In this document: in pieces, positions 1 to 64,000 of the stretch | How the letters are laid out: every line of letters begins with the position of its first letter | How positions within the stretch are numbered: position 1 is the stretch's first letter | Assembly (NCBI RefSeq): GCF_001278075.1 | Contig: NZ_CP011340.1 | Span: 4,898,001-4,962,000, forward strand | Source: Streptomyces pristinaespiralis | GTDB lineage: Bacteria > Actinomycetota > Actinomycetes > Streptomycetales > Streptomycetaceae | Direction: 5' to 3' | DNA: 64,000 nucleotides | Made by a program: the position numbers and the translations under genes | The notes under the pieces: generated by a model | Told to the model about the DNA's origin: nothing | Databases searched by the model: none | Seen by the model: only the letters and a program-made list of their open reading frames with translations

Positions 1-416
1 GGGGCTGGTCACTCCGCACGGGCAACATCGATGGGTGCTGGGAGCGAGTGACCTCACGAGTCCGAAAACACCTCGAAGCTAGTCCGGTGTCACCGGCGAA
101 GGCCGGGAAAAGCACCTGCATCGCACAAATGTGTGACCCCTGGGGCTGTGGCCTTGGGACGGGGGTCCCGCGTGGTAGGAGCCCGGAGGCTGCCTCTTAC
201 CGCTGGCGCGCGCAACAAAGAGCTCGCGCCGCACGGCTCCCGGGCGGTGCGGCAGTCGGCGCAGCAGATCCGCGGAAAGTGCGGGGCTGCGACACAGACC
301 CGGCGGTCGACGCCGGGGCGATTTCCGCCGAACCGTATGTGTTGTGCGTCACGTTGAAGTTGAATGGTCGTGTCGGGCATCAGCGCACGTGGACACGTCC
401 TGCAGGGGGTCCCGGG
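1..416. other. Non-coding leader before the PAS gene
   Basis: I see no convincing gene here. The frame of the downstream PAS gene is open from near position 48, but its first 120 or so codons have no family-like character, and a better start lies at 417. The stretch may hold the promoter of that gene and the end of an upstream locus outside the window. Confidence 0.5.
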
Positions 417-1805
417 ATGAGTGCTTCCAGGAGTGAGATCACCGACGCGCCCGGTGCCGGCGGGCGCGAGCCGGGGCCGCCGGGGGCGGATCTGCTCGCG
501 GCGCTGCTCGACGGCATGGACGCCGCGCTCTGCGCCTTCGACGCCGCGGGGGTCGTGACGCACTGGAACCGCGAGGCGGAGCGGATACTCGGCTGGTCGG
601 CGCGGGAGGCGGTCGGGCGGCGGGGCTTCGCCGGGTGGGCCGTGCGCAGCGCGGACGCGGCCGAGGTGCAGGGGCGGTTGATGGCCGCGATGGACGCGCC
701 GGGCCGGCAGGTGCACGAGTTCGCGCTGCTGCGCAAGGACGGCGGGCGGGTGCTCGTACGGACACAGTCCGCGCGGGTGCTGGGCGCGGACGGCAAGCCT
801 GCCGGGGTCTACTGCGCCTTCAGCGAGGTGCACACGCAGATCGACCTGGAGCGGTCCATCGCGCTGAGCGAGGCGCTCTTCGACGAGGCGTCGTGGGGTG
901 TCGTGCTGGTCGACGTGGATCTGCGTCCCGCCGTCGTCAACGGCGAGGCGGCCCGTGCGCTCGGGGCGGGCCGTACGTCCGCGCTCGGCCGGCCGCTCGG
1001 CGAGTTGCTGGAGCAGGGCGTGGAGGAGCTGGAGGGCGCGCTGCAGCACGTGCTGGCGGAGGGTGCGCCGCGGGGGCTCGTGGACCTGTGGGTGTCCGTC
1101 GCGCCGGCGGAGGGGCGTGAGCAACGGCGTTGCTGGCGCAGCGGGTTCGTGCGGCTGGCCTCCCCGCTGGCGGAGGAGCCGGTTCCGCTCGGGGTGGGGT
1201 GGCTGTTCCACGATGTGACGGACGCCAAGCTGGCGGAGCAGGAGGCGAACCGGCTGCGGTTCAGGTCGAGTCAGCTGCACCGGGCGGGGCGTGCGGCCTC
1301 GGAGTGCGAGGACCCGCTGGAGGCGGCGACCGCGTATCTCGACTTCGCGTTGGCGGGATTCGCCGATCACGCGCTGCTCGACGTGGCCGAGGGCGACGGC
1401 GAGGGCGGTGGCGGTACGGAGGGCGGCGGGGAACGTCTGGTGCGGGCCGTCGCGTCACCGGCCGGCGCGCCCGGCCCGGCCGCGGGCGTGGCGGGCGGTG
1501 GGCTTCCGGTGCGGTACGCGCCCGGGCACCCGGCGCTGCAGGCCGTGGAGCGGCTCGGCTCGGTGCGGGCGAGTGCCGGCGCGGAGGGCACGCCCGGGGA
1601 GTGGGCGGAGCGCCGGCAGTGGCCGAAGGAAGCGGCGCACGCCCTGTGCACGGTGCTGCGCAGCCGTGGCCGGACACTCGGCGTGCTGACCTTCCTGCGC
1701 GGCGCGGCCCGTCCGGCGTTCGAGCGTCCGGACGCCGTGTACGCGGAGAGCGTCGCGGTGCTCACCGCCTCGGCACTGGACCTGGCGCAGTCGACGGGCG
1801 ACTGA
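417..1805 (+). CDS. PAS/GAF-type sensor protein
   Basis: A predicted cytoplasmic sensor of about 462 residues. The first PAS fold spans roughly residues 25-145 (a typical FDAAGVVTHWNREAERILGW segment) and a second PAS fold roughly 150-275, ending in a HDVT motif. A GAF-like C-terminal part (about 285-460) carries a Gly/Ala-rich insertion. I see no kinase, HATPase, PP2C phosphatase or DNA-binding domain, so it probably passes a signal to a partner. The ATG at 417 is preceded by a GGGGG ribosome-binding site and gives a protein that begins just before the first PAS fold. The ligand is unknown. It converges on the SIS gene. Confidence 0.8.
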   Translation: MSASRSEITDAPGAGGREPGPPGADLLAALLDGMDAALCAFDAAGVVTHWNREAERILGWSAREAVGRRGFAGWAVRSADAAEVQGRLMAAMDAPGRQVHEFALLRKDGGRVLVRTQSARVLGADGKPAGVYCAFSEVHTQIDLERSIALSEALFDEASWGVVLVDVDLRPAVVNGEAARALGAGRTSALGRPLGELLEQGVEELEGALQHVLAEGAPRGLVDLWVSVAPAEGREQRRCWRSGFVRLASPLAEEPVPLGVGWLFHDVTDAKLAEQEANRLRFRSSQLHRAGRAASECEDPLEAATAYLDFALAGFADHALLDVAEGDGEGGGGTEGGGERLVRAVASPAGAPGPAAGVAGGGLPVRYAPGHPALQAVERLGSVRASAGAEGTPGEWAERRQWPKEAAHALCTVLRSRGRTLGVLTFLRGAARPAFERPDAVYAESVAVLTASALDLAQSTGD

Positions 1806-1864
1806 TGCCGGCGCACCGGGGCGCCGGCGGCGCGCTCGCCTGCGCGGCGGGCGGCCCCGGTCCC

Positions 1865-2000
1865 GGCTCGGTGCCGGTGACAGACCCGGCCGGCGCCCCC
1901 GGCCCGGCTCAGTGCCGTGGAAGATCCGGCGGCCACCCGGCCCGGGAGGGAGTGCCGGTGGGAGCCGCGGCCGGCGGACCCGCCCCGGGCTCAGTGCCGG
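1865..2000. repeat. Short repeats around an SIS gene stop codon
   Basis: The word GGCTCRGTGCCG occurs at 1865-1877, 1906-1917 and 1988-2000. The last copy contains the stop codon and last codons of the SIS gene (minus strand), so the other two look like decayed duplications of that gene end inside the convergent intergenic space. Confidence 0.5.
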
Positions 2001-2746
2001 TAGAAGATGCGGTCGCGGTACTCGCTCATCACGCGGCCGTTCCACTCGTGCCCGCCGTCGACGTTGCCCGAGCGCAGCAGCGGCGGCTCGATGCCCCGCT
2101 CGGCGAGCTGCTCCGCCGCGGCGGCCATCGTCGCCTGCATCAGTGCGCTGGTGACGACGGTCGAGGCGGGGGCGAACGGCGCTTCGATGCTCTCGTGGGT
2201 CAGCTCGGCGTCGCCGACGGCGATGTGGGAGTCGAGCACGATGTCGCAGTGGTCCTTGAGGAACGTGCCGGAGGCGTGGCGGGACTTCGTCTCCGTGGCG
2301 TAGGCGACCGAGGTCACGCCGATGACCGTGAGGCCGAGGGCGCGGGCGTTCATGGCCATCTCGACGGGCAGTGCGTTGCGGCCCGAGAGGGAGATGATCA
2401 CGAGGAGGTCGCCGGCCTGTGCCGGGCTGGAGTCGAGCACCGCGGCCGCGAGGCCGTCGACGCGTTCGAGCGCGGAGCCGAGCGTGGCCGGTACGACGTC
2501 GACGCCGACGACGCCGGGGACGGCGAGCAGGTTCATCACGGCGAGGCCGCCGGCCCGGTAGACGACGTCCTGCGCGGCGAGAGAGGAGTGGCCGGCGCCG
2601 AACGCGAAGAGCCGGCCGCCCGCTTCGACGGTGTCGGCGACGGCCTTGCCCGCGGCCGCGATGCTCCGGGACTCCTCGTCCCGCACCTGCTGAAGCAGAC
2701 CGATCGCGGCGTCGAAGAACTGACCGGCCAGCTTGCTCTCGCTCAT
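1991..2746 (-). CDS. SIS-domain (sugar isomerase-like) protein
   Basis: This 251-residue protein belongs to the SIS-fold family formerly grouped as UPF0309, which binds phosphosugars. The SIS core lies at about residues 35-190, with a GAGHSSLAAQ phosphate-binding turn and a second IISLSGRNALPVE motif that fits the Ser-rich phosphosugar loop. No DNA-binding RpiR-type N-terminus is present, so it is more likely an enzyme or binding protein than a regulator. The ATG at 2746 has an AAAGG site upstream. It is divergent from dmdR1, a pairing I recall as conserved in Streptomyces. The substrate is unknown. Confidence 0.85.
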   Translation of the reverse strand: MSESKLAGQFFDAAIGLLQQVRDEESRSIAAAGKAVADTVEAGGRLFAFGAGHSSLAAQDVVYRAGGLAVMNLLAVPGVVGVDVVPATLGSALERVDGLAAAVLDSSPAQAGDLLVIISLSGRNALPVEMAMNARALGLTVIGVTSVAYATETKSRHASGTFLKDHCDIVLDSHIAVGDAELTHESIEAPFAPASTVVTSALMQATMAAAAEQLAERGIEPPLLRSGNVDGGHEWNGRVMSEYRDRIFYRH

Positions 2747-2934
2747 CGCCGAGCCCTTTCCGCAGGGGTGGGGGAATACCGGTGGTACCCGTGTCGCGGA
2801 TCACGTTGCGGTCCGGACCATTCCCCTGTCAATACGGCCCGGGCCCGGGGCGGCACGGTTGTCGGCGGGATGCGCAAGAATTGACCTGGGGCCAGCGAAC
2901 GACTGATTTCAAGTCACAGCATCGAGGGGCACGT

Positions 2935-3627
2935 ATGTCCGGACTGATCGACACGACGGAGATGTATCTCCGCACCATCCTCGAGCTCGAGGAGGAAGGT
3001 GTGGTGCCCATGCGGGCCCGTATCGCGGAGCGGCTCGACCAGAGCGGTCCGACGGTCAGCCAGACCGTGGCGCGCATGGAGCGCGACGGTCTGGTGACGG
3101 TGGCCGGCGACCGGCATCTGGAACTGACCGGCGAAGGCCGGCAGCTGGCCACACGCGTGATGCGCAAGCACCGGCTCGCCGAGTGTCTGCTCGTCGACGT
3201 GATCGGGCTGGAGTGGGAGCAGGTCCACGCGGAGGCCTGCCGCTGGGAGCACGTGATGAGCGAGGCGGTGGAGCGGCGGGTGCTGGAGCTGCTGCGTCAC
3301 CCGACGGAGTCGCCGTACGGGAATCCGATCCCGGGGCTCGAGGAGCTGGGGGAGAAGGCGGAGGCCGACCCGTTCCTGGACGACAGCATGGTCTCCCTGG
3401 CCGAGCTGGACCCGGGCGCGGACGGCAAGACGGTGGTCGTGCGGCGGATCGGTGAGCCGATCCAGACCGACGCCCAGCTGATGTACACGCTGCGGCGTGC
3501 GGGCGTGCAGCCCGGTTCCGTGGTGAGCGTGACCGAGTCGGCGGGCGGTGTGCTCGTGGGCAGCAGCGGTGAGGCGGCGGAGCTGGACGCGGAGGTGGCG
3601 TCGCACGTGTTCGTCGCGAAGCGCTGA
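2935..3627 (+). CDS. dmdR1: Iron-dependent DtxR-family repressor DmdR1
   Basis: A 230-residue DtxR/IdeR-type regulator that represses siderophore and iron-uptake genes when loaded with Fe(II). The winged-helix domain covers residues 1-72, the dimer and metal domain 73-140, and an SH3/FeoA-like domain about 150-230. Metal ligands are visible: His and Glu in RKHRLAECLL, and His, Cys, Glu, His in VHAEACRWEH. Length and neighbours match S. coelicolor DmdR1. The ATG at 2935 follows GAGGGGC. I found no iron box in the 188-bp divergent region, so autoregulation by iron is not supported. The antisense strand is open across the whole gene (see findings). Confidence 0.9.
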   Translation: MSGLIDTTEMYLRTILELEEEGVVPMRARIAERLDQSGPTVSQTVARMERDGLVTVAGDRHLELTGEGRQLATRVMRKHRLAECLLVDVIGLEWEQVHAEACRWEHVMSEAVERRVLELLRHPTESPYGNPIPGLEELGEKAEADPFLDDSMVSLAELDPGADGKTVVVRRIGEPIQTDAQLMYTLRRAGVQPGSVVSVTESAGGVLVGSSGEAAELDAEVASHVFVAKR

Positions 3628-3706
3628 CGGCTGCGCCGAGGTCGGTGCCGGCTGTGTGCGGCACACCTGTGCCGACACACGTTTGCCGACACCTGTGGTG
3701 ATGACC

Positions 3707-3746
3707 ACGCGGGCGTCTGTGCGAATGTCCGCACAGACGCCCGCGT
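3707..3746 (+). terminator. dmdR1: Perfect 17-bp hairpin after dmdR1
   Basis: ACGCGGGCGTCTGTGCG (3707-3723) and its exact reverse complement (3730-3746) enclose a 6-nt loop. There is no U-tract, which is normal for Streptomyces terminators. It lies 80 bp after the dmdR1 stop. Confidence 0.75.
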
Positions 3747-3755
3747 CGGCGTCTC

Positions 3756-3851
3756 GCGGCGCCGGCGTGCTGTGACCCCGGCGTCCTGCGGCGCCGGCGT
3801 GCTGCGGCGCCGGCGTGCTGTGACTCCGGCGTCCTGCGGCGCCGGCGCCGC
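3756..3851. repeat. Six tandem 16-bp units
   Basis: Units at 3756, 3772, 3788, 3804, 3820 and 3836 alternate between GCGGCGCCGGCGTGCT-like and GTGACYCCGGCGTCCT-like forms. The array follows the dmdR1 terminator directly. No function is evident; slippage expansion is the simplest explanation. Confidence 0.7.
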
Positions 3852-4171
3852 GGTGCGCGCCCGCCTCGAGGTGCGGCTGCTGCGTCCGGACCGGTCCCGT
3901 CGCCTCGCCGGAGGGGGCGGGGCCGGTCCGTTTTTTCACATGGATGAAACCGTTTTCCGTCCGGAATGGCAGCGGCCGGGGGAATCGCGTGCCACTCTGA
4001 GGCGGAGGCATATGACCACGGCCGGGGGGTGGGGACCCCCACCGAGGGCAGGGGAGGGATCCGGTGATGCGCCCGTCGTACGCCCCGCGCGTGAACCGGC
4101 GCGGACGCCCGCGCGGGCTTCCGGGCGCCTCCCTGCGCTGCCGCTTCTGCGGGGACCCACTGACAGGAAGG

Positions 4172-4199
4172 GGTCCCGGCGCCCGAGGGCGCCGGGACC
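4172..4199. terminator. Perfect 13-bp GC hairpin
   Basis: GGTCCCGGCGCCC at 4172-4184 pairs with GGGCGCCGGGACC at 4187-4199. No clear gene ends just before it, so it may terminate read-through from dmdR1 or a short RNA from the region. Confidence 0.5.
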
Positions 4200-4366
4200 T
4201 GTCCTCCCCTGTGCTGACCCGGAGCCCCGAGCTCCCAGGGTCAATCCCCACGGACCGTTTTTCCCCGAGCGGTCCGCCTCCCGCAGAAGATCTCCCCTCG
4301 GCAGCGCGAGTCAATCCCGGTATGTGGTCACTCGAACGAGCGGTGTTGCGTGGCAGAACCGCGTTT

Positions 4367-4382
4367 TCGAATACAAGTTCGA
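4367..4382. promoter_or_regulatory. Candidate LexA/SOS box
   Basis: TCGAATACAAGTTCGA differs at one position from the actinobacterial SOS box TCGAAC-N4-GTTCGA. It lies 62 bp upstream of the hydrolase start. Confidence 0.35.
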
Positions 4383-4444
4383 TACTCTGACGGAGTTCCA
4401 CACGGGGCTCACACGAGCCAGTCCTACTCGGGGGAGAGAAGGGG

Positions 4445-5320
4445 GTGCCAGGGCCGATGGTGCGGCGCATCGACGTGACCGGAGCAGGTGGCGTACGCCT
4501 GGCTGCCTGGGAGTTCGCGGACCCGCCCAAGGGCCGCGCGGAAGGGGACACCACCCCGGGGGTCTTATTGCTCCACGGCCTGATGGGCCGGGCATCGCAC
4601 TGGGCCTCGACGGCCCGGTGGCTCTCCGAGCGGCACCGCGCGGTCGCACTCGACCAGCGGGGCCACGGCCGCAGTGACAAGCCCGCGGAAGGGCCGTACA
4701 CCCGCGACGCGTACGTGGCCGACGCCGAGGCCGCGATCGAACAGCTCGGTCTCGCGCCCGTGACCCTGATCGGTCACGCGATGGGCGCACTCACCGCCTG
4801 GCAGCTCGCGGCCAAGCGCCCGGACCTGGTCCGGGCCCTGATCATCTGCGACATGCGGGCCTCCGCGCTCGGCGCCGCGTCGCAGCGCGAGTGGGAGGAG
4901 TGGTTCCGCTCCTGGCCCGTCCCGTTCGCGACCCTGGCGGACGTCCGCAAGTGGTTCGGTGAGGACGACCCCCGGGTCGAGCGGCCGAACCCGGCCCGCG
5001 GCGAGTTCTTCGCGGAGGTCATGGCGGAGCGGGCCGACGGCTGGCGCCCGGTGTTCTCCCGCCGGCAGATGCTCACGTCACGCGAGACGTGGGTCCACGA
5101 CGCCCACTGGGAGGAGCTGGCCCAGGTCCGCTGCCCCACGCTGGTGGTCCGCGGACTCGACGGCGAACTGGGCCGCGCGGAGGCCCAGGAGATGGTCCGC
5201 GTGCTGCCCCGAGGCCAGTACGGCGAGGTGTCCGACGCGGGCCACCTGGTCCACTACGACTGCCCCTCCGGCTGGCGGACGGCGATCGAGCCTTTCCTGG
5301 ACGGGGTCCTGACGCCGTGA
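4445..5320 (+). CDS. Alpha/beta-hydrolase fold protein with Ala in place of the nucleophile
   Basis: A 291-residue cytoplasmic alpha/beta-hydrolase fold protein. The oxyanion motif LLLHGLMG (about residues 41-48), the DQRGHGRSDKP strand, a GLDGEL acid loop and a DAGHLVH histidine loop are all present. The nucleophile elbow, however, reads GHAMG, with Ala112 where Ser, Asp or Cys is expected. It therefore cannot use the usual covalent mechanism and may bind or rearrange a ligand instead. The GTG at 4445 follows GAGAAGGG; an ATG at 4457 is an alternative. The next gene overlaps by 4 bp, so the two are translationally coupled. Confidence 0.85.
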   Translation: MPGPMVRRIDVTGAGGVRLAAWEFADPPKGRAEGDTTPGVLLLHGLMGRASHWASTARWLSERHRAVALDQRGHGRSDKPAEGPYTRDAYVADAEAAIEQLGLAPVTLIGHAMGALTAWQLAAKRPDLVRALIICDMRASALGAASQREWEEWFRSWPVPFATLADVRKWFGEDDPRVERPNPARGEFFAEVMAERADGWRPVFSRRQMLTSRETWVHDAHWEELAQVRCPTLVVRGLDGELGRAEAQEMVRVLPRGQYGEVSDAGHLVHYDCPSGWRTAIEPFLDGVLTP

Positions 5321-6114
5321 CAGCCCTCGGTCCGCCCGCGGCGCCCCTGCCCACCGGTCCGGCGGAGCTCCAGATCGCCGACGTCCTGGCCGTGGACGAA
5401 CACGGCGCCGTGTGCGTCGTGCGCTGCGTGGCCGGCGTCGCCCGGCTCGGGCAGACGTACGAGAGCGGGCGCCTGGTCCTCGATGCGATGGACCGGTACG
5501 GCCGGCCGGTGGACCGGGTGGATCCGCCGCACAGCGCGAGGGTGCGCCTCTCCGGCGCGGACGCGGCCCGGCTCCGCGCACGCACGGTCCTCTCCACGGA
5601 CGGGCCCCGCCGCTTCGGGTACGTGGGCCCGCGCGAGATCTGGCATGCGGCGGAGGACGCCCCGGAGGGCCGGGTCGTCCGCGGCGCCGACGACTTCCGG
5701 GAGTGGGCCGCGGACCGGGAGCCCGAGGAGTGGGCGGAACCGTTCACGTACGTCGTCGACGAGGACGGATTCCTCCGGCTGGCCGCCCGGCGCAGCGAGC
5801 ACGTCGCCTGTGCCGGGCGGGCCGGTGTCCGTGCGGCCGGGGAGATCGCCTTCGGGCGGGACGGAGACGGCTGGGAGGTGGTCGAGGTCAGCAACCAGTC
5901 CACGGGCTACTGCCCCGACCCCGACTGCTGGCCGTCCGTCGCCGCCGCCCTCGACCGGGCCGGGATCCCGCGACCGGCGCGGTTCACGCACGAGATCGTC
6001 TTCCGCCGCTGCACGGGCTGCGCGGAGCTCAACATCGTGCGGGAGGAGCACTACGTGTGCGCGTTCTGCGGGGAGGACCTGCCGGGGGCGGCGCGCCTGC
6101 GTGACGTCAGCTGA
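5317..6114 (+). CDS. Conserved hypothetical protein with C-terminal zinc ribbon
   Basis: A 265-residue protein of unknown function. Its GTG start at 5317 overlaps the stop of the hydrolase gene (GTGA), which indicates an operon. The C-terminal 80 residues contain NQSTGYCPDPDCWPS and then two CxxC pairs, CTGC and CAFC, about 16 residues apart, as in a small zinc ribbon. The N-terminal part is polar, with no membrane segment or signal peptide. The pairing with a hydrolase lacking its nucleophile suggests a shared role, but nothing in the sequence shows what it is. The 3' end overlaps the convergent gene by 8 bp. Confidence 0.75.
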   Translation: MTALGPPAAPLPTGPAELQIADVLAVDEHGAVCVVRCVAGVARLGQTYESGRLVLDAMDRYGRPVDRVDPPHSARVRLSGADAARLRARTVLSTDGPRRFGYVGPREIWHAAEDAPEGRVVRGADDFREWAADREPEEWAEPFTYVVDEDGFLRLAARRSEHVACAGRAGVRAAGEIAFGRDGDGWEVVEVSNQSTGYCPDPDCWPSVAAALDRAGIPRPARFTHEIVFRRCTGCAELNIVREEHYVCAFCGEDLPGAARLRDVS

Positions 6115-6952
6115 GCGGCTTGCGGACCTGCTCACGGACCTGGGTCGTCATCTCGGCCGCTGCCTCGAGGTCGATGTCCTGCGGGGACTTCGTCGAGGTG
6201 GCGGCCGTGACCACGGTCACCGACGCGCTGGTGTTCTCGTCGGCCCAGGCGCAGATGGGCAACGAGGCGGTTCCGCCGCCGTCCTGAGCCATCGTCACGA
6301 CCTGGCAGGTGACGGTGACATCGGAGCCGGCCGGGGTGACGTCCTTCGCCGGGACGGCGAGCGTGGCGCCGTCCGCCGTGGCCGCGCCGTCGAGCATCTT
6401 CTCGCGGGCCGTGTCCGGGTTCCTGATCCGGCCGTGCATACCGGACAGCACCAGGACCCCGCCCTCCGACGCGGACGTGTACTGGGCCACCGTGGCCTGC
6501 GGGTCGCGGATGTCGGTCTCGTCGACCGGTGACGACTCGAGCTCCTTCTGCCGCTGGGCGGACTGGTCGTCGGCGAGCTCGTACTTCCCGTCGAGCAGCG
6601 TCCGAGGTGCGGTCAGCCGGTATTCGGCGGCCGGGTACGCGGCGCCGCCGCCCCCGCCGCCCGGCCGCAGGACATCGGCCGCGAACCAGCCGAAGGCGAG
6701 GAGTCCGATGATCGACGCCATCACGATGACCACGTTCCGGGCGGTGTGGTCCTTCTTCGGCGGCTGTACCGGCGGGGCGTACGGGTAGGGCGAGGGCGCG
6801 CCCCATCCGCCCGCGGGCGGGTACGGCTGCCCGCCGTACCCGGGCTGCGGGGGTACGGGCGGGGCTGCGTGTCCCGGGTAAGGCGGCTGCGGCTGCGGCG
6901 GCCCGCCGTATGGATTCGGCTGCTGCCCGTACGGATTCTGCGGCGTCGACAT
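6107..6952 (-). CDS. Pro/Gly/Tyr-rich single-pass membrane protein
   Basis: A protein of about 281 residues with a cytoplasmic N-terminus rich in PYGGPPQP-type segments (residues 1-70), one membrane helix (about 75-97, NVVIVMASIIGLLAFGWFAA) and an extracytoplasmic domain of some 180 residues. This layout is common among Streptomyces surface proteins of unknown function. The outer domain has no recognised motif. I chose the ATG at 6952 (MSTPQN); another ATG lies two codons earlier at 6958, and neither has a strong ribosome-binding site. Confidence 0.75.
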   Translation of the reverse strand: MSTPQNPYGQQPNPYGGPPQPQPPYPGHAAPPVPPQPGYGGQPYPPAGGWGAPSPYPYAPPVQPPKKDHTARNVVIVMASIIGLLAFGWFAADVLRPGGGGGGAAYPAAEYRLTAPRTLLDGKYELADDQSAQRQKELESSPVDETDIRDPQATVAQYTSASEGGVLVLSGMHGRIRNPDTAREKMLDGAATADGATLAVPAKDVTPAGSDVTVTCQVVTMAQDGGGTASLPICAWADENTSASVTVVTAATSTKSPQDIDLEAAAEMTTQVREQVRKPLS

Positions 6953-7261
6953 GACCATGACGCTACGTCATTGTCGCCGGCCCGGTTTCCCCACCAGGCA
7001 CCGCACCCGCGCCATTCGGCCACCTCGCGCAAGGCCGCGTCGTCGCTGCTCCGTTCACTTCGCGTGCCCCGCAACCGAATTGCCGTGTCGGTCGGCACTC
7101 TGCGGCGGGGGAGCGGCACTCACCCGGGCTCGGCAGCGGAATTGATTCAATGATGAACAGGCGATCCATCTCACATCGTGCTCACGATCCTGGCCGGCGA
7201 CGCACGAGCCCGTACGGTCACCTCCGACCCGCCTGGGCAGGCGTCCGAGCAGGGAACTCGC
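6953..7261. other. Upstream region of the broken lipoprotein gene
   Basis: No gene is supported here. The sequence separates a minus-strand membrane-protein gene from the plus-strand lipoprotein remnant and must hold their promoters. An AGGGAA ribosome-binding site (7251-7256) precedes the ATG at 7262. Confidence 0.4.
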
Positions 7262-7594
7262 ATGCGTCGGAGACTGCTTCGGTGTTCTGTCGGCCTTCAT
7301 GGTGAGCGGATGTACCGGGAATTGGGGCCTGGAATCCCTCGCTGACGGCATTCGAACGGAATCGCCGCTGACGAGCGGGAAGTCGTAGCCGCTGGGAATG
7401 GCCTGCACGGGAAGGGAAGGGCCGAACTGTCGGTTCACATCGAAGGCGAACCGGTTGTCCGGAGTTTCGAGTGTGACGGCACCGCGGTTCATCAGCGGAT
7501 CACGAAGGCGCCGAGCAGACTGAAGGGCGATGTCGGCGGCGCACCGGGATCCTCCGGGACGGTCGCCCGGCGTATCGGCGGGACCGGCATGTGA
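7262..7594 (+). pseudogene. Small lipoprotein gene broken by two compensating frameshifts
   Basis: The ATG at 7262 (AGGGAA upstream) begins MRRRLLR. A shift by one base near 7283 then gives a textbook lipoprotein signal and lipobox, VLSAFMVSGCTGNW (Cys at about 7311). A second, opposite shift between about 7343 and 7386 returns to the first frame, which then reads DEREVVAAGNGLHGKG and SVHIEGEPVVRSFECDG and stops at 7594. Read in a single frame the gene stops at 7343. The rebuilt product would be an exported lipoprotein of about 110 residues. Sequencing error is an alternative to true decay. Confidence 0.55.
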
Positions 7595-7616
7595 GCGAGC
7601 AGCACCGCACGGACCG

Positions 7617-7661
7617 ACGGCCGCCGTCCCGTCCCCCGACAGGGGGTGGGACGGCGGCCGT
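7617..7661. terminator. Bidirectional terminator
   Basis: ACGGCCGCCGTCCC at 7617-7630 pairs exactly with GGGACGGCGGCCGT (7648-7661). An inner CCCCC/GGGGG stem extends it after a small mismatch. It separates the plus-strand lipoprotein remnant from the minus-strand ABC transporter genes. Confidence 0.8.
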
Positions 7662-7708
7662 TCACCGTTGGACGCCCCTGGGCCGCGGGCACGCCACGGC
7701 CGGGCGCG

Positions 7709-9310
7709 TCAGCCCTTGCTGACAGCCGTGAGGATCTCCGGCAGTCGCCGCGCCGTCTGCGGTGCCGCCACACGGACGCCCGCCCAGGTGATGAGCGCCC
7801 CGTACACGGCGCCCACCGGCAGTACCGTCCACTGGGGCTCGTCGCCGGAGCCGGCGGAGGCGTTCAGCCAGATCGTGAGGACGATCAGCGGCGCGCACAG
7901 CAGCGCCGCCATGACCACTCCACCGAAGATGGAGAGCCACGCCAGCCCGCCCTGGCCCGGGGCCACGTTCTTGTAGGCGCTGTCCTGCGGGATCGAGTAC
8001 GGGAAACGGGCCGAGGACAGTGCGCCCGTCGCCAGCATCGCGCCGAGCAGGGCGAAGGACAGGCCGAGCGCCTCCGGCAGGTCGTGCCACTCCCCGAGCG
8101 CCACCGCCGTGAGCACCACGACGAGCACCGTGTACGGGAGGGTGACGACGAGCAGCGCCAGCGTCCGGGCGCGCAGCTCCTCGTACGCGTCGCGCGTGGA
8201 GGAGATGGTCAGCGCCACCATCCAGAACGCCGAGGTGTCCTGGCCGAACTGGTTGTACATCATGATGCCGAGCATCCACGCGGCGAAGCACGCGAAGTAG
8301 ATCGAGCCGGTGCCCTGAAGGGCGTTGAAGATGGGCACGATCAGACCGATGGCCAGCGACGACACCCAGGCGCCCTTGGTCTTCGGGTCACGCCAGATGT
8401 ACTTGAGGCTGCGCTGCATCACCGTGCCGGTGCGGCCCTCGGGCAGCAGCCGGTGCAGACCGGACGTGGAGCCCTTGCGGGTCGGCTCGGAGGCCGCGGC
8501 CAGCGTGGAGCCGTCCGGGGCGGTCATCAGCTTCGTCAGGCTGTGCCGCCACGTCCGCAGCAGCAGGACGAGCGCCACCCCGGACAGGGCGAGCTGGGCG
8601 AGTGCCTGGCCGTACGCGCCGTCGCTCGCGGAGTCCACCGCGCCGATCGCGGACGCCGGCGGCACCCACCGTACGATCGCCGCCGCCGGGTCCAGCGCCG
8701 CGAGGCCGCCCGCGTCACCGAGACGCTGCACGCCGAAGTTCACGAACTGGATGCCCACCGCGATCAACAGGCCGCTGAGGACCGCCAGGTCGCGTCCCTT
8801 GCGGGAGGTGAGCAGCCGGATGTTCGCCGCCGCGACCGTGCGGGCCAGCGCCAGGCAGACCAGCAGGGCGAGCGGGACGGCGACGAGGGACACCAGTGCC
8901 GCGAGAACGCCGTGGGACAGCGCGAACGCCGAACCCACGACCATGCAGAGCGTGAACAGCGGGCCGATGCCCATCAGGGACGCGACGAGCAGCGCGGTCA
9001 CCAGCGGCCCCGGGCGGAGCGGCAGCATCACCAGGCGCGTCGGGTCCAGCGTCTCGTCGCCGCTCGGGAAGAACAGCGGCAGCACCGCCCAGCCGAGCGC
9101 CAGCAGGCCCGTCAGCAGGACGACGAGCGACATGGCGTGATCGTTGCCGCGCAGCATGATCAGGCCCAGCAACTGGACGGCGGCGAGCAGCAGCACGAGG
9201 ACCATCGAGACGACGAACGCGGTCCTGCGTCCCGACGACTGGCGCAGTCCGTTGCGCAGCAGCGACAGCTTCAGGCGTACGAAGACGGAGGTCAGGGACG
9301 CCGTACTCAC
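7709..9310 (-). CDS. ABC transporter permease
   Basis: A 533-residue polytopic membrane protein with about 12 hydrophobic segments, for example FVVSMVLVLLLAAVQLLGL near the N-terminus and LIAVGIQFVNFGV in the middle. It is the membrane part of the exporter whose ATPase lies immediately upstream. The GTG at 9310 overlaps the ATPase stop codon in a 4-bp GTGA, so the two are co-translated. The large two-lobed permease with ABC-2-like character suggests export of a lipid, peptide or drug. The substrate cannot be read from the sequence. Confidence 0.85.
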   Translation of the reverse strand: MSTASLTSVFVRLKLSLLRNGLRQSSGRRTAFVVSMVLVLLLAAVQLLGLIMLRGNDHAMSLVVLLTGLLALGWAVLPLFFPSGDETLDPTRLVMLPLRPGPLVTALLVASLMGIGPLFTLCMVVGSAFALSHGVLAALVSLVAVPLALLVCLALARTVAAANIRLLTSRKGRDLAVLSGLLIAVGIQFVNFGVQRLGDAGGLAALDPAAAIVRWVPPASAIGAVDSASDGAYGQALAQLALSGVALVLLLRTWRHSLTKLMTAPDGSTLAAASEPTRKGSTSGLHRLLPEGRTGTVMQRSLKYIWRDPKTKGAWVSSLAIGLIVPIFNALQGTGSIYFACFAAWMLGIMMYNQFGQDTSAFWMVALTISSTRDAYEELRARTLALLVVTLPYTVLVVVLTAVALGEWHDLPEALGLSFALLGAMLATGALSSARFPYSIPQDSAYKNVAPGQGGLAWLSIFGGVVMAALLCAPLIVLTIWLNASAGSGDEPQWTVLPVGAVYGALITWAGVRVAAPQTARRLPEILTAVSKG

Positions 9311-10119
9311 CGCGCACCGCCGCCGAGCCAGTCCAGCGACTCGCCGTTGTCCCTGCCCTGCGCACCGACCAGTTCGAGGAAGGCGGCCTGCAAGGACGGA
9401 GCGTCCCCGCGCACCTCGGCCAGCGGGCCCTGCGCGCGGATCGAGCCGGCGGCCATGACGGCCACCCAGTCGCACAGCGACTCGACCAGCTCCATCACAT
9501 GGCTGGAGAAGACGACGGTGGCACCGGAGGCGGTGTACCGCTCGAGCACCCCGCGGATGGTCTGCGCGGACACCGGGTCGACCCCCTCGAACGGCTCGTC
9601 GAGGAAGAGCACTTCGGGGTTGTGCAGCAGCGCCGCCGCCAGGCCGATCTTCTTGCGCATGCCGGTGGAGTAGTCGACGATCAGTTTGTGCTGGGCGCCC
9701 GCCAGGTCCAGCACGTCCAGCAGCTGGCCCGCGCGCTTGTCGACCTCGTCGCCCGGCAGGCCGCGCAACCGGCCGTTGTAGGCGAGCAGTTCGCGCCCGG
9801 ACAGCCGCTCGAACAGCCGCAGGCCCTCCGGCAGGACGCCGATGCGCGACTTGACCTCGACCGGGTCGCGCCAGACGTCGTGGCCGGCGACCCGGACCCT
9901 GCCCTGGTCCGGGCGGAGCAGGCCGGTGACCATCGACAGGGTCGTGGTCTTGCCCGCGCCGTTCGGCCCGACCAGGCCGATGAAGCTGCCGGCCGGCAGG
10001 GTCAGATCGATCCCCGCGACGGCGATCTGCTCGCCGAACCGCTTCCACAGACCTTCGACGTGCACGGCGGGAGGTGCCGTCCGCACCTCGCCCGCCCCCT
10101 CAACTGCCTGGTCCGGCAT
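9307..10119 (-). CDS. ABC transporter ATP-binding protein
   Basis: A 270-residue nucleotide-binding subunit. Walker A is GPNGAGKT (about residues 51-58), the signature is STGMRKK instead of LSGGQ, Walker B is VLFLDEP, and the switch histidine lies in FSSHVME. This signature variant is common in CcmA/NatA-type ABC-2 exporters. The ATG at 10119 is preceded by GCGGAAA. It forms a two-gene operon with the permease and hydrolyses ATP at the inner face of the membrane. No regulator is adjacent. Confidence 0.9.
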   Translation of the reverse strand: MPDQAVEGAGEVRTAPPAVHVEGLWKRFGEQIAVAGIDLTLPAGSFIGLVGPNGAGKTTTLSMVTGLLRPDQGRVRVAGHDVWRDPVEVKSRIGVLPEGLRLFERLSGRELLAYNGRLRGLPGDEVDKRAGQLLDVLDLAGAQHKLIVDYSTGMRKKIGLAAALLHNPEVLFLDEPFEGVDPVSAQTIRGVLERYTASGATVVFSSHVMELVESLCDWVAVMAAGSIRAQGPLAEVRGDAPSLQAAFLELVGAQGRDNGESLDWLGGGAR

Positions 10120-10337
10120 GTTTTCCGCGCCTTTCGGAGTCCCCGTAGGTGCCTTGCGGCACAGGTGTACGGGTCCACCCTACGGACGGCCGGACGCGCG
10201 GCGGATGCCCTTTCCCCGGCGCACCCGCCGTCCCTGGCGCGTTCGCCGGCTCTGGGCGTCCCGGCCGTCTTCGGAGCGCGTGCGCCGCCCCGGCGTCCCG
10301 GCCGCCGCGGGGCGTTCGCGGTTCCCCGGCGTCCCGG
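10120..10337. other. Intergenic region with decayed repeats
   Basis: Words such as CCCCGGCGTCCCGGC and CCCTGGCGCACCCG recur. The last copy overlaps the 3' end of the prim-pol gene. No gene is seen. Confidence 0.4.
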
Positions 10338-11003
10338 CTACCCCTGGCGCACCCGCGCCGACGCCGCTTCCCTGGCGCAGGCGTACGCGAGCGGGCTGAT
10401 GAGCTCCTCGGCGTCCGGGAGCCAGCGGTTGGCCGGGGTGGGGCGGCGGGCCCACTGGACCGCGCCGTGTCCGCCGATACGGGTGGGCGGGGCCGCGACG
10501 TAGTGGCCCTCGCCACGGGTGACCAGGTCGAGGGAGCTGGGGACCCAGCCCAGGTTCCTGATCAGCTCGGGGGCCTTGAGCGCCGCGCCCGGCAGCACGA
10601 AGAACAGCATCCGGCGGTCGGGGGTGCAGGTAACGGGGCCGAGGGGAAGATCCATCCGCTCCATGCGCGCGAGCGCCAGGAAGCCGGCCGACTCGGAGAC
10701 CTCGAGGGCGTCGAAGGTGCGGCCGGTGGGCAGCAGGATCGAGGCCGTCGGCTGTTTGGTCCACATGCGGCGCGCGGCGGTGGCGCTGCCGGTCGCCTGG
10801 TTCGCCCAGTCCGGGCGGCCGGCGTGGGCGCCGGGGAGCGGGCAGCGCAGTTCGCCGCACGAACAGCGTTGCCCCCCTTCGACGGCCTCCAGCCAGGTGC
10901 CGGGGAACACGTCCCAGTGCCTCTCTTCCGCGTACCGCACAGCGCTGTCCAGCAGTTGCGCGCCTCGCTGCTGGGGGATCCGGGCGGCTTCCGTGACTGC
11001 CAT
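10338..11003 (-). CDS. Prim-pol domain (bifunctional DNA primase/polymerase N-terminal-like) protein
   Basis: A 221-residue protein matching the N-terminal domain of bifunctional DNA primase/polymerase proteins, seen in segments such as YAEERHWDVFPGTWLEA, PTASILLPTGRTFDALEV and GHYVAAPPTR. Two cysteines in CSCGELRC could bind metal. It lacks a helicase domain, so it is a stand-alone form that is common in Streptomyces and whose activity is not established. The ATG at 11003 has GGAAGAG six bases upstream; a GTG at 11015 would add MEET but lacks a ribosome-binding site. Confidence 0.8.
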   Translation of the reverse strand: MAVTEAARIPQQRGAQLLDSAVRYAEERHWDVFPGTWLEAVEGGQRCSCGELRCPLPGAHAGRPDWANQATGSATAARRMWTKQPTASILLPTGRTFDALEVSESAGFLALARMERMDLPLGPVTCTPDRRMLFFVLPGAALKAPELIRNLGWVPSSLDLVTRGEGHYVAAPPTRIGGHGAVQWARRPTPANRWLPDAEELISPLAYACAREAASARVRQG

Positions 11004-11248
11004 GGTCTCTTCCACGTCACACTCAACTACCGCCGCAACGGCGGGTTACGGGGCGTGATGCGGTGGGCGGTGGAGCATCGATCCTGCACGTGGGGCGCAC
11101 GGGTGCACTACCGGGGGCGCGCACGGGCCGGGTGCCCTACGGGCGGGTAGGAGTGCGGGGCGCGTACGGCGGCCGGTGGCGGCCGGGCCGCGGCACGGCA
11201 AAAGCGAACCAACCCGACCAACCCTGCATTCTCCGTATATCAGCCGGG

Positions 11249-11271
11249 CATTGATCAACTCATTGATCAAC
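11249..11271. promoter_or_regulatory. Tandem TTGATCAA operator-like repeats
   Basis: CATTGATCAAC occurs at 11249-11259 and 11261-11271, one helical turn apart. Each copy contains the palindrome TTGATCAA. The pair lies 16-38 bp before the start of the NsdA-like regulator, where a bound protein would block transcription. Confidence 0.5.
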
Positions 11272-11286
11272 ATCAGGGGGTAGTTC

Positions 11287-12672
11287 ATGGCAGCCAGGCC
11301 TCTCCTCGTCCGTCAGCCGAACGAACGGCTGCAGGCGCTCATCCAGGAAGCCGGATGCTCGAACGCCGGGCTGGCCCGGCGTGTCAACATGGTCGGCGCC
11401 GAGCGGGGCCTCGACCTGCGCTACGACAAGACGTCCGTCGCCCGGTGGCTGCGCGGCCAGCAGCCGCGCGGCCGGGCGCCGGGCATCATCGCGGAGGCGC
11501 TCGGCCGCAAGCTCGGCCGCACGGTCACGATCGACGAGATCGGCATGGCCAACGGCAAGAACCTCGCCACGGGCGTCGGCCTGCAGTTCGCGCCGACGGT
11601 GGTCGGGGCGATCGAGCAGGTCTGTGAACTGTGGCGGAGCGACGTGGGCCGCCGGGACTTCCTGTCGGGCTCGGCGGTCGCCGCGTCCGCGCTCGTGGAG
11701 CCGAGCCGCGACTGGCTGATCACCGGGGCGGACACCCAGGTGGCCCGCACCGCCGGGGCGCGGGTCGGGCAGCCGGACGTCGACGCGGTCCGGGCGATGA
11801 CGGCCGCGCTGACGGAGATGGACCACCGCTTCGGCAGCGGCCATGTGCGGCCGGTCGTCGTGCACTATCTGAACAGCGTGGTCTCCGGGATGCTGTCCGG
11901 CTCCTACCGGGAGGCGGTCGGCCGGGACCTGTTCGCCGCCGCGGCGCGGCTGACGGAGCTCGCCGGCTACATGGCCGTGGACACCGGTCAGCCGGGGCTC
12001 GCCCAGCGGTACTACATCCAGGCCCTGCGCCTGGCGCAGGCCGCCGGTGACCGGGCGTACGGCGGCTATGTGCTCGCCGCCTCGATGAGCCACCTGGCGG
12101 CCGAGCTGGGCAACCCGCGTGAGATCGCCCAGCTCGCGCGTGCGGCGCAAGAGGGGGCGCGGGGGCGGGTCACGCCGCGGGTGCAGGCCATGTTCCACGC
12201 GGCGGAAGCACGCGGGCACGCCCTCCTCGGGGACGCCCGCACGTGCCACGAGGCGGCCGGCCGGGCGCTCGCCGCGCTGGAGCGGACCGAGCCGGACACG
12301 GGCGACGACCCGGACTGGATCGCCCACTTCGACGGCGCGTACCTGGCGGACGAACTGGCGCACTGCTACCGCGACCTCGGCGAGGCGCGGACCGCGGCGC
12401 GGTACGCGTCGCAGGCACTGGAGGGCCACCCCGAGTCGCGGGCCCGCCGCCGGGCGATCGGCCTGGTCCTGCTGGCCTCGGCGCAGGTGCAGCAGCGCGA
12501 GGTGGAACAGGCCTGCTACACGGGCACGCGGGCGGTGGAGCTGCTGGACACGCTGCGCTCCAGCAGGGGCGCGGAGTATCTGGACGACCTCCAGTCGAGG
12601 CTGGAGCCGTACGCGGAGGAGCCGTCGGTGAGGGAGTTCGCCACCCGGCTGGAACTGCGCGCCGCGGCCTGA
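11287..12672 (+). CDS. NsdA/NsdB-like TPR transcriptional regulator
   Basis: A 461-residue regulator typical of Streptomyces. An N-terminal helix-turn-helix (about residues 12-65, NERLQALIQEAGCSNAGLAR followed by TSVARWLRGQ) is joined to a Tat-signal-like RRDFLSGSAVAASAL segment and a long C-terminal TPR-like array (about 200-450). NsdA and NsdB of S. coelicolor, which repress development and antibiotic production, have this layout; assignment to one of them is inference. The ATG follows AGGGGGTAGTTC. The paired palindromes just upstream suggest autoregulation. Confidence 0.8.
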   Translation: MAARPLLVRQPNERLQALIQEAGCSNAGLARRVNMVGAERGLDLRYDKTSVARWLRGQQPRGRAPGIIAEALGRKLGRTVTIDEIGMANGKNLATGVGLQFAPTVVGAIEQVCELWRSDVGRRDFLSGSAVAASALVEPSRDWLITGADTQVARTAGARVGQPDVDAVRAMTAALTEMDHRFGSGHVRPVVVHYLNSVVSGMLSGSYREAVGRDLFAAAARLTELAGYMAVDTGQPGLAQRYYIQALRLAQAAGDRAYGGYVLAASMSHLAAELGNPREIAQLARAAQEGARGRVTPRVQAMFHAAEARGHALLGDARTCHEAAGRALAALERTEPDTGDDPDWIAHFDGAYLADELAHCYRDLGEARTAARYASQALEGHPESRARRRAIGLVLLASAQVQQREVEQACYTGTRAVELLDTLRSSRGAEYLDDLQSRLEPYAEEPSVREFATRLELRAAA

Positions 12673-12848
12673 GGCGGAGCGGGGTGCGGGAGGCCCCTGT
12701 GGCGGGTGTGACACAAGGGCTTACTGCCGCGCGTGGAAGGCGAGTTGTGTCCGCATCTTGTCACCGCACCGGCACGTGTGTGCGGACCACTCCGGGCACC
12801 CGGTAGCGTGAGCCGACGATCGCAGTAGGTCCACACGTAGGAGTCCCG

Positions 12849-14813
12849 GTGACGCACAGCGGACAGGGTGACGAGCAGCGGCTACCCGCCGCGCGGCCCG
12901 CGCACGAAGGCGTCGTGCTGCCCGCCGACGGCAGTGAGCCCCTCATACCGGGCGCGGCAGGCGCGCAGACGACTCCGGCGGGTGGGCAGCCGTGGGGCGA
13001 GCCGTGGGGCCCGCAGCAGTCGGCGCCCGCGCCCGCGCCGGGAGCCGCGTACGGATACCCGGGCCCGCCGCCCGGCGGCGACGCGTCCCAGGGGTACGGC
13101 TACCCGGCCCCCGCACAGCCCGCCGGCTACGGCTACCCGGCCGCCCCGCCGCAGCCGGGCGGCTACGGCTACCCCGGCGGTCCCGCGCAGGGCGCCCCGC
13201 AGGGTTACCCCGGCGCCCCCGCCCAGCAGGGCGGCTACGGAGCGCCCGCTCAGCAGGGCGGCTACGGGACCCCTGGTACCGCACCGCAGCAGACGAACGC
13301 GCACCACGGGCCGGGCGCCCACGCCGCCCCGCCGGCCGGCCCGGCGCCCACCGGGCACGACCCGTACGCGGCGCAGGGCGGGCACCCCGGGCAGGCGCCG
13401 TACGGCGCGCAGGTCCCCGCGGTGCCGCAGCCGGGTGTGCACCGGCAGCCGCTCCCGCCGCAGGACGCCCCGGCGCAGTCCTCCGCCCCTCAGGGACCGG
13501 ACGCCTACGGCGCGTACCCCGAGGCACCTCGAGGCGCCGGCCAGGCCGGGTTCGGCGGACCCGGCGCCCCCGCCGCCCAGGCCGGGTTCGGCGCCCCCGC
13601 TCCGCAGCCCTACCAGGCGCCCCAGGGCCCGGGCCCGCAGGCGCCGGCCCCCCACGATCCGTACGGGCAGGGGAGTTCGCCGCAGGCGGCCGGGCCGGAC
13701 GCCCCGGGCGGCTTCCCGCAGGCGGCTCCGGCGCACGCCGCCGGGGGCGACTCGGACGCCACTCAGTACATCGCGCCCGTCGCGCCCGGCGCCCTGCCGC
13801 CCGAGATGCCCGCGGAGTCGACCACGTTCCTCGGCACGGGGCCCCTGGCCTCCGGCGCCGCGCAGGGCGGCACTGCGCAGGGGGCCGGCCAGGTCTCCGA
13901 TTCCGACGCCACCCAGTACATCGCCCCGGTGCCCGGCGGGGCCGCGCCGCCCGCTCCCGCCGGCGCGCCGTTCGGCATCCGCCCCGGCGCCCCCGGGGAC
14001 CGGCAGCCGCCCGCCGAGTTCGACAGCCTCTTCCGTTCGGAGGGGCAGGCTCCTGAAACGGCCGACGCCACCCAGCAGATGCCCCGTTTCGAGCAGCCGC
14101 CCGGCCACGGTCATCCGCAGGCCCGCCGGCCGGCGCCCCGGCACGAGCCGTACCACGACCCGGAGCCCGAGCCGCGCCGCCGGTCCCTGGCGCCGGTGGT
14201 CGCCGCGCTCGTCGTCGGCTGCGCCGTCCTCGGACTCGGCGTCGGCGCCGTGATGTTCAGCGGCGGGGACGAGCCGAAGGACCCGGGCCCGGACAAGAAC
14301 GTCGCGGCCGACGCCCCGGCGCCCAGCGAAGCGAGCCCCACCACGCAGGCCGCCGACCCCGCGGAGCCGCAGGCCAAGGAGCTCGACAAGCTCCTCGCGG
14401 ACAGCAACAACAGCCGTGACGCGGTCATCCGTTCCGTGGAGAACATCAAGGTCTGCAAGAACCTGGACCAGGCCACAGCCGACCTGAAGGGCGCGGCGCA
14501 GCAGCGCCGCAGCCTGGTGACGCGGCTGGGCACCCTGTCCGTCGACAAGCTGCCGCGCAACGCGGAGCTGACCGCCTCGCTGACCAAGGCGTGGCAGGCG
14601 TCGGCCTCCGCCGACGACCACTACGCGGCCTGGGCGCAGCAGGTCAAGGGCAAGAAGGGCTGCAAGGACGGCAAGGCCCGGGTGACCAGCAGGACCGCCC
14701 AGGGCAACGCGGCGAGCGGAGAGGCGACGAAGGCGAAGAACGAGGCCTCGACGCTGTGGAACTCGATCGCCCGCACCTACGGCCTGACCGAGCGCCGCAG
14801 CAGCCAGCTCTGA
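12849..14813 (+). CDS. Proline/glycine-rich membrane-anchored protein
   Basis: A 654-residue protein. Residues 1-440 are low-complexity cytoplasmic sequence with GYGYPAAP-like repeats and two DSDATQYIAPV motifs of the kind found in substrates or partners of Ser/Thr kinases. One membrane helix (about 447-470, VVAALVVGCAVLGLGVGAV) leads to an extracytoplasmic domain of about 180 residues rich in Lys, Ala and Asp, with two cysteines (VCKN and KGCKDG) that could form a disulfide. The GTG start at 12849 has AGGAG seven bases upstream. Function is unknown; phosphorylation at the ATQ-type Thr residues is a guess. Confidence 0.8.
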   Translation: MTHSGQGDEQRLPAARPAHEGVVLPADGSEPLIPGAAGAQTTPAGGQPWGEPWGPQQSAPAPAPGAAYGYPGPPPGGDASQGYGYPAPAQPAGYGYPAAPPQPGGYGYPGGPAQGAPQGYPGAPAQQGGYGAPAQQGGYGTPGTAPQQTNAHHGPGAHAAPPAGPAPTGHDPYAAQGGHPGQAPYGAQVPAVPQPGVHRQPLPPQDAPAQSSAPQGPDAYGAYPEAPRGAGQAGFGGPGAPAAQAGFGAPAPQPYQAPQGPGPQAPAPHDPYGQGSSPQAAGPDAPGGFPQAAPAHAAGGDSDATQYIAPVAPGALPPEMPAESTTFLGTGPLASGAAQGGTAQGAGQVSDSDATQYIAPVPGGAAPPAPAGAPFGIRPGAPGDRQPPAEFDSLFRSEGQAPETADATQQMPRFEQPPGHGHPQARRPAPRHEPYHDPEPEPRRRSLAPVVAALVVGCAVLGLGVGAVMFSGGDEPKDPGPDKNVAADAPAPSEASPTTQAADPAEPQAKELDKLLADSNNSRDAVIRSVENIKVCKNLDQATADLKGAAQQRRSLVTRLGTLSVDKLPRNAELTASLTKAWQASASADDHYAAWAQQVKGKKGCKDGKARVTSRTAQGNAASGEATKAKNEASTLWNSIARTYGLTERRSSQL

Positions 14814-14818
14814 CGGCA

Positions 14819-14861
14819 AGGCCCCCGGCCGGATCCCGTGGTCAGAGCGGCCCGGGGGCCT
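14819..14861. terminator. Convergent terminator
   Basis: AGGCCCCCGG at 14819-14828 pairs with CCGGGGGCCT at 14852-14861 between the ends of two convergent genes. Confidence 0.6.
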
Positions 14862-14895
14862 CGGCCGGGTGGGCCGGAACTTCGTCGGGGACGTC

Positions 14896-16203
14896 CTACG
14901 AGGCGTCCATCAGGGTCCGGCCCACGTCCACGAAGTCCTTCCGCTGCGTCACCAGCCGTCCTTCGCTCACCACTTGGAACGTCACGCTGCTGTTGACGAT
15001 CCGCGGGTAGCGGGAAGCGCCGAGCATGTCCTCGTAGCTCCAGCGCAGGGCCGGTGTCAGGCCGTCGGTCGAGACCTCCACACCCTGGTCGAGGGCGTGG
15101 GAGATCTTGCCGGGGGTGATCCGGTCGCTGTCGATCGAGCTGACGACCTTGTTCAGGACGTTGTACGCGATCCAGGTGGTCTGCACGCCCGCGTCGGCCG
15201 GGTCGATCCTGTTGTCGCCGAACGCGTGGGTCCTGACGACGTCGCGCATCCGGTCCCAGCGGGCGTCGCTCGCGTCGGGGTACCAGCCGGTGATGTAGGC
15301 GCCCTCGTAAGGGCCGTTGCGGCCGCCGGTGCGGTCGATGAGGGGCTGGCCGACGCTGCCCATCACGGACGAGATCCTGACCTGCCGTCCGTCCTCGGGC
15401 AGCCGCCGGTAGGAGTCGAAGAAGGTTTCCGTGCGTTCGCCGAGGGCGGCCGTGACGCAGCCGGGCCGCTCGCCGTCGGACGCGGTCCAGACCGGCTCCG
15501 CCGCCTGCCTGCGCGCCCGCCGCGCCTCGTCGGAGTAGTCGGTGGCGTCGTCGGCGGCCAGGATGTCCGCCGACTCCCCGGCCTTGCCGCGGGCCAGGCC
15601 CGCGTTGAGCAGGTCGGGCAGGTCGTCACCGGCGAGGCTGTCCGGACGTACGAGCGCGACCTTGTCGCAGACGTCCGCGAGCTGCTGGCCGTTGCCGGCG
15701 AGCAGGGCGGCCTGTCCGCCGTTGACAGGGTAGGACAGATAACTGGTGAACTCCTCGTCGGAGACGCCGAATCCGCCGATGAAGGGGATGCCCGCGGCCT
15801 CCAGGGGAGCCATGAAGGCGTCGCCGTACTGGCTGTAGGAGCCGACCACCGCGGCCGCGCCCTCCTTGACGGCGCGCCGGGCGCAGGTGGCCGCGCCCTG
15901 GGGGGTGTTCTGCTCGTTGCAGGTGATGACACGCAGCTCATGGCCGTCGATGCCGCCCTGCGCCGCGGCCCAGCGGGCATAGGCCTTCGCCATGGCGGGC
16001 ATGCCGGGCATATTGGTCGCTTTGGTGTCTTCCGGGGCGAAGGTCATGACGGTGACGGGCTCCCTGGAGCCCCCCGGATCTCCAGGGAGTACGCCACAGC
16101 CGACGATGAGCGACGCCCCGGTCGCCACCACCGCCGTACACGCGGCACGGACTGAGAAGGTCTTGGAGGGGCGAGGGGAGGAGGGACGACGCCTACCGGT
16201 CAT
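14896..16203 (-). CDS. Branched-chain amino-acid-type ABC substrate-binding lipoprotein
   Basis: A 435-residue extracytoplasmic binding protein of the LivJ/periplasmic-binding type I fold. The signal peptide ends in a lipobox, LIVGCG, near residue 36, so it is lipid-anchored. The mature part starts with VTVMTFAPEDT and contains GVSDEEFTSYLSYPV and ADDATDYSDEARRAR. No permease or ATPase gene is near, so it is an orphan that may serve as a sensor or pair with a remote transporter. The ATG at 16203 gives a twin-Arg/Lys-rich N-terminus; longer versions have no signal peptide. Confidence 0.85.
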   Translation of the reverse strand: MTGRRRPSSPRPSKTFSVRAACTAVVATGASLIVGCGVLPGDPGGSREPVTVMTFAPEDTKATNMPGMPAMAKAYARWAAAQGGIDGHELRVITCNEQNTPQGAATCARRAVKEGAAAVVGSYSQYGDAFMAPLEAAGIPFIGGFGVSDEEFTSYLSYPVNGGQAALLAGNGQQLADVCDKVALVRPDSLAGDDLPDLLNAGLARGKAGESADILAADDATDYSDEARRARRQAAEPVWTASDGERPGCVTAALGERTETFFDSYRRLPEDGRQVRISSVMGSVGQPLIDRTGGRNGPYEGAYITGWYPDASDARWDRMRDVVRTHAFGDNRIDPADAGVQTTWIAYNVLNKVVSSIDSDRITPGKISHALDQGVEVSTDGLTPALRWSYEDMLGASRYPRIVNSSVTFQVVSEGRLVTQRKDFVDVGRTLMDAS

Positions 16204-16311
16204 GACTGTGCACGCTTCCGGTTCCAGGTAACGGCACAGTGAGCATGGCTCAACGAAGGGTGACGTCCAGGTGAATTGCAGGGGTGCGTCCGGGCTGCCG
16301 GAAAGGGAACG

Positions 16312-16317
16312 TACGAT
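16312..16317 (+). promoter_or_regulatory. -10 element for a leaderless start
   Basis: TACGAT ends eight bases before the GTG at 16325. This is the spacing expected when transcription starts on the initiation codon. Confidence 0.35.
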
Positions 16318-16324
16318 CGAAGGC

Positions 16325-16822
16325 GTGCAGCAAGGTTCGGTCAACCCTTCCCGTCGCGGCCGTCGCTCCTCCACCATGGGCGGCATGCCGCTCAACGACA
16401 TGCCCTGGTGGCGCTGGCGCAGCAACGTGCGCTCGGCGCTGCACATGCTTTCCGACCCCGTCTTCCATCAGGAGTGCTGGCTGGCGGGGCGCGAGGGATA
16501 CGGCGACGTCACCGACGCCGTCTACCGTCTGGTCGAGGACACGTGGCTCGACAACTGGTCCGCGGAGAAGTACGTCGGGACGATCTTCCGTGACTCCGGC
16601 GAGGCCGCGCTCGTCGACGTCGCCGTGCTGCGGGTGCTGCGGATCATGCACCAGGTCGGCGCCGACGCCCCGGTGTCCGCGTACATGGAGCACCACGGCT
16701 GGCCGGAGGCCGTGCGGGCGGCGCGTGACGCGCACGTCCGGATGGCCACCAGCGACGGGGAGGACCCCGACACCCCGCCGCGCTCCCTCGAGGTGCTGCG
16801 GATCATGACACGGTCCGCCTGA
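16325..16822 (+). CDS. Small conserved actinobacterial protein (SCO4402-like)
   Basis: A 165-residue protein of unknown function. The conserved core begins MPLNDMPWWRWRSNVRSALH (codon 21 onward) and runs to the end, with many Trp, Arg and His residues and no membrane segment. I recall a Streptomyces family named after SCO4402 with this core, immediately before purU. The GTG at 16325 fits a leaderless transcript; ATGs at 16376 and 16385 are alternatives but lack ribosome-binding sites. It lies 45 bp before purU on the same strand and is probably co-transcribed with it. Confidence 0.75.
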   Translation: MQQGSVNPSRRGRRSSTMGGMPLNDMPWWRWRSNVRSALHMLSDPVFHQECWLAGREGYGDVTDAVYRLVEDTWLDNWSAEKYVGTIFRDSGEAALVDVAVLRVLRIMHQVGADAPVSAYMEHHGWPEAVRAARDAHVRMATSDGEDPDTPPRSLEVLRIMTRSA

Positions 16823-16867
16823 CGGACGTGTTCCTGGCCGGGCGGCCGGATGTGGGAGGCTACAAGG

Positions 16868-17719
16868 ATGACCGACCAGTACGTCCTGACGCTCTCCTGT
16901 CCTGACAAACAGGGCATCGTGCACGCCGTCTCGAGCTACCTGTTCATCACCGGCTGCAACATCGAGGACAGCCGGCAGTTCGGTGACCGGGACACTGGTC
17001 TGTTCTTCATGCGGGTGCACTTCTCCGCCGAGACCCCGGTGACGGTCGACAAGCTGCGCGCCAGCTTCGCCGCCGTCGGTGACGCCTTCCAGATGGACTG
17101 GCAGATCCATCTCGCCGACGAGCGGATGCGGATCGTGCTGATGGTCAGCAAGTTCGGGCACTGCCTGAACGACCTGCTGTTCCGTTCCCGTACCGGCGCC
17201 CTGCCCGTCGAGATCGCGGCCGTCGTCTCCAACCACACCGACTTCGCCGAGCTCGTCGCCTCCTACGACATCCCGTTCCATCACATTCCGGTCACCAAGG
17301 ACAACAAGGCCGCCGCCGAGGCGCAGCTGCTGGACCTGGTGCACGCCGAGCAGGTGGAGCTCGTCGTCCTCGCCCGCTACATGCAGGTGCTCTCCGACGA
17401 CCTCTGCAAGCAGCTCAGCGGCCGGATCATCAACATCCACCACTCCTTCCTGCCGAGCTTCAAGGGCGCCAAGCCCTACCACCAGGCGCACGCCCGCGGT
17501 GTGAAGCTCATCGGCGCGACCGCCCACTACGTGACGGCCGACCTCGACGAGGGCCCGATCATCGAGCAGGAGGTCGAACGCGTCGGCCACGAGGTCACTC
17601 CCGAGCAGCTGGTCGCGGTCGGCCGCGACGTGGAGTGCCAGGCGCTGGCCCGCGCGGTGAAGTGGCACGCGGAGCACCGCATCCTGCTCAACGGCCGCCG
17701 CACCGTCGTCTTCGCCTGA
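16868..17719 (+). CDS. purU: Formyltetrahydrofolate deformylase
   Basis: PurU (283 residues) hydrolyses 10-formyltetrahydrofolate to tetrahydrofolate and formate, balancing one-carbon and purine metabolism in the cytoplasm. An ACT domain (about residues 5-80, beginning YVLTLSCPDKQGIVHAVSSY) precedes a formyltransferase-fold domain (about 90-283). The catalytic Asn and His lie in NIHHSFLPSF and the Asp in DLDEGPIIEQ. Length and motifs match the family fully. The ATG at 16868 follows GGGAGG at a long spacing, plus AAGG. It ends at a convergent boundary with the solute-binding gene. Confidence 0.95.
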   Translation: MTDQYVLTLSCPDKQGIVHAVSSYLFITGCNIEDSRQFGDRDTGLFFMRVHFSAETPVTVDKLRASFAAVGDAFQMDWQIHLADERMRIVLMVSKFGHCLNDLLFRSRTGALPVEIAAVVSNHTDFAELVASYDIPFHHIPVTKDNKAAAEAQLLDLVHAEQVELVVLARYMQVLSDDLCKQLSGRIINIHHSFLPSFKGAKPYHQAHARGVKLIGATAHYVTADLDEGPIIEQEVERVGHEVTPEQLVAVGRDVECQALARAVKWHAEHRILLNGRRTVVFA

Positions 17720-17720
17720 C

Positions 17721-17763
17721 GGCCCCGCCGGGATCGCGCGCCCCGGCCCGCGCTTCCGGGGCC
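17721..17763. terminator. Possible convergent terminator
   Basis: GGCCCC (17721-17726) pairs with GGGGCC (17758-17763), with an inner GCCGGG/CCCGGC stem nested inside, directly after the purU stop. Confidence 0.35.
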
Positions 17764-17816
17764 CACCGGTGCGCCGGCGCCCGGCCGTACGGGCCGCAGG
17801 TGTTCGGCGGCGGGCC

Positions 17817-19097
17817 CTACCCGGCGACGGCCGGGGTGCCGCACAGGTCGTCCAGGACGAACGCCTTCTCCTTGTCCTGCAGCAGACGCTCCGCCTCCAG
17901 CTGCTTCAGCAGCCGGTCCAGCAGCGCCGGGTCGTCCGGGCGGACGGCGAACTCCAGCACGGCCCGGTAGAAGGCGTCGCGCAAGGTCGGCGGCATCGCG
18001 TCCGAGGCGTCGAAACAGATCCGGCCCGCCGAGCGGAACAGCTCCTGGACGTCCTTGGTGGCCGACGGTCCCGTGGCGGCCGTCGTGCCGCCGGGGAAGA
18101 ACGGCCGCTCGCCGGGCATGGCCTCGGCCGCCCAGCTGTCCCGGGCCTTCTTGGAGGTGAGCCGGTCGAGCAGGTCCCAGGCGGCCGCACTGCTCCTGAA
18201 CACCGCGGCCATGTCGCCCGACACCTCGAAGGCGTTCTCGTCGTCCTCGTCCTCCTTCGCGGCCGGCGGCCTGTCCAGATGGTCTGCCGTCGGCCGGGGC
18301 CGCACGTCGTCGCCGTAGTGCCTGCGGATGAACGAGCCCTGGTGCTCATGGGTGCAGTCGCCGCGGTTCAGGAGTCCGTAGCGGTCGCCGCCGAGCTTCT
18401 CGAAGTCGTTCAGCCACCGGGCGTCGGGGGCGCGTCCGCCCGCGGTGAGTATCCGCGCCCACTCCTCCCAGACCGGACGGGTCTCCTCCCAGGGCTTCCT
18501 GCCCGTGGCCCATTCCTCGTACTCCGCCGAGCCCTCGCGCTGAAGCATCAGGTCCTCGATCCAGTCGGTGCCCGGCCAGCCGGAGGTGGCGCCCGAGCCG
18601 AGTCCCACGCACCACACGGGGGCGGAGTCCGCCGCCTCGTTCCTGCTCCACACCAGCGACTTGAGGTCCACCCGGATGGGAGCCCAGTACGCGCGGGTCC
18701 GCGCCTCCCCGGCCGCGTCCTCGACCGTGACGGCGGGCGCCCACGGAGTGACGGCGGCCCCGGCCACACGCTCCGGAAGCGGACGGAGATCACCCGCCCT
18801 GGCGTACTCGGCCAGCTCACCGGGGCTGTTGAGGATCGCCATGTCCGGCGGCGCGCCGGCCTGGAGCTGGGCGACGAGGGTCTCGCGCAGCGAGCGGGTG
18901 CCCTTGTAGACGTAGCGGTGCCCGGTCTGCTTCTCGATGCTCCGCAGCGCTTCGACGAACGGCTTCTCCTCGCCGTCGGCCCACGGGCCCAGCACGACCA
19001 GCGTGCGTTCCTCCGGCGGGCCGCCGCCGCACCCGGCCGTGGCCACGGCGAGCAGCACACCCGCCAGCAGCGTTCTCAGGCCCCTGCGTCTGCTCAT
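17817..19097 (-). CDS. Extracellular solute-binding lipoprotein of the trypsin/kinase operon
   Basis: A 426-residue lipoprotein with signal LLAGVLLAVATAGCGGG (lipobox Cys at about residue 23) and a family-1-type sugar-binding fold (TLVVLGPWADGEEKPFVEAL, then PPDMAILNSPGELAEYARAG). It is the last gene of a three-gene operon, seven bases after the membrane-protein gene, with GAGGA before its ATG. No ABC permease or ATPase follows. This suggests a ligand-sensing role beside the neighbouring membrane protein and not uptake. An acidic stretch EDEDDEN near residue 270 is unusual for a binding protein. Confidence 0.8.
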   Translation of the reverse strand: MSRRRGLRTLLAGVLLAVATAGCGGGPPEERTLVVLGPWADGEEKPFVEALRSIEKQTGHRYVYKGTRSLRETLVAQLQAGAPPDMAILNSPGELAEYARAGDLRPLPERVAGAAVTPWAPAVTVEDAAGEARTRAYWAPIRVDLKSLVWSRNEAADSAPVWCVGLGSGATSGWPGTDWIEDLMLQREGSAEYEEWATGRKPWEETRPVWEEWARILTAGGRAPDARWLNDFEKLGGDRYGLLNRGDCTHEHQGSFIRRHYGDDVRPRPTADHLDRPPAAKEDEDDENAFEVSGDMAAVFRSSAAAWDLLDRLTSKKARDSWAAEAMPGERPFFPGGTTAATGPSATKDVQELFRSAGRICFDASDAMPPTLRDAFYRAVLEFAVRPDDPALLDRLLKQLEAERLLQDKEKAFVLDDLCGTPAVAG

Positions 19098-19104
19098 GAG
19101 TTCC

Positions 19105-20337
19105 TCACGCGTCGGTGTACGTCCGTCGTGTGCGGGCCGCCGGGTACGGCCTGCCGTAGAGATAGAGCGTGACGCCGCAGGCGACCGCCCCGAGCCCCGC
19201 GGCCGGCACGGTGATCCCCGCCGTGAGCGACCAGCCGTCCGGGTCCGCCACGCTCATCCGCGTGTGGGCCGCGTCCGCCGCCCGCTCGATCGCCCGCGGG
19301 GCGCCCTCGTCCGCTTCCAGGTCCGCCAGCCCGGCGACCGCCGCGTGCACGTCCTGCTGGGCGCCGTGCTCCTGGGCCCCGCCGAACGCCAGCAGCAGCG
19401 GCGTCACCAGCACCGGCAGCGCGCCCGCCGCCAACTGGAGGCTGACCAGCCGCAGGCGGTCCCGCAGGAAGACCGCCGTGCCGACGGTCAGGAAGCCGAA
19501 CAGCGCGGTCGTCAGCACGGCCGCTCCGGCGGCCGTCAGCGTCAGCGGGCTCCACGCGGCGAGGTCGCCGCTCTCCTGCCGCAGCAGGCTCTCCATCTCC
19601 TCGATCCGGTCCAGCACGGTCGTCGGGTCCTGGCCCTCCGCGGGGTCCGTGTCCGGGCTGCCGAGCAGGCCCGCCGCGTACTCGACACCGGCGGTGCGCA
19701 GCAGCTTGCTCGACCGGTTGCGGTCCGCCCAGGCGATCTTGTCGCCGTAGGCGACGACCAGCCCGGACACCACCCGCAGCTCCTGTTCCTGTCCCCGGCT
19801 CAGGGCACCGGTCTGGGCCACCCGGTTCAGGCTCTGCGACGCCTCCGTCAGCCGCGAACGGTACGTCTCGCCGAGCTCGACCCGACCGGCCTGCCGGGCC
19901 TCGAGCAACCGCAGCTCGGCCTGCTTCCCCGCCAGGACCAGGGACGTACGGGCCTGTGCCAGCCCTTCCAGCGCCGGCACCGACCGGTGCCTCAACCGGT
20001 CGGAGCGACCGTGCACATCGCTGTAGGCGGCGGCGCACAGCGCGAGAGCGACGAGCGCCAGGGCGGGCAGCACCAGCATCCGGCGCCGCAGGAACGCGGC
20101 CGTCGCCCGCCGTCCCCCGGGGCCCCGCCCGGTGGCCCGCGCCCACACCCCGGGCCCGAGCACCCGCCAGACCTTGACCCATGGGGCGGGCCCCGGTCCC
20201 GGCGGCCGCCGCACCGCTTCGACGGGGCGGCGCCACAGCGCGGCCACGCTCCGCCGTGCGGACGGCCGCACCTCTGTTCCGCCGGCCTTCTCCTCGGCGG
20301 CGTCCGCCGGCGGGCCGGTGTACGGACGCGTGGTCAT
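19105..20337 (-). CDS. Four-TM membrane protein with helical extracytoplasmic domain
   Basis: A 410-residue protein. A cytoplasmic N-terminus of about 85 residues is followed by TM1 (about 88-108, MLVLPALALVALALCAAAY), then about 150 residues of extracytoplasmic helices with the heptad-like look of a four-helix-bundle sensor (RSVPALEGLAQARTSLVLAG, and a second helix pair ending LRQESGDLAAW). Two adjacent TMs, a second outside helix pair and a final TM near the C-terminus follow. Its ATG overlaps the stop of the trypsin/kinase gene (ATGA), so both are made together. It probably links the extracellular binding lipoprotein to the cytoplasmic protease/kinase. Confidence 0.75.
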   Translation of the reverse strand: MTTRPYTGPPADAAEEKAGGTEVRPSARRSVAALWRRPVEAVRRPPGPGPAPWVKVWRVLGPGVWARATGRGPGGRRATAAFLRRRMLVLPALALVALALCAAAYSDVHGRSDRLRHRSVPALEGLAQARTSLVLAGKQAELRLLEARQAGRVELGETYRSRLTEASQSLNRVAQTGALSRGQEQELRVVSGLVVAYGDKIAWADRNRSSKLLRTAGVEYAAGLLGSPDTDPAEGQDPTTVLDRIEEMESLLRQESGDLAAWSPLTLTAAGAAVLTTALFGFLTVGTAVFLRDRLRLVSLQLAAGALPVLVTPLLLAFGGAQEHGAQQDVHAAVAGLADLEADEGAPRAIERAADAAHTRMSVADPDGWSLTAGITVPAAGLGAVACGVTLYLYGRPYPAARTRRTYTDA

Positions 20338-23300
20338 GAACGGCCCCCGGGGGTCAGGCGGCGCAGCCAGGGGCCGCGGTCGTGGTGGCGGGCGTGGCGC
20401 AGGCCGAGCGGGCGGGTGCTGTACGCGTTGTCGAGGAGCGCCTCCGCCAGCGCGGCGCCCGCCGCGGTGTCCGTGTCCGGTACCTGCTTCGCCAGCCGGC
20501 GGTAGCTCGCCGACAACCGCTCGCGCAGCTCCCGTTCGGTCCGCGGGAGCGGGACGGACGCCGGCAGCGCGGCGCGCATCCGCTCGAGCACGCCGGCGCC
20601 CTGCGACCGCACCAGCTCGAGCAGTTGCTCGAGCAGCTCCGCCGTGAGCCGCTCCTGCGCCTGCGGGTCGGTGAGCCCCTCGTGGCCCGCGAGCCGGTGC
20701 AGGGCGGCGTGGGCGCGCACCGCGGAGGCGACCTGGGGCGTGCCGGCGTGGATGCGCACCATCGCCGTCCGCGCCGCCGTGCGGTGCCGCGAGTCGGGCG
20801 GGACGCCGTCGAGGGAGGCCAGCGCGCGGTCGGGGCTGTGCCGGGCGAGGTGGATGCGGGCGAGCCCGAACGCGGCCGCGCCGAGGGCGTGGTTGCGCCG
20901 CCACACCGCGTCGTAGAACAGCATGGCCTGCTGCTCGTGCGCCTCACGCGCCGCCGGGGCCTCGGGCGCGTCGGCCCGTTCCCCGGTCCGCCACTCGTCG
21001 GCGAGCTTCTCGTGGCAGTAGCCGAGGGCGAGCTTGGGCGCGTACTCGCCGGGGATCGCCGCGTACACGGTGTCGAAGCAGTTCAGCGCCCGGTGCAGCC
21101 GGCCGTGGGCCAGCTGGGCCAGACCCTGGTGCCAGTCCAGGCGCCAGTCGTAACGGGCGCGGTCCCCGAGCAGCCGCCCGGCCCTCTCCAGTTCCACCGC
21201 GGCGGTCACCAGTTCCTTGTCGCGGCCGTGACGGCGGACGCCTGCCAGCTCCAGATGGAGCCTGCAGCGCAGCAGATGCAGCTCCGGCGACGGCAGCCAC
21301 TCGTCGCTGAGCTGGAGCAGACCGGCGGGGTCGTCGTAGGAGGTGCGCTGGAGCTCCTTCCAGTTGGGGTCCCGCACATCGGCCTTCGGCACGGGCAGGG
21401 CCACCGCGGCCTCCGCCGGCTCCGGCACATGGGCGCCGAGCCGGTCGGCCGTGCCGTCCGCCCGCCAGCGCTCCAGCGGCGGCGGTTTGCCCAGCCGGCC
21501 GTCCAGCGCGATCGCGGCCGAGTGGAACAGCGGGGACGGCTCGAACGTCTCCTCGTCCAGCCGCAGCGACCGCAGTTCGCGCAGCACACCCCGCAGCTGG
21601 ACGGCCATCTCCTGCGCGGAGGCGTAACGCCGCCTCGGATCGGTGGCCGTGGCGCGCGAGAGGGCGCGCCGGAGCGATTCGGTGCCGAGGTCGGACGGCG
21701 GTGCCGGGTCCTTGGCGAGCAGTTCACCGAGGACGGCGCCGACGGTGTAGAGGTCGCCCGCGGTGGTCATCCCGCCGTCGGGCCCGCTCTCCGGCGGCCG
21801 GTGGCTGACCGGCCCCGGCGCGCCCGGCTCGCGTACGCCCGCGACGTCGATGAGTTTGATGCCGGTGCCGCAGTGCAGGACGTTGGTGAGCGACAGGTCG
21901 CCGTAGACCAGCTTCTCCTCCCCGTGGAGGTGGTCGAGGGCCTCCAGCACGAGCAGGCCGTACACGACGATGAACTCCCGTACCCGCGGCCCCGCGAACG
22001 GCTCGACGCTCCGGGCGATGCGGGAGCCGACCCAGGACAGCGACGCGCCGTCGGCGAACTCCATCACGATGAACTCGGCAGATGTCCGCTCGTGGCGCGC
22101 GTAGTTGACCACCCGGATGACCGAGGGGTGGTTGAGGCTGACGAGCCGCAGCCGCTCCTGGTGGGCCTGGAGCACGGCCGCCGGATCGCCGGGGTCGAGG
22201 ATGCCCTTGAGGGCGACGGGACGGTTCTCCAGGAGAAGATCGCGCGCGAGGTACACCTTGCCGTGGCTGCCCTGCCCGATGGGCCCCACCACCTCGTACT
22301 GCTGGTGCAGCCGCTCGCCGCCCGCGAGGCGGTCCCCGGCCTGCTCGGTGACGAGCGCGTCCGGGTCGCGGACGGCCACGGCCGGCAGATCGGTCAGCCC
22401 GTCACCGGGCGGGCCGACGACGAACTCGCGGGGACCCGCCGGTCCGGTGAGCTCCTCCTCGGCCGTCTCCGCGTCGAGCAGCGCGGCCTCGATGTCGACG
22501 GCGCAGCGGAACAGGGCGTGCGGCTGTTCGGCGGAGCCGTTCAACGGGCCCGCCGGGCCGAGCTGTTCCAGCATCCGGCGCAGCCGTGGGGCCAGGGCGG
22601 CCGGCCGCCGGCCGGACAGCTGCCGCAGCCGCTGCTCGGTCTCCGCGAGCCGGCTCACCCGGGTGCCGAGCCGTTCCGTGCGGCGGGCGGCCCAGTCGGG
22701 GCCGAGGAGTTCGTCGCGCACCCGGGCGAGGAGCGGGGAGCGGGGGTCGCTGAAGACGAGCAGGAGCCGGCTCTGGCCGTGGGAGAGGAGCGCGGAGAGG
22801 AGCCGCAGCATCTCGTCGTCGGTGGAGGCCGACCGGTCGACGGACAGGAAGGCGGCGATCAGCGGCGGGCTCTCGGCCGCGATCCGTCCGAGCAGGTCCC
22901 CGTCCGCGCCGCCCGGCGGACCGTCCGTGGGGGGATCGAGACCGATACGGTCCGCCGCGTCCCTGGCCAGCCCGGCGACGGTGCGGTTCGTGGCGTCGAC
23001 CGCGATGTCGATGCTGCCCGCCTGCGGCTCACCCGTCACCTGCGCCGGGCCCGTCGCACTGCCCCGGGCGGGCGGTGCCTCCGGAGGGCTCTGCTCACGG
23101 TCGGCGAGGGTGAGCACCGATCTGACCGTGTGCAGCACGTCGTGCTCGCCCTCGCCGGCGAACACGGGCTCCACCGGGTCGGTGTCCGGTGCGCCGTCGA
23201 GCCAGCGCGTCAGCCGACGGTGCAGCCCCGGCACGCGCCCGGAGGCGGTCCTGTCGTGGGCGACCGCGACATCGTGCGACACGGCCGGCTTGCCGGTGAC

Positions 23301-23987
23301 CGTCAGGCCCAGCCGCTCCAGCGGCAGGTGCTTCAGCACCGTCTCGGTCGGGATCATGTACGCGTGGTCCCGGCGCACCCGCGCCTGCGGCGTGCCGAAC
23401 TGGTGCGCCACGATGCCGATGACCCGCCGGGAACGGCTGTGCACGACGGCGCATCCGCTGTAACCGCGACGCACCACGTACGGCGCGTTCAGCGCGTCGA
23501 GCTGCACCCACTCCGGCGTGGGCGCGGGACCGCCGCGCCCCATCAGCCGGGCGTCCAGATGCTCCCCGCCGGGCAGGTCCTCCGGGTAACCGGTGAAGTG
23601 CACCATGTCGCCGCGCGCCGGGATCTGCCGGTGCAGTACGGCGTGCGGGACCGCCGGTTCCTGGTCCAGCTTGAGCAGCGCGAGATCGCCGCCGTACTGG
23701 CCCGTCGGCATGACCAGGTACTCCCTCAGCAGCCGGGCCCGCAGGGGCTCCGGGGTGTGTCCGGCCGGGGCGTGGGGTACGTCGACGTAGACCTCCTCCA
23801 GCGGGGTGCGGATGCCGGAGGAGTCAGGGCGCATCAGGACGACATGCGCGCAGGTGAGCACCAGGCCGCCGGGCAGCAGCACCCCGGCGCCGAGCGGCCG
23901 GCCCGCCCGATCCGGTCCGCGGAGCGGACGTACCCGCCAACTCTCTTCATGTATAGCGGAGTTGGATGTGCGAATCGGCTCGCTCAT
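20334..23987 (-). CDS. Trypsin-like protease / PknG-like kinase / TPR fusion
   Basis: A 1217-residue cytoplasmic multidomain protein. Residues 1-215 form a trypsin-fold protease with a visible triad: His48 (LTCAHVV), Asp101 (YGGDLALLKL) and Ser177 (RRGYSGCAVV). Residues about 330-500 form an alpha/beta then helical linker. Residues about 560-820 form a PknG-type kinase with loop GQGSHGKV, VALKG lysine, a YGDLSLTN catalytic loop (Lys of DLKP is Ser) and LIDVAG where DFG is expected. A TPR-like region follows (about 850-1217). There is no signal peptide. ATG 23987 is preferred over TTG 23996. It heads the operon and is divergent from the trypco2-like gene. Confidence 0.85.
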   Translation of the reverse strand: MSEPIRTSNSAIHEESWRVRPLRGPDRAGRPLGAGVLLPGGLVLTCAHVVLMRPDSSGIRTPLEEVYVDVPHAPAGHTPEPLRARLLREYLVMPTGQYGGDLALLKLDQEPAVPHAVLHRQIPARGDMVHFTGYPEDLPGGEHLDARLMGRGGPAPTPEWVQLDALNAPYVVRRGYSGCAVVHSRSRRVIGIVAHQFGTPQARVRRDHAYMIPTETVLKHLPLERLGLTVTGKPAVSHDVAVAHDRTASGRVPGLHRRLTRWLDGAPDTDPVEPVFAGEGEHDVLHTVRSVLTLADREQSPPEAPPARGSATGPAQVTGEPQAGSIDIAVDATNRTVAGLARDAADRIGLDPPTDGPPGGADGDLLGRIAAESPPLIAAFLSVDRSASTDDEMLRLLSALLSHGQSRLLLVFSDPRSPLLARVRDELLGPDWAARRTERLGTRVSRLAETEQRLRQLSGRRPAALAPRLRRMLEQLGPAGPLNGSAEQPHALFRCAVDIEAALLDAETAEEELTGPAGPREFVVGPPGDGLTDLPAVAVRDPDALVTEQAGDRLAGGERLHQQYEVVGPIGQGSHGKVYLARDLLLENRPVALKGILDPGDPAAVLQAHQERLRLVSLNHPSVIRVVNYARHERTSAEFIVMEFADGASLSWVGSRIARSVEPFAGPRVREFIVVYGLLVLEALDHLHGEEKLVYGDLSLTNVLHCGTGIKLIDVAGVREPGAPGPVSHRPPESGPDGGMTTAGDLYTVGAVLGELLAKDPAPPSDLGTESLRRALSRATATDPRRRYASAQEMAVQLRGVLRELRSLRLDEETFEPSPLFHSAAIALDGRLGKPPPLERWRADGTADRLGAHVPEPAEAAVALPVPKADVRDPNWKELQRTSYDDPAGLLQLSDEWLPSPELHLLRCRLHLELAGVRRHGRDKELVTAAVELERAGRLLGDRARYDWRLDWHQGLAQLAHGRLHRALNCFDTVYAAIPGEYAPKLALGYCHEKLADEWRTGERADAPEAPAAREAHEQQAMLFYDAVWRRNHALGAAAFGLARIHLARHSPDRALASLDGVPPDSRHRTAARTAMVRIHAGTPQVASAVRAHAALHRLAGHEGLTDPQAQERLTAELLEQLLELVRSQGAGVLERMRAALPASVPLPRTERELRERLSASYRRLAKQVPDTDTAAGAALAEALLDNAYSTRPLGLRHARHHDRGPWLRRLTPGGRS

Positions 23988-24023
23988 ACTGCCCAACGAT
24001 AACTACGGTAGAGGGGGGACGCG

Positions 24024-24329
24024 ATGGCTGAGCGTGACGAAACCGCGGTCGTGGGGCTGGCGGAGGTCATCGGACAGGTGCGCGACGAGCTCGAGCGGGC
24101 CCAACGTGCCGGTGAGGGACGCGATCTGCGGTTCAGCGTGGAGAACGTGCAACTGGAGTTCGCGGTGCAGGTGCGCCGTGAGGGCAGCGGGCGGGCCGAG
24201 CTCCGGATCGGGGTGCTGACGGCCGGCGGCGGCGGCTCCGCGGCGCGCGACACCACGCACACCATCAAGGTGGAGCTGAAGCCGCACGGTCCGGACGGCG
24301 ACCCGAACATCAGCGTCGGCGGTGAGTGA
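24024..24329 (+). CDS. Trypco2-like (trypsin-co-occurring domain 2) protein
   Basis: A 101-residue protein that resembles the trypsin-co-occurring domain 2 family, small proteins encoded beside trypsin-containing conflict systems. Recognisable parts are the N-terminal helix GLAEVIGQVRDELERAQ, the strand pair LRFSVENVQLEFAVQV and the C-terminal HTIKVELKP strand. A GGGACGCG ribosome-binding region precedes the ATG. Its start is only 36 bp from that of the divergent trypsin/kinase gene, which supports a functional pair. It may bind or be cleaved by the protease; that is inference. Confidence 0.7.
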   Translation: MAERDETAVVGLAEVIGQVRDELERAQRAGEGRDLRFSVENVQLEFAVQVRREGSGRAELRIGVLTAGGGGSAARDTTHTIKVELKPHGPDGDPNISVGGE

Positions 24330-24392
24330 CGCGGGCCGCCGTCCGCGCCGGTGAAGGGCCGGCCTCGGGGTGACGCGGACCGCCCCCCGGGG

Positions 24393-25382
24393 TCAGCCGG
24401 CCACCAGCGACTCGCCCACGCTGGTACGGGCGTAGAGCACCACGCGACCCGTGCGGTGCGCGCTGACCAGACCGGCCGCGCGCATCGCCGTCAGATGCTG
24501 TGAGACACCTCCCGCCGACAGGCCGGTGCGGCGGGCCAGGTCGGTCGTCGACGCCGGGGCCGCGAGCTCGGCCAGCAGCAGGGCCCTGCCGCGCCCCAGC
24601 ACCCCCGCCAGGGCGTCGGAGAGCGGCTGCGCCCGCCCTTCCCACAAGGTGGCGGTGCCCCGGGGCGGGTAGCGCAGGGTGGGCTGCCAGTCCGGGCTGT
24701 CCACGTCGGAGAAGATCCGCGGCCCGGCGAACACGGAGGGCACCAGGAGCAGTCCGCGGCCGTCCAGGCGCCGTTCGCCGCGTACACAGCGGTGCATCAC
24801 CTGCAAGGTGCCCGAGTCCCAGGTGAGCCGCGGATCGAGGTCGTCGAAGAGACGCCGGGCACCGCCTTCGGCGAGACGCTTGGCGCGGTAGAGGATGTCG
24901 CCCTCCACCACCGTGAGGATCCGCGGCCAGTACGGGGCCATCGCCACCTCCCAGTAGGCGGCGATCACGTCCGCGAGCCGCCCGAGACCGCGCTCCGGGT
25001 CCGCGCGCAGTGCGGCGACCCCCTCCCGCGCGGCGGGTGTCGTCGTACGGATCAGCTCGTGCGGCATGGAACGCAGCGCCGCCAACTCCACGTCCAGCGA
25101 GGGCTGCGGTGTCGTGGGCGGCGCCACCAGGAAGCCGGGGACGCCGGCCGGCGGCGGGCCGATCAGACAGGACAGCGGGGTGAGGTCCAGTTTCGCGGCC
25201 GCGAGAGCGGGCCGTACCCGCTCCGCCCACGGCCGGTGCACCCCCGGCCCGGTGTCCCTGAGCACCCGCACGCTCGCGACGACCTCCCACAGCGGGGACA
25301 CGGCGAAACGCGTGCGGGCCACGTCCTCCGCGGAGAAGCCGATCTCCAGTGTCCCGCCCTCCGGGCGGCTCTCCAGCACCAT
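24393..25382 (-). CDS. ArsR-like regulator with N-terminal DUF5937-type domain
   Basis: A 329-residue regulator with an unusual order: a long N-terminal domain (about residues 1-230, with TRFAVSPLWEVVASVRVL typical of the DUF5937 group) and a C-terminal winged helix (about 250-325, TTDLARRTGLSAGGVSQHL then VLYARTSVGESLVAG). ArsR-type helices of this kind bind DNA as dimers. It is divergent from an MFS exporter gene, with 55 bp between the starts, and most likely represses that gene. The ligand is unknown. Confidence 0.85.
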   Translation of the reverse strand: MVLESRPEGGTLEIGFSAEDVARTRFAVSPLWEVVASVRVLRDTGPGVHRPWAERVRPALAAAKLDLTPLSCLIGPPPAGVPGFLVAPPTTPQPSLDVELAALRSMPHELIRTTTPAAREGVAALRADPERGLGRLADVIAAYWEVAMAPYWPRILTVVEGDILYRAKRLAEGGARRLFDDLDPRLTWDSGTLQVMHRCVRGERRLDGRGLLLVPSVFAGPRIFSDVDSPDWQPTLRYPPRGTATLWEGRAQPLSDALAGVLGRGRALLLAELAAPASTTDLARRTGLSAGGVSQHLTAMRAAGLVSAHRTGRVVLYARTSVGESLVAG

Positions 25383-25437
25383 TCGGCCGAGGCTAAATCA
25401 TTGGAGCGGGACGCGGAGTCCGGGCAGCGTACGGACC

Positions 25438-26907
25438 ATGCCCACCGACAGTCCCTGGCGGTCCCGTGACTTCCGCACGCTCTTCACCGCCACCGCCTTC
25501 AGCCAGCTCGGCACCAACATCGGCTACGTCGCCGTCCCCCTGATCGCCGTGTCCGCGCTCGACGCGAGCGCGGGCGAGGTCGGTCTGCTGGCGACGCTGA
25601 GCACGGTCGCGTTCCTCCTCATCGGCCTGCCGGCCGGTGCGTGGGTGGACCGGATGCGCCACCGCCGGGTGCTGATCACCGCGGATGTGGTCCGGGCCGG
25701 TCTGTTCGCCTCCGTGCCGGCCGCATGGGCGCTGGACGCCCTCACCCTGGAGCAGCTCTACGCGGTCGTCCTGCTGAACGGCTGCGCCACGGTCTTCTTC
25801 GACGTCGGCTCGCAGAGCATCCTGCCCCGGCTGGTCGGCCGCGAAGGTCTGGTACGGGCGAACGCGGCCGTGGTGAGCCTCCAGGCAGCGGGCAACGTCG
25901 CGGGCCGGGGCGCGGGCGGCGGGATCGTGCAGCTGTTCACCGCACCGGTGGCCGTGATCGGCGTCGGCGTCCTCTACCTGGCCTCGGCCGTCCGTCTCGC
26001 ACTGCCGGCGGCGGGCCGCGGGCGCCGCTCCCGTCGTGGGGCGGACGGCGTCGTGCCGCCCGGGGCGGACGGCGGCCGCACGGCATCCGGCGGGGGACTG
26101 GCGGCGCAGATCGCGGAGGGCCTGCGGCACGTCCTGCGCAACGCCGAGCTCCGCGCGCTCGCCCTCACCGCGTCCCTCACCAACCTCGGCTCCCAGATCG
26201 TCAACACGCTGCTGCCGGTCCTCTTCACCCGTGAACTCGGCCTGTCCGCCGGGGCGCTCGGCCTCTACTGGGCGGCGGGCGGCGCCGGCATCCTCCTCGG
26301 CGCGCGCTGTGCCCACCCCGTGGCCCGGCGGCTCGGCCACGGCCGCACTCTCGGCGTCGCGGGACTGGTGATGGCGCCGACGGCGCTGCTCGTGCCGCTC
26401 ATCGATCGCGGCCCCTGGCTGTGGGTCGCCGGGGCCGGATGGATGCTGGTGACGTTCAAGATCGGCGTTGACAACGTCCTCGGGGTGAGCCTGCGTCAAC
26501 GGCTGACGCCGGACCCGCTGCTCGGCCGCATGAACGCCACCTTCCGCTTCATGCTCACGGGCGCGATCGCCGTCGGCTCGGCCGTGGCCGGCCTGATCGG
26601 CGAACTCGCGGGACTGCGCGTCGCGATGTGGGTGGGCGCGGGCTGTCTCACGCTCGCCTTCCTGCCGGTCTTCCTCTCCCCGGTGCGCCACCGACGGGAA
26701 CTGCCGCAGCCGTGCGGCCCCGAGCGCCCGGCGGCCGGCCCGGCGAAGGAGCGGACCACCGGCGCCCGGAGCTTTCTTCCCGAAGGGTCCGAACGTGCCC
26801 CGCGCCGGCGGGGACCCGGAGCCGGAATCACATCGTCCGGTCCCGGGACACCGGTGCCACCAGGGGTTTCCCGCCGCACGCGGCCGGGCGAAGGGGCCGC
26901 GAAATGA
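25438..26907 (+). CDS. MFS exporter (EntS-like)
   Basis: A 489-residue transporter of the major facilitator superfamily with 12 predicted TMs in residues 1-420. It starts SRDFRTLFTATAFSQLGTNI, and the loop 2-3 motif GLPAGAWVDRMRHRR is typical of drug- and siderophore-export MFS proteins. The family normally ends soon after the last TM, but here about 65 further residues rich in Pro, Gly and Arg follow, possibly non-native read-through. The ATG at 25438 has no strong ribosome-binding site. Control by the divergent ArsR-like regulator is likely. Confidence 0.85.
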   Translation: MPTDSPWRSRDFRTLFTATAFSQLGTNIGYVAVPLIAVSALDASAGEVGLLATLSTVAFLLIGLPAGAWVDRMRHRRVLITADVVRAGLFASVPAAWALDALTLEQLYAVVLLNGCATVFFDVGSQSILPRLVGREGLVRANAAVVSLQAAGNVAGRGAGGGIVQLFTAPVAVIGVGVLYLASAVRLALPAAGRGRRSRRGADGVVPPGADGGRTASGGGLAAQIAEGLRHVLRNAELRALALTASLTNLGSQIVNTLLPVLFTRELGLSAGALGLYWAAGGAGILLGARCAHPVARRLGHGRTLGVAGLVMAPTALLVPLIDRGPWLWVAGAGWMLVTFKIGVDNVLGVSLRQRLTPDPLLGRMNATFRFMLTGAIAVGSAVAGLIGELAGLRVAMWVGAGCLTLAFLPVFLSPVRHRRELPQPCGPERPAAGPAKERTTGARSFLPEGSERAPRRRGPGAGITSSGPGTPVPPGVSRRTRPGEGAAK

Positions 26908-27057
26908 TCGCCGGTCCCGTACATCCTTCGCTCCGCCCCGCGCGTCTGTACCGGTGCCATCTTCCTTGCACAGCTGTCTCCACATCCCCCATGGGCGCGC
27001 GCCCCCGCGCAGCGCCGCCGGAGCGGCCGTGCGAGTGACACCCTTCGAGGGGGAACC

Positions 27058-28821
27058 TTGACTTCCACGGAATCCGGCCGCGCCGCGGCCGGTCCGCGCA
27101 GAAGCACCCGCGCCCGCGTCGCCGCCTGCACCGCACTCGCCCTCGCCGCCGGCATGCTGCTGGCGGCCCCGGCGGCACAGGCCGATGAGACCCCGGTGCA
27201 GGACCGCACGGCCGTACGTCCGAAGGCCGCCGCCCCGCTGCCGACCTTCGAGCTGCCGCGACCGGCAGGCCACGGCGCGTCCGTCGCCGAGGACGGCGCG
27301 CTGCCGGCCAAGCCGCGGAGCGACGTGGACGGCGACGGGCAGTCCGACATGCTCTCCCAGAACGTGGCCGGCCGGGTGCTCGTCGACCCCGTCAACGGCG
27401 AGCCCTACGAGTACGGCTTCGAGGACGGCGCCAACGCGTCGCCCGGCGTGTTCTACAAGGACGTCTTCTCCGCGGCCGGCCTCCGTGCGGACTCCACGGT
27501 CGTCTTTACGCTGACGCAGACCGGCCGTCTCTCGGCATACACCAACTACGGCACCTACGGGCAGGTGTTCTGGTCCGGCCAGGGCTGGCAGATCTACAAC
27601 AAGGTTTTCTCGCCCGGTGACCTGAACGGTGACGGTGTCGGCGACGTGCTCGCCCGCACGTTCGCGGGAGAGCTGTACCTGTACCCGGGGACCACCAGCG
27701 ACATCAGGCCGCTCGCGTCCCGGGTCCTCGTCGGTTCCGGCTGGGCCCAGTACGACCAGCTGGTCGGCATGAACGACGTCGACCACGACGGCATCGCCGA
27801 CCTTTTCACCCGGAACACCGCCGGTGAGCTGTACTTCTACAGTGGCACCGGCGAAACCACGCGGCCCTTCGCGGCGCGGGTCAAGGCCGGTACCGGCTGG
27901 AACATGTTCAACACGCTGTTCAGTCTCGACGATGTCAACAACGACGGCAGCGCCGACCTCTTCGCCCGCACGTACAGTGGCGACCTCTACGACTATTCCT
28001 CCACCGGCACCGGCTCGTTCCTGCCGCGGGTGAAGTACGGCAGCAACTGGAACCCGGCCTTTCAGTTCGCCAACGCGGGCAACATCCCCGCTTGGGGCAA
28101 GGACGAACTCTTCGGACTCGACGGCAACGGCTCCCTCTTCTACTACTGGGACCTCAACAACGGGCGCTTCGTCCCCCGAGTGAAGATCGGCGACACCGGC
28201 GCCTGGAAGGGCGCACGACTCGTCCACGTCTCGTCGCTCGACGACAACGGTTATTCGGAGCTGCTGGAGGTCTACAACGGCACCCTCTACAACCTGAGCC
28301 ACAAGTCGGACGAGACCCAGGTCATCGGAAGCGGCTGGGGCGTCTACAACACCCTCGTCGGCCCCGGGGACCTCTCGAGTGACGGCAAGGGCGACCTGAT
28401 CGCCCGCGACGGCTCCGGCGTCCTCTACCTCTACCGGGGCAACGGCAACGGCACGGGCTTCGCCGCCAAGCAGCGGATCGGTTCCGGCTGGGGCCAGTTC
28501 AACGCCCTGCTCGGCGCCGGCGACATCTCCGGTGACGGCCGCGCGGACCTGGTCGCGCGCGCCAAGGACGGCAAGCTGTACCTGTACGAGGGCACGGGCG
28601 CGGCCGCCGCGCCGTTCAAGGCCAAGAGGCTCATCGGCTCCGGCTGGGGCGCGTACACCAAGCTCGCCGCACCGGGCGACATGACCGGCGACGGCCGCGC
28701 CGACATCGTCGCGCGCACCAGTGGCGGCACCCTGTACCGCTACGACTCCGACGGCAAGGGCAACTTCAAGCCCAAGGCGTCGATCGGCACCGGCTGGAAC
28801 ACCTACTCCGGCCTGTACTGA
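27058..28821 (+). CDS. Secreted FG-GAP/VCBS repeat protein
   Basis: A 587-residue exported protein starting at a TTG preceded by GAGGGGGAAC. The signal peptide (residues 1-43, VAACTALALAAGMLLAAPAAQA) is followed by at least seven FG-GAP/VCBS repeats of about 55 residues, each with a calcium-binding DxNxDGxxDxxAR loop such as DLNGDGVGDVLAR, DVDHDGIADLFTR and DMTGDGRADIVAR. The repeats predict a beta-propeller like the integrin alpha head. No enzyme domain is fused. It probably acts in cell-surface binding. A GC hairpin follows the stop. Confidence 0.9.
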   Translation: MTSTESGRAAAGPRRSTRARVAACTALALAAGMLLAAPAAQADETPVQDRTAVRPKAAAPLPTFELPRPAGHGASVAEDGALPAKPRSDVDGDGQSDMLSQNVAGRVLVDPVNGEPYEYGFEDGANASPGVFYKDVFSAAGLRADSTVVFTLTQTGRLSAYTNYGTYGQVFWSGQGWQIYNKVFSPGDLNGDGVGDVLARTFAGELYLYPGTTSDIRPLASRVLVGSGWAQYDQLVGMNDVDHDGIADLFTRNTAGELYFYSGTGETTRPFAARVKAGTGWNMFNTLFSLDDVNNDGSADLFARTYSGDLYDYSSTGTGSFLPRVKYGSNWNPAFQFANAGNIPAWGKDELFGLDGNGSLFYYWDLNNGRFVPRVKIGDTGAWKGARLVHVSSLDDNGYSELLEVYNGTLYNLSHKSDETQVIGSGWGVYNTLVGPGDLSSDGKGDLIARDGSGVLYLYRGNGNGTGFAAKQRIGSGWGQFNALLGAGDISGDGRADLVARAKDGKLYLYEGTGAAAAPFKAKRLIGSGWGAYTKLAAPGDMTGDGRADIVARTSGGTLYRYDSDGKGNFKPKASIGTGWNTYSGLY

Positions 28822-28828
28822 CGCATGT

Positions 28829-28858
28829 CCCGGGGGCGCCCGCGCCGGCGTCCCCGGG
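28829..28858 (+). terminator. Terminator after the FG-GAP gene
   Basis: CCCGGGGGCGCC pairs with GGCGTCCCCGGG (one G-U pair) around a 6-nt loop, eight bases after the stop codon. Confidence 0.7.
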
Positions 28859-28900
28859 TCCGTCCCGCTCGTGACCCGTGGCCGATCCGGCGGCGTGACC

Positions 28901-29800
28901 CTAGAGCCGGCTCAGGGCCGCCGCCGCGAACAGCACGTCCCGGATGGCCTCCCGGTCGCCGTCCTGGCCCGCGGCGGCCTCCTCCGGGGAGACGTGCCCG
29001 GCCACCAGCTTGCAGAACTCGACGCCGTCCAAGGCCACTTGGGCGACCGATTTGTCGGGCGAGCCGACCGCCGCCGGGGAGTCCAGGGCGATGTACCAGC
29101 TTCCCCCGCCGGAGCCCTCGACCTCCAGATGGAGCGACCGTCCGGGCGCGCCCGCCGCCACGAGATGTTGCGGTGGTCCCGCGAGCCCCGCACGCCTGCG
29201 CTCCGCGAGGGCCGCGGGCAGCAGCCGTGCGGCGAGGTCGATCATCCGGTTGAGGTGGGCGCCGCTCGGCGGCGCGTACGGGTAGTCCACCGCGTCGGCG
29301 ATGTCGTCCGCGTGGATCCAGCACTCGAAGGCCCGGTCGAGCAGTGCGTCCCGCAGCGGCAGCGCGAAGGACCCGTACGAGACGGACAGTTCGGCGGCGG
29401 CGGGACCGGCGAACGACACGGTGCGGACGAGGTCGTGGCTCTGGTCGCGCCACGGTTCGCGGATCGTGCCGGTGGGCGGCAGGGCCGTGGTGTCCCAGAA
29501 CGCCATGGTGCGGGCGGCCGGCAGCAGCGGCGCGTGCGGGCCCAGCGGGTCGTCGAGCCCCATCGCGCCGGCCACGATGCCGTCGACGGTCATCAGGTGC
29601 CCGATCACCCCGGCGACCGTCGTGCGGCGGCTCATCCGGCGTTCGCCCTCGAACCACTTGAGCCGCACCGGCGCGTGCCACTCGGAGTCCCCGATGTCCC
29701 GGAGCAGCGCGTCGAGCCTCGCGGTCTCCGCGTCGTACGGGTCGGCCCAGCCGGGCACGGGGATACGGGCGGGCCTGCGGCCCAGGCAGTTCTCCAGCAC
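28901..29800 (-). CDS. Mycothiol maleylpyruvate isomerase/DinB-like domain protein, N-terminally truncated
   Basis: The intact frame codes for about 299 residues from a GTG at 29800. It holds the DinB/maleylpyruvate isomerase N-terminal-type fold (TTVAGVIGHLMTVDGIVAGA, then ECWIHADDIADAVDYPY) and a C-terminal SCP2-like part. Its conserved sequence actually begins upstream of the GTG (LRDAVGLLHTDRDLDLDPLL), out of frame with the GTG at 30131 that overlaps the sigma gene. Relatives I know in Streptomyces begin with a zinc-finger segment that is absent here. The gene is therefore either truncated and restarted, or a pseudogene. Confidence 0.65.
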   Translation of the reverse strand: MLENCLGRRPARIPVPGWADPYDAETARLDALLRDIGDSEWHAPVRLKWFEGERRMSRRTTVAGVIGHLMTVDGIVAGAMGLDDPLGPHAPLLPAARTMAFWDTTALPPTGTIREPWRDQSHDLVRTVSFAGPAAAELSVSYGSFALPLRDALLDRAFECWIHADDIADAVDYPYAPPSGAHLNRMIDLAARLLPAALAERRRAGLAGPPQHLVAAGAPGRSLHLEVEGSGGGSWYIALDSPAAVGSPDKSVAQVALDGVEFCKLVAGHVSPEEAAAGQDGDREAIRDVLFAAAALSRL

Positions 29801-30131
29801 CCGGAAGCGCAGCAGCGGGTCGAGGTCCAGGTCGCGGTCGGTGTGCAGCAGCCCGACGGCGTCGCGCAGCGTGCGAGGGAGGGGCGGGGGTGCCCCCGGC
29901 CGTGGGGCCCGAACCGTCCGCCGTGCCGGGCGCGCCCTCGGGGGCCGGGTCCGAGGCGTCGGAGGCGTCGGCGGGGACGCCGGGAGCCGTCTCCGGGGGG
30001 ACGGGCCGTGGTCCTGGCCGGTACGCCTCCGGACGGAGGTCGTCCGCCGCGGCGCGCGGGGACGGTATGCGCGGCACGCCCCGCACCTCCTCGCCGTCTC
30101 CGTCGCCGCCGCTGTCCCGGGGCCCGCTCAC
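29801..30131 (-). pseudogene. Frameshifted 5' remnant of the sigma-partner gene
   Basis: The GTG at 30131 overlaps the sigma factor stop (GTGA), the expected coupling. It codes a Pro-rich leader (RIPSPRAAADDLRPEAYRPG) that runs out of frame into the downstream domain near 29870. None of the three minus-strand frames carries the HxxxCxxC zinc finger expected of such a sigma partner. A deletion that shifted the frame would explain both features. Confidence 0.5.
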
Positions 30132-30772
30132 AGCGCCCGTCCGTACCCGGGCGGTGACGAGCCCTCGAGCGAGCGGGTGTGTGCCGTCGCCAGCAGTTGC
30201 AGGCCCAGCCTCAGCCGCCGCCGGGCCTCGTCCTCCGTGACGCCGAGGTCGGCGGCGGTCTGGCGGTAGTCCCTGCGCTGGAAGTACGCCAGCTCCAGCG
30301 CGGCGCGCAGCGGGGCGGGCATGGACGTCACGATGTAGTCGGCCCTGGCCGCGACGGCGGCCCTGCGCACCTTCTGCTCCAGTTCCTCCGTCGTGCCCCC
30401 GCCGCCCTTCGCGAGCGCCGCCGCCTCGGTCTGCCGCAGCCGGTGCACGGCCTGGCTGTTGGTGAGCCGCGCCACCCAGGACCGCATGGAGCCCTGCTTG
30501 GGGTCGTAGGCGTCCGGATTTTCCCATATGTACCCGAAGACTTCCCGGGTGACCTGGTCGGCGGCCTCCTCGTCCTCGAGGACGCGATGGGCCTGGCTGT
30601 GCACGAGCGCGGCGAACCTGTCGTACAGCTCGCCGAGCGCCGCGGCCTCGCCGCGGGCCAGCCGCTGTTGCATCCTGCGGTCCCAGCGCGGTGGTGCGTC
30701 CTTCGCCATACCGCCCCCAAGCTCTGCGCTCGCTCCGTGCCCGTTGCCTCTGCCCTCGTGACTGTTGCTCAT
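30128..30772 (-). CDS. ECF-type RNA polymerase sigma factor
   Basis: A 214-residue sigma-70-family protein. Region 2 (about residues 40-110, LGELYDRFAALVHSQAHRVL then KQGSMRSWVARLTNSQAVHR) and region 4 (about 150-200, LELAYFQRRDYRQTAADLGV, EDEARRRLRLGL) are clear and complete. It directs RNA polymerase to a small regulon in response to an unknown signal. The ATG is at 30772; a second ATG at 30709 (MAKDAPPRWD) would remove a 21-residue Gly-rich leader. The damaged partner gene overlaps its stop codon. A divergent STAS gene may be part of the same switch. Confidence 0.9.
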   Translation of the reverse strand: MSNSHEGRGNGHGASAELGGGMAKDAPPRWDRRMQQRLARGEAAALGELYDRFAALVHSQAHRVLEDEEAADQVTREVFGYIWENPDAYDPKQGSMRSWVARLTNSQAVHRLRQTEAAALAKGGGGTTEELEQKVRRAAVAARADYIVTSMPAPLRAALELAYFQRRDYRQTAADLGVTEDEARRRLRLGLQLLATAHTRSLEGSSPPGYGRAL

Positions 30773-30994
30773 TCGAATGTAGTGCGCCGGACGAAATACG
30801 CACGAGCCTTTGCGTCAAGTACGCCCCTGCCGCGGTCCGGGATGGTAGGGCCGGGGACGGGGAAGAACTGCCTGGGGGACGAGTGGAAACGCGCTCCGTG
30901 ACGAATGTCGCGTTTCAGCGACGGGCAGTCGGGCAGCGGCAGTGGAAGGACAGCTTCCGGTCTTCTGTGACCGGCCTGAGGAGGGGTCCAAGAC

Positions 30995-31372
30995 GTGGTG
31001 ATGCTCAAGGTGGCCGAGTCCCGGCAGGGCTCGTGGACCGTGCTGCACGTACGCGGGGAGCTCGATCTCGTGTCCTCGCCGGTCGTGCGCCAGCGCGTCC
31101 ACGACGCCGTCGCCGCCGGTCACCACGACGTCGTGCTCGACCTCTCCGAGGTGTTCTTCTGTGATTCCAGCGGTGTCGGCGTGCTGATCGCCGCACGGCG
31201 GCTGATGCGTTCGTGCCGGGGCAGACTCCGGCTGATCCTGCCGGCCCGCGGCGCGGAGGACGGATCCCACGTCAACAGAGTGCTGGGAGCCCTCGGTGTG
31301 CGCCGCCTCTTCGAGGTCTACGCGGACACCGGCTCGGCGACGGACGACGGGGCGCAGCCGCTGACCGCGTGA
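30995..31372 (+). CDS. STAS-domain anti-sigma factor antagonist
   Basis: A 125-residue SpoIIAA/RsbV-like protein that binds an anti-sigma kinase and frees its sigma factor. The STAS fold covers residues 5-110 with GELDLVSSPVVRQRV and the phosphorylation motif FFCDSSGVGVLI, in which the first Ser after Asp is the usual target. GAGGAGGGG precedes the GTG at 30995; the ATG at 31001 is an alternative. It lies divergent to the ECF sigma factor gene, and an RsbW-like ATPase gene occurs 6 kb further on. Confidence 0.9.
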   Translation: MVMLKVAESRQGSWTVLHVRGELDLVSSPVVRQRVHDAVAAGHHDVVLDLSEVFFCDSSGVGVLIAARRLMRSCRGRLRLILPARGAEDGSHVNRVLGALGVRRLFEVYADTGSATDDGAQPLTA

Positions 31373-31550
31373 CGCAGGCCACCGTCGCGGAGCTCACCCG
31401 AACCGGCGTAGGCCGCAAGCCCGTACGCGCGCCCCGTGCCCCGTGCGCGCGCCCCTGTACGCCCCATCGCACTCCCGTCACCTGCGCTTTGCCACGGTGT
31501 TGCCGCCGCGCAATTGCCCGGGTGCGTACACACCTCCGCCTCCGGGGCTC

Positions 31551-31556
31551 TACGCT
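31551..31556 (+). promoter_or_regulatory. -10 element for a leaderless start
   Basis: TACGCT ends seven bases before the ATG at 31563 and no ribosome-binding site is present, so the EF-hand mRNA is probably leaderless. Confidence 0.4.
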
Positions 31557-31562
31557 CCCCGC

Positions 31563-32078
31563 ATGGACAGCGCAGAGTACGAGCGGAAGATCGCTTCCCG
31601 CTTCGCCGCTTTCGATCAGGACGGCAACGGCTACATCGACCGCGAGGACTTCAGTTCGGCCGCGGCCAAGCTGCTCGCCGAGTTCTCCGTGACCGCCCGG
31701 TCCGACAAGGGGCAGGACCTTTACAGCGGTGCGGAGGCGTTCTGGCAGGGCATGGCCGGGATCGCCGACGTGGACGGCGACCAGCGGGTGACCCGCCAGG
31801 AGTTCGTGACGAGCGCGGTCAAGAGACTGCGCGACAACCCGAAACGCTTCGGCGAGATCGCCCGTCCCTTCGTGCACGCCGTGATGAGGGTCGCCGACGA
31901 GGACGGCCGGGGAGTCACCCCGGCGGCCGTGGAACGCGTGCTCGGCGCGCTCGGCGTCGACGCGGGCATCGCGGCGGCGGCGGGAGCGGCGCTGGACACG
32001 GACGGGGACGGCCGGATCGGCGAGGACGACGTGCTGACGGCGTTCGCGGCGTACTACGTCACCCCCGAGCCCAACTGA
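31563..32078 (+). CDS. EF-hand calcium-binding protein (calerythrin-like)
   Basis: A 171-residue cytoplasmic protein with four EF-hands. Loops 1 (DQDGNGYIDREDF), 2 (DVDGDQRVTRQEF) and 4 (DTDGDGRIGEDDV) keep the acidic ligand positions. Loop 3 (DEDGRGVTPAAV) lacks the final acidic residue and is probably inactive. Length and pattern match calerythrin-type calcium buffers or sensors of actinomycetes. The start at 31563 is set by a -10 element seven bases upstream. It ends before a convergent terminator. Confidence 0.9.
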   Translation: MDSAEYERKIASRFAAFDQDGNGYIDREDFSSAAAKLLAEFSVTARSDKGQDLYSGAEAFWQGMAGIADVDGDQRVTRQEFVTSAVKRLRDNPKRFGEIARPFVHAVMRVADEDGRGVTPAAVERVLGALGVDAGIAAAAGAALDTDGDGRIGEDDVLTAFAAYYVTPEPN

Positions 32079-32087
32079 CCCGGCGGC

Positions 32088-32116
32088 GGCCGCCGCGCGA
32101 TCCCTTTGCGGCGGCC
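32088..32116. terminator. Convergent terminator
   Basis: GGCCGCCGC (32088-32096) pairs perfectly with GCGGCGGCC (32108-32116) between the EF-hand and acyl-CoA ligase gene ends. Confidence 0.65.
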
Positions 32117-32186
32117 CCGCGCCGCACGGCGTCCCGGGACGGCGGACCGGACCGGGCCGGCACCCCTTGCCCGGTCCCAAAGCTCA

Positions 32187-33683
32187 TCATGCGTACGTTT
32201 CACGCAGTTTGTACTTGAGTACCTTCCGCAGGGCCTCGTTGCGCGGAAGCGTGTCCACCACCTCCAGTTGTTCCGGGAGTTTGTGGGGCGCGAGGCCCGT
32301 GCCGCGGAGGAAGGCGGTGATGTCCGCCAGTGTGGGATCCGTCACGCCCGGCGCCCGCTCCACGACCGCGCACACCCGTTCGCCGCGCGCCTCGTCCGGC
32401 AGGCCGACGACGGCCACGTCGCCGACCGCGGGGTGGCCGTGCAGCAGGTCCTCGATCTCCTTGGCCGAGATGTTCTCGCCCTTGCGGATGATGACGTCCT
32501 TGGCCCGCCCCGTGAGCACGAGGTGCCCGCTGCCGGTGAGCCGGCCGAGGTCGCCGGTGATCAGGAAGCCGTCCGCGTCGAAGGCCGCGGCCGTCGCCGC
32601 GGGGTCCAGGTAGCCCTGGCAGACGGCCTCGCCGCGCAGCCTGACCTCGCCGTCGACGATCCGTATCTCCATTCCGGCGGGCGGTCGGCCCTCGGTCCGC
32701 ACGAGGTCGTCCTCGCTGTCGTCCGGCGAACCCATGGTGATCATCGGGACCTCGGTCATGCCGTAGCCGTGGGTGAGCACGCAGTCCATCTCGCGGACCA
32801 CGGCGCGGTGCAGTTCCGGCGGCTTGGGCGCGCCGCCGCCGGCCAGCAGCCGCAGGGTGGGGATCAGCTTCCTGCCGGGCCGCTTGCGCTGTTCGGCGAG
32901 GAACATCGCGTAGAACGCGGTGGAGCCGCCGGCGATCGTGACGCCGTGCCTGCGGTACTCCTCCAGCGCCTCGGGCAGCGCGAACTTCTCGAAGAGCACC
33001 GCGGGGAACCCGTACAGCAGGAGCATCACCAGGTAGTCCGGTCCGCCGATGTGCGCGAACGGGAAGGCGATCGAGCCGATGTCGTCCTCGGACAGGCGCA
33101 GCGCGTGCGCCAGGCACGAGCCGCCCGCGATCAGCGAACGGTCTGTGTGCAGCACTCCCTTGGGGTCGGAGGTGGTGCCGGAGGTCCAGTAGATCCAGCG
33201 CACGTCCGTACCGGAGGCGGGGGGCGCGGGCAGGGCGGACGGATCGCCGTCGGGCAGCGACGCGTACGCCTCGAAGACGCCACGGGCGCCTGCCCGCCGC
33301 GCCATGGCGGTGTGGTCGAAGCCGCGCCACTCGCCCGGCACGGCGAAGTACGCGGCGCGTGACTCGCGGAGCGCGAAACCGACCTCCCGGTCCCGGTAGA
33401 AGGGGATGACGGGCGACTGGACGGCGCCGAGGCGGGCGAGCGCCACGGTCAGCAGCACCGTCTCGATCCGGGTGGGCAGCTGCCAGGCCACGACCGTGCC
33501 GGGGCGTACGCCCTTCGCGTACAGCCCGGCGGCGGTCCGTTCCGCGCGGGTGCGCAGTTCGCCGAAGGTGAGGACGCGCTCGTCCTGGAGCAGGACGGGC
33601 CGGTGAGGGGTGAGGGCGGCCCGGCGCTCGACGAGTTCCCAGAGGGTGCGGGCCGAACCCAGTGCGTGCGCGGTCTCTTCCAT
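32187..33683 (-). CDS. AMP-forming acyl-CoA ligase
   Basis: A 498-residue ANL-superfamily ligase that would activate a carboxylic acid to its CoA thioester with ATP. The P-loop motif is YWTSGTTSDPKGVLH, the A5-type motif THGYGMTEVPM, the hinge Asp lies in ITGDLGRL, and the C-terminal catalytic Lys lies in NEALRKVLKYKL. It is the likely entry enzyme of the catabolic island. It is divergent from the amidohydrolase operon and shares with it a 133-bp region holding two copies of the island operator, so regulated co-expression is likely. The substrate is not predictable from the motifs. Confidence 0.9.
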   Translation of the reverse strand: MEETAHALGSARTLWELVERRAALTPHRPVLLQDERVLTFGELRTRAERTAAGLYAKGVRPGTVVAWQLPTRIETVLLTVALARLGAVQSPVIPFYRDREVGFALRESRAAYFAVPGEWRGFDHTAMARRAGARGVFEAYASLPDGDPSALPAPPASGTDVRWIYWTSGTTSDPKGVLHTDRSLIAGGSCLAHALRLSEDDIGSIAFPFAHIGGPDYLVMLLLYGFPAVLFEKFALPEALEEYRRHGVTIAGGSTAFYAMFLAEQRKRPGRKLIPTLRLLAGGGAPKPPELHRAVVREMDCVLTHGYGMTEVPMITMGSPDDSEDDLVRTEGRPPAGMEIRIVDGEVRLRGEAVCQGYLDPAATAAAFDADGFLITGDLGRLTGSGHLVLTGRAKDVIIRKGENISAKEIEDLLHGHPAVGDVAVVGLPDEARGERVCAVVERAPGVTDPTLADITAFLRGTGLAPHKLPEQLEVVDTLPRNEALRKVLKYKLRETYA

Positions 33684-33709
33684 GCCCGGACACCTCCGCG
33701 GAAGCGGTC

Positions 33710-33726
33710 TCTGACGATGCGTCAGA
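33710..33726. promoter_or_regulatory. Island operator, site 1
   Basis: TCTGACG-ATG-CGTCAGA is a perfect palindrome centred 35 bp before the ligase start. Confidence 0.7.
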
Positions 33727-33783
33727 TCGTAGGGTCGACCGCCTTGTCGGTCCAGGGGTGCGGGGCTAGCCTGAGCGACGGAA

Positions 33784-33798
33784 CTGACGCACCGTCAG
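33784..33798. promoter_or_regulatory. Island operator, site 2
   Basis: CTGACG-CAC-CGTCAG is a perfect palindrome centred 26 bp before the amidohydrolase start. Confidence 0.7.
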
Positions 33799-33816
33799 GA
33801 GCGGAGGAAGGTCCCG

Positions 33817-35013
33817 ATGGAACAGGAACTGCCCCGGATCGTCAGCGTCGACGACCATGTCATCGAACCGGCGCACCTCTTCGAGACCTGGCTCCCCGCC
33901 AAGTACCGCGAGCGCGGGCCCAAGCCGCTGACCGCCGGGATCGGCGAGCTGGCCTACGTCGGCGGCAAGTACCGGATCACGATGGACCCGGAAGGCCCGC
34001 CCACCGACTGGTGGATCTACGAGGACCTCAAGTTCCCGTACAAGCGCAACATCGCCGCCGTCGGATTCGACCGCGACGAGATGACCCTCGAGGGCATCAC
34101 CCGGGCCGAGATGAGGCCCGGCTGCTGGGATCCCGCGGAGCGCCTCAAGGACATGGACCTGAACCACGTCGAGGCGTCACTCTGCTTCCCCACCTTCCCC
34201 CGCTTCTGCGGCCAGACCTTCGCGGAGGCCCACGACAAGGAGGTCGCGCTCGCCTGCGTCCGCGCCTACAACGACTGGATGGTCGAGGAGTGGTGCGGCG
34301 ACAGCGGCGGCCGGCTCGTCCCGCTGTGCATCGTCCCGCTGTGGGACATCGGGCTGGCCGTCGCCGAGATCCGCAGGAACGCGGCGCGCGGCGTACGCGC
34401 CGTCACCTTCTCCGAGATCCCCACATACCTCGGGCTGCCGTCGATCCACTCCGGCTACTGGGACCCGTTCTTCGCCGTCTGCCAGGACACCGGCACCGTC
34501 GTCAACATGCACATCGGCTCGTCGTCCCAGATGCCCGCCGCCTCGCCGGACGCGCCGCCCGCCGTGCAGGCCGCGCTCTCCTTCAACAACGCCATGGCCT
34601 CGATGACCGACTTCCTCTTCAGCGGCGTCCTGGTGCGCTTCCCGCGGCTCAAGCTCGCCTACAGCGAAGGGCAGATGGGATGGATCCCCTACGCCCTGGA
34701 ACGCGCCGACGACGTGTGGGAGGAGCACCGGGCCTGGGGCGGGGTGCGCGACCTGGTCCCCGAACCGCCCTCCACGTACTACTACCGGCAGATCTTCTGC
34801 TGCTTCTTCCGGGACAAGCACGGCGTCGCCTCCCTCGACGCCGTCGGCCGCGACAACGCCACCTTCGAGACCGACTACCCGCACGTCGACTCGACCTTCC
34901 CGCACACCAAGCAGGTCGCCCTCGACCATGTGAAGGACCTGGACGACGAGACCGTGTACAAGCTGATGCGCGGCAACGCCATCCGCATGCTCGGCCTGGA
35001 CCTGGACACGTAG
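33817..35013 (+). CDS. Amidohydrolase-2 family metal hydrolase
   Basis: A 398-residue TIM-barrel hydrolase of the amidohydrolase_2 (ACMSD-like) family. The N-terminal metal motif is VDDHVIEP, a central ligand His lies in TVVNMHIGSSS, and the C-terminal Asp is in FETDYPHVDSTF. Relatives decarboxylate or hydrolyse ring-derived acids and occur in aromatic and steroid breakdown clusters. A GGAGGAAGG site precedes the ATG. It is the first gene of an operon with two acyl-CoA dehydrogenases; the next start overlaps its stop by one base. Transcription is probably controlled by the palindrome at 33784-33798. Confidence 0.9.
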   Translation: MEQELPRIVSVDDHVIEPAHLFETWLPAKYRERGPKPLTAGIGELAYVGGKYRITMDPEGPPTDWWIYEDLKFPYKRNIAAVGFDRDEMTLEGITRAEMRPGCWDPAERLKDMDLNHVEASLCFPTFPRFCGQTFAEAHDKEVALACVRAYNDWMVEEWCGDSGGRLVPLCIVPLWDIGLAVAEIRRNAARGVRAVTFSEIPTYLGLPSIHSGYWDPFFAVCQDTGTVVNMHIGSSSQMPAASPDAPPAVQAALSFNNAMASMTDFLFSGVLVRFPRLKLAYSEGQMGWIPYALERADDVWEEHRAWGGVRDLVPEPPSTYYYRQIFCCFFRDKHGVASLDAVGRDNATFETDYPHVDSTFPHTKQVALDHVKDLDDETVYKLMRGNAIRMLGLDLDT

Positions 35014-36146
35014 TGGACCTGGCGTACACCGCCGCTGAGGAGGAGTTCCGGGCCCGGCTGCGCGACTGGCTGGCGGGCACACTGCCCACGCTGCCCCCAC
35101 CGCCGCCGGCCGGCGACTGGCCGGCGCGGCGCGCCCACGACAGCGCCTGGCAGCGCAGGCTGTACGACGCGGGCTACGGGAACGTGCACCTGGACGCCTC
35201 CCCGACCCTCCGGCTGATCTTCCTCGAGGAGACGGAGAAGGCCGGGGCGCCCTACGTCGGCGCCAACTTCGTCGGCCTGCTGCACGCCGGGCCGACCATC
35301 GCCGCGGAGGGCACGCCCGAACAGCGGGAACGCTGGCTGGGGCCGATCCTGCGCGGCGAGGAGATCTGGTGCCAGGGCTTCAGCGAACCGGACGCCGGGA
35401 GCGACCTCGCCTCCCTGCGGACCAAGGCGGTTCGCGACGGCGACGCCTACGTCGTCACCGGTCAGAAGATCTGGACCTCGCACGCCGAGGTGGCCGACTG
35501 GTGCGAACTGCTCGTACGCACCGACCCTGGCGCCCCCCGCCACCGCGGCATCACCTGGCTCGCGATGCGGATGGACGCGCCCGGCGTCACCGTACGGCCG
35601 CTGCGCACGCTGGCCGGGTCCACCGAGTTCGCCGAGGTGTTCCTCGACGAGGTCCGTGTGCCGGCCGCCGACCGCGTGGGCGAGGAGAACGACGGCTGGC
35701 GCGTCACCATGGTCACGCTGTCCTTCGAACGCGGCACCGCCTTCGCCGGCGAGGTCGTCGCCTGCCGCCGTACCCTCACCGAGGTGGCCACGCGGGCACG
35801 TGCGAACGGCTGCTGGGACGATCCGGTGCTGCGCCGCAGACTGGGCAGGCTGCACGCCGAGTTCACGGCACTGTGGCGGCTCGTCCAGTGGAACGTCAGC
35901 GAGGCCGCCGCCACCGGCGGTGTGCCCGGGACCGGCGGGTCCGTCTTCAAGCTCCGCTACTCCCAGGCCCGTCAGGAGCTGTACGACGCCACCGCTGAGG
36001 TCCTCGGCCCCGGCGCGCTCGACCTTTCGCTGCCCTGGACGCGGGAGCGGCTGTCGTCCCTCTCGTACACCATCGCCGCCGGCACCTCCCAGATCCAGCG
36101 GAACATCCTCGCCGAGCGCGTCCTCGGCCTGCCGAAAGGGCGCTGA
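35013..36146 (+). CDS. Acyl-CoA dehydrogenase, first subunit of an adjacent pair
   Basis: A 377-residue flavoprotein that would introduce a 2,3 double bond into an acyl-CoA. FAD- and substrate-binding motifs are clear: WCQGFSEPDAGSDLA, TGQKIWTSHA and the C-terminal GTSQIQRNILAERVLGLP. The GTG at 35013 overlaps the TAG of the amidohydrolase gene, and its own stop overlaps the next ATG by one base. Two adjacent, diverged acyl-CoA dehydrogenases translated in tandem are the hallmark of heteromeric enzymes acting on bulky, ring-containing CoA esters in mycobacterial sterol breakdown. The same arrangement here is inferred from gene order. Confidence 0.9.
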   Translation: MDLAYTAAEEEFRARLRDWLAGTLPTLPPPPPAGDWPARRAHDSAWQRRLYDAGYGNVHLDASPTLRLIFLEETEKAGAPYVGANFVGLLHAGPTIAAEGTPEQRERWLGPILRGEEIWCQGFSEPDAGSDLASLRTKAVRDGDAYVVTGQKIWTSHAEVADWCELLVRTDPGAPRHRGITWLAMRMDAPGVTVRPLRTLAGSTEFAEVFLDEVRVPAADRVGEENDGWRVTMVTLSFERGTAFAGEVVACRRTLTEVATRARANGCWDDPVLRRRLGRLHAEFTALWRLVQWNVSEAAATGGVPGTGGSVFKLRYSQARQELYDATAEVLGPGALDLSLPWTRERLSSLSYTIAAGTSQIQRNILAERVLGLPKGR

Positions 36147-37066
36147 TGGACTTCCGGCTCAGCGACGACCAGCGGGCGCTGCGACGCGGCGTACGGGAAC
36201 TGCTCGCCGGCCGCTTCGGGCGCGAGGCGCTGCGGGCCGCCGTGGACCGCGAGGGCGGGCTCGACCGGAAGCTGTGGCGCGAGCTCGGCGACGCCGGGTT
36301 CTTCGCGCTCCGGCTGCCGGAGGACGAAGGCGGGGCGGGCCTGGGCCTGCCGGAGGCGGTGCTCGTCTTCGAGGAGGTGGGCCGGGTGCTGCTGCCGGGG
36401 CCGCTGGTGGCGACGCATCTGGCGGCGGGGAGCGTGCCGGGAGCGGCCGACGGCACGGCGGTCGTCACCGCCGCGTCCGAACTGCCCTCCCTCGTACAGC
36501 ACTTCGAAGACGCCGACACGGTCGTCGTCTTCGCGTCCGACGGCGTCCCGCACCGGGTGGACGTACCGGAGGCGGAAGCCGTGCCGTCCCTGGACCCGCT
36601 CACGCCCCTGCACCGCCTCCCGCGCCCGCCCTTGACGCCCGGTCCGCCGCCCGGGGCCGCCGTCCTCCTCACGGCCGCGGAGCAGCTCGGCAGCGCGGCC
36701 CGCAGCACCGAGGAGGCGGTGCGCCACGCGAAGAGCCGGGTGCAGTTCGGACGGCCGGTCGGCGGCTTCCAGGCCGTGGGGCACCTGTGCGCGGAGATGC
36801 TCGTCCGCACGGAGACCGCGCGGGCGGCCGTCTACGCGGCGGCCGTCGGCGGGGACCTCACGGAGATCGCCGGCGCCAAACTGCTCGCCGACGAGGCGGC
36901 GGTGCGCGGCGCCAGGGACTGCCTCCAGGTGTTCGGCGGCATGGGCTTCACCTGGGAGTCGGACGTGCACCTCCACCTCAAACGCGCCCTGCTGCGGGCC
37001 CGGAGATGGCTCACGACGGCCCGGGCGGAGGAGATCCAGGCGCAGGCTTTGGCCTCGGCATTCTGA
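36146..37066 (+). CDS. Acyl-CoA dehydrogenase, second subunit of the pair
   Basis: A 306-residue, shortened acyl-CoA dehydrogenase. The N-terminal helical domain (DFRLSDDQRALRRGVRELL) and the C-terminal FVGGMGFTWESDVHLHLKR-type end are present. The central beta domain, including the canonical YxMTEP-like flavin motif, is reduced to a short linker, which suits a non-catalytic or half-site subunit. The ATG at 36146 overlaps the previous stop, so both chains are made in equal amounts. Together they probably form one heteromeric enzyme. Confidence 0.88.
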   Translation: MDFRLSDDQRALRRGVRELLAGRFGREALRAAVDREGGLDRKLWRELGDAGFFALRLPEDEGGAGLGLPEAVLVFEEVGRVLLPGPLVATHLAAGSVPGAADGTAVVTAASELPSLVQHFEDADTVVVFASDGVPHRVDVPEAEAVPSLDPLTPLHRLPRPPLTPGPPPGAAVLLTAAEQLGSAARSTEEAVRHAKSRVQFGRPVGGFQAVGHLCAEMLVRTETARAAVYAAAVGGDLTEIAGAKLLADEAAVRGARDCLQVFGGMGFTWESDVHLHLKRALLRARRWLTTARAEEIQAQALASAF

Positions 37067-37512
37067 ACCGTCACCGTGCGTCGATACCGGGTTGTGTCCT
37101 TCCGAGGACTCGTCACAGGGTGGAGTCGGGCCACCACTCCGGTACTCTCCGTTGGATGAGAGTCGCAGCGATGACGGGGTCTCACGGTGCCGCCGGTCAG
37201 GCGGTCCCGGGCCCGTCGGTGCGCACTGTCCGGGGCGATCTCTCACGGCCGTCGGGTCGCAGGTGGGAACCCCTCCGGCGGTCGGCGGACGGTAGGCGGG
37301 CCGGGCTGCGAAAGTGTTCTGCGGCCTTGCGTTCGACTCCCCGGGGCGCGGGTCGCACAGTATGCACCATGCGTACTCCTTCACGCTGGAATATGCCCGA
37401 AGCGCTTGTTGCGGTGACTGACAGTCAATCATGCTGTGCTGTAAGGGAATCACATTCCGTTATGGCTGTGAGGCGCGAGGCTATGTGTCCGCCGGTTCGG
37501 GTGGTGTGAGCT
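37067..37512. other. Regulatory region before the RsbW-like gene
   Basis: This 446-bp stretch holds no convincing gene. An open frame from about 37156 to 37509 is Ser/Arg-rich, has no ribosome-binding site and resembles nothing. The last 100 bp are AT-richer than the surroundings and contain two palindromes: TGACTGACAGTCA (37415-37427), reminiscent of a BldD site, and GGAATCACATTCC (37446-37458). Confidence 0.5.
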
Positions 37513-37968
37513 GTGCAGGTGCTTCAGGTGCAGTTGGAGATCGGATCCGACCCTTCGGAGGTGGGGCGGGCCCGCAGATGGGCCCGGTCGCGGCTCCTCA
37601 AATCCGGTATGGGGGACGACGAGCCGCTGGCGGAGACGTTGATCCTGCTGATCTCGGAGCTCGTCACCAACGCCGTGGTGCACACCGGCTGTCCGGCCGT
37701 GCTGCGGATGCTGTTCGGTGCGGGCGCCGCGGAGGCGGGGACGGTCAGGGTCGAGGTCGCCGACGTCAGCGCCTGCCCGCCGAGACCGAGACACGCGCAG
37801 GGCGAGGACACCGGCGGGCGCGGCCTGGAGCTCGTCGACGGACTCGCGGACCGCTGGGGCTGGCAGCGGGAGGGCGCCGGCAAGTCCATCTGGTGCGAGG
37901 TGGACCGCGACCTGCCGGCGGACGCCAAGCAACTGGCAGGCCCGCCGGTCGCGGCGCGCGGCGCCTGA
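37513..37968 (+). CDS. RsbW-like ATP-binding regulatory protein
   Basis: A 151-residue protein of the HATPase_c fold related to SpoIIAB/RsbW anti-sigma kinases. The N box is LLISELVTNAVVHTGCPA and the G-box region reads GGRGLELVDGLADRWGW. Many Streptomyces paralogues have this length, and their partners are STAS proteins such as the one at 30995-31372. The start is a GTG without a strong ribosome-binding site. The final codons and the stop lie inside the first unit of a 33-bp tandem repeat. Confidence 0.88.
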   Translation: MQVLQVQLEIGSDPSEVGRARRWARSRLLKSGMGDDEPLAETLILLISELVTNAVVHTGCPAVLRMLFGAGAAEAGTVRVEVADVSACPPRPRHAQGEDTGGRGLELVDGLADRWGWQREGAGKSIWCEVDRDLPADAKQLAGPPVAARGA

Positions 37969-38051
37969 TCCCGCCTTCGCGTAGAGGCGCGCGGCGTCTG
38001 ATCCCGCACTTGTGCAGAGGCGCGCGGCGCCTGATCCCCTCTCCTGGGCCG
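37953..38051. repeat. Three 33-bp tandem repeats over a stop codon
   Basis: Units begin at 37953, 37986 and 38019, each starting GGCGCGCGGCGYCTGATCCC. The TGA in the first unit is the stop of the RsbW-like gene; the other two carry the same TGA out of use. Confidence 0.75.
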
Positions 38052-38062
38052 GGGCGCGGGCG

Positions 38063-38989
38063 TCAGAGTACGGCCACCGGGGCGACCGGCGTGCCGGTCC
38101 CGCCGACGAACGGCTCCGCCATCGCCGACAGCAGGAACGCGTACCGCCCCTCCTGTGCACAGGCTGTGGACAGTTCCTCCAGATTCCAGTTCTGGCCCTG
38201 CAGCATGCCCATCTCCACGAGGTCGAGCGCGTGCACCGCGAGCCAGAGGTTCTCGATCTCCGGCGGGAAGATCTCGAACGTGAGGGTGTCGTTCGCGACG
38301 GCGGCGACGTCATGGGCGTGGAACCACTCGGGGGTGCGCACCGACAGGCCGGGCGAGGGGAACGCGTAGCCGTGCCGGTCGCCCTCCAGGCACAGCCGCA
38401 TCTGCCCCGTCCGTACGAGGACGATGTCGCCCGCGCGGACGGAGACCCGGCCGTACTCCGCCGCCTCCTCCAGGTCCGCGGGAGTGACGGCGTGGTCCCC
38501 GGGAAGTCGGTCCACGCCCTTCGCCCGTGCCACGTCCAGCAGGACGCCCCGTGAGACGACGGGCGTGGCCTTGTCGATGCCGCTGAAGCGGGCCCGGTCG
38601 TGCGGCGTGATCGTGCCGGCCGGACGGCCGTTGTAGATCCGGCCCGAGTGCGAGGCGTGGGTGAGGGCGTCCCAGTGGGTGGCCGCCTGGAGTCCCATCG
38701 TCACGGTGTCGTCGCTGGTGGCGACGGTCCCCGGCCCGAAGAGCTCCTGGTTGATCTGGACCATCGTGTGCAGCGGGTTCACCCGGCCCGGGATGACGCC
38801 GGTCTGCACGCCGTCCTGCCGGAGCGGGAGCGCGAGGGGGACGCGCCGGCCGCTGCGCACCGTGGCGGCGGCGTTCCTGACCACCTCGCCGGTGATCAGG
38901 TTCAGGGTGCCGATCTCGTCGTCGTCGCCCCAGCGCCCCCAGTTGTTGACGCGCTTCGCGATGTCGTGGAACGCGGCCGGCAATGACAT
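38063..38989 (-). CDS. Cyclase-family (kynurenine formamidase-like) hydrolase
   Basis: A 308-residue metal-dependent hydrolase of the cyclase family (PF04199), whose members hydrolyse formyl- or lactone-type amides and esters. The metal motif reads ATHWDALTHASHSG (usual form HxGTHxDxPxHF), with the two ligand His and the Asp kept and Gly replaced by Ala. A GAGDIVLVRTG-type strand is also typical (here RAGDIVLVRTG). It is divergent from the SDR gene with an island operator between them, so it probably opens a ring or cleaves an amide in the island's pathway. Confidence 0.85.
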   Translation of the reverse strand: MSLPAAFHDIAKRVNNWGRWGDDDEIGTLNLITGEVVRNAAATVRSGRRVPLALPLRQDGVQTGVIPGRVNPLHTMVQINQELFGPGTVATSDDTVTMGLQAATHWDALTHASHSGRIYNGRPAGTITPHDRARFSGIDKATPVVSRGVLLDVARAKGVDRLPGDHAVTPADLEEAAEYGRVSVRAGDIVLVRTGQMRLCLEGDRHGYAFPSPGLSVRTPEWFHAHDVAAVANDTLTFEIFPPEIENLWLAVHALDLVEMGMLQGQNWNLEELSTACAQEGRYAFLLSAMAEPFVGGTGTPVAPVAVL

Positions 38990-39034
38990 CTGGCCTCCCG
39001 GGGCTTGTGCTCATGCGGCGGACTGACCCTAGAA

Positions 39035-39051
39035 TCTAACGGTCCGTCAGA
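39035..39051. promoter_or_regulatory. Island operator, site 3
   Basis: TCTAACG-GTC-CGTCAGA has one mismatch between its arms. It is centred 30 bp before the SDR start and 54 bp before the cyclase start. Confidence 0.65.
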
Positions 39052-39072
39052 AACTGCGGGAAGGGGCCGGTC

Positions 39073-39984
39073 GTGGGGAACTTCTTGGCAGGCAAGGCCG
39101 TCGCCGTGACGGGAGCGGGCCGCGGCATCGGGCGGGCGGTGGCCCTCGCCTGCGCGGCGGAGGGCGCGAGCGTCGTCGTGAACGACCACGGGGTGTCGGT
39201 CGACGGGTCGTCCCCCACGTCCGGGATCGCGGACGGCGTGGCGAAGGAGATCGGGGCGGCGGGCGGAACGGCCGTCGCCGTGGCCGACGACATCGCCACG
39301 ATGGCGGGCGGACAGCGCGTCGTGGACGTCGCGCTCGCCGAGTACGGACGCCTGGACGGGGTCGTCTGCACGGCCGGCATCCTGCGTGAACGCATGCTGT
39401 TCAACATGTCGGAGGAGGAGTGGGACCCGGTCCTCGCCACCCACCTCAAAGGCACCTTCACCGTCTTCCGCGCCGCGTCGGCGGTGATGCGGGCCCAGCG
39501 CTCCGGCACCCTGATCGGCTTCACCAGCGGCAACCACCAGGGCAGCGTCTCCCAGGCCAACTACTCGGCAGCCAAGGGCGGCGTCATCTCACTGGTCCGC
39601 AGCGCGGCGCTGGGTCTGCACAAGTACGGCGTCACGGCCAACGCGGTGGCCCCGGTCGCCCGGACCCGTATGTCGGAAGGCGTCCCCGTGGAACTCAAGG
39701 AGATCGGCGACCCCGAGGACGTCGCCGCCCTGGTCGTCTACCTGCTCTCCGAGCGGGCCCGCGCCGAGCGGATCACCGGCCAGGTCTACACGATCGCCGG
39801 CCCCAAGATCGCGGTCTGGGCGCAGCCGAGGGAGCTCCGCGCGGCCTACGGGGAAGGCCCCTGGACACCCGACCGGATAGCCGACTTCCTCCCCGGCACG
39901 GTCGGCACCGACCCCATGCCGATGCTGGCCCACCTGGAGGCCATGGCCGCGGCCGCGGCCCACGGCGCCCGCCCGAACGCGTGA
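39073..39984 (+). CDS. SDR oxidoreductase (MFE-2 3-hydroxyacyl-CoA dehydrogenase-like)
   Basis: A 303-residue short-chain dehydrogenase. NAD(P) binds at TGAGRGIG (about residues 14-21), and the catalytic Ser-Tyr-Lys set lies in FTSGNHQGSVSQANYSAAKGG, which I give by key residues: Ser about 155, Tyr about 167, Lys about 171. The NDHGVSVDGSSP segment is typical of the dehydrogenase half of peroxisomal multifunctional enzyme type 2, so oxidation of a 3-hydroxyacyl-CoA is likely. It starts with GTG at 39073 (GGGAAGGGG upstream) and leads an operon with an acyl-CoA dehydrogenase and an alcohol dehydrogenase. Confidence 0.9.
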   Translation: MGNFLAGKAVAVTGAGRGIGRAVALACAAEGASVVVNDHGVSVDGSSPTSGIADGVAKEIGAAGGTAVAVADDIATMAGGQRVVDVALAEYGRLDGVVCTAGILRERMLFNMSEEEWDPVLATHLKGTFTVFRAASAVMRAQRSGTLIGFTSGNHQGSVSQANYSAAKGGVISLVRSAALGLHKYGVTANAVAPVARTRMSEGVPVELKEIGDPEDVAALVVYLLSERARAERITGQVYTIAGPKIAVWAQPRELRAAYGEGPWTPDRIADFLPGTVGTDPMPMLAHLEAMAAAAAHGARPNA

Positions 39985-39993
39985 GCCGCCGCC

Positions 39994-41124
39994 ATGGACT
40001 TCCGCTTCGGTGAGGACGACGAGACCTTCCGCCGTACCGCACGGGCCTGGCTCGAGGAGCACCCCTACCGGGGGAGCGGCGCCCGGGAGTGGGAGCGTGA
40101 GCTCGGGCGGGGCGGGTGGATCGGGATCGGCTGGGGGACCGGGGCGTACGGGAGCAGGACCGCCACGCTCGTCCAGCAGGTCGTCTGGGCCGAGGAGTAC
40201 GCGAGGGCCGGCGCCCCGGCACGCACCGGCCACATCGGGGAGAACCTGCTCGCCCCGACCCTCTTCGCCCACGGCAGCCGGGCGCAGCAGGACCGCTATC
40301 TGCCGGCAGTGGCGCGGGGCGACGCGATCTGGTGCCAGGGGTACAGCGAGCCGGACGCGGGGTCCGACCTGGCCGGGATCAGAACCGCCGCGAGGCGCCA
40401 CGGCGACACGTACAGGGTCACCGGACAGAAGATCTGGACCTCGCTGGCCCGCGACGCCGACCACTGTTTCGTGCTCGCCCGCACCGATCCGGCCGCGCGC
40501 CGCCACCACGGCCTCTCGTTCCTGCTCGTGCCCATGGACCAGCCCGGCCGGATCGAGGTGCGTCCCATCCGGCAGATGTCGGGGACGGCGGAGTTCAACG
40601 AGGTCTTCTTCGACGGGGCCCGCGCGGCGGAGATCGTCGGCGGGGAGGGCAACGGCTGGCGGGTGGCGATGAGCCTGCTCGCCCTCGAGCGCGGCGTCTC
40701 CACCCTCGCCCAGCAGATCGGCTTCGAGACCGAACTGCGGCGGGTGATCCGCCTCGGTGTCGAGACGGGCGCGGTGGACGATCCCGTGATCCGGGCGGGC
40801 CTCGTCCGCCTGTGGGCCGAACTGCGCACCATGCGCTGGAACGCCCTGCGCACCCTCGGCGGCGCCGGGGACGACGGCGCGCCGAGCGTCGCCAAACTGC
40901 TCTGGGGCGGCTGGCACCGGCGCCTCGGCGAGCTCGCGTCGGGCGTGCGGGGCGCGACGGCCACCGTCGGCCCCCGTCCCTGGCGTCCCGATGCGTACGA
41001 ACTCGACGACCTGCAACGCCTGTTCCTCTTCTCCCGTGCCGACACCATCTACGGCGGCTCGGACGAGATCCAGCGGAACATCATCGCCGAGCGGGTGCTC
41101 GGCCTGCCGAAGGAGCCGCGATGA
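39994..41124 (+). CDS. Acyl-CoA dehydrogenase
   Basis: A 376-residue acyl-CoA dehydrogenase that keeps all standard motifs: WCQGYSEPDAGSDLAGI for flavin and substrate binding, TGQKIWTSLARDADH, and GGSDEIQRNIIAERVLGLP at the C-terminus. It is close in type to the first subunit at 35013-36146. No second-subunit gene follows directly, so it may work alone or with the remote acyl-CoA dehydrogenase at 54230. It starts nine bases after the SDR stop and its stop overlaps the alcohol dehydrogenase start (ATGA). Confidence 0.92.
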   Translation: MDFRFGEDDETFRRTARAWLEEHPYRGSGAREWERELGRGGWIGIGWGTGAYGSRTATLVQQVVWAEEYARAGAPARTGHIGENLLAPTLFAHGSRAQQDRYLPAVARGDAIWCQGYSEPDAGSDLAGIRTAARRHGDTYRVTGQKIWTSLARDADHCFVLARTDPAARRHHGLSFLLVPMDQPGRIEVRPIRQMSGTAEFNEVFFDGARAAEIVGGEGNGWRVAMSLLALERGVSTLAQQIGFETELRRVIRLGVETGAVDDPVIRAGLVRLWAELRTMRWNALRTLGGAGDDGAPSVAKLLWGGWHRRLGELASGVRGATATVGPRPWRPDAYELDDLQRLFLFSRADTIYGGSDEIQRNIIAERVLGLPKEPR

Positions 41125-42170
41125 GAGGTGTCGTCTTCGACGGCGAACAGGCCGAGGTCGTCACGGACCTGGAGGTACGGGACCCCGGGCCCGGCGAGGT
41201 CGCCGTCGACATCGCGGCCGCCGGGCTCTGCCACAGCGACCTGTCGGTGATCGACGGCACGATCCCCTTCCCCGTGCCGGTGGTGCTCGGCCACGAGGGC
41301 GCGGGCGTCGTCGCGGCGGTCGGCCCGGGGATCGGCCATGTGGCCCCGGGCGACCATGTCGCGCTGTCGACCCTCGCCAACTGCGGCGCCTGCGCCGACT
41401 GCGACCGCGGGCGCCCCACCATGTGCCGCCGGGCGATCGGCCGGCCCGGCCGTCCCTTCTCCCGGTCGGGCACGCCGCTGTTCCAGTTCGCGTCCAACTC
41501 CGCGTTCGTGGAGCGCACGGTCGTCAAGGCCGTGCAGGCGGTGCGGATCCCCGCGGACATCCCCCTCACCTCGGCCGCGCTGATCGGCTGCGGCGTCCTG
41601 ACCGGTGTCGGGGCCGTGCTCAACCGGGCCGAGGTGCGGCACGGTGACACGGTCGTCGTCATCGGCACCGGCGGCATCGGACTCAACGTCCTCCAGGGCG
41701 CCAGGATCGCCTGTGCCTCCGCGATCCTCGCCGTCGACACCAACCCGGCGAAGGAGGCCGTGGCCCGGCAGTTCGGCGCGACGCACTTCCTCGGGTCGGC
41801 CGACGGCGTGCGCGAGGTCCTGCCGACCGGTGCGGACCACGTCTTCGAGTGTGTCGGCAGCGCCGCGCTGGTGCGGCAGGCGATCGACCTGCTCGACCGG
41901 CACGGCCAGGCGATCCTGCTGGGGATGCCCGCCCCCACGGCCGAGGCGTCCTTCCTGCCCGCGGCGATGTTCCTGGACAAGTCGGTGCTCGGCTGCCGTT
42001 ACGGCTCCTCCCGGCCCCAGCACGACATCGCGCTCTACGCCGATCTGTACCGCAGGGGCGGCCTGCTGCTCGACGAACTGGTCACCGCCACCTACCCCGT
42101 GGAGGACTTCGCCAAGGCGGCCGAGGACGCGAGGCAGGGGCGGGTGGCGCGGGGCGTGCTCACGTTCTGA
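41121..42170 (+). CDS. Zinc-dependent alcohol dehydrogenase
   Basis: A 349-residue MDR-family dehydrogenase. Catalytic zinc ligands are Cys in GLCHSDLSV, His-Glu in LGHEGAG, and a later Cys in LIGCGVLTG. The structural zinc loop keeps four Cys in CGACADCDRGRPTMC. NAD binds at GTGGIGLNVLQGA. It would oxidise a primary or allylic alcohol to an aldehyde within the island's pathway. The start overlaps the preceding stop by 4 bp, and it is the last gene of the operon. Confidence 0.92.
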   Translation: MRGVVFDGEQAEVVTDLEVRDPGPGEVAVDIAAAGLCHSDLSVIDGTIPFPVPVVLGHEGAGVVAAVGPGIGHVAPGDHVALSTLANCGACADCDRGRPTMCRRAIGRPGRPFSRSGTPLFQFASNSAFVERTVVKAVQAVRIPADIPLTSAALIGCGVLTGVGAVLNRAEVRHGDTVVVIGTGGIGLNVLQGARIACASAILAVDTNPAKEAVARQFGATHFLGSADGVREVLPTGADHVFECVGSAALVRQAIDLLDRHGQAILLGMPAPTAEASFLPAAMFLDKSVLGCRYGSSRPQHDIALYADLYRRGGLLLDELVTATYPVEDFAKAAEDARQGRVARGVLTF

Positions 42171-42430
42171 GGATCCGTCCGACAGGTGGTCGAAGACCGC
42201 TGCCGGTCGCAACGTGCAGGCCGTCGCGGTGATGCGTGAGCGGGCAGGCGCGCCGAGGCCGGGGACCCAGGAGTGCGTGGACCTGCTGGACCGGCGTGCC
42301 ACCGCTCTGAAGGGGCAGGACGGCGAGCGTCGCGAGGTTCCCGGCCCGGATCACGCCGTTGACGGGTGGCCCCGGCCGGGCCGCCCCCCGTAGGGTCTCA
42401 GGACCGGGGTCGCGCGGCCCCGCAGGTCCC
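42171..42430. other. Gap between the alcohol dehydrogenase and the tRNA-like element
   Basis: No gene is supported. Short open frames have no recognisable content and no ribosome-binding site. Confidence 0.4.
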
Positions 42431-42550
42431 GGGGCCGTGGCAGAGCGGCCCATTGCGATCGGCGTGGGGGAGGCCCTTCCCACGCCGACTGACGGGGTGA
42501 GGGGCGGGCCTGCCCCTCCCCGTCCGCGGGTTCGAATCCCGCCGGCTCCG
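42431..42550 (+). tRNA. Atypical class II tRNA-like element (possible pseudo-tRNA)
   Basis: The ends pair as a 7-bp acceptor (GGGGCCG with CGGCTCC, one G-U) with G as discriminator and no encoded CCA. The D-arm TGGCAGAGCGG...TGC matches the A-box, and the T-arm GCGGG-TTCGAAT-CCCGC is perfect. Between them is a 10-bp helix (42459-42468 with 42479-42488) with a 10-nt loop GGAGGCCCTT in place of the 5-bp, 7-nt anticodon arm. A 13-bp bulged variable arm (42491-42524) follows. No T33 or clear anticodon is present, so it may be non-decoding or a decayed tRNA. Confidence 0.55.
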
Positions 42551-42594
42551 TGACCGCCCCCCCCCGAAGGCCGCGCCCGCGCCCCGCCCAGGCG

Positions 42595-43581
42595 TCAGGC
42601 GTCGCCCGCGCTCGCGCGGAACGTGCTTCGGTAGACCGTCGGCGGGACGCCGAGCGCCGCCTGCAGATGCTGGCGCATCGACTGGGCCGTGCCGAAGCCC
42701 GCGTCCCGTGCCACCTGGTCCACGGACAGGTCCGTGGACTCCAGCAGGTGCCGGGCCCGTTCGACCCGTTGCTGGGTGAGCCACTGTCCCGGGCTGATGC
42801 CGACCTCCTCCCGGAAGCGGCGGGTGAAGGTCCGCACGGACATCGACTCCTGGTCGGCCAGGTCCCGTAGCCGCAGCGGCTCGTGCAGCCGGCCGAGCGC
42901 CCAGGCACGCGCGGCCGTGGTCGTCGCCAACTGCGGTTCGGGGACGGGCCGGTGGATGTACTGGGCCTGACCGCCGTCGCGGTGCGGCGGTACGACGGTC
43001 CTGCGCGCCACCTCGTTGGCGACGGCGGCGCCGTGGTCGCGGCGCACGATGTGCAGGCAGAGGTCGAGGCCGGCCGCGACCCCCGCCGACGTGAGCACAT
43101 CGCCGTCGTCGATGAACAGGACGTCCGCGTCGACCTTGACGGACGGGAACATCCGCTGGAAGTGCTCGGCCGCCGACCAGTGCGTCGTGGCGGGGCGGCC
43201 GTCGAGATAGCCGGCGGCGGCGAGCACGTATCCGCCGGTGCAGATGGACACCATGCGGGTGCCGGGCCGGATGTGCGCCAGGGCGGCGGCCAGGTCGTCG
43301 GGGAGCCGGCCCTCGTCGTAGACGGGCCCCAGCTCGTACGGCGCGGGGACGACGACCGTGTCCGCGGTGGCCAGTGCCTTCGGCCCGTGCTCGACCTGCA
43401 CGGCGAAGTCGGCGTCGGTCATGACCGGTCCCGGCCTGATGCCGCAGGTGAGGATCTCGTAGAGGGCGTTGCCGGCGGCGTCCTTGGCGCGGCCGAAGAT
43501 CCGGTGCGGGATGCCGAGCTCGAAGGGGAGCAGCCCGTGCAGCGCGAGGACCACGATCCGGTGCCTTCTCGCAGCAGTCAT
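42595..43581 (-). CDS. GlxA-family AraC-type regulator
   Basis: A 328-residue regulator. A DJ-1/PfpI-like domain (about residues 8-180, with the nucleophile-elbow-like SICTGGYVLAAAGYLDG and THW) is fused to an AraC-type double helix-turn-helix (about 225-320, LADQESMSVRTFTRRFREE then VARDAGFGTAQSMRQHL). GlxA proteins sense small metabolites and activate adjacent genes. It is divergent from the MFS transporter gene (71 bp between starts), its probable target. No island operator lies in that gap, so this pair seems to be controlled separately. Confidence 0.9.
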   Translation of the reverse strand: MTAARRHRIVVLALHGLLPFELGIPHRIFGRAKDAAGNALYEILTCGIRPGPVMTDADFAVQVEHGPKALATADTVVVPAPYELGPVYDEGRLPDDLAAALAHIRPGTRMVSICTGGYVLAAAGYLDGRPATTHWSAAEHFQRMFPSVKVDADVLFIDDGDVLTSAGVAAGLDLCLHIVRRDHGAAVANEVARRTVVPPHRDGGQAQYIHRPVPEPQLATTTAARAWALGRLHEPLRLRDLADQESMSVRTFTRRFREEVGISPGQWLTQQRVERARHLLESTDLSVDQVARDAGFGTAQSMRQHLQAALGVPPTVYRSTFRASAGDA

Positions 43582-43652
43582 GGCCCGATCCTATCGAATG
43601 CTGTCCTTTGGGCCACTCGTTGTGAGCGGGTCAGAACCGGAAGCTGAGTGAC

Positions 43653-44960
43653 GTGACCCAGACAACCGCGCCCAGCACCGGCTCCCAGCAGCCTCTTCGC
43701 CGCCCGCCCCGTATCCACCGCGCCTGGTTCGTCGCGGCCGTCACCTTCGTGACGATCATCGGCGCGGCGGCCTTCGCGTCCCTGCCCGGTCTCCTGATCG
43801 AACCGCTGCACTCGGACTTCGGCTGGTCGCGCGGCACGATCGGCTTCGCCGTCTCGGTGAACCTGGCTCTGTACGGGCTGACCGCGCCGTTCGCCGCCGC
43901 CCTGATGGACCGGTTCGGCATCCGCCGGGTCGTCGCCGTCGCGCTGACCGTGATCGCGATCGGGTCGGCGCTGACGGTGACGATGACCGCGGCCTGGCAA
44001 CTGGTCCTGTACTGGGGCGTCCTCGTCGGCCTCGGCTCCGGTTCCATGGCGCTCGCGTTCGCCGCGACGGTCACCAACCGGTGGTTCGTGCAGCGCCGCG
44101 GCCTGGTCACCGGCATCCTCACCGCCGCGGGCGCGTCCGGGCAGCTCGTCTTCCTGCCGCTGCTGTCCTGGCTGGTGGAGAACCACGGCTGGGAGCCCGC
44201 CTCGATCACCGTCGCGCTCTCCGCGCTGGCCGTCGTCCCCTTCGTCTGGCTTCTGCTGCGTGACCACCCGGCCGACGTGGGCCTCGCCGCGTACGGGGCC
44301 GAGGGCTTCACGCCCAAGCCGGAGCCGGTGCCCGGCGCGGCGCGCAGGGCACTCGCCGTCCTCTTCCGCGCCGCCCGGACCGGGCCGTTCTGGCTGCTGG
44401 CCGGCACCTTCGCGATCTGCGGGGCCTCGACGAACGGCCTGGTCAAGACGCACTTCGTGCCGGCGGCGCACGACCACGGAATGCCGATCACGGCCGCCGC
44501 GTCGCTGCTCGCCGTGATCGGGGTCTTCGACGTCGTCGGCACGATCGCGTCCGGCTGGTTCACCGACCGCTTCGACGCGCGCCGTCTCCTCGCCGTGTAC
44601 TACGCGCTGCGCGGCGTCTCGCTGCTGTTCCTGCCGTTGCTGCTCGGGCCGTCCGTCCAGCCGCCGATGATCTTCTTCATCGTCTTCTACGGACTCGACT
44701 GGGTCGCCACCGTCCCGCCGACGATCGCCCTGTGCCGCGAGCACTACGGCGACGACAGCGCGATCGTCTTCGGCTGGGTACTGGCCTCCCATCAGGTCGG
44801 CGCGGCCGTCGTCGCCTTCGCGGGCGGCGTCGCCCGCGACGTGTTCGGCGAGTACGACGTGGTCTGGTACGCCTCCGGCGCCCTGTGCGCGGCAGCGGCC
44901 CTGATGGCCCTGGTCATCCGCCGCAAGCCGCTCCCGAAGGTCCCGGTCGCCACGGTCTAG
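43653..44960 (+). CDS. MFS transporter (OFA/monocarboxylate-type)
   Basis: A 435-residue, 12-TM major facilitator protein. The first TM region (WFVAAVTFVTIIGAAAFASL) and the SDFGWSRGTIGFAVSVN segment are typical of the oxalate/formate antiporter and monocarboxylate groups. GWFTDRFDARRLL is the loop 8-9 motif. It probably imports a carboxylic acid, which would fit the surrounding catabolic enzymes. The GTG at 43653 sits beside a GGGTCA/TGACCC inverted repeat (43628-43659) that could bind the divergent GlxA regulator. It overlaps the convergent DUF1203 gene by 4 bp. Confidence 0.88.
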   Translation: MTQTTAPSTGSQQPLRRPPRIHRAWFVAAVTFVTIIGAAAFASLPGLLIEPLHSDFGWSRGTIGFAVSVNLALYGLTAPFAAALMDRFGIRRVVAVALTVIAIGSALTVTMTAAWQLVLYWGVLVGLGSGSMALAFAATVTNRWFVQRRGLVTGILTAAGASGQLVFLPLLSWLVENHGWEPASITVALSALAVVPFVWLLLRDHPADVGLAAYGAEGFTPKPEPVPGAARRALAVLFRAARTGPFWLLAGTFAICGASTNGLVKTHFVPAAHDHGMPITAAASLLAVIGVFDVVGTIASGWFTDRFDARRLLAVYYALRGVSLLFLPLLLGPSVQPPMIFFIVFYGLDWVATVPPTIALCREHYGDDSAIVFGWVLASHQVGAAVVAFAGGVARDVFGEYDVVWYASGALCAAAALMALVIRRKPLPKVPVATV

Positions 44961-45460
44961 CGGCGGCGGATCTCGACCATGAAGCAGCCGAACTCCACGG
45001 CGCGTACGTGCACCAGGGCCACCGCCGGGTCGGCGAAGACGTCCCGCAGGACGCCGTCGACCTCGGCGGCGCGCTCGTGGGGGAGCTCGACCAGCGTGCC
45101 GCCGAGGATGCGCCCGCCGGTGTCGTAGGCGCGCAGCACCCTTCGCGCGCCGTGGAGTGCGACCGGGTAGCCGGGCCCGGACGTCTGCCCGGCGCACTCC
45201 TGCGCGTGGACGAAGACGGGCCCGCGCTCGTCGTAGGGCCCCGGCTCGGCGCCGGTCGCGGCGGCCCAGCGGCGCAGCGGCGCGTACGAGACGAGAACGA
45301 TGCGCTCGCCGGCCTCGCTGTGCCGCAGGCAGCAGCGCAGCGGGGCGCCGCCCTCCGCGTCGACGGCGGGCCGCGGGACGAGCCCCGCGTCGTCGTGTTC
45401 GCGCAGCTGCTTCAGCACGGCGGGCGCGATGGCGAGGGTTTCGTAGGTCGTCGTGGTCAT
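44957..45460 (-). CDS. DUF1203 family protein
   Basis: A 167-residue protein of the DUF1203 family, recognised from PLRCCLRHSEAGERIVLVSY and the GPVFVHAQEC segment. Function is unknown. It has no signal peptide or membrane segment. Two adjacent Cys (RCCLR), an FVHAQEC motif and a late Cys could bind a metal, but this is not established. It lies 39 bp downstream of the flavin reductase gene on the same strand and may be co-transcribed with it. Confidence 0.85.
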   Translation of the reverse strand: MTTTTYETLAIAPAVLKQLREHDDAGLVPRPAVDAEGGAPLRCCLRHSEAGERIVLVSYAPLRRWAAATGAEPGPYDERGPVFVHAQECAGQTSGPGYPVALHGARRVLRAYDTGGRILGGTLVELPHERAAEVDGVLRDVFADPAVALVHVRAVEFGCFMVEIRRR

Positions 45461-45499
45461 GCGACCAGCATCGGAGGCGGGACCGGCACGTGCCGGCGG

Positions 45500-46105
45500 C
45501 TATCGGACGTCGAACCGCCCGAACCGCCCGCGGTGGAACAGCAGCGGCGCACCGTCCTCCTCCGCGTCCAGCGCCGCCACCCGGCCGACCACGAGGAGGT
45601 GGTCGCCGCCGGTGTGCACGGCCTGGACGGTGCAGTCGATCCAGGCGGGCGCACCGTTCAGCAGCGGCGCTCCGGTGACGGGCGCCGGCCGGTACGCGAC
45701 CCCGGCGAACTTGTCGCCCCCGCTCACGGCGAAGCCCCGGCAGAGCGCGCCCTGCTCCTCGCCGAGGATGTTGACGCAGAAGCCGCCGGCGCGGGCGATC
45801 CGCGGCCAGGTCGTGGACCTGCGCCCCACCATGAAGACGACGAGCGGCGGATCGAGCGACAGCGACGCGAACGACTGGCAGGCGAAACCCGCGGGCCCGT
45901 CCTCGCCGACCGCCGTCACGACGGTCACCCCGCTGGCGAAGTGCCCGAGCACCCGCCGGAACTCGTCCCTCCCGACGGGCACCCGCTCGTCCTCCCCGAC
46001 CGCGCGCAACGTGGGCGCGGGCAACGCCTCGTACGGTCCGGCGGTGGGCGCACCGGCGGAGCGGAGGTAGCGAACGGCGGTGGCGGCCATGGCGGCGTGT
46101 CCCAT
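45500..46105 (-). CDS. Flavin reductase-like protein
   Basis: A protein of about 201 residues with the flavin reductase-like split-barrel fold (FRRVLGHFASGVTVVTAVG, GFACQSFASLSLDPPLVVFM, GGFCVNILGEEQ). Such enzymes reduce FMN or FAD with NAD(P)H and feed a two-component monooxygenase. The ATG at 46105 has GGAGG at proper spacing; the GTG at 46108 is too close to it. An island operator centred 24 bp upstream places it in the regulon. The gene at 50055 is an FMO-like enzyme that may or may not be its partner. Confidence 0.9.
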   Translation of the reverse strand: MGHAAMAATAVRYLRSAGAPTAGPYEALPAPTLRAVGEDERVPVGRDEFRRVLGHFASGVTVVTAVGEDGPAGFACQSFASLSLDPPLVVFMVGRRSTTWPRIARAGGFCVNILGEEQGALCRGFAVSGGDKFAGVAYRPAPVTGAPLLNGAPAWIDCTVQAVHTGGDHLLVVGRVAALDAEEDGAPLLFHRGRFGRFDVR

Positions 46106-46121
46106 CACACCTCCATTGAAC

Positions 46122-46136
46122 CTGACGGTTCGTCAG
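46122..46136. promoter_or_regulatory. Island operator, site 4
   Basis: CTGACG-GTT-CGTCAG is a perfect palindrome centred 24 bp before the flavin reductase start. Confidence 0.7.
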
Positions 46137-46168
46137 AAAAGAACCCCCGGGACTCGCTGAGGGAGTGG

Positions 46169-46954
46169 CTACCGCCCCTCGAAACGCGCCTCCCGGCGTT
46201 CCACGAAACTCGCCACGCCCTCCTGGGCGTCCCGCGTCGCCATGTTCAGTTCCTGCGCCGTGGCCTCCGCCGCGAAGGATGCCGCGCGGTCCGCGTCCAG
46301 GGACGTGTTCACCAGGTGTTTGGTGAGGGCGAGCGCCCGGGTCGGGCCACCGGCGAGGCGGGCGGACCACTCGCGGGCCGTCTTCCCGAGGGCGTCCGCC
46401 GGGACGACCCGGTTGACGAGTCCCAGGCGCTCCGCGTCCACCGCGGAGAGGGCGTCGCCGAAGAACATCAGCTCCTTCGCGCGCCGCGGGCCGATCAGCC
46501 GGGGCAGCAGGTACGCCCCGCCGCCGTCCGGCACGAGGCCACGCCGTACGAACACCTCGATGAAGCGCGCGCCTTCCGCCGCGAGGACCAGGTCGCAGGC
46601 GAACGCCAGATGCGCGCCGATGCCGGCCGCCGTGCCGTTGACCGCCGCGATCACCGGCTTCTCGCAGTCCAGCACCGCACCGATCAGCCGCTGCGCGCCG
46701 AGCCGGATCGTACGGGCGACGTCGCCGGGCGCCGGAGCGCCGGCGGGAGTGCCGCGCAGGTCCGCCCCCGCGCAGAAGCCGCGCCCGGTCGCGGTGACCA
46801 CGACGGCGCGGACCGCCGGGTTTGAGGAGGCCGCGCCGAGCAGGTCGATGACGCGTTCCCGCTGCTCGCGCGTCAGCGCGTTCATCACCTCCGGGCGGTT
46901 GAGCGTGATCCAGGAGACGGACCCTTCGACCTCGTGCAGGACGTCCGGGCTCAC
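46169..46954 (-). CDS. Enoyl-CoA hydratase/isomerase (crotonase fold)
   Basis: A protein of about 261 residues. Oxyanion-hole motifs are GRGFCAGADLRG and NGTAAGIGAHLAFACDL. The usual first catalytic Glu position seems to be occupied by a hydrophobic residue in FIEVFVRRG, and an Asp is present in VPDGGG, so an isomerase or a hydratase relying on one acid is possible. The GTG at 46954 overlaps the stop of the CoA-ligase gene (GTGA); a GTG at 46960 is an alternative. The two genes are co-translated within the regulon. Confidence 0.9.
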   Translation of the reverse strand: MSPDVLHEVEGSVSWITLNRPEVMNALTREQRERVIDLLGAASSNPAVRAVVVTATGRGFCAGADLRGTPAGAPAPGDVARTIRLGAQRLIGAVLDCEKPVIAAVNGTAAGIGAHLAFACDLVLAAEGARFIEVFVRRGLVPDGGGAYLLPRLIGPRRAKELMFFGDALSAVDAERLGLVNRVVPADALGKTAREWSARLAGGPTRALALTKHLVNTSLDADRAASFAAEATAQELNMATRDAQEGVASFVERREARFEGR

Positions 46955-49182
46955 CGGCACACCGCCAGCGCGTCCAGCGCCACCGCGCCCTGCCCGCGCG
47001 GCAGCACCATCAGCGGGTTGACGTCCAGTTCCGCGAGCTGGCCGCCCAGTTCGAGCGCCATCCGCTGGACCCGCAGCACCACCTCCACCAGCGCGTCCAC
47101 GTCCACGGGCGGTCCGCCCCGCACGCCCTCCAGCAGCGCGCGGCCCCGTAGTTCACCGAGCATGTCGCGCGCCTGGTCCTCGCCGAAGGGCGGGACGCGT
47201 ACGGCGGTGTCGTGCAGCACCTCCACCAGCACGCCGCCGAGCCCCACCGTCACGGTCGGACCGAACAGGTCGTCCTGGGCGACCCCGACGACCATCTCCA
47301 CACCCCGCTCCACCATCTGGCACACCAGGACGCCGTCGAGGTCCACGCCCTCGTAGCGGGCGATGTCGGTGAGTTCGCGGTAGCTGTCGCGTACCTGGCT
47401 CGCCGAGGTGAGGCCGATCTTGACGAGGCCCAGCTCGGTCTTGTGCGCGAGCTGCGGAGCCGATGCCTTCATCACGACCGGGTAGCCCACCAGGGCCGCC
47501 GCCCGCACCGACGCCGCCGCGCTCGTCACCAGCTGTTCGCGGGGCACGCGGATCCCGTAGGCCCGCAGCAGCTGCTTCGCCGCGTGCTCGCTCAGCTGCT
47601 CGCCGGGCCGCATCAGCTCCTGCGCCTTGCGGTACGAGGGGGAGGGGGTGCGCGGCGCCTCGTCGAAGGGGGAGAGGTAGCGGTCCGTGAAGCGGTGGTG
47701 GGACAGGTGGGCGCGCACCGCCGTGATGCAGTTGGCGAAGGTGCGGAAGGTGGCGACGCGGGAGGAGCCGAGCAGCGTGTCACGGTAGGCGGCCTCGGTG
47801 CCGACGGGTGAGCCCCACACCACGCACACCAGCTTGTCCGTCGTCTCGGCCGCGTCGACGAGGTCCTGGGCGAGCCGGTCGCTCATCGGCGGGAAGGGGC
47901 CGGTGATCGGGCAGATGAGGACGCCCACCTCCGGGTCGGCCAGGATCGAGTCGATGATCTTCCGGCCGCGGCGGTCGCCGACCGGGTGGCCGCCGTTGTC
48001 GATCGGGTTCGAGACGTTCAGGTAGGGCGGTATCCACTGGTGCAGTTCGGCCTGGCGGGCGTCGCCGAGCCGTGGCAGCCGCAGGCCCGCCGCGGTCGCC
48101 AGGTCCGCGAAGTGCGCGCCCGTGCCGCCGGAGATCGAGTAGACGGCCACGCCGTCTGCGACCGGGCGGCGTGCACGTGCCAGCAGCGCCGCGGTGTCCT
48201 GGAGCTCGTCGAGGCCGTCGACGCGGATCACGCCGAACTGCCGCATCGCCGCGTCCACCACCTGGTCGCTGCCGGTGAGTTTGCCGGTGTGCGAGGCGGC
48301 CGTCCGCGCGCCGGCGTCGGTACGGCCGACCTTGACGGCGACGACCGGCACCCCGCGCCGGGCCGCCCGGTCGGCGGCGAGCAGGAAGGAGCGTCCGTCC
48401 TTCAGGCCCTCCACGTAGCAGGCGATGGCGCCGACCTCCGGGCGTTCGGCGAAGTACGAGATGAAGTCGGCGGTCTCGAGGTCGGCCTCGTTGCCGGTGG
48501 GCGCCCAGTGGGAGAGCCGTACGCCGAGCTCCTGCATGGTGAAGACGGGCCGGCCCTGGTGGCCGGACTGGGTGATGAGCGCGATGGCCGGCCCTTCGAG
48601 GTCGTCGCGGAACGACTCGAAGGCGTTGAGGTTGGTGTTGGGGCCGAGCAGCCGTACGCCGGAGCGCTCCACGGCGGCCGCGAGCCGCGCCTGCGCGGCG
48701 GCGCCCTGCTCGCCGGTCTCCGCGAATCCGGAGGCGAACGCGACGGCGAAGGGCACCTTGGCCTCGCCCAGTTGCGGGATCAGCGGGAGCGGGTCGCCGA
48801 CCAGCAGCACGGCGAGGTCGACGCGGCCCGGCAGATCGGCGACGGACGGTACGCAGTCGAGGCCGAAGACGGAGGTCCGGGTGGGGTGCACGGGGTGCAG
48901 GCGGGCGCCGACGCGGGCGGCCCAGTCGACGAGTTGGCGGGTGATGCCGGTGCCCGGCCTGCCCTCGGTGTCCGAGGCCCCGACGACCGCGACGGAGGAG
49001 GGGCGGAAGAACCGGTCCAGGTCGGGCACCGGCGCGTACAGCGGCCGGCCGCTCACATCGAGGTCGCCCGCGGACGCGGCGGGTCCGGCGGCTTCGTGGA
49101 CGGCGTTCACGGGGCGGTCGCCGCAGGCGACGACGCGCGCGCGAAGGTCGGAGGTGAGGGTGCCGTGCGTTGATCCGAGCAT
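46951..49182 (-). CDS. ADP-forming acyl/acetyl-CoA synthetase family protein
   Basis: A 743-residue single-chain enzyme. A CoA-binding domain (about residues 50-150, FRPSSVAVVGASDTEGRPGT), a succinyl-CoA-ligase-like flavodoxin domain with the phospho-His in SHTGKLTGSD (about 285), and a C-terminal ATP-grasp domain (about 525-740, GYPVVMKASAPQLAHKTELG, VGLGGVLVEVLHD) are in the usual order. It would interconvert acyl-CoA + ADP + Pi and acid + ATP, or salvage CoA from pathway end products. Two island operators lie upstream. An enoyl-CoA hydratase gene overlaps its stop. Confidence 0.9.
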   Translation of the reverse strand: MLGSTHGTLTSDLRARVVACGDRPVNAVHEAAGPAASAGDLDVSGRPLYAPVPDLDRFFRPSSVAVVGASDTEGRPGTGITRQLVDWAARVGARLHPVHPTRTSVFGLDCVPSVADLPGRVDLAVLLVGDPLPLIPQLGEAKVPFAVAFASGFAETGEQGAAAQARLAAAVERSGVRLLGPNTNLNAFESFRDDLEGPAIALITQSGHQGRPVFTMQELGVRLSHWAPTGNEADLETADFISYFAERPEVGAIACYVEGLKDGRSFLLAADRAARRGVPVVAVKVGRTDAGARTAASHTGKLTGSDQVVDAAMRQFGVIRVDGLDELQDTAALLARARRPVADGVAVYSISGGTGAHFADLATAAGLRLPRLGDARQAELHQWIPPYLNVSNPIDNGGHPVGDRRGRKIIDSILADPEVGVLICPITGPFPPMSDRLAQDLVDAAETTDKLVCVVWGSPVGTEAAYRDTLLGSSRVATFRTFANCITAVRAHLSHHRFTDRYLSPFDEAPRTPSPSYRKAQELMRPGEQLSEHAAKQLLRAYGIRVPREQLVTSAAASVRAAALVGYPVVMKASAPQLAHKTELGLVKIGLTSASQVRDSYRELTDIARYEGVDLDGVLVCQMVERGVEMVVGVAQDDLFGPTVTVGLGGVLVEVLHDTAVRVPPFGEDQARDMLGELRGRALLEGVRGGPPVDVDALVEVVLRVQRMALELGGQLAELDVNPLMVLPRGQGAVALDALAVCR

Positions 49183-49229
49183 CGCTGGTCTCCGCTCCTG
49201 CTCGATGGCCGAGCTGCCCGGCCGCTTAA

Positions 49230-49244
49230 CTGACGCACAGTCAG
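49230..49244. promoter_or_regulatory. Island operator, site 5
   Basis: CTGACG-CAC-AGTCAG, with outer TAAC/GTTA arms, is centred 55 bp before the CoA-ligase start. Confidence 0.65.
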
Positions 49245-49253
49245 GTTAGCGAA

Positions 49254-49268
49254 CTGACTGGTAGTCAG
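49254..49268. promoter_or_regulatory. Island operator, site 6
   Basis: CTGACT-GGT-AGTCAG is a perfect palindrome 24 bp from site 5, centre to centre. Confidence 0.6.
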
Positions 49269-49383
49269 GAACCGTCGTGCGCCCGGAGAACACGCACCGC
49301 CCACGGTCGACCCGCCCTTGCGCGCGGAGCGCTGTGCCCCCACGGCGATGTCGCATCCGGGACCGGCCCGCCCCCGGGCCCGC

Positions 49384-49970
49384 CTCGGCCGACCGGACCG
49401 GAGGGCAGGGCCCGAGCGGCTGCCCGCGCCCGGGCCGCCCGTCCGGGCTCCGTCCGGAGCCGTGCGCGCATCGCGGCCGAGGGGGTCGGCGCCCCGCCCC
49501 TCGGGGCGGATCATCTGATGGAGGAGCTGTCTCCACCGCGCCAGGAAGACGGCGTCCGGCGCCGAGCGGTACGCACCCGCCGGTCGGCGGAGCAGCCGCC
49601 CAGGGTGGAGCGGTGCCCGCGTCCTGGCCGACCGCCCCGGCGCCCTGCGCAGGTCATCCGGCGCGACCTCGGCCGACCGGACCGAGCATCCGGGCCCGGA
49701 CCGCCCGGCCCGAGCGGCTGCCCGCGCCCGGGCCGCCCGTCCCGGAGCGGTGCGTGGCCCGGCCCGGCATCGGCAGGCCCGGGCCGGCCGTCCTCGGGGG
49801 CGGACGTTCCGGTGAGGAAGGCGGCTCACCCTCCGTGCGACGGGGCCGCGACCGTCCGGAGCGGGTTTCCGGGCCGGCGGGGCAGACGGCCCGGCGGGTC
49901 ATCGGCGCGACCTCGGTCGACCGGACCGAGCATCCGGGCCCGAGCGGCTGCCCGCGCCCGGGCCGCCCGG
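49384..49970. repeat. Three dispersed copies of a GC-rich repeat
   Basis: The words CTCGGYCGACCGGACCG and CCCGAGCGGCTGCCCGCG occur together near 49384-49444, 49668-49742 and 49912-49970, about 284 and 244 bp apart. They share no feature with known mobile elements. Confidence 0.65.
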
Positions 49971-50054
49971 CCCGGACCGACGCGTGGCCCGGACCGCCCG
50001 GCCCGGACCGGCGCGTGGCCCGGCCCGGTCTCGGCGGCCCCGGGTCCGCTCCCG

Positions 50055-51218
50055 CTACGACAGCGCCTTCGCGATCCTGCGGGCGTCTATCGCCATCTCG
50101 CGGAGCATGCCGCTGATCGGGTTGGTGAAGCCGGTGAAGTACAGGCCCGGCGCCTGCTTCGGGGTGCGGCCGCCGTGGACGACGGGACGGCCGCGCTCGT
50201 CGAGCACGTCGAGGTGTCCCACCATCCCCTCCAGCCCGCGCCGGTAGCCGGTCGCGGCGATCACCGCGTCCGGGGAGATCCGCGTGCCGTCGGCCAGCAC
50301 CGCCTTGCCGTCGTCGAAGGACTCGAGCGCCGCGACCGGCTCGACCCTGCCCGTGCGCACGGCGTCGATCAGGCCCACGTCCTGCACGGGGATGGCGCCT
50401 TCCCTGACACGTGAGTACAGGCCCGTGTCCGGGCGCGGCAGCCCCTGCGCGGAGAGGTCCGGTACGGCGATCCGGCACATGACCTCGCCCGCCCGGTCCA
50501 CCAGCCGCACCGGGAGCCGGCGGACGAGGATGCCGGTGCGCTGGGCGGGCCAGCCCGCGGTGGAGCGGCGCACGATGTGCGGGACGGTGCGCACGGCCAG
50601 CCGTACGCGCGCGGCGCCGCCCTCCACGAGGTCGACGGCGATCTCGGCGCCGGTGTTGCCCACGCCGACGACGAGCACGTCCTTGCCCGCGAAGGGCGCG
50701 GGGTCGCGGTACTCGCCGGCGTGCAGCAGCCGGCCCTGGTAGGTCTCACGGCCCGCCCAGTCGGGCAGGTGCGGGGTGTGGTTGTAGCCCGTGGCCACCA
50801 CGACCGCCCGCCCGGTCAGCCGGCGGCCGCCGGTGGCGTGCAGCAGCCAGTCGTTCCCGGCCGCCTCGATGCGGGACACCTCGACACCGGTGACGATCTC
50901 CAGCGCGTGGAACTCCGCGTACTTCTCCAGGTAGCGGACGACGTCGTCACGGGAGACCCAGCGGCCGAAGGAGCGGGGCATCGGCAGGCCGGGCAGCGCG
51001 GAGAGCCTGCGGGTGGTGTGCAGATGGAGCCTGTCGTAGTGCCGCCGCCAGGACGCGCCGACCGACTCGGACCTCTCGAGCACCACCGCCCGTACGCCCC
51101 GCTCGCGCAGTGCGGCCGCGGCGGCGAGGCCGCCCGGACCGCCGCCGACGACGTACACGGGGCGGTCGTTCGTCCGGTCGATGCCCGGGTGTCTGTCGGA
51201 GTCCTTCTCGTCGGCCAT
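50055..51218 (-). CDS. FAD/NAD(P)-dependent monooxygenase (FMO/BVMO-like)
   Basis: A 387-residue flavoprotein. The FAD Rossmann motif is VVGGGPGGLAAA (about residues 23-34), the class B signature is YQGRLLHAGEYRDP (usual form FxGxxxHxxxY), and the NADPH Rossmann motif is VGVGNTGAEIA. Enzymes of this group oxygenate heteroatoms or insert oxygen next to ketones. It is divergent from the DoxX gene, with one island operator 119 bp from its own start, so membership in the regulon is plausible but less sure than for DoxX. Confidence 0.88.
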   Translation of the reverse strand: MADEKDSDRHPGIDRTNDRPVYVVGGGPGGLAAAAALRERGVRAVVLERSESVGASWRRHYDRLHLHTTRRLSALPGLPMPRSFGRWVSRDDVVRYLEKYAEFHALEIVTGVEVSRIEAAGNDWLLHATGGRRLTGRAVVVATGYNHTPHLPDWAGRETYQGRLLHAGEYRDPAPFAGKDVLVVGVGNTGAEIAVDLVEGGAARVRLAVRTVPHIVRRSTAGWPAQRTGILVRRLPVRLVDRAGEVMCRIAVPDLSAQGLPRPDTGLYSRVREGAIPVQDVGLIDAVRTGRVEPVAALESFDDGKAVLADGTRISPDAVIAATGYRRGLEGMVGHLDVLDERGRPVVHGGRTPKQAPGLYFTGFTNPISGMLREMAIDARRIAKALS

Positions 51219-51329
51219 GAGCGTGAGCGTAATGACCCGCCGGTTTGATGGGTCTCAGTCAAGACGGAGTTCGGTTGCGAATCGGTCACGGTCGCGGCCC
51301 TCTTGCGCGCGCCGCCCCCTTCCGGTGAA

Positions 51330-51344
51330 CTGACGTACCGTCAG
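51330..51344. promoter_or_regulatory. Island operator, site 7
   Basis: CTGACG-TAC-CGTCAG is a perfect palindrome centred 33 bp before the DoxX start. Confidence 0.7.
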
Positions 51345-51369
51345 AAAGTGATGGAGGGGAGGCCGGAGC

Positions 51370-51819
51370 ATGCGGACGATATGGCTCACCGGTGCCGAAT
51401 GGACCGCCGTTCTGCGCATCGGCCTCGGCCTGTGGTGGCTGGAGAGCTGGCGCCACAAGGACCGCAAGGGCTGGCTCGAGCGCGGTACGGGCATCACCTG
51501 GGCCGCCGGTGTCGCGGCGCGACACCGCTGGCAGGCCGTCCGCACCGGCTTCGACAAGGTGGTGGCGCCCCGGCCCAAGGCGATGGCGTACGTCGTCGTG
51601 CACGCGGAACTGGCCCTCGGGCTCGGCCTGATCAGCGGGTTCCTGACCCCCGTCGCGCTCGTCGGCGGGCTGCTGCTCAATCTGCTCTACCTGGTTCTCA
51701 TGATCCACGACTGGGCGGAGCAGGGGCAGAACGCCATGATGGCGCTCATCTCCCTCGTCTCCCTCTTCGCCATGTCCTGGCAGGTGTGGTCGCTCGACCA
51801 CGCGATCGGGCTCTTCTGA
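51370..51819 (+). CDS. DoxX-family membrane protein
   Basis: A 149-residue integral membrane protein with about four TMs, two of them clear near residues 75-115 (HAELALGLGLISGFLTPVAL and GGLLLNLLYLVLMIHDW). DoxX-type proteins accompany oxidative enzymes and quinone-linked electron transfer, but their exact role is unsettled. GGAGGGGAGG precedes the ATG. The stop overlaps the DUF35 gene start by one base, so they are co-translated. The island operator lies just upstream. Confidence 0.85.
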   Translation: MRTIWLTGAEWTAVLRIGLGLWWLESWRHKDRKGWLERGTGITWAAGVAARHRWQAVRTGFDKVVAPRPKAMAYVVVHAELALGLGLISGFLTPVALVGGLLLNLLYLVLMIHDWAEQGQNAMMALISLVSLFAMSWQVWSLDHAIGLF

Positions 51820-52280
51820 TGGCCGGGGACCCGTCGACACCCGGCATCGACGACTTCACCCGCCCCTACTGGGAGGCGGCCGCGGCCGGCGAACTGCTGA
51901 TCCGCCGCTGCGGCGCCTGCGGGCGGCCGCACCACTATCCGCGCGAGTTCTGCCCGCACTGCTGGAGCGAGGACGTCGGCTGGGAGCGGGCTTCCGGCCG
52001 CGCCACGCTCTACACCTGGTCCGTCGTCCACCGCAACGACCTGCCGCCCTTCACCGGCCGCGTGCCCTACACGGCGGCGCTGGTCGAACTCGCCGAAGGC
52101 GTGCGGATGATGACCGAGGTCGTGGAGTGCGAGCCGGACCGGCTGGCCGTCGGGACGGAGCTGACAGTCGCCTTCCGGACGGGGGAGGACGGCGTGAGCG
52201 TCCCGGTCTTCCGCCCGGCCGGACCCCCTCAGGGCCAGAGCAGCTCCCGCTCCCACTCGCCCCGGTCGGCCCGCCGGTAG
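51819..52280 (+). CDS. DUF35 (OB-fold, zinc ribbon) acyl-CoA-associated protein, first copy
   Basis: A 153-residue DUF35 protein. The N-terminal rubredoxin-like zinc ribbon holds CGACGRPHHYPREFCPHC, with four Cys, and is followed by an OB fold (ATLYTWSVVHRNDLPPF, YTAALVELAEGVRM). Such proteins bind and activate thiolase-type partners, as in the sterol side-chain aldolases. A thiolase gene lies downstream on the other strand. The last 16 or so residues are Ser/Arg-rich and run 52 bp into the convergent PNPOx gene, which suggests a lost original stop. Confidence 0.9.
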   Translation: MAGDPSTPGIDDFTRPYWEAAAAGELLIRRCGACGRPHHYPREFCPHCWSEDVGWERASGRATLYTWSVVHRNDLPPFTGRVPYTAALVELAEGVRMMTEVVECEPDRLAVGTELTVAFRTGEDGVSVPVFRPAGPPQGQSSSRSHSPRSARR

Positions 52281-52921
52281 CGCAGCCGCACATGCCGGCG
52301 CTGCTCGTCGCCCTGGAAGAACTCGGCCTCGCGCGGCTGGAGCACGTACAGGGTCCACGTCGGCACCGGGGCGTCCGGCTCGGCCCGCGCCCTCTCCCAC
52401 GCGTCCCGCGAGGCGCGCGCCAACTCCTCCACGCTGTCCAGCACCTCGCTCTGCCGCCCGGTCAGCGCCGCCGCCAGCGCACCCGTCGAGCGGGCGTGCA
52501 GATCGGCCCCGCTCTCCTCGGAGGAGGCGGGGACGACCCGGCCGCGGACCCTGACCTGGCGCCCCTGCGCGGCCCAGTAGAAGACGAGCGACGCCTCCGG
52601 CCTGGCCGCCAGCTGCCGGCCCTTCGCGCTGGTGGCGTGCGAGGCGAAGTGCCAGCCGTGCCCGTCGGCGTCGTGGAGCATCACGATCCGCGCGTCCGGA
52701 CGCCCCTGCGCGTCCACCGTCGCCAGGGTCATGGTGTGCGGCTCCGGCTGGCCGGCCGCGACGGCCTCGCCGAACCACCGGTGGAACAGCGGCAGCGGCT
52801 CACCGGGCGCGCCCGCCGGGTCGAAACCGGGCAGCTCGACGTCCCAGACGCGCTGCGCGTGCAGCAGGGCGCGGAAGGCCGCCTGCGGGTCGCGCTCTTC
52901 GTGGTCCATGGACGCATTCAA
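52229..52921 (-). CDS. Pyridoxamine 5'-phosphate oxidase-family (PdxH/PhzG-like) protein
   Basis: A 230-residue flavin-binding split-barrel protein. The FMN region ARIVMLHDADGHGWHFASHA, the segment EASLVFYWAAQGRQVRV and the C-terminal dimer motif RHVRLRYRRADRGEWERELL match PdxH/PhzG-type oxidases. It differs enough from true PdxH that another substrate is likely. GGGAGG precedes the ATG at 52921. It lies 25 bp after the thiolase gene on the same strand and is probably in its operon, which places it in the island regulon. Confidence 0.85.
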   Translation of the reverse strand: MNASMDHEERDPQAAFRALLHAQRVWDVELPGFDPAGAPGEPLPLFHRWFGEAVAAGQPEPHTMTLATVDAQGRPDARIVMLHDADGHGWHFASHATSAKGRQLAARPEASLVFYWAAQGRQVRVRGRVVPASSEESGADLHARSTGALAAALTGRQSEVLDSVEELARASRDAWERARAEPDAPVPTWTLYVLQPREAEFFQGDEQRRHVRLRYRRADRGEWERELLWP

Positions 52922-52946
52922 CCCTCCCAGCCGCCGGCGTGGGAGG

Positions 52947-54116
52947 TCAGCCCCGGCCCAGGACCACCGTCCCCGACGAGCAGAACCAGCCGCCCGTCCC
53001 CGACGCCACCGCGAGCGCCGGCAGCCGGCCGTCCGGCCTGCGTACCTGGTGGGCGCCGGCCTCGCCCCGCAACTGCCGCACGGCCTCCACGAGGAGGAAC
53101 AGTCCCCGCATGCCCGGGTGGCAGGCGGAGAGGCCGCCGCCGTCGGTGTTGACCGGCAGCCCCCCGTCCCGCAGCAGCCGCCCCTGCTCGACGAAGGCGC
53201 CGCCCTCGCCCTTGGCGCAGAAGCCGAGGTCCTCGAGCGTCACCAGGGTCATATAGGTGAAGGCGTCGTAGATCTCCGCGATGTCGATCTCGCCGGGCCG
53301 CACCCCTGCCCGCTCGAAGGCGAGCCGGCCGCTCACCGCCGCGGGGGAGACGGTGAAGTCGTCCCACTCCGACATGGTCGTGTGGGACACGTGCTCGCCG
53401 GTGCCGAGGATCCACACCGGGTCCTTCGCCGTGTCCGGTACGTACTCCTCCGCGGCCAGCAGCACCGCGCAGCCGCCGTCGCTGCGGATGCAGCAGTGCA
53501 GCCTGGTGAACGGGTCGGCGATCACCGGGCCGTCCAACACGTCGTCGACCGTGATCGGCTCACGGAACATGGCGTCCTCGTTGGCGGCGGCGTTCGCCCG
53601 TGCCTGCACCGCCACCTGGGCGAGCTGCTCCAGGGTCGTGCCGTACCGGTGCATGTGGCGGCGCGCGGCCATCGCGTACTTGGCGACGAGGGTGTGCCCG
53701 TACGGCACCTCGAACTGGAGCGGGCCCCGGGTGCCGAAGGACAGGTCGGAGGTGCGCCGTCCCGCCTTGATGTCGGCGCGGGCCGTGGATCCGTAGACCA
53801 GCAGCACCACATTGGCGTGACCGGCGGCGACGGCGTCGGCCGCGTGCGCCGCCATCACCTCCCAGCTCGCCCCGCCGACGGCCGTGGAGTCCACCCAGAG
53901 CGGCCGCAGGCCGAGGTACTCGGCGACCTCGGCCGGGGCGAACGTGCCGAGACCGGCCGAGGCGAGGCCGTCCACGACGGAGCGGTGGAGGCCGGAGTCG
54001 GCGAGTGCCCGGCGGGCCGCCTGGGCGTGCAGCGCGTAGGGGGTGAGGCCGTCGACGCGGCCGCAGTCGGAGAGGGACATGCCGACGACGGCGACCTTGC
54101 GCGGTGTGGAGGGCAT
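52947..54116 (-). CDS. Thiolase-fold (lipid-transfer/Ltp-like) protein, first copy
   Basis: A 389-residue thiolase-superfamily protein of the Ltp group. Typical parts are VAVVGMSLSDCGRVDGLTPY near the start, DIAEIYDAFTYMTLVTLEDLG and the NTDGGGLSACHPG loop. At the position of the thiolase nucleophile it reads VGGASWEVM, with no Cys, so it is unlikely to be a classical thiolase; aldolase or retro-aldol activity, as in Ltp2 with DUF35 partners, fits better. The ATG directly abuts an island operator with a TACCGT -10-like element inside, so the mRNA is probably leaderless. Confidence 0.88.
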   Translation of the reverse strand: MPSTPRKVAVVGMSLSDCGRVDGLTPYALHAQAARRALADSGLHRSVVDGLASAGLGTFAPAEVAEYLGLRPLWVDSTAVGGASWEVMAAHAADAVAAGHANVVLLVYGSTARADIKAGRRTSDLSFGTRGPLQFEVPYGHTLVAKYAMAARRHMHRYGTTLEQLAQVAVQARANAAANEDAMFREPITVDDVLDGPVIADPFTRLHCCIRSDGGCAVLLAAEEYVPDTAKDPVWILGTGEHVSHTTMSEWDDFTVSPAAVSGRLAFERAGVRPGEIDIAEIYDAFTYMTLVTLEDLGFCAKGEGGAFVEQGRLLRDGGLPVNTDGGGLSACHPGMRGLFLLVEAVRQLRGEAGAHQVRRPDGRLPALAVASGTGGWFCSSGTVVLGRG

Positions 54117-54139
54117 GTATCTGACGGTACATCAGATAC
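54117..54139. promoter_or_regulatory. Island operator, site 8
   Basis: The core CTGACG-GTA-CATCAG (54121-54135) has outer arms GTAT and ATAC, making the longest palindrome of the set. It touches the thiolase start codon. Confidence 0.7.
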
Positions 54140-54191
54140 GGGTGACGGCGGGGCGGAAGACGTCTGTGCATCCGCCGCGCGACGTCCTAAC

Positions 54192-54206
54192 ATGACGGCC
54201 CGTCAG
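54192..54206. promoter_or_regulatory. Island operator, site 9
   Basis: ATGACG-GCC-CGTCAG has one mismatch between its arms and is centred 31 bp before the acyl-CoA dehydrogenase start. Confidence 0.65.
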
Positions 54207-54229
54207 GAAGTCGTGGGCAGGAGCCGCCG

Positions 54230-55408
54230 ATGGACGCCGCCTTCACCGCCGAGCAGCGCGAGATCCGCCGCACGCTGCGCGAAGCGCTGACCAGACACGC
54301 GGGCCCCGCCGCGGCCGCCGCCCGCACCCCCCAGGGGTACGACACCGAGCTGTGGGCCCGCCTCGCGGGGCAACTAGGCCTGCCCGGCCTCGCGCTTCCC
54401 GCCCGGTACGGCGGCGCGGACTGCACCCTCACCGAACTCGCGCTCGCCTGCGAGGAGACCGGCCGGGTCCTGCTGCCTTCCCCGCTGCTCGCCACCGCCG
54501 GCCTCGTCGCCCCCCTGATCTGCGCACTCGGCACCCCCGAACAGCGCGAAGGCCTCCTGCCCCGTATCGCCGACGCCTCCCTGACCTGCGCGCTCGCCGT
54601 CCCCGGCAGCCTCGCGGAAGCGCTCGCGCTGACCGGCGACAACACGGCCGGCGCATGGGCGGGAGGCGGCCGGGCCGGCGGCATCCAGGCACGGCGGGCC
54701 GGCGACGGCTGGACCCTCTACGGCGAGGCCGCACAGGTGCTCGACGGCCACAGCGCCCGGCTGCTGCTCGTCGCCGCGCACACGGGCGGCTTCCCCCGCA
54801 GCCGCCCCCTGCTCTTCCTGGTCGGTGCCGACGCACCGGGCATGACCCGCACACGGCTGACGGCACTCGACGAGACCCGCCCGCAGGCCCGGATCGAACT
54901 CCGTGACAGCCCCGCCCGGCTCCTCGGCGAGGACGGGGCCGACGTGGCCGGAGCACTGCGCACGACGGGCTCCGGTGCCGCCGTCCTCCTCGCGGCGGAA
55001 GCGGTGGGATCCGCGGCGGGCTCGCTGTCACGGACCGTGGAGTACGTCGGCACCCGGGAACAGTTCGGACGCGCCATCGGCTCCTTCCAGGCCGTCAAAC
55101 ACCGGCTCGCCGATCTGTACGTCCACGTGGAGGCGGCCCGCTCCGCGGCGTACTACGCGGCCTGGGACCCGGCGGCGGGCGCCCTCGCACTCGCACAGTG
55201 CCTCGAGGCGCTGCGCACGGTCGCGGGCGAGACGATCCAGCTGCACGGCGGGATCGGCTTCACCTGGGAACACGACGCGCACCTGTACTTCAAGCGGGCA
55301 GCGGCCGACGAACTGCTCTTCGGCCCCGTCCACAGGCTGCGCGACACCGCGGCCGAACGGGCCGGACTGTTCGCGTCCGCCCGAGGGGAGGCTGCCGGCC
55401 GTCAGTGA
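54230..55408 (+). CDS. Acyl-CoA dehydrogenase (second-subunit type)
   Basis: A 392-residue acyl-CoA dehydrogenase. The N-terminal domain (FTAEQREIRRTLREAL) and the C-terminal QLHGGIGFTWEHDAHLYFKRA end are typical. The middle lacks the WCQGYSEPDAGSDLA-type motif seen in the other copies, which fits the helper-subunit class. Its partner might be the acyl-CoA dehydrogenase at 39994-41124. GGCAGGAG precedes the ATG. An island operator is 31 bp upstream. The 3' end overlaps the convergent membrane-protein gene by 7 bp. Confidence 0.9.
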   Translation: MDAAFTAEQREIRRTLREALTRHAGPAAAAARTPQGYDTELWARLAGQLGLPGLALPARYGGADCTLTELALACEETGRVLLPSPLLATAGLVAPLICALGTPEQREGLLPRIADASLTCALAVPGSLAEALALTGDNTAGAWAGGGRAGGIQARRAGDGWTLYGEAAQVLDGHSARLLLVAAHTGGFPRSRPLLFLVGADAPGMTRTRLTALDETRPQARIELRDSPARLLGEDGADVAGALRTTGSGAAVLLAAEAVGSAAGSLSRTVEYVGTREQFGRAIGSFQAVKHRLADLYVHVEAARSAAYYAAWDPAAGALALAQCLEALRTVAGETIQLHGGIGFTWEHDAHLYFKRAAADELLFGPVHRLRDTAAERAGLFASARGEAAGRQ

Positions 55409-56004
55409 CGCCTGAACCTCGAGTGCCGGGTCGGCTCCTCCTCGTCCCCGGGCCGCGCGTCGTACCGGCCCTCTCCCTGATAGGGACCTGGGCCGTTCGG
55501 GTCGCGGCCGTACGGACCCCAGTCGTCCGCCGCCGCCGGCACATGGCCCGGGGGCTCCTCGTCGTACGGCTCCTCACGCCTGCGGCGCAGCGCGCGGCGA
55601 CCGCTCATCAGCGCGGCGGCGAGCAGCAGCAGCACACCACCGCCGAAGGCGAGCGCCACGCCCAGCCCGAGCCCGTCGCCGTCGCCGCCCGCCGTGAGAC
55701 TGCCGGCGGCCTGGCCCTGCCGGACCATCCACAGGACGGTGAAGCCGAGGACGACCACGCCGGCGAGCGCCACCAGCAGGCGGGAGCGCAGCAGCAGGCC
55801 GATCAGGGTGAGCAGGGCGGCGAAGGCCATGGGGAGCAGGACGGACGTGAACAGCCCGCCGTCGTTCGAGGTGATGCCCCCGAACAGGTCCTGGATGCGG
55901 TAGTCGCTCCCGTGACGGCCGTCGTACCAGACACGGAAAGGGCTCCATACGGCGGCCGTCGCTCCGATGAGAGCGAGGATCGAGCCGATGACGTTGCGGA
56001 TCAT
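55402..56004 (-). CDS. Four-TM membrane protein of unknown function
   Basis: A 200-residue membrane protein with TMs at about residues 5-22 (IGSILALIGATAAVWSPF), 55-72, 77-95 and 113-133 and a charged C-terminal tail with RRALRRRREEPYDEEPPG. An extracytoplasmic loop of about 30 residues follows TM1 (GRHGSDYRIQDLFGGI). The family is widespread in Streptomyces without an assigned role. It lies 99 bp upstream of the kinase gene on the same strand. Confidence 0.8.
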   Translation of the reverse strand: MIRNVIGSILALIGATAAVWSPFRVWYDGRHGSDYRIQDLFGGITSNDGGLFTSVLLPMAFAALLTLIGLLLRSRLLVALAGVVVLGFTVLWMVRQGQAAGSLTAGGDGDGLGLGVALAFGGGVLLLLAAALMSGRRALRRRREEPYDEEPPGHVPAAADDWGPYGRDPNGPGPYQGEGRYDARPGDEEEPTRHSRFRRH

Positions 56005-56103
56005 CGCCGGCCTCCTTCTGTCGCCGCAGCCGACGGCGACATGCGGCGGGTACCCAGCGGATCCGTCTTGAACCGGGGCCCCGCCCGGGACCCCCGCGCC
56101 ACG

Positions 56104-58440
56104 TCAGCGCGCCGCCGCTCCCCGCCCCGTCGCCGTCCCCTTCACCGCGTCCAGCGCGTACACGCAGCGGTCCTTGCTGCACGCGTACACCACACCGTTC
56201 CGCGCCACCGGCGACCCCGTGATCTCGCCACCGGTCGCCAGCTTCCAGCGGAGCTGGCCGCCGCTCGCGTCGAGCGTGTAAAGGACGTGGTCGGCGGAGC
56301 CGAAGTGGACGCGGCCGTCCGCGACGACCGGGGTGCCGACGACCTCGCCGCCGGCCGCGAAGCGCCACATCGGGGTGCCGGTCACGGCGTCGAGGGTGTA
56401 GAGCGCCGAGCCGCTGCCGACGTGGACGTTGCCGGCCGCGACGAGTACTGGCTCGCTGGACTGGCGGGACTCCGTGGCGATGCGCCACCGGTCCTTGCCG
56501 GTCGTGGCGTCCAGCGCGTAGACGGTGCCGAGGTAGTCGGCGAGGTACACGCCGCCGCCGGTCACGGCGGGGCCGGGCGCGAACGCGGGCGGCGAGAGGA
56601 ACACCGCGGGCGCCTCGAAGTGCCAGCGCACCAGCCCGGACGTGATGTCGACCGCGAGCACCCGGGTGCCGGCGGAGACGTACACATAGCCGTCGGGGGC
56701 GGGCTGCACCCGTACGGGCACGTTCCCGCACGAGGCCGCGTCCCCGATCGGGTACGACCAGCGTTCTTCGCCGGTGCGTGCCTCCAGGGCGCGCAGCCGC
56801 GCGTCCTTCCACACGTACACCGTGTCGCCGAAGATCGCGGGGCCGGCCTCCGGGGTCTCGAAGTCGTTCTGGGCGCCGGTGATCTCCCACAGCTTCTCGC
56901 CGTTGGATGCTTCCCACGCCTGCACACCGCCACCTCGGGTGCCGGTGAGGACGGTGCCGCGGTCGACCTTGAGGGAGTACACCCAGGCGTCGGTCTGGAG
57001 CCGCCAGCGTTCGTGGCCGGTGGCGGCGTCGAGCGCGTACAGCGTCGGACCGTCGGAGGCGTGGATGCGGCCGGCGGCGACCGCCATCGCCCAGGCCACG
57101 TCCCGCGTCTTGAACTGACGGCGGCCGGTCCCCACGTCCAGCGCGTGCACCTCGAAGGAGGTGACGTAGAGGAGGTCACCGTCGACGACCGGAGTGCCCC
57201 ACACGTCGTTCGACATGCGGAAACGCCAGGGCCGCCAGTGGGCGGGGCCGGTCTCCGGCGCCTGCGCCGGGGGCGGGACGGGCGAGGGTGGCGCGGCCAC
57301 CGCGCCGCCGGGGGCGTCGCCGCCCCGTCCGGCGGGCGGCCGGACCCAGCCGGTGGCCGGTCCGGCCTCCGCGACCACGGCCCGGCCGGTTTCGGCGACC
57401 CGGGGACCGGGCCCGATGGGCACGTTGGAGCCGGGCAGCCGCACCGGGGCGTGCGAGGGCGCCGCCTGCGGCTGGGGCGGCGACGGCGGGACGGGCGGCG
57501 GGGTGGGGAGCGAGGGCGCGGGGCGCTGGGAAGCGGCATGCGGGCGGCCGCCGCCGCGACGGGTCTCGATCATGGCGGTGGCCGAGGTGGGCAGCCACGC
57601 GGACGCGGTGCCGCTGTCGTCGCCGCCGGAGGAGAAGAGATGGGGTGCGAGCTGCGCCTGGAGGTCCTCGGGCGTGGGCCGCAGCGCGGCGTCCATCTGC
57701 ATGCACGAGTCGATCAGCGGCCGCAGCTCGTCCGGGAGCCCTTCGAGGTCCGGGCCCTCCCGCAGCAGCATGAAGACGGTCTCCACGGGGTTCGCGCCGT
57801 GGAAGGGCGCATGCCCGGTGGCCGCGAAGACCAGGGTGGAGCCGAGGGAGAAGACGTCACTGGCGCCGGTCACGCTGCGGGAGTCGCGGGCCTGCTCGGG
57901 CGACATGTACGCGGGCGTCCCGACGGCGACGTTGGTCATGGTCAGCCGGGTGTTGGAGACGCCGGACGCGATACCGAAGTCGATGACGCGGGGCCCGTCC
58001 TCCACGACCAGCACGTTGGACGGCTTGAGGTCCCGGTGGACGAGGCCCGCGCCGTGGATGGACTGCAGGGCCTCCGCGATGCCCGCCGCGAGCCAGCGGA
58101 CGGCCTGGGCGGGCAGGGGACCGCACTCGTTGATGATCTCCTCGAGCGAGGGCGCGGGGACGTAGGCGGTGGCCAGCCACGGCACCGCGGCGCGCGGGTC
58201 GGCGTCGACCACGGCGGCGGTGTAGAAGCCGCTGACCGCGCGGGCCGCCTCCACCTCGCGCGTGAAGCGGACGCGGAACAGCTGGTCCTCCGCGAGCTCG
58301 GTCCGCACGGTCTTGATCGCGACCCGGCGGCCGGACGCCGACCTGGCGAGATAGACCAGTCCCATGCCACCGGCACCGAGCCGGCCCAGCACCTCGAACG
58401 GACCGATCCGTCTCGGGTCGTGCTGCGTCAGCTGCTCCAT
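56104..58440 (-). CDS. Ser/Thr protein kinase with PQQ-type beta-propeller
   Basis: A 778-residue kinase. The Hanks-type domain covers about residues 12-270: Gly loop [20 protein letters not shown] lysine, [25 protein letters not shown] activation loop and [10 protein letters not shown]. All catalytic residues are present. A Pro/Ala-rich linker (about 290-410) leads to a PQQ/YVTN-type beta-propeller of about seven repeats ([20 protein letters not shown], and repeats ending YALDAATG). I see no TM helix, so both parts appear cytoplasmic, unlike PknD-type receptors. The ATG at 58440 starts directly before the kinase fold. Confidence 0.92.
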
Positions 58441-58631
58441 ACCTGCGTGCCACCTCCCCGTACGGGCTCCCACGAAATGGAGCCCGTCACTTACAGCCCC
58501 GTGCAGGGTCTCACCATCGAGCCCCTCAGCGGTGAGCACCCTGATTCTTCCTGTACGGGGCCACGGTTGCGAACCCGGGGGCGGATCGGGGTGTCTCACC
58601 GCGTTTCGGGCACCGCTGTGAGCGCGGTGCG

Positions 58632-58658
58632 CGGCCGGCGCCCGGCAGGCGCCGGCCG
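58632..58658 (-). terminator. Terminator of the small secreted-protein gene
   Basis: CGGCCGGCGCC pairs perfectly with GGCGCCGGCCG around CGGCA, 19 bases past the stop on the minus strand. Confidence 0.7.
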
Positions 58659-58677
58659 GGGAGCGTACGGCCCCAGG

Positions 58678-58992
58678 TCAGAGACGCGCCTCCAGATGCC
58701 CCGTGGCGCGCAGCGAACCGCCGCAGGAGATCGTGTCGCTGCCGTCGCCGGTGTGCCAGGCCCCGTGCAGTGTGTTGACGCGGACCGGCCACCTGGGGTT
58801 GCTCACGTCGTCGCAGTCGACGACGAGCCGCCAGGTGTAGGAGGAGCCGCTGTAGCAGGTGGCGGAGGCGGTGTCGCCGCTTCCTGCGAGGTGGCACGGC
58901 AGGCGGGCGGCGGAGGCGGGGGTGGCGGCGAGCAGTCCGGCGGCCATGGCCGCGGCGGCGGCCAGTCCCAGGGTGGTCTTCGTGCGTGGCAC
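58678..58992 (-). CDS. Small secreted cysteine-containing protein
   Basis: A 104-residue exported protein. The signal peptide spans about residues 1-29 (LGLAAAAAMAAGLLAATPASA). The mature part of 75 residues has four Cys (LPCHL, ATCYS, VDCDD, SCGGS), enough for two disulfides, with a beta-rich look. I do not recognise a family. AAAGGA precedes the GTG at 58992; longer versions would bury the signal peptide. A strong terminator follows. Confidence 0.7.
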   Translation of the reverse strand: MPRTKTTLGLAAAAAMAAGLLAATPASAARLPCHLAGSGDTASATCYSGSSYTWRLVVDCDDVSNPRWPVRVNTLHGAWHTGDGSDTISCGGSLRATGHLEARL

Positions 58993-59087
58993 GGGACGGT
59001 CCTTTCCATGTGGGGGGATGAGGGCCCCACTATGGATCAGCTCCATGCCCTAGGTCTAGACCATTGTCGGACCCAACTCTTCTTGAA

Positions 59088-60008
59088 TCAGGCGCTCTTG
59101 GCCGCTTCGCCGTCCTCGTCCGCCGCGTCGCGGTCCGCCCGTCGCGACCCGCCACCGGACCCGGGCGGCGCCCCGCGGCTCTCGGTCTCCCGCGGCCCGC
59201 CGGGCGCGGCCGACCGGTCCGGCTCCGCCAGCACCGCGAAGGTGGCCCCCTGGTTGTCGCCGAACACGGCGATCCGTCCGTACGGGGTGTCGGACGGGAC
59301 GGTGCGGATCCGGCCGCCGAGGCGGACGACGGCCTCGGCCGTCGCGTCGCAGTCGGTGACGCAGAAGTAGACGAGGAAGTGGTCGGGCATCTCCGGCGGG
59401 AACTCGTCCGTGATCGTGCTGCGACCGCCGACGGCCGTGCTCTCGCCCGGTTCCGTGCCGGCCGGCGACCACATGCGGAAGCCGGTCATGGTGCCGGTGA
59501 GGTCCGTGCCCTGGAAGTGGAACACCGACTCGTAGAAGTCGTCCGCGCGCTCGTGGTCCCGGGTGTACACCTCGGTCCAGCAGAACGAGTTCGGCTCGCC
59601 CTGCTTCTCGAAGCCCTGCCGGGTGCCCGCCTGCCACAGGCCGAACACCGCGCCGCCGGGGTCCGCGGCGACCGCGGAGATCCCCGCCGAGTCGACGGGC
59701 AGCGGGTCGTTGATCAGCCGGCCGCCGTGCTCGGCGATGCGGCGGCCGAGGGCCGTGGCGTCCGGGGTGGCGAAGTAGACGCCCCAGACGGTGGGCATAC
59801 GGCCGTCCCGCTTGGGCGTCAGCGCGCCGACCAGCCGTCCGTCGCTGAAGGCGTCGGCGTAACGGCCGCGGACGCCGCCGGGGACGTGGCCGCCGCCCCG
59901 CTCGGAGAAGGTCCAGCCGAAGAGCTCGCCGTAGAAGCGCTTGCCCGCCTCCACGTCAGGGAGCGATGCGTCCACCCAGCACGGCGTGCCCTCTGTGAAT
60001 GCGGCCAT
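59088..60008 (-). CDS. VOC (glyoxalase/bleomycin resistance-like) protein
   Basis: A 306-residue protein with two VOC domains (about residues 5-125 and 135-255). The first starts PCWVDASLPDVEAGKRFYGE and the second FCWTEVYTRDHERADDFYES, as in the tandem-glyoxalase proteins of Streptomyces. Metal ligands are incomplete, so binding or isomerase roles are possible. A disordered tail of about 45 residues (GGPRETESRGAPPG, DEDGEAAKSA) follows. GGAAGGA precedes the ATG at 60008. Confidence 0.85.
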   Translation of the reverse strand: MAAFTEGTPCWVDASLPDVEAGKRFYGELFGWTFSERGGGHVPGGVRGRYADAFSDGRLVGALTPKRDGRMPTVWGVYFATPDATALGRRIAEHGGRLINDPLPVDSAGISAVAADPGGAVFGLWQAGTRQGFEKQGEPNSFCWTEVYTRDHERADDFYESVFHFQGTDLTGTMTGFRMWSPAGTEPGESTAVGGRSTITDEFPPEMPDHFLVYFCVTDCDATAEAVVRLGGRIRTVPSDTPYGRIAVFGDNQGATFAVLAEPDRSAAPGGPRETESRGAPPGSGGGSRRADRDAADEDGEAAKSA

Positions 60009-60177
60009 GGACCTGATTCCTTCCCTGGGTGTGGTGCCCGTCACCCTCAAGCTAACGGCGCATCACGCGGGGCGCGCGGAATCAAATCGAACGTATGGGC
60101 GATAGATGCCGTTTTGACGGGGCCGGACGGTCGAAAGGGGTGTTCAGGGCGCCTCCGTGGGGGCCGGTCCCGTCGAG

Positions 60178-60211
60178 TTGTCCACCGAAGTTGTCCACAG
60201 GCTGTTGATAA
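60178..60211. promoter_or_regulatory. Cluster of DnaA-box-like sites
   Basis: TTGTCCACC (60178-60186) and TTGTCCACA (60191-60199) are direct repeats matching the Streptomyces DnaA box. TGTTGATAA (60203-60211) is a related box on the other strand. Confidence 0.5.
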
Positions 60212-60278
60212 CACTATTGCTGTCCGTGGCCGGCACCCCATTTGCAGTCGGCCGAATCGCGCGCCGATCACCCCTCGG

Positions 60279-60284
60279 TAAGCT
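60279..60284 (+). promoter_or_regulatory. -10 element for a leaderless TetR gene
   Basis: TAAGCT ends seven bases before the ATG at 60291, and no ribosome-binding site is present. Confidence 0.4.
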
Positions 60285-60290
60285 GACGGC

Positions 60291-60938
60291 ATGACAGGAC
60301 AAGTGCGCACCGTCGACGGCCGGGTAGCCGGCCGACGCGGGCAGGCGACGCGGCAGAAACTGCTCGACTGCCTCAGTGAGATGCTCAGCTCGTCGCCGTA
60401 CCGGGACGTCAAGGTCATCGACGTGGCCCGTAAAGCGGGCACTTCACCGGCGACGTTCTACCAGTACTTCCCGGACGTCGAGGGCGCCGTTCTCGAAATT
60501 GCCGAGGAAATGGCCAAGGAGGGCGCGGAGTTGACCGAACTGGTCTCCGGGCGCTCCTGGGTCGGCAAGGCGGGCTGGCAGACGGCGGAGGAACTGGTCG
60601 AGGGCTTCCTCGACTTCTGGCGCCGCAACGACGCCATCCTCCGTGTGGTCGATCTCGGTGCGGCCGAGGGCGACAAGCGGTTCTACAAGATCCGTATGAA
60701 GATCCTGAACTCGGTCACCAACTCCCTCACGGACGCCGTCAAGGAGCTCCAGGGCAAGGGCAAGGTCGACAAGGACGTCAGCCCCGGGGCGATGGCCGGA
60801 TCGCTGGTGGCGATGCTCGCCGCGGTCGCCTCGCACCAGAAGGGCTTCACGACCTGGGGGGTCAAGCAGGCCGAACTCAAGCCGAATCTGGCCCTGTTGG
60901 TACACCTCGGCATCACCGGCAAGAAGCCCGCGAAGTAA
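60291..60938 (+). CDS. TetR-family transcriptional regulator
   Basis: A 215-residue regulator. The helix-turn-helix domain (about residues 20-70) contains VIDVARKAGTSPATFYQYFP. The rest is a helical ligand domain ending in a Lys-rich tail (TGKKPAK). I recall close relatives as conserved through Streptomyces. It stands alone between a VOC gene and a small exported-protein gene. Its upstream region has DnaA-like boxes but no copy of the island palindrome, so there is no evidence of autoregulation through that operator. It could still act on the island. A strong terminator follows. Confidence 0.9.
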   Translation: MTGQVRTVDGRVAGRRGQATRQKLLDCLSEMLSSSPYRDVKVIDVARKAGTSPATFYQYFPDVEGAVLEIAEEMAKEGAELTELVSGRSWVGKAGWQTAEELVEGFLDFWRRNDAILRVVDLGAAEGDKRFYKIRMKILNSVTNSLTDAVKELQGKGKVDKDVSPGAMAGSLVAMLAAVASHQKGFTTWGVKQAELKPNLALLVHLGITGKKPAK

Positions 60939-60984
60939 CGGCCCCACACAGCCGCCCGCCTGGTGCCGGGCGCGAGTCCTGTCA

Positions 60985-61025
60985 CGCCGACGGCGGTCCC
61001 CCTGCGGGGGTGACCGCCGTCGGCG
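60985..61025 (+). terminator. Strong terminator after the TetR gene
   Basis: CGCCGACGGCGGTC (60985-60998) pairs with its exact complement at 61012-61025, and an inner CCCC/GGGG stem continues it. Confidence 0.8.
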
Positions 61026-61099
61026 TTCTCGTGTCCGGAAGCGACCCACGACGCTGCTAGGGTGACGTGCGCTCGTCAACCGAGCCCTTTCGCCGACAC

Positions 61100-61117
61100 T
61101 TTCAACGGGGGTTGAAA
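61100..61117 (+). promoter_or_regulatory. Hairpin presenting the ribosome-binding site in its loop
   Basis: TTTCAAC-GGGG-GTTGAAA is a perfect 7-bp stem with the GGGG ribosome-binding sequence as its tetraloop, one base before the GTG at 61119. Confidence 0.45.
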
Positions 61118-61118
61118 C

Positions 61119-61604
61119 GTGAAGATCCGTCATGTCCGCGCCATTGCCGTCTTCGGAATCGCGCTCGTCGCACTGACCGGGGCCCGTGGCTCCGGCGGTG
61201 GTGGCTGTGACAACTCCAGCAGTTCCAGCAGCTCCAGCAGCGGCGGCAGCCACCGCGACGACGACAGCGGAAGCACGGGCGGCGTCTCCGTCCCCGGCGG
61301 TTCCGGCGCCGACAAGGCCGCACGCGACATCACCATCGACGAGTGCAAGTACGACGACGCGACGAAGGCGCTCACGGCGAAGATCACCATCAACAACAGT
61401 GGCTCGCTGGACTACGACTACGACGTCACCATGAAGTTCACCGGTGGCGTCGGCGGCACGGCCGTCCCGGCGACCGCGAGCGAGACGGCGATCGCCGTCG
61501 CCGCGGGCGCCTCGGAGACGACCGTGCTCAGCACCCCGTACACCGGCTCCGGCGACGGCTCCGAGTACACCAAGTGCGAGGTCTCGCGGGCTTCCCGCAG
61601 CTGA
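61119..61604 (+). CDS. Small Ser-rich exported protein
   Basis: A 161-residue exported protein. The signal-like N-terminus (KIRHVRAIAVFGIALVALTG) is followed by a Gly-rich segment with one Cys (GGGGC, not a standard lipobox) and a Ser run of nine residues encoded by repeated tcc/agc codons. The C-terminal 95 residues form a likely beta-sandwich (ITIDECKYDDATKALTAKI, ITINNSGSLDYDYDVTM) with a possible disulfide between ECKYD and TKCEV. I do not recognise a named family. The GTG start follows a GGGGG site held in a small hairpin. Confidence 0.75.
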   Translation: MKIRHVRAIAVFGIALVALTGARGSGGGGCDNSSSSSSSSSGGSHRDDDSGSTGGVSVPGGSGADKAARDITIDECKYDDATKALTAKITINNSGSLDYDYDVTMKFTGGVGGTAVPATASETAIAVAAGASETTVLSTPYTGSGDGSEYTKCEVSRASRS

Positions 61605-61635
61605 CCCGCGAACGCCCGGGCGTCCCGGCCGGCCG

Positions 61636-62412
61636 TCAGCGCAGCCGGAAGCCGTCCTTGCCCCGCCTCTCCTCGAACAGCCCGGCCTGCCGCTCCGGCG
61701 GCAGGTTGCCGAGCGTGACCAGGTGCGGGGCAAGGGCGAGCGCCCGGGACCGTGACGCCTCGGTGGCCGCCCACACGGCGCGTACCGTCCCCTGGACGGC
61801 GTCCGTCGGACACGACGCGATCATCTCCGCGGCGCGCAGCGCCGCCGCTGCCGCGCCGCCGGGCTCCGTCAGCTCGGAGACCAGGCCCACTTCGTACGCA
61901 CGGCGTGCGGTCAGCCGTTCCGCCGTGCCCATCAGGGCCGTCCGGGCCACCTCGCCGGCCGGCATCCGCTGGGCCATGAAGACTGACTCGTAGGCGCTGA
62001 CCATCCCGTACGTGGTGTGCGGGTCGAAGAACGTCGCCTCGCGCGAGGCGATCACGAACTCGCTCTCGCCGAGCAGGTAGAACGCCCCGCCGCAGGCCAT
62101 GCCCTCGACGGCCGCGATCACCGGCTTCCACAGGTCGTTCGCCTTGGGGCCGACCGCCAGCAGCGGATCGTCGAGGGAGTACGGCGAGGACGGCTGCGGC
62201 ACCTCGGCCGAGCGGTCGACGCCCGTGCAGAACGCCCTGGTGCCCGCGCCCGTCAGCACCACGGCCCGCACCTCGTCGTCGCGGCGGAACTGCCGCCAAG
62301 CGGCAGCCAGTTCGGCCGCCGTTTCCAGGTCGATCGCGTTGAGTCTGGCGGGCCGGTCGAGGGTGACCAGGGCGACGCCGCTGTCCTTGTCCCTCTCCAC
62401 GCGCAGGCTCAT
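61636..62412 (-). CDS. Enoyl-CoA hydratase/isomerase-like protein
   Basis: A 258-residue crotonase-fold protein. Motifs are ALVTLDRPARLNAIDLETA, AGTRAFCTGVDRS and VEGMACGGAFYLLGESEFVI. Catalytic acids at the usual positions are not obvious: the segment reads FFDPHTTYGMVSAYES, so activity may differ from simple hydration. The ATG at 62412 overlaps the stop of the DUF35 gene (ATGA), making it the third gene of a thiolase - DUF35 - hydratase operon. No island operator is inside the window for this operon; its promoter may lie past 64000. Confidence 0.88.
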   Translation of the reverse strand: MSLRVERDKDSGVALVTLDRPARLNAIDLETAAELAAAWRQFRRDDEVRAVVLTGAGTRAFCTGVDRSAEVPQPSSPYSLDDPLLAVGPKANDLWKPVIAAVEGMACGGAFYLLGESEFVIASREATFFDPHTTYGMVSAYESVFMAQRMPAGEVARTALMGTAERLTARRAYEVGLVSELTEPGGAAAAALRAAEMIASCPTDAVQGTVRAVWAATEASRSRALALAPHLVTLGNLPPERQAGLFEERRGKDGFRLR

Positions 62413-62831
62413 GCGCGCTCCAGCCGCCAGCGGGGCAGCCCGTCCCGCGTGAACACCACGCGCACGCCGGCGCCGATGCGCAGCCGGGCCGGGTCGACGG
62501 AGTTCAGCGGCGCGTCCGGGGCGGTGACCACGTTGCCGACGAGCCGGATGCGGGGGGCGTCGAGCAGTTCGACGACGACCGCGTTGTAGGGGGCCTGTTC
62601 GGCGTAGCCGGGCAGCAGCGGCGGGTGCGGGAGCACGAACGACCAGATACGGCCGCGGCCGCTCGTCGGGCGCCATTCGCTGTCGAAGGAACCGCAGTGC
62701 GGGCAGCAGGGACGCGGCGGGAACCGCGGTTCGCCGCAGGCGGGGGCGGCGCAGGTCTGGACGCGCAGTTCGCCGCTCGCCGCGTACTTCCAGAAGGGTG
62801 CTCCGTCGTCGTCGATGACCGGTCGCAGCAT
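62409..62831 (-). CDS. DUF35 (OB-fold, zinc ribbon) protein, second copy
   Basis: A 140-residue DUF35 protein. The zinc ribbon holds Cys in CAAPACGEPRFPPRPCCPHC, followed by GRGRIWSFVLPHPPLLPGY and an OB fold ending GVRVVFTRDGLPRW. It lies one base after the thiolase gene stop region and overlaps the hydratase gene, so all three are made together. DUF35 partners of Ltp-type thiolases form aldolase complexes in sterol side-chain breakdown. This pair is the second such module in the window. Confidence 0.92.
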   Translation of the reverse strand: MLRPVIDDDGAPFWKYAASGELRVQTCAAPACGEPRFPPRPCCPHCGSFDSEWRPTSGRGRIWSFVLPHPPLLPGYAEQAPYNAVVVELLDAPRIRLVGNVVTAPDAPLNSVDPARLRIGAGVRVVFTRDGLPRWRLERA

Positions 62832-62832
62832 C

Positions 62833-63981
62833 TCAGCTCCTCAGCAGAAGGGCCGAGGTCGGTACGCCCTCGCCCGCCGTCACCAGGCAGGTCCGGGCAT
62901 CCGGCACCTGGGCCGTCGAGGTGCCCCGCAGTTGCCTGACGCCCTCGTTGATCAGGTTGAAGCCGTGCACGTAGGCCTCGCTGAGGCCGCCGCCCGCGGT
63001 GTTCAGGGGCAGTCGTCCGCCGATCTCCAGCGCGCCGCCTTCGGTGAAGGCCGCGCCCTCGCCCCGTCCGCAGAAGCCGTAGCCCTCCAGGGAGAGCGGG
63101 ATCAGCGGGGTGAACGCGTCGTAGATCTGGGCCACATGGACGTCCTCCGGTCCGAAGTCGGCCTGCTTCCACAGGTGCCGGGCGGCCGTCCAGGCCGGAC
63201 CGGTGAGCGGGTCGTCGTTCCAGTAGTTGACCATTCCGTGGTGCTGGGCGGGCAGGCCCTGGGCGGCGGAGTGGACGTGGACGGGTCTGTGCCGGCAGTC
63301 GCGGGCGCGCTCGGCGCTCACGATCACGCAGGCGAGCGCGCCGTCCGTCTCGAGGCAGTTGTCGAAGAGGCAGAGCGGTTCGCTGATCCAGCGGGCGGTC
63401 ATGTACATCTCGCGGGTGAGCGGCCGGTCGTACATCATCGCGGCCGGGTTCTGGTTGGCACGGTTGCGGCAGGCGAGGGCCACGTTGAAGAAGTGGTCGC
63501 GGGTCGCGCCGTATTCGTGCATGTAACGGCGGGCGAGCATGCCGATCTCGTCGGCGGGCCGCAGCAGACCGAACGGGCGGGTCCACTGGGCGGGGGTCGG
63601 CAGCTGTGCCGTGGTGTTCGTCCAGGGGCGCGGGCCCGAGCCGCGTTTGCGGGAGCGCCAGGCGACGCCGACGCTCGCCTGCCCGGTGGCCACGGCGGCG
63701 GCCAGGTGCGCGACGGTGGCGCACGAGCCGCCTCCCCCGTAGCCGACCTTGGAGAAGAAGGTGACGTCGCCGGCGCCGACGGCCTTGGCGAGCTCGACCT
63801 CGTCGGTCTCCTCCATCGTGTACGAGGCGAAGCCGTCCACCTCCGCGGGGGCGATGCCGGCGTCGTCGAGAGCGGCGAGGACCGCCCGGCAGGCCAGTGT
63901 CTTCTCCGACTCGGGCAGTCGCCTGGCGAAGGCCGTCGAACCGATCCCGACTATCGCCGCCTTGTCCTTGAGGGTCGCCAT
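62833..63981 (-). CDS. Thiolase-fold (Ltp-like) protein, second copy
   Basis: A 382-residue thiolase-superfamily protein. It starts AAIVGIGSTAFARRLPESE and contains VGYGGGGSCATVAHLAAAV, where Cys sits at the nucleophile column, unlike the first copy. HVAQIYDAFTPLIPLSLEGYG and NTAGGGLSEAYVHG complete the family pattern; a Tyr replaces the usual His in the YDAF motif, as in Ltp2-type aldolases. It is the first gene of the thiolase - DUF35 - hydratase operon. Its ATG at 63981 lies 19 bp from the window edge, so upstream control cannot be seen. Confidence 0.9.
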   Translation of the reverse strand: MATLKDKAAIVGIGSTAFARRLPESEKTLACRAVLAALDDAGIAPAEVDGFASYTMEETDEVELAKAVGAGDVTFFSKVGYGGGGSCATVAHLAAAVATGQASVGVAWRSRKRGSGPRPWTNTTAQLPTPAQWTRPFGLLRPADEIGMLARRYMHEYGATRDHFFNVALACRNRANQNPAAMMYDRPLTREMYMTARWISEPLCLFDNCLETDGALACVIVSAERARDCRHRPVHVHSAAQGLPAQHHGMVNYWNDDPLTGPAWTAARHLWKQADFGPEDVHVAQIYDAFTPLIPLSLEGYGFCGRGEGAAFTEGGALEIGGRLPLNTAGGGLSEAYVHGFNLINEGVRQLRGTSTAQVPDARTCLVTAGEGVPTSALLLRS

Positions 63982-64000
63982 GGCCGGAGCGTACAGCTAA

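Follow-up and report, generated by a model that had tools for sequence, protein, structure and literature searches.

Why should a solute-binding lipoprotein share an operon with a trypsin-like protease fused to a protein kinase, and through which chain of contacts could the one reach the other? The question is raised by a locus of Streptomyces pristinaespiralis that lies within a stretch of 64,000 nucleotides (contig NZ_CP011340.1, positions 4,898,001 to 4,962,000), referred to here as the window and numbered from its first letter. An earlier note, made from the letters alone, had proposed a route from extracellular ligand to cytoplasmic proteolysis, and knew of no described system with exactly these parts. 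Here we argue that the locus belongs with the GlnH-GlnX-PknG cascade and, with somewhat better than even confidence, that this paralogue took a trypsin/Trypco protease module as its cytoplasmic output.

The window operon and its products

The four genes lie where the earlier note had placed them, with coordinates confirmed and domains above the Pfam cut-offs. Three run on the minus strand: the trypsin-kinase-TPR fusion gene (20334..23987, 1217 aa from MSEP); the gene for a GlnX-like protein with four transmembrane (TM) segments (19105..20337, 410 aa), whose ATG overlaps the stop of the fusion gene by 4 nt; and the gene for an SBP_bac_1-type lipoprotein (17817..19097, 426 aa, plausible lipobox Cys23), which starts 7 nt beyond the end of the 4-TM gene. 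The fourth, on the plus strand (24024..24329), encodes a protein of 101 aa that had been taken for Trypco2, and the Pfam profile PF19631 agrees, at 101.4 bits against a cut-off of 24.2. It is the sole match of this profile in the genome (8.53 Mb, one contig), and a comparison of the protein with PDB sequences gave nothing significant. The divergent start codons of the fusion gene and Trypco2 are separated by 36 nt (23988..24023), including the block GTAGTTATCGTT in minus-strand reading. Over 14 fused loci this gap measures 36 nt in ten, 35 nt in one and 61-70 nt in three, and GTAGTTATCGT is exact in 10 of the 14, near-duplicate loci being among them.

The lipoprotein matches SBP_bac_1 at 37.4 bits (cut-off 26), and its profile, compared with PDB sequences, returned one weak family-1 SBP and no clue to the ligand. 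That it comes without an ABC transporter was borne out by a domain scan of seven flanking ORFs and the ArsR-type neighbour, in which no ABC-transporter domain was found. The flanking ORFs include one other binding protein and one MFS permease. No MoxR AAA+ ATPase was found in the window operon or in the flanking ORFs scanned, and no vWA match in the operon. PADLOC on the window found no complete system, its output being matches to kinases and a weak one to an RT-protease, and the NCBIfam kinase matches on the window fall far under their cut-offs.

Within the fusion protein, the N-terminal Trypsin_2 domain (23412..23891, minus strand; 33.8 bits, cut-off 27.6) resembles HtrA/DegS proteases and carries the triad His48, Asp101 and Ser177, the last being, as had been proposed, the predicted catalytic Ser. 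It is followed by an alpha/beta and helical region (approximately residues 250-514; 22446..23240, minus strand), modelled by AlphaFold with pLDDT mostly above 85, for which no Pfam family scored above cut-off and fold-search lists (Foldseek, VIA) were dominated by the protease. The PknG-like kinase domain (21657..22298, minus strand; Pkinase 50.2 bits, cut-off 31.7) and the PknG_TPR domain (20466..21434, minus strand; PF16918, 135.7 bits, cut-off 27) are matched by solved PknG chains. In most actinobacteria a rubredoxin-like domain, absent in corynebacteria, stands ahead of the PknG kinase; the corresponding PF16919 found no match in the window fusion.

Kinship with the GlnH-GlnX-PknG cascade

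In Corynebacterium and Mycobacterium, pknG shares an operon with glnX, encoding a protein of four TM segments with extracytoplasmic helical bundles, and glnH, encoding an SBP lipoprotein, and the published model leads from ligand to GlnH, to GlnX and to PknG via its TPR domain (PMC6069109, PMC9769921, PMC8546545), the GlnH-GlnX and GlnX-PknG contacts being yet to be demonstrated according to the authors' legend (PMC9769921). Approximately 0.73 Mb away in the same genome lies a canonical set, composed of glnX, glnH, a gene for a helical protein, pknG, PP2C, vWA and FHA, with a GlnH of the SBP_bac_3 type. The cascade kinase acts by phosphorylating an FHA protein of the OdhI/GarA type, and FHA matches in the genome number ten. 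Given this canonical set and the kinship of the kinase-TPR, GlnX-like and SBP parts, the window holds, by sequence relationship, a paralogous and altered copy of the cascade. Both have an SBP lipoprotein, a cytoplasmic PknG-type kinase with TPR and clustered genes, as well as a GlnX-type 4-TM relay with a long TM1-H1 helix. Unlike the cascade, the window has a trypsin joined to the kinase and a divergent Trypco2, an SBP_bac_1 instead of an SBP_bac_3 protein, no rubredoxin-like CxxC, and a GlnX-like protein whose second extracytoplasmic part is shorter.

The 4-TM protein was recognised by hydropathy, model and homology via intermediates. It has no Pfam match, and its direct comparison with canonical GlnX yields little (BLASTP E 0.57; hhalign probability 9-17%); a Foldseek search of its model against the PDB gave no significant match (best E 0.044). 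The window-family profile A1, on the other hand, matches a membrane protein of locus L072 (genome G172; E 2.7e-19), and a profile of canonical GlnX alone matches the same protein (E 9.8e-11). The latter profile was run against the ORFs from the census loci described below (78 in number) and from L004-L031. It matched 19 variant proteins, with E values from 2.8e-16 to 5.9e-6, all at the expected position of the GlnX-like gene; in L004 and L129 it recovered the canonical GlnX, and it gave no match to the window protein, to those of the other fusions or to kinase-only loci. Through these intermediates the window protein is, as profiles read it, homologous to canonical GlnX. Its model (pLDDT 86.7) has a 67-residue TM1-H1 helix (79-145) and another helix ahead of TM1 (52-68); in GlnX of C. 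glutamicum the TM1-H1 helix is likewise 67 residues long and TM1 is preceded by an amphipathic helix (PMC9769921), and its second extracytoplasmic part spans approximately 153 residues versus approximately 50 in the window protein. Canonical GlnX is present in 29 of 31 family genomes; the window-type family was found in Streptomyces only, in 18 of the 147 genomes examined from the order.

The statement that no such system had been described cannot stand as it was made, since the published cascade matches three of the parts (PMC6069109, PMC9769921). The system is real and conserved; it is nonetheless a version of an already known cascade and not a kind of its own. No description of a system comprising PknG, a trypsin-like protease, vWA and a solute-binding protein was found in the searches of open-licence PMC papers. 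The Ser/Thr kinases SGR_4432, SCO1468 and MSMEG_1200, which have a genetic link to an SBP or are fused with one, resemble the window in that a binding protein is the likely sensor of the kinase; they are compared here by description, and the published account of them mentions, in the part concerned, neither a protease nor a Trypco gene (PMC6069109).

Conservation and gene order

The expectation that the neighbourhood would be conserved beyond near-identical strains proved right, with retention to approximately 40% identity and lower. The fusion protein as query retrieved 27 loci, in Streptomyces only, and the kinase, GlnX-like and SBP genes are consecutive in 26 of them, L007 stopping at a contig edge. 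Eight have the trypsin part, seven of these (not L011) with divergent Trypco2; the 19 loci lacking the trypsin part have no Trypco2, L020 and L029 being uninformative because they are on short contigs. With the trypsin-middle half as query, 76 proteins were retrieved, the named ones from Streptomyces except for one Kribbella AAA ATPase (E 2.8e-4). The A2 search of 198 genomes of the phylum, in which at most three candidates were scored per genome and matches were mostly to the kinase, is a poor guide to distribution.

A census was made of 78 loci, namely the window and 77 fetched regions: 17 around window-type GlnX matches, 52 Streptomyces SBP places and eight from a search outside the genus. 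The regions were selected by GlnX2 or SBP score and for long contigs, and are not a random sample; trypsin and vWA were not criteria. In 51 loci trypsin and kinase are separate genes and a vWA gene is present, the order being trypsin, PknG-like kinase, vWA, GlnX-like protein (which could be detected in most of them) and SBP. Seven loci (the window, L079 and L095-L099) have the fusion and no vWA (0/7), and 14 have the kinase, GlnX-like and SBP genes with trypsin and vWA absent. The remaining six comprise L080, with vWA and no kinase; L139-L142, with the kinase absent from the fetched stretch, a GlnX-SBP pair being present in L140 and L141; and L143, with kinase and vWA and no trypsin. A tblastn search gave no GlnX-like match in 12 of the 78, eight of which have a 4-TM ORF adjoining the SBP gene or a match to the canonical-GlnX profile (the other four are L132, L133, L134 and L142). 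The fusion seen by the earlier note is thus confirmed in the window, but it is not the basic form of the system.

The lipoprotein family is retained adjoining the GlnX-like gene. Of 295 Streptomyces genomes, 115 carry a match to its profile A4 that scores at least 214.9 bits, at 120 places in all as counted by eye; the score below these is 153.9 bits. Outside Streptomyces six genomes match at 263 bits or more. One such place, L142 (263 bits), is by eye probably a transporter locus; the SBP score alone is therefore insufficient to define the system outside Streptomyces.

Trypco2 was found in 22 of the 51 loci with separate trypsin (divergent in all 22), in 7/7 fused loci, in 0/14 kinase-only loci and in 0/6 of the others; a Pfam profile search added none to the 29 trypsin loci without it. 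Trypco1 lies directly downstream of the SBP gene in five of the 58 trypsin loci (G419, G034, G220, G042 and G066), and either Trypco1 or Trypco2 accompanies 34 of the 58. Trypco2 beside trypsin, true in the window, is hence not universal (29/58). Trypco1 and Trypco2 have been described as mutually exclusive trypsin neighbours (PMC7159879).

The protease triad is complete in 57 of the 58 trypsins, L129 having Ala for the catalytic Ser. In an alignment of 73 kinases, six or seven rows of which ended early, the aligned rows keep the Lys in 65/66, the Glu in 65/66, Asp697 in 66/67, the Asn in 66/67 and Asp714 in 67/67, while Gly571 is replaced by Ala in 36. The catalytic-loop Lys is replaced by Ser (Ser699 in the window) only in the fusions, in seven out of seven, and the window-type kinase may accordingly be altered. 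The CxxC ahead of the kinase occurs in 43/51 separate, 0/7 fused and 1/15 kinases without trypsin. As to vWA, the DxSxS pattern is present in 36/53.

Origin of the fusion and a shared C-terminal domain

A kinase tree of 46 rows (25 of the 51 separate kinases, 10 of the 15 without trypsin, all seven fusions and four canonical ones), built by a quick method and with long-branch warnings, splits the variant kinases from the four canonical ones (support 100) and unites the fusions as a single clade inside the former (support 100). Eight of the ten no-trypsin kinases form one clade nested among separate-trypsin kinases; on this quick tree such nesting speaks against the no-trypsin operons as the ancestral form. 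In L120, L123 and L129, whose canonical kinases hardly differ, so that they amount to one lineage, the operon follows the canonical FHA gene, which suggests that the variant operon arose by tandem duplication.

The canonical set provides a further link. By phmmer, separate trypsins match at their C-termini the C-terminal portion of the helical protein preceding canonical PknG; a search with this protein alone, in a small database, retrieved L070 (1.6e-13) and an EAD1 protein of L143 (1.2e-10). A profile of the domain (26 rows) matches 35 of the 51 separate trypsins, 11 of them outside the training set, together with the L143 EAD1 protein and, in L004 and L129, the helical protein of the canonical locus; 16 of the 51 lack it, and there was no match in the seven fusions or the 14 kinase-only loci. 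Presence in separate trypsins yet in no fusion fits a docking role, so that this is probably a docking domain, which fusion would have made needless.

It has to be considered whether the trypsin/Trypco module merely shares operon and polypeptide with the kinase, free of its control, as could be read from the 14 of 78 loci that retain kinase, GlnX and SBP alone and from the nested clade holding most no-trypsin kinases of the tree, both marking the modules as separable; yet the gene order retained in 58 of 78 loci, the gene fusion and the C-terminal domain held in common with the canonical pre-PknG protein make it improbable. What the 14 loci imply is that the sensing half functions, or at any rate is retained, by itself.

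A proposed route from ligand to protease

The ligand-to-protease route proposed for this DNA remains the best reading, and it has gained support from the kept gene order, the fusion and the shared C-terminal domain. By homology, the lipoprotein would bind an extracytoplasmic ligand, the loaded SBP would act on the GlnX-like helical bundle, from which the signal would travel down the long TM helices, and the PknG-like kinase, tethered to GlnX via its TPR domain, would then alter its activity or shape. We consider these three steps likely, resting as they do on homology to a published and partly unproven model. The change in the kinase would in turn switch the protease, fused to it in the window lineage; in the split relatives a separate protease would probably be docked on the PknG module via the C-terminal helical domain. 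On fusion, gene order and shared domain, the chances that the kinase gates the protease are about even. Trypco2, judging from its neighbourhood alone, might be an inhibitor, an adaptor or a substrate of the protease, and the final output, more speculatively, the cleavage of a cytoplasmic target.

To what end would such a protease be fired? Like the window, the VMAP (vWA-MoxR) ternary conflict systems have a trypsin-like protease with a Trypco neighbour, and most split relatives share with them a vWA gene; the window has a PknG kinase, GlnX and SBP where those systems have MoxR (PMC7159879). Since a vWA gene also occurs in the canonical pknG locus, vWA is no proof of this kinship. L143 (genome G483, from another family of the class) has genes for a kinase with PknG_rubred, vWA, a GlnX-like protein and SBP_bac_1, ahead of which two genes, encoding EAD1 and TIR-kinase-NMT1_3 proteins, take the place of a trypsin gene. 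Both EAD1 and TIR figure among the components of conflict systems (PMC7159879); L143 is a single case. We tentatively entertain an outward-looking class of conflict or cell-death systems, in which SBP and GlnX relay would fire, via a PknG-like kinase, cytoplasmic effectors that can be exchanged: trypsin accompanied by Trypco1 or Trypco2 or, in one distant relative, effectors linked to EAD1/TIR. Such a class would have arisen when a duplicate metabolic PknG locus captured effectors of conflict systems.

A plainly physiological role is also possible, though we hold it at less than even: the PknG paralogue would sense a solute outside the cell, and through limited proteolysis the HtrA-like protease would adjust a regulator of metabolism or of the cell envelope, with no part in conflict or defence. 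The clear kinship to a metabolic cascade, the wide occurrence of the SBP family in Streptomyces, the HtrA/DegS likeness, the position of the operon beside the canonical locus in three close relatives and the absence of MoxR or a named defence system from the window operon all speak for it; against it stand the Trypco1 and Trypco2 neighbours and the EAD1/TIR-kinase of L143, described as parts of conflict systems (PMC7159879).

Concluding remarks

If the GlnH-GlnX-PknG paralogue did take the protease module as its output, PknG signalling would be more than a metabolic switch, and a second version of it would connect the sensing of a solute outside the cell with a protease in the cytoplasm, of a type predicted for bacterial conflict systems. 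As fused and split forms of kinase and protease are both natural, this coupling is directly testable. The Trypco proteins, whose role is so far merely predicted, would in turn acquire a defined partner.

Genes flanking the operon

Beyond the divergent Trypco2 gene, on the minus strand, lies a gene for an ArsR-type regulator (24393-25382), which matches DUF5937 in Pfam; among the loci retrieved in the search with the fusion protein (L005-L031), a relative of this regulator was found in L005 only. On the opposite flank, a domain scan of the ORFs found a second binding-protein gene, carrying Peripla_BP_6 (14896-16446, minus strand), which lies about 1.4 kb past the lipoprotein gene of the operon, the two being separated by a convergent formyl-transferase gene with ACT and Formyl_trans_N domains (16850-17719).

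Variation among the component proteins

Many relatives of the four-TM GlnX-like protein (among P0084-P0203) carry a precomputed match to PF28326, and the search listings give an internal stop codon for some GlnX-like or SBP matches, in genomes G151, G299, G060 and others. In several of the PknG-like kinases from loci that keep the GlnX-like and SBP genes without a trypsin (L024-L028, L030 and L031), a long insert after about residue 757 interrupts the alignment with the window kinase, the largest among those with a split match being that of L027, at roughly 1.3 kb.

Related gene sets

GlnX-like and SBP genes are paired in census loci L140 (11464-14084) and L141 (5963-8595), with no kinase gene accompanying either pair within the fetched stretch. 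In L143, also a census locus, a PknG-vWA-GlnX-SBP set is adjoined by a single protein (2967-5693) with domain matches to TIR, protein kinase and the binding-protein-like NMT1_3. In the same genome as the window, the canonical pknG locus (L004) also includes PP2C, vWA and FHA genes. It encodes a helical protein as well, and the C-terminal domain of this protein is found again in trypsin proteins and in an EAD1 protein.
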